DNA from: Desulfonatronospira sp.
GTDB lineage: Bacteria > Desulfobacterota > Desulfovibrionia > Desulfovibrionales > Desulfonatronovibrionaceae
Assembly (NCBI GenBank): GCA_003563255.1
Contig: PWSL01000247.1
Span: 1-18,029 of the forward strand
Length of the DNA stretch: 18,029 nt
Direction of reading: 5' to 3'
This document shows, piece by piece, positions 1 to 18,029 of the stretch. The position numbers and the translations under genes were made by a program. The notes beneath the pieces are model-generated. The model saw only the letters and a list, made by a program, of their open reading frames with translations. It did not search any database and had not been told where the DNA came from. The number at the start of each line of letters is the position of its first letter. The first letter of the stretch is position 1.

Positions 1-101
1 AGTGTCCAAAAATGAAACAGTCCCACTGCCAAGCGCTGAACCCCCGCCATGGCTCAAATTTTTCTTGTTTTTTGTAACAGGGTTTCAGGAATAAGTCTAA
101 A
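1..101. repeat. Left copy of a 101-bp inverted repeat flanking the locus
   Basis: Bases 1-101 match the reverse complement of 17766-17866 at 95 of 101 positions without gaps, by my own alignment. The outer end begins AGTGTCCAAAAATG and contains an ACAGTCCC motif like the GGGGACAGTCCCC-type sequences elsewhere in the window. The window begins exactly at the first matching base, so the repeat may extend further left, or the contig may have broken here. No transposase is present nearby. It could be a solo terminus of an insertion sequence or a non-autonomous repeat. Confidence 0.9.
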
Positions 102-184
102 TTAACTGCCTTACCCAATTAACAAATAACAAATAACAATTAACAGATAAAAGATAACTGTGTTGCGGGCTAAGCCCGCTTAGT
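102..184. repeat. A+T-rich dispersed repeat ending in a GCGGGC/GCCCGC hairpin
   Basis: The stretch contains TTAACTGCCTTACCC, then iterations of AACAAATAAC/AATTAAC, then a stem GCGGGC-TAA-GCCCGC at 165-179. The same order of elements recurs at 8732-8803. It lies immediately upstream of the DUF1015 gene and probably contains or displaces its promoter. I see no gene in 1-219. Confidence 0.8.
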
Positions 185-219
185 TTTAAATGTGCTGCAC
201 AGATACCTGAAAAAAAACT

Positions 220-1428
220 ATGCCAGAATTCAAACCATTGCATTTTTACAGTTACGATTGGTCCCGCAGTGATATTGATGCGGAACAGGTTATTTCTCCA
301 CCCTACGATGTACTTTCCAGTGATGACATTCAGACCCTGTCCCGGAATAAGTACAATGTGGTGCACATCGACTCTCCTGACAGCTACGACACCGCCAGGG
401 AACTCCTGCAGAAGTGGATTCAACAGGAAGTACTGACAATTGATGAACAGCCCCGTTTTTACATCCTGGCCTCGGAGTACCGCACCCACGGCAAATCCCG
501 CACCCGCTGGGGCATCATGGGCGGGCTCAGGCTGGAACCATTCGGGCACAACGTCTTCCCTCACGAAGAAACCTATCCCAAAGCCAAGGAGGACAGGCTG
601 AACCTGATGCAGGCCACCCAGGGGCAGCTAAGCCCTGTATTCGGGGTCTACGACGATCCCGGTCAAAGCGTGGAGACAATCGGGGAAAAATGCCTGGAGC
701 AGGAGCCCTTGATCACCTTTGCGCAGGAAGACGGGGTATTCAACCGCCTGTGGGTGGTGCCTGCTGAATTCAATGACCAGGTACAAAACCTGATCCAGGA
801 TAAAAAAATTTTTATAGCAGACGGACACCACCGCTACGAAACCGCCCTGCAATTCATGCACAATCAGAACCCCGGGGACAGTGCACCCTGGGAGTATATC
901 TTTGTTTACCTGAGTAATATCTCCTCTCCCGGACTGGAGATATTTCCCTATCATCGTACGGTTTCAATGGAAAAAAGATTTGACTGGAAGGCAATCCTGA
1001 ACTCTGCTGGGCAATACTTTGACGTCATCCCCAAGGAAACTCCTGATTTTCTTCAGGAAATGCAGCGCACCGACATGATCATGCTATGCCTGCCTCATAT
1101 TAACTATCTGTTCATCCCCAGGAATCCGGGAAACGATATTTTCGACAGGATAGGCGCCTGGGTCCTGGACAGACTGCTTTTGCGCAAAGTTATGGGAATG
1201 GATGATTCAGAACTGGCATCAGAAAAATACCTGCACTATACCCACGAGGAGGAGCAGACCCTGGAAAAGGTCAAAAAAGGTGAACTGCAGGCTGCTTTTT
1301 TACTTCAGCCCGTGCCCATCAAAATCATGCAGGAAGCCTGCGAAGCCGGGCGGGTCATGCCCAGGAAGTCTACCTTCTTTTATCCCAAGCTGCCTACCGG
1401 CATGCTGTTTTATCTGTGGGGACGATGA
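220..1428 (+). CDS. DUF1015 family protein
   Basis: This 402-residue soluble protein has the hallmarks of the DUF1015 family: an N-terminal VISPPYDV stretch (residues 25-32), a HEETYPKAKEDRL stretch (115-127) and the signature DGHHRYETA (201-209). I see no signal peptide or membrane segment. The start is chosen because the family normally opens a few residues before a PLHFY-type strand, although no strong ribosome site precedes it. The next gene begins 50 bases downstream on the same strand, so the two are probably cotranscribed. The biochemical role is not settled to my knowledge; the conserved His/Arg/Glu cluster suggests an active site, which is inference. Identification as DUF1015 is firm; function is open. 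Confidence 0.88.
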   Translation: MPEFKPLHFYSYDWSRSDIDAEQVISPPYDVLSSDDIQTLSRNKYNVVHIDSPDSYDTARELLQKWIQQEVLTIDEQPRFYILASEYRTHGKSRTRWGIMGGLRLEPFGHNVFPHEETYPKAKEDRLNLMQATQGQLSPVFGVYDDPGQSVETIGEKCLEQEPLITFAQEDGVFNRLWVVPAEFNDQVQNLIQDKKIFIADGHHRYETALQFMHNQNPGDSAPWEYIFVYLSNISSPGLEIFPYHRTVSMEKRFDWKAILNSAGQYFDVIPKETPDFLQEMQRTDMIMLCLPHINYLFIPRNPGNDIFDRIGAWVLDRLLLRKVMGMDDSELASEKYLHYTHEEEQTLEKVKKGELQAAFLLQPVPIKIMQEACEAGRVMPRKSTFFYPKLPTGMLFYLWGR

Positions 1429-1478
1429 AGCACGGACATCTATACCCTTTTCCGACCAAAGGCTAATACCCAGCATCA

Positions 1479-2774
1479 ATGATCAACCAGCCGGGAGCAT
1501 TACGCGTTTCTGACAAACCGGATGGGGACAGTCCCGAAGCCGGGGACAGTCCCCGTACCAAGAGCGTAAAAAACAGTTTTATCCCAAAACAAGCTATGAT
1601 AAATACCTCATGTGTTCAGTTTTCAGAAACGCGTAATGCTCCCAACCAGCCAGCCCCGGATATAGACTTTCTTGTCTCATCCCCTCAAGGTGACCTGCCC
1701 CCGGATGAAAACCGATGGCACCTGCCCCTGGAGGGAGATCAGAACACCATTTCATACAGGGAATACTTTTACGCCATAAGGGACTTCATCCTCCATGACA
1801 GTTCCACCCCCCTGGTGCAGGCGGCCTCGCACATGCTGGATGCCGAGATCGGCCCGCATGATCTGAAAAAAGCTGTAATTCGTTCGGAAAAACACGGTGT
1901 CCATTATCACCCGGCCAGCGTTGAGGCCTTTTACCATCAGGGCCGCATCAAGTGCTGTCTGAACCTGGCCGTACATGAACGCGGCAAAAAACAACTGGAG
2001 CACGAAGCAGGAGTACTCAGGCTGCTTGACCATAAGTTCGGCCTGCCCTACCTGCCCAGACCGTACTTCCAGGGACGGTTCAACTCCATGTTTTTTCTTG
2101 TTGCTGAATGGTTCGAAGGCTGCCACGAATTTCACCTCTCCCTGGACCATGCTGGGCGGCAGAGACTGAAATTGTGGGACTACGATGACGGCCCCAGATT
2201 CCTCCCCCCGGAGCAGTGCTTTGAAATATACAGGCGGATTGCATTCATCCTGACCAGTTATTATGATCCTGAAAGCACCGCCCAGATATATCCCTGGCAT
2301 CACGCCGCCGGGGATTTCGTGGCTGGAATCAGGGAGCAGGAAGGCCTGCCTGCACAGGTCCGGGTCAGGCTGACCACGGCCAGGGGCTACACCTCCCTAG
2401 TGGACATGACAGCCGGCAACCTCAGCGGGTCAATAATCGGATTATTTCACTTCTTTCTGAATCTGACCATCAGGATGCGCCTGGACAGACTGGACGGGGT
2501 GGGGGAGACGGTCTGGGCCGATGACCTGTGCCTGGAAGCATCAGTACAGGGCTTTTTTGACGCTTTGAAAAACAGGCCTGTTTCAGGGTCTCATCTTCCT
2601 TCTGCGGATGTTTTTCTGGAGGTGCTCAAATCCTTCAGCCCCGGAGAACTCAGACGCGCCTGTCCGCCCATCCTTGAAACCTGCCAGGAAATCGAAGACC
2701 TGCCCATAATACTTCCTCACCTTGACGAACACATTGACAAACTGCATACCCTCATTCAGAGTTATGATCTATGA
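1479..2774 (+). CDS. Kinase-like conserved protein with an in-frame miniature-element insertion at its N-terminus
   Basis: I do not recognise a named family for this 431-residue protein. Some motifs resemble an aminoglycoside-phosphotransferase/kinase fold: an Glu-containing helix KQLEHEAGVLRLL (171-183), a hinge-like FFLVAEWFEG (205-214), and YPWHHAAGDFVA (271-282), reminiscent of a catalytic HxxxxD loop. This assignment is inference. Residues 6-58 come from a 151-bp inverted-repeat element plus its 8-bp target duplication (159 bp, 53 codons), so the frame is kept; the uninterrupted ancestor would have read MINQPAPDID. Translation could start at 1479 (weak AAGG upstream) or at an ATG inside the element at 1596. 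The stop overlaps the next start as ATGA. Upstream is DUF1015, so the three plus-strand genes look like an operon. Confidence 0.75.
   Translation: MINQPGALRVSDKPDGDSPEAGDSPRTKSVKNSFIPKQAMINTSCVQFSETRNAPNQPAPDIDFLVSSPQGDLPPDENRWHLPLEGDQNTISYREYFYAIRDFILHDSSTPLVQAASHMLDAEIGPHDLKKAVIRSEKHGVHYHPASVEAFYHQGRIKCCLNLAVHERGKKQLEHEAGVLRLLDHKFGLPYLPRPYFQGRFNSMFFLVAEWFEGCHEFHLSLDHAGRQRLKLWDYDDGPRFLPPEQCFEIYRRIAFILTSYYDPESTAQIYPWHHAAGDFVAGIREQEGLPAQVRVRLTTARGYTSLVDMTAGNLSGSIIGLFHFFLNLTIRMRLDRLDGVGETVWADDLCLEASVQGFFDALKNRPVSGSHLPSADVFLEVLKSFSPGELRRACPPILETCQEIEDLPIILPHLDEHIDKLHTLIQSYDL
1493..1643. mobile_element. 151-bp MITE-like element with 21-bp terminal inverted repeats and 8-bp target duplication
   Basis: The ends are perfect 21-bp inverted repeats starting GGGAGCATTACGCG; the right end reads CGCGTAATGCTCCC. 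The element is flanked directly by AACCAGCC at 1485-1492 and again at 1644-1651, a target duplication of 8 bp. The interior carries two GGGGACAGTCCC-type palindromes (about 1525-1556). It encodes no transposase, so it must be mobilised in trans if still active. Element plus duplication is 159 bp, a multiple of three, and no frame stop occurs in the host gene's frame. Confidence 0.9.
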
Positions 2775-3508
2775 CTGTGAGTTGTTTTCCCAGGGGAATG
2801 GTTCAACCGGAGCAGGGCTTTCGCTTTGCCGTGGATTCATTGCTTTTATCGGTGTTCATTTCCCCAGGAAAAAAGGACAGGATCATGGATCTGGGGTGCG
2901 GCTGCGGAGTAATCGGTCTGGGCCTGCTTCTGGCCCATGTGGACAAGGAACTGCATCTGGTGGGCATTGACAGTGACCCGGAAATGGTAAGGTGTGCCAG
3001 GGAAAACAGCATAAGACTCGGGCTGGAAGAGAAAACCTCATTTATTAATATGGATGCAGCGGACGTGAACAGCCGGACCATGTCAGCGGAAAGCTTTGAC
3101 CTGGTGCTCATGAATCCGCCCTACCGCCGCCCGGGTTCCGGCAGATCCCCTGAACACCACGGAAAAAAGGCGGCCACCTTTGCCCGGGACAACCAGACAG
3201 GGCAATTTCTCAAAGCGGCCGGGTTCGCCTTGAGAAACCTCGGACGGGCGGGAATCGTGTTTCCTGCTTCCAGGCTGGATGAACTGCTGCTGCATTCAAA
3301 CTCCTGCAGGCTAAGACCCAAAATTGTCCGGCCGGTATTGGGACGCCCCGACAAACCTGCCTCTCTGGTCCTGGTCCAGGCCCGCAAGAACGCAGGACAG
3401 GAAATGGTCATCCCCCCGCCCCTGGTGCTCTATGATGAACAAAACGCTCTCACCAGGCAGGCCCGGGAATTCTGCCCTTTCCTGGAGTGCAATCCCGGCA
3501 GGGGGTAA
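2771..3508 (+). CDS. TrmN6-like tRNA1(Val) adenine-N6 methyltransferase
   Basis: This 245-residue SAM-dependent methyltransferase has the cofactor loop DLGCGCGVIG (residues 40-49), an acidic strand end GIDSDP (65-70), and the catalytic NPPY motif (115-118) typical of enzymes acting on exocyclic amines of adenine or glutamine. The N-terminal QGFRFAVDSLLLS stretch (15-27) and the RRPGSGR loop after NPPY fit the TrmN6/YfiC group, which methylates A37 of tRNA1(Val). Length is normal for that group. The start overlaps the previous stop by four bases (ATGA), implying translational coupling. Its TAA at 3506-3508 directly abuts the stop codon of the convergent dsrN. Another N6-adenine or protein-glutamine methyltransferase specificity cannot be excluded. 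Confidence 0.8.
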   Translation: MTVSCFPRGMVQPEQGFRFAVDSLLLSVFISPGKKDRIMDLGCGCGVIGLGLLLAHVDKELHLVGIDSDPEMVRCARENSIRLGLEEKTSFINMDAADVNSRTMSAESFDLVLMNPPYRRPGSGRSPEHHGKKAATFARDNQTGQFLKAAGFALRNLGRAGIVFPASRLDELLLHSNSCRLRPKIVRPVLGRPDKPASLVLVQARKNAGQEMVIPPPLVLYDEQNALTRQAREFCPFLECNPGRG

Positions 3509-4957
3509 TCATGTGCATATTATATCCGGGCAGGGGCTGGTGCTCTTTTGGACATGGTCCTTGAAGATCCCGGCCGCACGGACGAAATTGGCCGCCCAGC
3601 CCTCAACGCTGAAGGCATGCACGTGGGCATAGCCGGCCAGAACATTTCTGTACAAAAGACCGTCCTTGTAGTCGGCCATGCCTGTGCCGCGCTCCATGCG
3701 CATACAGAACCTGGCCTCCGGAGACAGGGAGAGGCATCTGGAGTAATGAAACTCGTGGCCCACAATGGTATCTCCGGTGGAATAGAAAGGGTTGGGCTCA
3801 ACAATGCCCGCCCGGATATACCCATGCCCCTGAGGTTTTTTGTATACCCTGGTCCGGACATTAAATACCCCGGCCATGTCGAAATCCTTCCCCTCGTAGT
3901 GAAGACTGTCGGCCAGGTACATAAAGCCGCCGCATTCAGCATACATGGGCAGACCCTGATCAGCCAGATCCTTTACTTTACTCCTGGCAGAGATATTGGC
4001 TGAAAGCTCCCGGGCGGATGTCTCGGGAAAACCTCCCCCCAGATACAGCCCGTGGACGCAGGGCCATTCTTCAGGGGTGAGCAGGCTCAGTTCCACCAGC
4101 TTCGCCCCCTGCTGACTGAGGGCATCCAGGTTTTCCTGATAGTAGAACCATAGCGCCCTGTCCCGGACAACACCAATGACCACATCTTCTTTGCATGGGC
4201 CTGATGAAACCTCGGGAATATTTTGCTGTGTCTGACTGCAGGAAGGTGCAGACCCGGCAATAGTCAGGACACGCTCGACATCGATATTCTCAGCCACCAC
4301 ATTCCCCAGAGCCCTGAATATATCGTCTTGTCCCTGGTACTCCTGACTGGAAATAAGTCCCATATGTCTTTCCGGAATGGGGGTGTCTTTAAGCTTGGGA
4401 AGTGCTCCCAGAACAGGGACCTCTGTATACTTTTCTATGCTTCTCCGGGTGATGTCTCTGTGCCTGGCCCCTGCGGTCTGATTAAGGATCACCCCCGCCA
4501 GGTTTAGATTCTCCTCGAACAAGGAGCAGCCCTGGACAATGGCCGCAGCTGTCCTGGTGGACTTGGTGCAGTCCAGGACCAGAAGCACCGGTGACTGAAG
4601 AATTCTGGCCAGCTCGGAAGTAGAGCAGGATCCCAGGGTATCCATGCCGTCAAAAAGGCCGCGGTTACCCTCAATAACAGCTATGTCATGGGTGGAAGCA
4701 TAAGAGGAGAACAGGGTCGTTATGCGCGCAGAAGAAAAGAGAAAAGGGTCCAGATTGGACGCATTCCCACCTGAGGCCAGTGAAAGCCATTTTGCGTCAA
4801 TGTAATCCGGGCCCTTTTTAAAAGCCTTAACCTTTAAACCCTGCCGCGAAAAGAGCCAGCAAAGGGCCAGGCTGAGTATGGTTTTACCGGAGCCTCCCCT
4901 GAGGCCGGCTATGGTTATTCTGGGAAAATGAACTGGGATCAAAGAGCGGTTCTTCAC
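3509..4957 (-). CDS. dsrN: DsrN: CbiA-family glutamine-dependent amidotransferase (cobyrinate a,c-diamide synthase-like)
   Basis: This 482-residue protein is a two-domain CbiA/CobB-type enzyme. The N-terminal ATPase domain has a P-loop GLRGGSGKT (18-26), KKGPDYID (47-54) and EGNRGLFDG (96-104). The C-terminal class I-like amidotransferase domain has LGGGFPE (306-312), the nucleophile Cys342 in YAECGGFMYL, and a late YAHVHAF histidine motif (443-449). CbiA amidates cobyrinic acid; the DsrN version in sulfur oxidisers is linked to making siroheme amide for DsrAB. Its place 26 bases after dsrD argues for the DsrN role, though a corrinoid role is possible. The start shown is GTG; a TTG at 4942, nine or ten bases after AGGTGA, is an attractive alternative. 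The gene ends flush against the convergent methyltransferase. Confidence 0.88.
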   Translation of the reverse strand: MKNRSLIPVHFPRITIAGLRGGSGKTILSLALCWLFSRQGLKVKAFKKGPDYIDAKWLSLASGGNASNLDPFLFSSARITTLFSSYASTHDIAVIEGNRGLFDGMDTLGSCSTSELARILQSPVLLVLDCTKSTRTAAAIVQGCSLFEENLNLAGVILNQTAGARHRDITRRSIEKYTEVPVLGALPKLKDTPIPERHMGLISSQEYQGQDDIFRALGNVVAENIDVERVLTIAGSAPSCSQTQQNIPEVSSGPCKEDVVIGVVRDRALWFYYQENLDALSQQGAKLVELSLLTPEEWPCVHGLYLGGGFPETSARELSANISARSKVKDLADQGLPMYAECGGFMYLADSLHYEGKDFDMAGVFNVRTRVYKKPQGHGYIRAGIVEPNPFYSTGDTIVGHEFHYSRCLSLSPEARFCMRMERGTGMADYKDGLLYRNVLAGYAHVHAFSVEGWAANFVRAAGIFKDHVQKSTSPCPDIICT

Positions 4958-4983
4958 CTGGTCATGATCTCAAAATCGACCTA

Positions 4984-5211
4984 TCATTCTTCTTTCTTGC
5001 CGGAGCCTTTCAAGCCGTACAAAGTGGTACTGCCGCTGGACCAGTACATCATCTTTTCTTCCTGGACCAGTTCGCTCAAGGCTTTTTTTACATCCCTGGC
5101 CTTCATGTCCGGAAAGAGCTTGGTAAAGTCGTTGAAGTAGAACTTGGTCTTGGATCCGGACTTGGACTCCAGAAAGTTGATTATTTCCTGTTTTGCAGCT
5201 TCCTTGTCCAT
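4984..5211 (-). CDS. dsrD: DsrD, winged-helix activator of dissimilatory sulfite reductase
   Basis: The 75-residue protein begins MDKEAAKQEIINFLESK and ends GLKGSGKKEE, matching the small DsrD family (about 78 residues) with a winged-helix fold. DsrD is a marker of the reductive pathway and is reported to bind and activate DsrAB rather than act on DNA. A longer in-frame ORF extends upstream into dsrB, but the ATG at 5211 is preceded by GGAGG at ideal distance and matches the family length. It lies 64 bases after dsrB, separated by a G+C-rich hairpin, and 26 bases before dsrN. Confidence 0.95.
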   Translation of the reverse strand: MDKEAAKQEIINFLESKSGSKTKFYFNDFTKLFPDMKARDVKKALSELVQEEKMMYWSSGSTTLYGLKGSGKKEE

Positions 5212-5233
5212 CTCGCCTCCTCTAGGGTTAAAC

Positions 5234-5257
5234 GCGCCGCCCTCATAAGAGCGGCGC
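5234..5257 (-). promoter_or_regulatory. Intercistronic hairpin between dsrB and dsrD
   Basis: On the minus strand GCGCCGC (5257-5251) pairs perfectly with GCGGCGC (5240-5234) around a 10-base spacer, and GTTTAA follows. It sits between the dsrB stop and the dsrD ribosome site. It could act as an attenuator, a processing site or a 3' stabiliser that sets the ratio of DsrAB to DsrD. The structure is seen; the role is inferred. Confidence 0.7.
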
Positions 5258-5275
5258 TGGATATAGAAGTTAATG

Positions 5276-6439
5276 TTAGAACTTGAAGTTGGTGGTCTGT
5301 CTCCAGGTAAAGTAGGCCGGATCACGGAAATCATCGATAAGGTGATGGGTGAATTCCAGCCCGGTGGCTTCAAAGAAGCGCTCCCAGCCGATACGTTCCG
5401 CCCAGTGTCCGAATCTCTCGTACTTTTTGGCCCCCTTGACATAGGCGTCCACCATTTGGCGCATGCACTTGGCCAGTGAGGGCCAGCGCGGGGTCTCGTT
5501 GGGTATGAAAGCCACTACCACCTTGGAGAACTTGGGCGCGTCGATGCGGTTGGATACCTTGCCGCCGGCCATAATAACCAGACCGTCGCCCTCGGCGTCG
5601 GTCAGAGGCAGGGCCGGGCACATGGTGTAGCAATTGCCGCAGAACATGCAGCGCTCGTTCTTGATGGCCACGGTCTTGACCGATTTTTCCTCGCCTGTCT
5701 TTTTGTCGGTAATGGTTGTCTTTGTAGGACGGATGGCCGCAGTGGGGCAGGCGGCAACAGCCAGAGGGATCTCGCACAGATTATCCACTTCTTCATGATC
5801 GATTGCAGGGGGTTTGCGGTGATAGCCCAGAATGGCGATATCCGAGCAGTGTACGGCCCCGCACATATTCAGACAGCAGGCCATGGAGATCCTCAGCTGG
5901 GCGGGGAACCTCATCTGCCCGAACTCCTCGAAGAGCTCGTCCATGACCACCTTCACCGTTCCTGAAGCGTCCGTGGCCGGGGTATGACAGTGAATCCAGC
6001 CCTGGGTATGTACTATGTTGGTCAGTCCCGCGCCGGTGCCGCCAATGGGGAACTTGAAGCTTCCACCATCGAACTTGCGGCTCACCAGATCATCTTTCAA
6101 GGGCTGGACCTTGTCCTTGTTGTCCACCATAAACTCAATGTTGTTCCTGGTGGTCCAGCGCACATACCCGTCGCAATGCTTGTCCGCGATGTCCAGGACT
6201 TCGCGCAGGGTCTCCACGCTCATGATCCGGGGAGTGCCCACCCGCACGGAGTAGACCTCATCGCCGCTCTCGGCCTTGTGCATGAGCACGCCGGGTTCAA
6301 TGATCTCATGCCAGAGCCATTTGCCCTTGTTGTTTTTGATGACCGGAGGCAAAAACTCCGAATAATGCCTGGGACCGATATCGGAGATTCGGTTTTCCAT
6401 GGGTTTATCGGGATTGTATCCGGATGAAATAAATGCCAT
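5276..6439 (-). CDS. dsrB: Dissimilatory sulfite reductase beta subunit DsrB
   Basis: The 387-residue beta subunit contributes the catalytic siroheme-[4Fe-4S] centre of the A2B2 sulfite reductase in the cytoplasm. Visible ligands are Cys151 (GWIHCH) and the ACCLNMC group, Cys188, 189 and 193, at positions matching D. vulgaris DsrB. An inserted ferredoxin domain carries Cys231 (AACP) and [11 protein letters not shown] (264-274). Conserved basic residues line the sulfite pocket in the family. The start has an excellent AAGGAGGT site and lies 12 bases after the dsrA stop, so A and B are cotranslated from one message. No truncation is seen. Confidence 0.98.
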
Positions 6440-6451
6440 TTTTTTACCTCC

Positions 6452-7765
6452 TTATTTCGGATGACGTGATCTGTAATCAGCGATGTCGCGTTCAAAGCCG
6501 CCGGGCACTTCCTCTTCCTTCCAGAAGATGTAGGGAGTGAACCTGGGATGTTCAACATGCCTGGGATCTGCGGGAATGCCTGTGACTTCCAGCAGTTTCT
6601 GGAAACCCTGGCGCTTCATGGTTTCCCCCAGCCGTTCGCGGTTCTTGCCTTCTTCCATCCACCAATCCCAGATGTTTTCGATTACTTCCTTGATATTGTC
6701 ATAAGGATCTTCCACCTTCATGAATGGAACCAGCAGTGAGCTCATCTGCGCGCCATCCAGGATGGGGGCTTTGGCCCCGGCCAGGATGCTCAGACCGCGG
6801 TCATTTCCAATACGCAGAGCCCTGGGCATGACATTGAGACAATGCATGCACCGGGTGCATTCACGGTCGTTGATTTTGAGCTTGCCGCCTTCCATCCACA
6901 TGCACTTTGTGGGACAAAGGTCAATGACTTCCTTCTGGATATCAAAGGGACCCCAGTCCTTACCGGCGTGAGCACCACCGTTGGGCTTGAGCTCGCCGCC
7001 CACGTATGCGGCGACTGCTTCCTGGTCGATGCGGATGTCGTCGCGCCAGGTGCCGATAAAAGACAGGTCTGAACGGGCTATGGAGGCCACGCAGCCATTG
7101 GGGCAACCGTCGAATTTGAACTTGAACTTGTAGGGGAAGGCCGGCCTGTGCAGCTCGTCCTGGTACTCCATGGTCAACTGGTAGCACAGCTCCTGGGTAT
7201 CAAAGCAGGCCCATTCGCAGCGGGACTCGCCCAGACAGGCTTCTGGAGTGCGCAGGTTGGAGCCTGACCCGCCCAGATCCTGGTTCATATTATGGGTCAG
7301 TTCAAAAAAGATCTCCTCAAGCTGGGGCGTAGTGGTTCCCAGCAGAATGATATCTCCTGTAGAACCGTGCATGTTGGTCACGCCGCTGCCCCGGAAATCC
7401 CAGAGGTCTGCAATCTGGCGCAGAAAATCGGTGTTGTAATACTTCCCGGCGGGCTGGTTGATGCGCATGGTATGGAAATGCGCAACACCGGGAAACTTTT
7501 CCGGCTGGTCGCAGTAGCGTCCGATGACTCCGCCCCCGTAGCCGAAGACGCCGACAATGCCGCCGTGTTTCCAGTGGACTTCCTTTTCAACGTAAGACAG
7601 CTCCAAAAGACCCAGCAGGTCATCCACCACATCCACAGGGATCTGGTACTGAATCTCGCTCTGTTTTTGAGTTCTGGACTCTGCCTGCCTTTTCAGATCA
7701 GACACGAAGCTGGGCCAGGGGCCGCTTTCGAGTTGATCCAGCAAAGGGGTTTCATGTTTAGGCAT
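6452..7765 (-). CDS. dsrA: Dissimilatory sulfite reductase alpha subunit DsrA
   Basis: The 437-residue alpha subunit has exactly the length and cysteine numbering expected from D. vulgaris: Cys177 and Cys183 (ACLGESRC), Cys221 and Cys225 (GCPNGC) for the siroheme-coupled cluster, and a ferredoxin domain with LCPTKC (284-288) and ECTRCMHC (Cys303, 306, 309). With DsrB it carries out reduction of sulfite, the last step of sulfate respiration, handing sulfur to DsrC. A strong AAGGAGGAG site precedes the ATG. Upstream lies a 221-base spacer with a candidate sigma70-type promoter and a CRP-like dyad, consistent with dsrABD-N being its own transcription unit. The reductive type is supported by dsrD and by the lack of dsrEFH in the window. 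Confidence 0.98.
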   Translation of the reverse strand: MPKHETPLLDQLESGPWPSFVSDLKRQAESRTQKQSEIQYQIPVDVVDDLLGLLELSYVEKEVHWKHGGIVGVFGYGGGVIGRYCDQPEKFPGVAHFHTMRINQPAGKYYNTDFLRQIADLWDFRGSGVTNMHGSTGDIILLGTTTPQLEEIFFELTHNMNQDLGGSGSNLRTPEACLGESRCEWACFDTQELCYQLTMEYQDELHRPAFPYKFKFKFDGCPNGCVASIARSDLSFIGTWRDDIRIDQEAVAAYVGGELKPNGGAHAGKDWGPFDIQKEVIDLCPTKCMWMEGGKLKINDRECTRCMHCLNVMPRALRIGNDRGLSILAGAKAPILDGAQMSSLLVPFMKVEDPYDNIKEVIENIWDWWMEEGKNRERLGETMKRQGFQKLLEVTGIPADPRHVEHPRFTPYIFWKEEEVPGGFERDIADYRSRHPK

Positions 7766-7822
7766 TGCAACTCCTCCTTGGATTATGTTTACTACCCTGT
7801 TTATATTAACCGCCCCACCTCA

Positions 7823-7846
7823 TTAGCCGGTACGGTGACGGCTTAA
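7823..7846. repeat. Imperfect dyad in the dsrA leader
   Basis: TTAGCCG at 7823-7829 and CGGCTTAA at 7839-7846 form an imperfect inverted repeat with one bulged base, about 60 bases before the dsrA ATG. It could fold in the 5' leader of the mRNA. No known riboswitch is recognised. Confidence 0.4.
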
Positions 7847-7877
7847 CCACTGGACTGGCACTTCTTTCAGCCGAACT

Positions 7878-7895
7878 TCGTGATTTTTCCCACAA
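7878..7895 (-). promoter_or_regulatory. CRP/FNR-superfamily-like operator upstream of dsrA
   Basis: On the minus strand TTGTGG-GAAAAA-TCACGA is an imperfect dyad close to the TGTGA-N6-TCACA consensus of CRP-type regulators, differing by one base in each half. It overlaps the candidate -10 of the dsrA promoter, which would suit repression. HcpR is one regulator of this superfamily in sulfate reducers. The match is seen; the regulator is inferred. Confidence 0.4.
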
Positions 7896-7912
7896 TGAAG
7901 GTTCGTTGTCAA
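7883..7912 (-). promoter_or_regulatory. Candidate dsrA promoter
   Basis: On the minus strand a perfect TTGACA (7912-7907) is followed after 18 bases by AAAAAT (7888-7883), a 4-of-6 match to TATAAT. The leader to the dsrA ATG would be about 110 bases. The -35 is strong and the -10 is weak, which fits an activator- or repressor-controlled promoter. Confidence 0.5.
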
Positions 7913-7966
7913 TAGTAATTTCCATACAGGATCGCTAATTTGATGCCGCAGCGTTTTGATTCCCAA

Positions 7967-7992
7967 GGGTAAGGATCTCCAGGGTCTTACCC
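7967..7992 (-). terminator. Hairpin overlapping the stop of the TPR gene
   Basis: GGGTAAG (7967-7973) and CTTACCC (7986-7992) form a 7-bp stem that includes the TAA stop of the TPR gene. No T-run follows on the minus strand, so it is at best a weak terminator or a 3' stabilising hairpin. Confidence 0.4.
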
Positions 7993-8604
7993 GGCCTGCT
8001 CCAGCTCCTGCCATATTTCCGGGGCTACTTCGTAGCCCGTGTTCATGGCCTTTTCAAAATATTTTCTGGCTGCGGCAAAATCTTTTTTGTCCATGCAGGC
8101 CAGCCCCATGGTATTGTAGGCAGGACCAAAGTTGGGCTCGAGATCAATGGCCTTCTGGCACTGAGCCAGGCATCCGTCCAGATCTCCCTGCATATAATAG
8201 GCATTGCCCAGGGTCGCCTGGGCCTGTACAAACTGAGGATCAAAAGATATGGCCCGCTTCAGGGAAGCAATGGCCTTGTCCACATCTCCACGCTGCAGGT
8301 GCACGAATCCCATATTGCCGTGAGGCACTGCAAACCTGTGCCGGATCTTGCTGGCCATTTCATTGTAGCTGAAACAACCATCCAGATCCCCTTCATTCAT
8401 GGCTATGCCGCCCAGCTGAACGTATGCTTCAGCCAGATCGGGCGACTTGCGGATGGCTTCCTGCAGATACCCTTTGGCGGTCTCAAAATCTCTCAGGGCC
8501 ATGTAATGCACCCCGATGTTGTAATGAGTGACTGCGCACTCAGGGTTTTGTACCAGACCAGCCTTGAGTTCCTGAATCTTTGCCTCCACGTTGCTTTGAG
8601 TCAT
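7987..8604 (-). CDS. Tetratricopeptide repeat protein
   Basis: The 205-residue protein is almost entirely five contiguous 34-residue TPR units, at about residues 24-57, 58-91, 92-125, 126-159 and 160-193, with the usual A/G-Y-L-G and P positions (for example LGNAYYMQGDLDGCL). No signal peptide or membrane segment is seen, so it should be a cytoplasmic scaffold for protein contacts. The start has CAGGAG at a good distance. It is the gene directly upstream of dsrA on the same strand, 221 bases away, with a likely separate dsrA promoter between. Location suggests a role in assembling or organising the Dsr proteins, but the repeat fold alone gives no specific function. Confidence 0.9.
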   Translation of the reverse strand: MTQSNVEAKIQELKAGLVQNPECAVTHYNIGVHYMALRDFETAKGYLQEAIRKSPDLAEAYVQLGGIAMNEGDLDGCFSYNEMASKIRHRFAVPHGNMGFVHLQRGDVDKAIASLKRAISFDPQFVQAQATLGNAYYMQGDLDGCLAQCQKAIDLEPNFGPAYNTMGLACMDKKDFAAARKYFEKAMNTGYEVAPEIWQELEQAG

Positions 8605-8651
8605 GCTTAAGCTCCTGATAAAATCTTATAATATAAAGCTTCTCACTTAGT

Positions 8652-8690
8652 GACTTACTCCTGAAACCCTGTCATAAAAAACAAAAAATT
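8652..8690. repeat. Fragment of the 101-bp flanking repeat
   Basis: The sequence GACTTACTCCTGAAACCCTG followed by TCATAAAAAACAAAA matches the inner end of the right-hand copy at about 17770-17808, in the same orientation. Only about 39 bases remain, so it is a truncated or partly deleted copy. It lies upstream of the TPR gene, close to that gene's promoter region. Confidence 0.8.
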
Positions 8691-8731
8691 GGTATCAGTT
8701 AATAGTTAATAGTTGAAGAACAAACGCCTGA

Positions 8732-8803
8732 ATTAACTGCCTTACCCAATTAACAATTAACAAATAACAGATAACTGGGTTGCGGGCGTTGCCCGCGTTA
8801 GAT
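8732..8803. repeat. Second copy of the A+T-rich repeat with GCGGGC/GCCCGC hairpin
   Basis: It shares ATTAACTGCCTTACCC, the AATTAAC/AAATAAC iterations, GATAACTG and a terminal stem GCGGGC-GTT-GCCCGC (8782-8796) with 102-184, in the same orientation. It sits just after the stop of the 119-residue gene, where the hairpin could also act in 3'-end formation. Confidence 0.8.
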
Positions 8804-8809
8804 AGAAGG

Positions 8810-9169
8810 CTACCTTTCCTTGTACTTTTTATTTTCCCTTTTCAAGAGTTCGCTGTACCACAAGGAAAAATCGTACATGGCCCGGATCCTGTCTTCGTCG
8901 TTTATTATGCCCATGCACATTTCCAGAACACCCTGCCCGTAGGAGTTACTGTATTCCCTGGGCGGGCATTCATGCAGGAACATGCGCATAAGTTCCTTGC
9001 TGGTCCTCTGGGTCCCGTCTCTTCTGATCTCGATGGGATTTTTCGGTTCCTGAAAAGGATCCCAGCGATCATACCCGATCCTGTCAATAAATTTTTTCCT
9101 GCGCGGCGCCAGGGAATCGTATATGACTTTTTTATGCCTGTCCTGTTCCTGTTGGTTTTCTTCGCTCAT
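8810..9169 (-). CDS. Conserved hypothetical protein, 119 residues
   Basis: I do not recognise a domain. The protein is small, soluble and highly charged, opening with MSEENQQEQDRHKK and ending KRENKKYKER, with a central CPPREYSNSYGQG stretch and a helical C-terminus rich in Trp, Tyr and Met. There is no signal peptide, no membrane segment and no CxxC pair. It is taken as real because its ATG has a GGGGAG site inside the end of the preceding CxxCxxCC gene, with only three bases between stop and start, which implies translational coupling. The pair probably work together; the block sits between the two dsr operons. Confidence 0.75.
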   Translation of the reverse strand: MSEENQQEQDRHKKVIYDSLAPRRKKFIDRIGYDRWDPFQEPKNPIEIRRDGTQRTSKELMRMFLHECPPREYSNSYGQGVLEMCMGIINDEDRIRAMYDFSLWYSELLKRENKKYKER

Positions 9170-9172
9170 GAA

Positions 9173-9898
9173 CTACTCCCCGGATCCCAGGACCCATTCC
9201 CGGGTGGGTCCTTTCTGGTCTTTGGGCCTGGAATCACATGGCTGCTCCGTTGCATTGATGCCCAGATACTCTTGTCCATACTCGGTAAGCAATGCCATTG
9301 AAACAGGCACCAATAGTGTATGCAAACCGGTAAGTCTGGCCCCGATGCCTTTGACCAGCTCCTGGCTCAAGAGCAGGAGTTGCTCATGAAGCTTCTGCAT
9401 GTCCACTGTGGGATACTGCACACCGGGCGCGAATCTGGACATGGAGCAGGATACTGTATTTTCACCAATCTTCATGGGCAGGCCGTAAAGTCGGCAGGTA
9501 AGCGGCCTGAATTTGTAGAGGATACACTTATCTTCCACAAGAAGGGGGCATTGTACCCTTTCCTTGCCGGCCCTTTTAAGGATTTCTTCTTCTGATACCC
9601 CGCCTTCATGGGCCTTGAAAAGCTGCCGTTTTATCTTGTGAGTCTTTCTGTCTGCCTTATCCGCTTCCACAAGGATCATGTTCCTGAATTCAGAATCCAG
9701 TTCCTGAAGCTTGTGATTCAGATACAGGGCCTCCACAAGAGTCAAATCAAAAAGGGCATAGCAGCAATCCGTGCAGCCATCGTCGCAGCGGACCTCCCCG
9801 GGATAATCCTCTTTCATCCTCTCAAATATACTGTCCACCCCCTGCATCAACTGCTCATATTTCAAAAAATAGGGGCTGAAATCTATGCTGATACTCAT
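9173..9898 (-). CDS. YkgJ-type CxxCxxCC metal-cluster protein
   Basis: The 241-residue protein carries the signature of the YkgJ/CxxCxxCC family (Pfam PF03692): Cys38, Cys42, Cys45 and Cys46 in RCDDGCTDCC, followed further on by CPLLVEDKC and RPLTCRLYG. The family is predicted to bind zinc or iron, or an Fe-S cluster, through these eight or so cysteines; the function is generally not established. It is cytoplasmic by sequence. A strong AGGAGGAG precedes the ATG, and a candidate promoter lies at 9940-9966. The next gene starts three bases after its stop. The position beside dsrAB suggests metal or cluster handling for Dsr proteins, as inference. Confidence 0.85.
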   Translation of the reverse strand: MSISIDFSPYFLKYEQLMQGVDSIFERMKEDYPGEVRCDDGCTDCCYALFDLTLVEALYLNHKLQELDSEFRNMILVEADKADRKTHKIKRQLFKAHEGGVSEEEILKRAGKERVQCPLLVEDKCILYKFRPLTCRLYGLPMKIGENTVSCSMSRFAPGVQYPTVDMQKLHEQLLLLSQELVKGIGARLTGLHTLLVPVSMALLTEYGQEYLGINATEQPCDSRPKDQKGPTREWVLGSGE

Positions 9899-9939
9899 AG
9901 CTCCTCCTGATACCGATTATCTCCAGAAACAGGCCCAAT

Positions 9940-9966
9940 ATTGTATTATCTTTTCACAACTGTCAA
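9940..9966 (-). promoter_or_regulatory. Candidate promoter of the CxxCxxCC gene
   Basis: On the minus strand TTGACA (9966-9961) and TACAAT (9945-9940) are near-consensus boxes, but the spacer is only 15 bases, shorter than the preferred 16-18. It is placed about 40 bases before the ATG. Confidence 0.45.
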
Positions 9967-10012
9967 ACCAAAGCAGGCTCTGCCCGCATCCCAGGATAAT
10001 GAACACCAGACA

Positions 10013-10049
10013 AAAAATAAGGGGAGGACGTAGCCCCCCCCTTATTTTT
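10013..10049 (-). terminator. Strong intrinsic terminator after the ferredoxin gene
   Basis: A 12-bp stem pairs AAAAATAAGGGG (10013-10024) with CCCCTTATTTTT (10038-10049), with additional G-C pairing possible toward the loop. The A-run on one side and T-run on the other make it bidirectional. It starts 18 bases beyond the ferredoxin stop and separates that gene from the CxxCxxCC gene. Confidence 0.85.
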
Positions 10050-10066
10050 AGTGAATCCCTCGCAAA

Positions 10067-10255
10067 TTACTGCTCTGTAACAGTAATAGCACCCTCTTCA
10101 CAGACCTCAACACAGGATTCGCAGCCCAGGCACTCTTCCATATTGACAGGATCAGCCTTGCCGTCCTTGAGCTCGAATACTTCCACTGGACATACGTCAA
10201 CACATTCGCCGTCGCCGGTACACTTGTCCATATCTACTGTTACCAGGTAAGACAT
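10067..10255 (-). CDS. 7Fe-8S ferredoxin of the Desulfovibrio ferredoxin III type
   Basis: The 62-residue protein has two cluster motifs. The C-terminal one is a normal CLGCESCVEVC (Cys42, 45, 48, 52). The N-terminal one is KCTGDGECVDVCP: Cys12, Asp15, Cys18, Cys22, with aspartate in place of the second cysteine. The same C-x2-D-x2-C-x3-CP pattern occurs in D. africanus ferredoxin III, whose first cluster is [3Fe-4S] and can take up a fourth metal with Asp as ligand. It should be a small cytoplasmic electron carrier. A strong GGAGG site precedes the ATG and a strong terminator follows, so it is monocistronic. Lying between dsrAB and dsrMKJOP, it may supply electrons to sulfite reductase, as inference. 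Confidence 0.93.
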   Translation of the reverse strand: MSYLVTVDMDKCTGDGECVDVCPVEVFELKDGKADPVNMEECLGCESCVEVCEEGAITVTEQ

Positions 10256-10388
10256 AATAAACCTCCGATTTAATTAGTTTAACAATGATGATTAAATTTT
10301 GCCTTGAAACAAAGTAAAATGGGAGTTAGTCAAAATAACAAAGTGATGTCAAGCTGGATTTTCATTAATTTTTTTTAAAGGATAGACA

Positions 10389-10973
10389 ATGAGATACAAA
10401 GGAATCAACCATATCGCCCTGGCCACCGGGGATTTAAACGCCACCATCAGATTCTGGCGCGATCTTGTCGGCCTGCGCCTAATAGCCGGCCTGGGCAAGC
10501 CCGGTTATCGCCAGTATTTCTTTGAAATAGGCCCCAGAGATATGCTGCTTTTTTTTGAGTGGAGCGATGTCCGGCCGCTACCTGAAAAAGACCACGGGGT
10601 CCCTGTTAAGGGTTCTTTCGGTTTCGACCACCTGGCCCTGGAAGTAGAAACCCTTGAAGACATCTGGCAGATCTATGATCGCTTCAAGGCAGCCGATATC
10701 TGGGTTTCCGAAGTACTGGACCACGGCTTTATTTATTCGCTGTACTCCTTTGACCCCAACAATATCGCCATCGAATTCTCCTGGGCCAATCCGGAATTCG
10801 ACCTGCGCAATACCCCCAGGATGCAGGACAGCAAACCGGCATTCGAGGCCCATAACGGATCTGACCCTGTGTCCGGGGTCTGGCCCGCAGTCCAGGAACC
10901 CACTCTCAAGCAGGAGAGAAAGATCTATCCTGGAGAAGGCAGCGAATTACGCAACAAAGAGAATAAATGGTGA
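10389..10973 (+). CDS. VOC superfamily (glyoxalase/dioxygenase fold) protein
   Basis: The 194-residue protein has two beta-alpha-beta-beta-beta modules: the first opens at INHIALAT (6-13), the second at FDHLALEV (79-86) and closes at NIAIEFSW (125-132). Potential metal ligands are His8, His81 and Glu129, with Glu57 in the first module. Family members include glyoxalases, extradiol dioxygenases and resistance proteins; I cannot name a substrate. A charged tail of about 60 residues follows the fold and is longer than in minimal members. AAAGGA lies at a good distance before the ATG. It is divergent from the ferredoxin, with a shared 133-base A+T-rich promoter region, and shows no clear link to sulfite reduction. 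Confidence 0.88.
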   Translation: MRYKGINHIALATGDLNATIRFWRDLVGLRLIAGLGKPGYRQYFFEIGPRDMLLFFEWSDVRPLPEKDHGVPVKGSFGFDHLALEVETLEDIWQIYDRFKAADIWVSEVLDHGFIYSLYSFDPNNIAIEFSWANPEFDLRNTPRMQDSKPAFEAHNGSDPVSGVWPAVQEPTLKQERKIYPGEGSELRNKENKW

Positions 10974-10988
10974 TAAACAGTATGAGCC

Positions 10989-11063
10989 CGTATCTGTTTA
11001 GCGCTTTGCATGTGGCATGGGGACTGGTCTCCTGCTTTCCTGAATAAGCGCTAAACAGATACG
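10989..11063. mobile_element. 75-bp hairpin element with 18-bp inverted ends and 6-bp flanking duplication
   Basis: CGTATCTGTTTAGCGCTT (10989-11006) is perfectly inverted at 11046-11063. TGAGCC stands directly outside each end (10983-10988 and 11064-11069), like a target duplication. The interior holds GGGGACTGGTCTCC, related to the GGGGACNGGC motifs elsewhere in the window. It encodes nothing. It lies 15 bases after the VOC stop and could also act as a transcription stop. Confidence 0.75.
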
Positions 11064-11083
11064 TGAGCCCAGGGCGTCCAATG

Positions 11084-11112
11084 CAAATGAGCCGGCATTG
11101 CCGGCTCATTTG
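11084..11112 (+). terminator. Hairpin downstream of the VOC gene
   Basis: CAAATGAGCCGGC (11084-11096) pairs with GCCGGCTCATTTG (11100-11112) around ATT, a perfect 13-bp stem. A long T-run is missing, so it may be a REP-type hairpin, although flanking A and T bases within the stem could support termination in either direction. Confidence 0.6.
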
Positions 11113-11129
11113 TCAATGCTTGAGAACAT

Positions 11130-11270
11130 TACAGCGACACTTTGTGTTAATTATTGCCTCGGCCACCGGGGACAGGCACCCGGCACTTATTTTCCTAAGG
11201 AAGACTTACGGATTATTACAATAAGTGCGGGGAGCCAGTCACCTTCCAGCTTAAATAAAGTGTCGCTGTA
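11130..11270. repeat. 141-bp nested inverted-repeat unit beside the dsrP terminator
   Basis: TACAGCGACACTTT at 11130-11143 is inverted at 11257-11270. Inside, the pair GGGGACAGGCACCCGGCACTTATT (beginning at 11168) and its degenerate inverse (11220-11243) face each other around about 28 bases. The GCACTTATT core is perfect (11183-11191 and 11220-11228). The same GGGGAC...GCACTTATT pair recurs at 17280-17686. No gene is present in 10974-11302. Confidence 0.75.
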
Positions 11271-11293
11271 GTGATATCACTACAGCGACACTT
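11258..11293 (-). terminator. 36-bp perfect palindrome, probable terminator of the dsrMKJOP operon
   Basis: AAGTGTCGCTGTAGTGAT and its exact inverse meet at 11275/11276 with no mismatch. It starts 10 bases past the dsrP stop on the minus strand and is followed there by TATTTAAG, so a very stable hairpin plus a short U-rich tail would form. A third copy of the arm is at 11130-11142 in the opposite sense. An insertion or recombination site is the alternative reading. Confidence 0.7.
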
Positions 11294-11302
11294 GTCAAGG
11301 CA

Positions 11303-12463
11303 TCAGGTGGCCTCAATTTCCCGACGCACTCCTATGCCCACCTTCCAGAGAACAGTGATGATCAAAAATCCAATACCATAGATGCCCAGGGTGATGAGTA
11401 TCTCAGGCCCTGATGGAGCATAGGTAAGGACTTCCTTCATGGGAGTGGGGACAAAGCCTGCTGTAATAAGACCCATGCCCTTTTCGATCCAGGTACTGAT
11501 AAGAACCAGGACGCAGGCAAAGGCCAGGATGTTGTCCGCCTGCCGGTTTTTGGGAAAGAGCAGGATGAGCAGGGCTGCGACCCCGGCTGCAGTGGACGCC
11601 CACATGAAGCCGGAGAGCATGGTGTGCCCTTCCAGGCCGAAGTAGAGATATTGCCAGTGGGCCAGCTTGTCCGGGACCATGCTGTATCCGGCGGTGAATA
11701 TCTTACAACCGATGAGAAACAGATATGCGGCCAGAGCATAGGTAACAATCTTGGCCAGGGACTGGATGGCTTCCCGGCCCGGATCCCATTTGGCGAAGAT
11801 CTTCACGGCAAAGGCCAGCAGGATGAGCAGGGCCGGTCCGGCGGCAAAAGCCGAAGCCAGAAAGGACGGAGCCATGGAGGCTGTCAGCCAGAAATCCCGG
11901 CCGGGCAGACCGGCATACAGAAAAGCCGTTACTGTATGGATGCTGATGGCCCAGGGAATGGAGATATAAATAAAGGGCTTGATCCACTTGGGAGGCCCGA
12001 CCCGCTTGCGTTCAGCCTGCAGAGTCACCCAGCCGATAAGAATGTTCAAAAACAGATATCCATTGAGCACCACCATATCCCAGAACAGGACCGAACTGGG
12101 AGTGGGATAAAGAACAACGTTCCATAGCCTCTGTGGCTGGCCCAGGTCCACCACGACAAACAGCAGGCACATGATAATGGTGGCCACGGCCATGAACTCA
12201 CCTAGAATGAGCATCCTGGCGAAAGCCTTATGGTTATGCAGATACATGGGGATGACCATCATGACCGCCGAGGCGGCGACTCCAACCAGGAAGGTCAACT
12301 GGGCAATGTACAGTCCCCAGGAGACGTCCCGGTTCAGGGCGGTCACAGAAAGCCCCTGATCCAGCTGTTGCAGGTAGGCCCCGAAACCCACTCCAATGAC
12401 CGCCAGCAGCACCAGCAGCCATATCCAGTATAAAGCGCTTCCTTTTATTGCTTTCTCGAGCAT
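11303..12463 (-). CDS. dsrP: DsrP, NrfD/PsrC-type membrane quinone-interacting subunit
   Basis: The 386-residue polytopic protein has about ten hydrophobic helices, starting with one near residues 13-33 and ending with one near 352-375, typical of the NrfD/PsrC family. It carries no heme motif. In the DsrMKJOP complex it is thought to exchange electrons with menaquinone and pass them to the periplasmic ferredoxin-like DsrO. The start has AAGGGG upstream and lies 10 bases after the dsrO stop. It is the last gene of the operon, followed by a 36-bp palindrome that fits a terminator. No truncation is apparent. Confidence 0.96.
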   Translation of the reverse strand: MLEKAIKGSALYWIWLLVLLAVIGVGFGAYLQQLDQGLSVTALNRDVSWGLYIAQLTFLVGVAASAVMMVIPMYLHNHKAFARMLILGEFMAVATIIMCLLFVVVDLGQPQRLWNVVLYPTPSSVLFWDMVVLNGYLFLNILIGWVTLQAERKRVGPPKWIKPFIYISIPWAISIHTVTAFLYAGLPGRDFWLTASMAPSFLASAFAAGPALLILLAFAVKIFAKWDPGREAIQSLAKIVTYALAAYLFLIGCKIFTAGYSMVPDKLAHWQYLYFGLEGHTMLSGFMWASTAAGVAALLILLFPKNRQADNILAFACVLVLISTWIEKGMGLITAGFVPTPMKEVLTYAPSGPEILITLGIYGIGFLIITVLWKVGIGVRREIEAT

Positions 12464-12473
12464 TTTACACCCC

Positions 12474-13229
12474 TTAAATTAGATAATAGACTTGTGGGTC
12501 AGTGCCCAGTTTGGGTTTGCGCACCAGAGAGTATCTTTCTCTTAAGACCTTGCGTACATCTGAATTGGGGTCGTTCAAATCCCCGAAAAGGATCGCACCC
12601 TCGGATGCCTCAACACAGGCTGGCATATCCCCCTGATCCAGAAGATGAGCACAAAACTCACACTTTTCTACGACTCCCATTTCCCTGGTGGGATAGTCAT
12701 GAACCAGCTGGTCATCATCCAGAAAATTTCTGGGGTTGAAGTAATTAAAGCTCCTGGAGCCGTAGGGGCAGCCCGCCATACAGAAACGGCAGCCTATGCA
12801 GCGGTGGAAATCCATGAGTACAATCCCGTCATCACGGGAGAAAGTGGCCTGAGTGGGACATACCCGCACGCACGGGGGATTGTCGCAGTGGTTGCAGAGA
12901 GAAAGAAAAGGGATGCTTTTCTTGTCTTTGAGGTAACCATGAGACTGGTCATGGAACAGATTGTAGAAAGGCTCCTTCCAGATCCACTTGATATTTTGAT
13001 CATTGGGAATGTCAGGCACATTGTGCAGCTTGTGGCAGGCCTCTATGCACTTATCCATGAGCTCATCATTGAGTTTTTCTGAGTCTATTACCATAGCCCA
13101 GCGCTCAGCCCTGAGCCTGTCTGCACTCTGTCTGGGTCCTGACCTGGCGCCGGCCAGGGAAGGACAGATGCTCCAGCCCAGTGCCGCCATCCCCGCAAAC
13201 TTGATGAATTTTCTTCTGCTGTTTTTCAT
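12474..13229 (-). CDS. dsrO: DsrO, periplasmic Tat-exported ferredoxin-like subunit
   Basis: The 251-residue protein begins with a twin-arginine signal (SRRKFIK, residues 4-10, then a hydrophobic stretch and an AGA cleavage-like site), so it is exported folded with its clusters. Thirteen cysteines follow in ferredoxin patterns: 61 and 65; CNHCDNPPCVRVC (112-124); CIGCRFCMAGC (144-154); and CEFC with Cys205 (190-205). That is enough for three [4Fe-4S] clusters. In the complex it links the triheme cytochrome DsrJ and the membrane subunit DsrP. It starts 11 bases after the dsrJ stop, with a G-rich ribosome site. Confidence 0.96.
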   Translation of the reverse strand: MKNSRRKFIKFAGMAALGWSICPSLAGARSGPRQSADRLRAERWAMVIDSEKLNDELMDKCIEACHKLHNVPDIPNDQNIKWIWKEPFYNLFHDQSHGYLKDKKSIPFLSLCNHCDNPPCVRVCPTQATFSRDDGIVLMDFHRCIGCRFCMAGCPYGSRSFNYFNPRNFLDDDQLVHDYPTREMGVVEKCEFCAHLLDQGDMPACVEASEGAILFGDLNDPNSDVRKVLRERYSLVRKPKLGTDPQVYYLI

Positions 13230-13240
13230 TATTATCCCCC

Positions 13241-13612
13241 CTAAGGCTCGATGTGGCAGTCCCAGCAGTAAGGATCCACCGCTGTGGCGTTATGGCAGCG
13301 GTCGCAAAACTCTTCCTTGTCGCTGTGACAATACATACAGGTTTTGGTCAGGCTCATGGGATAGCTTTCCTGCTTGAGCTCGCTCCAGTACTCCTGATAC
13401 CCCTCACGCACGTAGAGGTCGCGCCATTCATCGAGCATGTTCATGTGCTCGGCGCGCATGAACTCCGTGCTCTCTATACACCTTTCGTAGTCTTCCGGGA
13501 GTTCCAGTTCCGGGGTGGAATAGGCTTCAGCCCCGAGATTGTACCAGAAGGGAAAGGTCATGAACAGGGCGAATATGATCAGCCCCGGAATGATCTTATT
13601 GGCATCGTACAT
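13241..13612 (-). CDS. dsrJ: DsrJ, triheme cytochrome c
   Basis: The 123-residue protein has an N-terminal hydrophobic segment (residues 8-24), probably an uncleaved anchor, and three CxxCH heme sites at the C-terminus: CMYCH (92-96), CDRCH (103-107) and CWDCH (116-120). Cys45 in PEDYERCIES is at the position of the cysteine that gives the unusual His/Cys heme ligation reported for DsrJ of sulfur oxidisers. The start codon overlaps the dsrK stop by one base (TAATG), with AAGGAGG just before it, showing tight coupling. It faces the periplasm and may feed electrons into or out of the complex. Confidence 0.96.
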   Translation of the reverse strand: MYDANKIIPGLIIFALFMTFPFWYNLGAEAYSTPELELPEDYERCIESTEFMRAEHMNMLDEWRDLYVREGYQEYWSELKQESYPMSLTKTCMYCHSDKEEFCDRCHNATAVDPYCWDCHIEP

Positions 13613-15228
13613 TATTCATCCTCCTTACCAGGCAAAGGTTCACCCCGCAGGTCGGTCTGACGATCCTCCCCGGGAAGAATCAAGGCGTTGGCCAGCAGCT
13701 CATGCACCCCGCATACGCCTACGTCCGGCACCCAGTATTCCATGGAGGCGCTCAGGGTGGCCCTGTCGATTGCGCATACATTGGCCAGGGTATTGACCCC
13801 CTTCCTGTCGCGTACAAACTTGACAGCATTGGCCCTGGGCAGACCGCCCATCATCCTGAGTTCTTCGTTTTCCCCGGGATTCAGCCCTGATCCGGCGCCG
13901 CAGCAGAATGTCTGCTCCTTGATGGTCCCTTCGGGCATCTCATAGAAGTGGTTGCAGACATTATTAATGACATACCTGGGTTCTTCCAGAAATCCCATAC
14001 CCCGGGAGGGGTTGCAGGAATCGTGAAAGGTGACCTTGAGATGATCGTTGCGGGACTTGTCCAGAGGAAGCTTCTTGTGCTTGATGAGATCGGCCACGAA
14101 TTCCACGATATGGATCATCTTGGTGGAGGCTGCATGATCAAACCTGGTCCCGGTAATGGGAGAAACAGGCACCTCCAGAAACTCCGGAGGGCCGTTCATG
14201 GTGTCCATATACTGATGCAGTACACGCCACATATGCCCACACTCGCCACCCAGGATCCATTTCACGCCCAGGCGCTCGGCTTCGTGATACATCTTGGCGT
14301 TTAGCTTTTTCATCATCTCATGGGAGGTGAAAAAGCCGAAGTTCCCGCCTTCCGAGGCATAGGTGCTCCAGGTGATGTCCATGCCGTACTCTTCCTGCAG
14401 GTAATGAAAAAGTATCAGGTAGCCCATGCAGGTAAAGATGCCGGGCTCTGCGAACACGTCTCCTGATGGGGTAATAAAAAGTATGTCCGCGCCCTTCTTG
14501 TTGAAGGTGGGCTCGGGTTTGATCCCGGTGGCCTCCTCAATATCATCGCAGAGAAAGTCGATGTTGTCCTTGAAGGTATGCGGAGGCAGGCCCAGATGGT
14601 TGCCCAGGCGGTTGCAATTGGCCACCGGCTTGCCGATCCATTCCGTCTGCAGTCCCAGCAAATTCAGAAGCTCCCGGCCGATGATGGTGATCTCGGCCTG
14701 GTCAATGCCGTAGGGACAGTAGACAGAACAGCGCCTGCACTCGGTACACTGGTAGTAGTAATACCAGATTTCCTTTAAGACCTTTTCGTTGAGTTCGCGT
14801 CCTCCGGCCATGCGTCCCAGGATCTGGCCGGCTTTGGTCATTTCACCGCGGTATACCGAGCGCAGGAGCTCAGCCCTAAGCACAGGCATATTCTTGGGAT
14901 CTCCGGAGCCGATGAAGAAATGGCACTTGTCGGCGCAGGCTCCGCAGCGCACGCAGATATCCATGAATACCTTGAAAGAGCGAAACCTTTGCAGCCTGTC
15001 CTTCATGCCCTCCAGAAATGTTTCCTTCCAGTTTGCAGGAAGCTTCCAGTCTTCGTCCGTGGGATTCCAGCTCCTGGCATTGGGCATGCCTACCGCTTCC
15101 AGGGATGCTGCATCCGCAGAATAACAGTACCTGCCGGGCTTTATCTCCAGAGGTACATCCATCCAGTCCAGCTCAGGCGGATGGTGACTGATATTTCTGT
15201 ACAGTACATCCGGTTTTGGTGTAGCCAT
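13612..15228 (-). CDS. dsrK: DsrK, HdrD-like catalytic Fe-S subunit
   Basis: The 538-residue cytoplasmic subunit has two [4Fe-4S] motifs, CVRCGACADKC (92-102) and CTECRRCSVYCP (161-172). The C-terminal CCG-type region has Cys330 (GGECGH), Cys405 (HDSCNP) and Cys442-443 (FCCGAGSG), the set expected for the special noncubane-type cluster of HdrD/DsrK enzymes. It is the proposed reductase of the DsrC trisulfide, or oxidised DsrC, made by sulfite reductase. AAGGAG precedes the ATG, which lies six bases after the dsrM stop. The next gene overlaps its stop by one base. Confidence 0.97.
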   Translation of the reverse strand: MATPKPDVLYRNISHHPPELDWMDVPLEIKPGRYCYSADAASLEAVGMPNARSWNPTDEDWKLPANWKETFLEGMKDRLQRFRSFKVFMDICVRCGACADKCHFFIGSGDPKNMPVLRAELLRSVYRGEMTKAGQILGRMAGGRELNEKVLKEIWYYYYQCTECRRCSVYCPYGIDQAEITIIGRELLNLLGLQTEWIGKPVANCNRLGNHLGLPPHTFKDNIDFLCDDIEEATGIKPEPTFNKKGADILFITPSGDVFAEPGIFTCMGYLILFHYLQEEYGMDITWSTYASEGGNFGFFTSHEMMKKLNAKMYHEAERLGVKWILGGECGHMWRVLHQYMDTMNGPPEFLEVPVSPITGTRFDHAASTKMIHIVEFVADLIKHKKLPLDKSRNDHLKVTFHDSCNPSRGMGFLEEPRYVINNVCNHFYEMPEGTIKEQTFCCGAGSGLNPGENEELRMMGGLPRANAVKFVRDRKGVNTLANVCAIDRATLSASMEYWVPDVGVCGVHELLANALILPGEDRQTDLRGEPLPGKEDE

Positions 15229-15234
15229 TATCGT

Positions 15235-16308
15235 TTACTCCTTCTTTTCAGCATTTTCATCTGGGGTTTCATCTCCGGAAGCTTCCTCAGCCTTTTCCTC
15301 CAGAGGCTTTTCCACCGGCAGCCCGGACTCGACCATCACTGCCCTGTTTTCGTCTTCATAAGACTGATAACTATGGAACTTCACCGGATAATTCCAGGGA
15401 TTTTCATGATGTTTTTCGCGGCTGTCATTGGGAAGGTTCCTGGTGGGGCTCAGGAATACACCGCCCAGATGCATAAGCTTGCTGAAGGGAAAATAAATGA
15501 GCAGCACAGAGACCAGGAACAGATGCACAAAGAAAGTGGTGCCGATTCCCTCGGGCACTGTGGGACTGAACTGAACCAGGCCCATGGCCAGCTCCTTCAC
15601 CGGCATGAGATCTGTCTTAAAGGCCCCGATATAGCGCATCAGCATGCCCGAAATTACGATCCCGATAATGAGAAAGAGGGGAAAGTAATCCGCCGGCTGG
15701 GAGATATAGCGTACAGTAGGTACCAGCAGCCTTCTCAGGAGCAGGTAGCCCAGGGCCACCAGAATGAGTACGCTTGAAAGGTAAAGAGCCGGGCTTAAGA
15801 TCTGGAACATGCTGTCCATGTGATCCATGGTCACGAAAATCTCCGGAACCGGCTCAGTGAAAAACCGCATGTGACGGAGAAAAATCACCAGGAAAGTGTA
15901 GTGAAATATCAGGGCGAAAATCCACAGCCACTTGCTGGAAGAGTAGGCGATGTGGGGTCCCTGATGCAGTTCCACCTTGGTATTGCGGAACAGGGAGCGA
16001 AAAAGGAAGACTTCAAAGAACATGCGGCCCACAACCCCCAGTTTGGTCCCCGGATTGTCCAGCCTGTTCCACTTGTCCTTGAACATGGGCAATGACTTTC
16101 TGGCCTGCCCGCAGGTTGTAGGTATGCGAAACGGCACCGGGGTCTTTCCCCATTGGACCACCCTGACCACAAAGCCCACGATAAATACCAGAACCGCCAC
16201 ATAAGGTATGATTACTCCGAAAAGAGCTCCCATCCCCATGGCTCCGGCGCCTATCATGGCGATCAAGATCAGGGCTACAACCAGAATCAGTGAATAAATC
16301 GCTTTCAT
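15235..16308 (-). CDS. dsrM: DsrM, NarI-like cytochrome b membrane subunit
   Basis: The 357-residue protein has about six membrane helices, two near the N-terminus and four between about residues 125 and 280, with histidines at helix ends (FHYTF, LRHM, FVHLF, LMHLG) fit to bind two b hemes, as in the NarI-like family. It oxidises menaquinol and passes electrons to DsrK. A charged, Glu-rich tail of about 60 residues faces the cytoplasm. A longer reading begins at TTG (16317), but GAGG would then touch the start codon; the ATG at 16308 is nine bases from GAGG and is preferred. The RsbRD_N-type gene ends 48 bases upstream. Confidence 0.95.
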   Translation of the reverse strand: MKAIYSLILVVALILIAMIGAGAMGMGALFGVIIPYVAVLVFIVGFVVRVVQWGKTPVPFRIPTTCGQARKSLPMFKDKWNRLDNPGTKLGVVGRMFFEVFLFRSLFRNTKVELHQGPHIAYSSSKWLWIFALIFHYTFLVIFLRHMRFFTEPVPEIFVTMDHMDSMFQILSPALYLSSVLILVALGYLLLRRLLVPTVRYISQPADYFPLFLIIGIVISGMLMRYIGAFKTDLMPVKELAMGLVQFSPTVPEGIGTTFFVHLFLVSVLLIYFPFSKLMHLGGVFLSPTRNLPNDSREKHHENPWNYPVKFHSYQSYEDENRAVMVESGLPVEKPLEEKAEEASGDETPDENAEKKE

Positions 16309-16356
16309 GTGCTGCAACCTCTTTTAAAGATTAGACATTATACAAAAAACCATAAA

Positions 16357-16866
16357 CTATTCCGCAGCGTTTTTTGCTATGGCTCTCTCCAGAAGCTTGT
16401 GGGTACGGTGGTGAAACATTTCTGAACGTTGCTTCCAGAGCTGCTCTCTGCAGGCCATATAGATGTCGAAAGCCAGATATGTCAGCCGGTCCATCCTGTA
16501 AATCAGATCCAGCCATTGTTCATGTAACTTGTCGGCTTCAATCTCCCGCCCGCACACTTCCCAGATGCTTTCGCGCAACAGGGGCATAAAACCAAGTGCC
16601 GTGGCAGGGTCAAACCCCTGTACAGCCCTGATGCGGACTATTCCATCCAGATACTGACGCATTTTCTCATGGTCGTTGTCCTGCAAAAGCTCGTCAAACA
16701 TTTTCTCCATGTTCACCCTGAAGGTGTAGCCTACTGGGTTGTTGAACTGGCCGGGATTGTCTTTGAAAAAACGGGCGGATTCATCCGGGTAGGTATCAGT
16801 AAACTTCTTAAGCCATAAGTTAAGAATTTGGACCTTGTTCTGTTTAATGCTTTTATCCAGAACCAT
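16357..16866 (-). CDS. RsbRD N-terminal-domain-like protein
   Basis: The 169-residue all-helical protein begins KQNKVQILNLWLKKFTDTYP and has YTFRVNMEKMFDELL and QYLDGIVRIRAVQGF stretches. These match the globin-like RsbRD_N domain seen in stressosome co-antagonists, here without a STAS domain. I see no signal peptide or membrane segment. The ATG is preceded by AGGGAT, and a good promoter lies about 140 bases upstream. It is the first gene of the dsrMKJOP run, 48 bases before dsrM, so it may sense a condition, or assist the complex. The domain call rests on motif resemblance. A similar gene is, to my recollection, common at this position in sulfate reducers. Confidence 0.8.
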   Translation of the reverse strand: MVLDKSIKQNKVQILNLWLKKFTDTYPDESARFFKDNPGQFNNPVGYTFRVNMEKMFDELLQDNDHEKMRQYLDGIVRIRAVQGFDPATALGFMPLLRESIWEVCGREIEADKLHEQWLDLIYRMDRLTYLAFDIYMACREQLWKQRSEMFHHRTHKLLERAIAKNAAE

Positions 16867-16904
16867 GAAATGATCCCTGTCCTTTATTTAACATTAGTGA
16901 CCAG

Positions 16905-16935
16905 GGCGGACTGTGCCCGCAACCTAAAGATAAGA
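16905..16935. repeat. Degenerate GCGGGC hairpin remnant in the dsrM-operon leader
   Basis: On the minus strand TATCTTTAGGTTGCGGGC followed by a poorly pairing GTCCGCCC resembles the ends of the repeats at 102-184 and 8732-8803 (GATAACTG..TTGCGGGC). It would lie in the 5' leader of the operon. This is a weak, partial match. Confidence 0.4.
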
Positions 16936-17006
16936 AAAGAGTTTTGATAAAATGGGGTATCTGAAATCCCTGTCTTCCAGGATCCTGCATGGATACTGTT
17001 GGGCAT

Positions 17007-17035
17007 TTTCTAAACTACCCGGAGTGAATCGTCAA
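17007..17035 (-). promoter_or_regulatory. Probable promoter of the RsbRD_N-dsrMKJOP operon
   Basis: On the minus strand TTGACG (17035-17030) is followed after exactly 17 bases by TAGAAA (17012-17007). The -35 matches five of six bases and the -10 four of six. The leader to the first ATG would be about 135 bases and includes a degenerate GC-rich hairpin. Confidence 0.6.
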
Positions 17036-17124
17036 GCAAGATTTGAGAAAAAAATAACAAGTACAAACTCAAATCTTTAGGCGCTTAGTACAAATTTCAA
17101 ACAAACATGTTGGTCGTTAAAATC

Positions 17125-17159
17125 GGTTCCTGGTTCCTGGTTCCTGGTTCCTGGTTACC
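17125..17159. repeat. Heptamer tandem repeat GGTTCCT
   Basis: Four perfect copies of GGTTCCT run from 17125 to 17152, followed by a partial GGTTACC. A degenerate inverted version (AACCAGGAAC, AAGAACC, AAGAAC) appears at 17602-17640. It is noncoding. Confidence 0.9.
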
Positions 17160-17161
17160 TA

Positions 17162-17189
17162 TTGTTCCCAGGCTGGAGCCTGGGAACAA
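17162..17189. repeat. Perfect 13-bp hairpin followed by a purine tract
   Basis: TTGTTCCCAGGCT (17162-17174) pairs with AGCCTGGGAACAA (17177-17189), leaving almost no loop. A nearly pure A/G tract of about 58 bases (17190-17247, GAAAAAGATAAAG units) follows on the plus strand. The hairpin looks like a REP-type unit rather than a terminator. Confidence 0.8.
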
Positions 17190-17279
17190 GAAAAAGATAA
17201 AGAAAAGAAAAAGATAAAGAAAGAAAAAAAAAGAAAAGAAAAAAATCCTTGCTTGCATGTTTGTGGGGACAGTGTTTGT

Positions 17280-17686
17280 GGGGACAGGCACCTCAGCACT
17301 TATTTTTTTATTGAACAAGATCTGAACAGTCAAAAGTTTTGTAACTTCTCAATAACTCCAGGCGATCTTACACTAAGAAAATACCTGGATTCCGGCTTTC
17401 GCCGGAATGACGAATGAAAACAGGTCGTTGCCTTGTGATGTCATACCGGCGGAAGCCGGTATCCAGGAATACTGCCCGGAGTTTTTGAAAAGTTACAAAG
17501 TTTTTTTGTAATCATTTGTTTTTATTAGTTTTTTTGACAGATCTATATGTCTTTCGGGTCAGGCTATGTATCTATCCAAATTCATTGACATAATTTCTTA
17601 CAACCAGGAACGAAGAACCAAGAACTTTGAACTCTCAAGAACAAGATACAGATTATAAAAAATAAGTGCCGGGAGAGCCAGTCCCC
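17280..17686. repeat. 407-bp region bounded by inverted GGGGAC...GCACTTATTTTTT ends
   Basis: The left end reads GGGGACAGGCACC then GCACTTATTTTTT. The right end is its inverse, AAAAAATAAGTGCCGGGAG then CCAGTCCCC. The same pair, closer together, occurs at 11168-11246. The interior holds another inverted-repeat element at 17332-17507. No ORF inside is convincing. The ends resemble non-autonomous mobile DNA or REP sequences of the kind moved by REP-associated transposases, but no transposase is present. Confidence 0.6.
17332..17507. mobile_element. About 176-bp MITE-like element with nested inverted repeats
   Basis: The outer arms, AAAAGTTTTGTAACTTCTCA (17333-17352) and its degenerate inverse near 17488-17507, continue inward as AACTCCAGGC and GCCCGGAGTT. 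The inner arms, CCTGGATTCCGGCTTTCGCC (from 17384) and the inverse ending at 17467, are the widely distributed TCATTCCGGCGAAAGCCGG-type repeat. The whole unit can fold into a long hairpin. It encodes no protein. Confidence 0.75.
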
Positions 17687-17722
17687 GTGCACAACGCGTC
17701 CTGCAAGGGTTAACCGGATGAT

Positions 17723-17766
17723 GCCCCGAAGGGGCCACTTTTTCCGTGCAAGGTCGCGGAAAAAGT
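17723..17766. repeat. Two adjacent hairpins next to the right 101-bp repeat
   Basis: GCCCC-GAA-GGGGC (17723-17735) is followed by a 10-bp stem, ACTTTTTCCG (17737-17746) with CGGAAAAAGT (17757-17766). The second stem ends at the first base of the 101-bp repeat. Confidence 0.7.
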
Positions 17767-17866
17767 TTAGACTTACTCCTGAAACCCTGTCAGAAAAAAC
17801 AAGAAAAAATTGAGCCATGGCGGGGGTTCAGCACTTGGCACTGGGACTGTTTCATTTTTGGACACT
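17766..17866. repeat. Right copy of the 101-bp inverted repeat flanking the locus
   Basis: It is the inverse of 1-101, identical at 95 of 101 positions; all six differences are single substitutions. The outer end is TTTTTGGACACT, at 17866. The partial copy at 8652-8690 is in this orientation. Between the outer copies lies the entire dsr locus. A composite transposon, an inversion hot spot or simply two copies of an abundant repeat are all possible. Confidence 0.9.
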
Positions 17867-17886
17867 AAGCTCAGGTGCTCCCCCCC

Positions 17887-18028
17887 GCCGCGCAAGCGGC
17901 TGATGCCTTTTTCCTTGCGGGTCCTGTCACGCCTGTGGCGTGATTGAATGCAGCGACAGCTGCCCTGAAAGGATTCAACTGGGGTCTTGCCCCGTGAAAC
18001 AACGCTGAAAGCGTTCCTGCGGAGCAGG
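17887..18028. repeat. Run of six short GC-rich hairpins
   Basis: Six small stems follow one another: GCCGC-GCAA-GCGGC (17887-17900), TCACGCC-TGT-GGCGTGA (17927-17943), CAGC-GACA-GCTG (17951-17962), GGGG-TCTTG-CCCC (17981-17993), AACGC-TGAAA-GCGTT (18001-18015) and CCTGC-GGA-GCAGG (18016-18028). The stems differ from one another, so this is not an array of one unit. It may be the start of a structured RNA or a cluster of REP hairpins. It runs into the window end. No gene is seen in 16867-18029. Confidence 0.6.
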
Positions 18029-18029
18029 G

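Follow-up and report, generated by a model that had tools for sequence, protein, structure and literature searches.

In-frame fusions through intragenic MITEs are not unusual according to the part of PMC10969869 drawn on here, in which the Rickettsia elements were described as producing such fusions unusually often. The same part (PMC10969869) placed nearly half of the palindromic elements of R. conorii and 11 of 12 homologues elsewhere in genes, and attributed a conserved peptide to each element. Another described system is QMITE2 of Coxiella burnetii, which in the portion of PMC5896051 considered here, including part of its Table 1, was 150-190 bp long and had a REP core, inverted ends measuring 17-29 bp, and 7-13 bp duplications that mostly differed from site to site. 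QMITE2 copies were mainly intergenic or 3' of genes and sometimes in frame, one of them giving a C-terminal extension of 33 residues, and in the same portion of the Coxiella study no gene of known function was found with a QMITE at its 5' end (PMC5896051).

The MITE described here lay in the window, that is, the whole stretch of 18,029 nucleotides that was analysed, and its features are collected in Table 1. Its likeness to QMITE2 was one of kind, by description, and comprised a similar size, inverted ends, duplications, a REP core and gene-edge insertions; the differences from that portion of the Coxiella study were the other host and phylum, the position at a 5' gene end and an ISKra4-type partner (PMC5896051). 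Similar to the Rickettsia palindromic elements, the MITE was about 150 bp long, palindromic and able to extend a protein in frame, whereas those elements are often in genes and the present MITE family avoided genes (PMC10969869, same part). In-frame MITE capture is already known in kind, with QMITE2 as the closest case, and the present MITE is an instance at the 5' edge of a gene. Among the matches listed in a literature search we found no publication on MITEs in Desulfonatron- genera, which is no proof that none is in print.

The ends of the element (GGGAGCATTACGCGTTTCTGA) were perfect inverted copies over 21 bp, with arms that reached 24 nt at 96%. On both sides it was flanked by an 8-bp target duplication, AACCAGCC. 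This confirmed the 151-bp element with perfect 21-bp ends and an 8-bp duplication that an earlier note on this DNA had reported; the element occupied 1493-1643. Element and duplication together amounted to 159 bp, or 53 codons, and the frame was open from the ATG at 1479 to the stop ending at 2774 with no interruption, as also claimed there. The insertion point was five codons into an intact gene of 431 codons. The element was short, lacked a transposase gene, had terminal inverted repeats (TIRs) and target duplications, and occurred in many copies at different sites, as is characteristic of a MITE. It was not a chance pattern, given 18 TIR ends at up to three mismatches in its own genome versus 0 for a reversed control pattern, a fold far more stable than that of shuffled sequences and an ungapped empty site in a relative. 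Rfam gave no match at the gathering threshold in 1300-1900, and at the sensitivity used the element was found neither in plasmid and phage collections (blastn) nor in viral contigs (exact 20-mers).

Table 1. Features of the insertion locus; positions refer to the window.
Feature	Positions	Strand	Basis
MITE, 151 bp, in frame	1493..1643	+	TIRs, duplication, BLAST matches in own genome
Left terminal inverted repeat, 21 bp	1493..1513	+	18 ends in own genome
Right terminal inverted repeat, 21 bp	1623..1643	-	18 ends in own genome
Target duplication, left copy (AACCAGCC)	1485..1492	+	
Target duplication, right copy (AACCAGCC)	1644..1651	+	
REP-like core hairpin, two GGGGACAGTCCC units	1524..1554	+	folding, core motif search
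ATG, most likely start; position conserved in uninserted homologues	1479..1481	+	
Element-borne in-frame ATG, possible alternative start, 392-residue product	1596..1598	+	
431-codon gene with insertion; hypothetical protein, weakly kinase-like fold	1479..2774	+	
Upstream gene, DUF1015 (PF06245)	220..1428	+	
Downstream methyltransferase gene, 4-bp overlap with stop of inserted gene	2771..3508	+	

The nearest relative, Desulfonatronospira sp. MAG T1Sed10_59, had a gene whose body was 87% identical; over the empty site it aligned with no gap, beginning MIYQTAQDTVFLVSS. An uninserted protein of 378 residues (P0002) began with MINQPAPDIDFLVSS, i.e., MINQPAPDID, and thereby matched letter for letter the pre-insertion start that the earlier note had reconstructed; it differed from the window protein minus its insert at 49 positions. 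In the protein search, 7996 candidates were scored and 2309 homologues reported, of which the best 120 were examined, one of them being the query's own cluster. None of the best alignments of the remaining 119 homologues began before query residue 54, and nothing was found among them with the insert alone as query. The possibility that orthologues all carry the same 53 residues was thus ruled out among these 119 of the best 120 of 2309. The query's cluster was represented by a database protein of 431 residues (P0001) with the same insert and an identical body, and its one difference from the window protein, D12E, fell inside the insert.

The reading frame constrained where translation can begin. 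An in-frame stop lay upstream at 1464 with no start between it and 1479, and from there the in-frame ATG, GTG or TTG codons were at 1479, 1596 (in the element), 1815 (a GTG) and 1833, the latter two both within the conserved part. Uninserted homologues had their starts within a few residues of the position corresponding to 1479. A start downstream of the element, which would have removed the insert from the protein, was therefore ruled out for canonical starts, since the next one after 1596 was already in the conserved part. The canonical starts would give a product 53 (from 1479) or 14 (from 1596) residues longer than the uninserted protein, and if translation began at 1596 the element would contribute 16 residues, numbered 40-55 in the long form. 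We favoured 1479 since the native start and the first 14 bases were untouched. The statement that the protein is lengthened by 53 residues held for the gene model, which was longer by 53 in frame, and from this frame we infer that the tail is translated as part of the protein. An AlphaFold2 model (34 sequences) had pLDDT values below 50 for exactly residues 1-53, part of this drop being expected since no other alignment row covered the insert, and values of 72-98 in ten-residue blocks from residue 61. The 53-residue N-terminal tail was accordingly predicted to be disordered.

The label of a kinase-like gene, given in the earlier note, could be kept only as a weak one. The protein matched no Pfam family, and Foldseek against the PDB returned mostly protein-kinase folds with a best E-value of 1.4e-5 and TM-scores by query length of 0.22-0.31 (best 50 rows). 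A comparison of the gene body between the window and T1Sed10_59 gave a dN/dS of 0.20 over 373 codons; the body was under constraint, although most of what this ratio records predates the insertion. An overlap of 4 bp with the downstream gene suggests a coupling that an out-of-frame insertion would break. Elsewhere in the window, at 5276-7765 and 11303-16317, the ORF translations resembled, by eye, those of a dissimilatory sulfite reductase and a Dsr membrane complex, which fits a sulfate reducer.

The element belonged to a sizeable family. In its own genome (G000; 3.52 Mb, 532 contigs) there were at least 30 BLAST matches, ends and fragments included, with 40 of 202 first-look candidates scored, and about ten other copies besides that of the window. 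Matching ends were present at up to two mismatches in 5 of 18 genomes of the taxonomic family, at up to one mismatch in 9 of 348 genomes (3 of 59 genera) of the order, and in 3 of 395 genomes (2 of 246 genera) of a phylum sample; a single genome, G008, had 142 of them (up to two mismatches). A third genus of the order contained relatives of 262-295 bp with the same ends and duplications of 8-9 bp. Near-identical ends were seen in scattered genera (G000, G008, G043-G046, G526 and G666), including one further genus outside the order. Horizontal spread is likely. Judging from their names, the carrier genera presumably share an alkaline habitat, which is our guess.

Copies were collected from the window and 80 further stretches, 60 of them from G008 (among the ends listed) and 20 from G000, G006, G009 and G012. 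These yielded 69 candidate pairs of ends under 230 bp apart, a few of which were alternative pairings of one copy. Similar to QMITE2, they had a REP-like core, of the window-copy type in 58 of the 69, duplications of 7-11 bp and insertions at gene edges. A duplication with at most one mismatch was present in 42 of the 69, with lengths of 8 bp (n=29), 9 bp (n=9), 11 bp (n=2), 10 bp (n=1) and 7 bp (n=1); the tests of context and frame were confined to these 42, which excluded the other 27 pairs.

A candidate autonomous partner was found in G666, a genome from another genus of the phylum. It contained an element of 2406-2415 bp with the same duplication length, bounded by near-identical ends that had 20/21 (left) and 18/21 (right) bases in common with those of the MITE. 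Its first gene matched DruA (PF14236, E 1.1e-31) and its second the ISKra4 family transposase model NF033572 (NCBIfam; 247.7 bits, cut-off 205). Duplications of 8 bp flanked two of the three bounded copies (ATATAATC, TATTCGTG), the third had none, and a fourth left end was without a right end in the stretch examined. Thus, this ISKra4-family IS resembled the MITE in its ends and 8-bp duplications, and differed from it in that the MITE had no transposase. Locus L274 and its sister copies L273 and L275 were ISKra4-family ISs in which a DruA-type (PF14236) accessory gene adjoined the transposase gene.

The transposase had matches in 7 of 23 genomes. No complete close relative of it was seen in G000, which encoded a fragment (76% identity across 42 residues) at the end of a contig, overlapping a piece in another frame, as well as a distant homologue, 26% identical, in an open frame of 505 codons; no MITE-type ends surrounded either one in the stretches examined of this 532-contig draft. 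In G008, a 35-residue transposase match was located directly beside a MITE copy. When the IS was compared with the fetched loci by blastn, the MITE match was confined to an end (25 bp in L124) and the other matches were transposase remnants. Judging by the ends and the duplication length, rather than by activity, trans-mobilisation by an ISKra4-type transposase is the best-supported source of the MITE.

Other candidates were considered and set aside. Transposases of the IS4 type (PF01609) and ISL3 (PF01610) had no convincing matching ends in 33 loci from 7 genomes, and an IS1634-like element (L201, named by eye) had an end with three mismatches on one side only. In loci L069-L148 no two TIRs spaced 450-4000 bp apart were flanked by a duplication, the ORFs adjoining single TIR ends included no transposase by eye, and the exact core motif occurred in none of 14 loci with REP-associated tyrosine transposases (PF01797) from two genomes.

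We considered it most probable (at about 0.82) that a non-autonomous ISKra4-type MITE inserted in frame and was passively tolerated, so that the original protein gained a disordered tail at its N-terminus. The MITE would have entered codons 3-5 of a conserved gene in a sulfate-reducing bacterium near Desulfonatronospira, duplicating 8 bp of the target, and was most likely moved in trans by an ISKra4-family transposase recognising the GGGAGCATTACGCGTTTCT ends. The copy would have been kept since it did little harm: its 53 codons brought no stop into the frame, the native start region was left as it was, and the protein begins to fold only after the added residues. The insertion was probably neutral.

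A small share of probability went to an effect at the level of RNA or regulation, in which the stem or the ATG of the element alters how the operon is translated or processed by RNase III, the extra residues being incidental. The element transcript folded into one long stem that included the REP-like hairpin, with an energy of -87.1 kcal/mol; dinucleotide shuffles had a mean of -56.7 and an sd of 5.0 (z = -6.15), and 0 of 200 were as good. Counted from the A of the start codon, this stem began 14 nt downstream, where an effect on expression is possible, and the in-frame ATG at 1596 would also be consistent with such a role. Moreover, the part of PMC5896051 considered here proposed RNase III processing for QMITE2 at the end of enhC. 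However, no sigma-70-like promoter or terminator-like site was present in 1380-1720, and the gene kept its native start with the first 14 bases unaltered.

The earlier note had compared the element to the Rickettsia palindromic elements, and the corresponding explanation is a protein-coding selfish class that spreads in frame with a conserved open frame. It agreed with the open window copy and with the 151-bp copies, 9 of 12 of which kept a frame open in at least one orientation; however, the 151-bp copies share their descent, so their open frame was not independent evidence. The positions of the copies argued against this explanation. Context was called on the rejoined empty site from open frames and codon scores, which put 38 of the 42 copies with duplications between genes and four in genes. 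Under the same rule, 1860 of 2904 positions drawn at random from these loci (64%) were genic, the sequence being scored as it stands, and 67% and 59% at two other thresholds. Besides the window copy, the genic ones were L120, at about codon 326 of 335 in a gene with a trypsin domain; L133 (3666-3800), where the piece before the element matched UvrD-helicase, the piece after it had no Pfam match and the frame was broken; and L140, in a marginal frame of 129 codons that was broken as well.

Copies at or in other genes ended or broke them. Five frames with at least 80 codons upstream, counting only those with a coding score above 10, ended at the sixth codon of the element, where the TIR read GSITRF-stop or a changed form of it. 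Four of the five (L104, L115, L120 and L156) had Pfam support (Polysacc_synt_2, Fic, Trypsin and GGDEF) and one (L091) had none. The sequences suggest that MITE ends act as ready-made gene terminators. Among 79 copies (the 69 and 10 more), seven frames of at least 100 codons in six loci spanned a copy besides that of the window. Six of them were rejected as genes: they lacked Pfam matches, and their downstream coding scores ranged from -16.5 to 0.8. The seventh, a frame of 383 codons in L157, was the only high scorer, with 24.9 downstream, and as a gene would count against a tolerated insertion. It was rejected as well: it had no Pfam match, the combined length of its element and duplication could not be divided by 3, and the same stretch was covered on the opposite strand by a 254-aa frame that looked by eye like an enoyl-ACP reductase. 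No second credible read-through gene was seen among the 79 copies, and the suggestion that other copies might favour in-frame sites found no support.

The frames of the element itself were not unusually open either. Across the 42 copies in six frames, 24 of 252 frames were open; in 14 of 252 the frame was open and the summed length of copy and duplication was also a multiple of 3. About 6% of such copies landing at random inside a gene would therefore stay in frame. The mean number of open frames was 0.57 per copy, compared with about 0.61 in shuffles of the core of the window copy, and element plus duplication fell into the three residues modulo 3 in 17, 13 and 12 of the 42 copies. According to these statistics, the open frame was luck kept by selection on the host gene rather than a trait of the element. 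A protein-coding selfish class was therefore largely refuted, and the window copy looks like an unusual survivor instead of a new kind of protein-coding element.

Equally improbable was gene decay, with the insertion as one stage on the way to loss: the gene had no match at E<=0.001 in 13 of 18 genomes of the taxonomic family, several of them incomplete, and may therefore be dispensable in Desulfonatronovibrionaceae, but its body was fully open with the low dN/dS given above, P0001 differed from it by a single residue inside the shared insert, and the downstream gene kept its 4-bp overlap.

A possible lead on further palindromic DNA in this family came from a loop before the conserved RLTT motif, which was measured in 97 of the best 120 of 2309 proteins (those in which both flanking motifs were found). 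The loop had 11-12 residues in 54 of them, 16-20 in 13 and 30-80 in 30. The long-loop homologues included P0045, P0052, P0062, P0063, P0066, P0100, P0108 and P0112, and two of those shown were named Nitrospirota and Thermodesulfovibrionales. Several long loops contained GRGLGG, PSPLAGEG or NPVRKG, which we take to be typical of REP-like palindromes; among the best 120 of 2309 proteins, the peptide GRGLG occurred in 7, NPVRK in 8, KGGEG in 7 and LAGEG in 3. It is conceivable, though we rather doubt it, that palindromic DNA has landed in frame in the kinase-like family repeatedly, at two separate flexible sites and in two phyla. Among the inverted repeats inside homologous genes at 34 loci of the phylum, the best ones were chance-like, in a weak test where some loci were scanned off the frame of the gene.

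This locus provides a clean case, with an empty-site relative, of a MITE that has become coding sequence at the 5' edge of a gene. It also corrects an easy over-reading, as a single open copy does not make a protein-coding element. With the family, a probable ISKra4 partner and an uninserted counterpart in hand, the cost of in-frame MITE capture becomes directly measurable. If the kinase-like family did take up palindromic DNA repeatedly, it would be a natural experiment in mobile DNA becoming protein.
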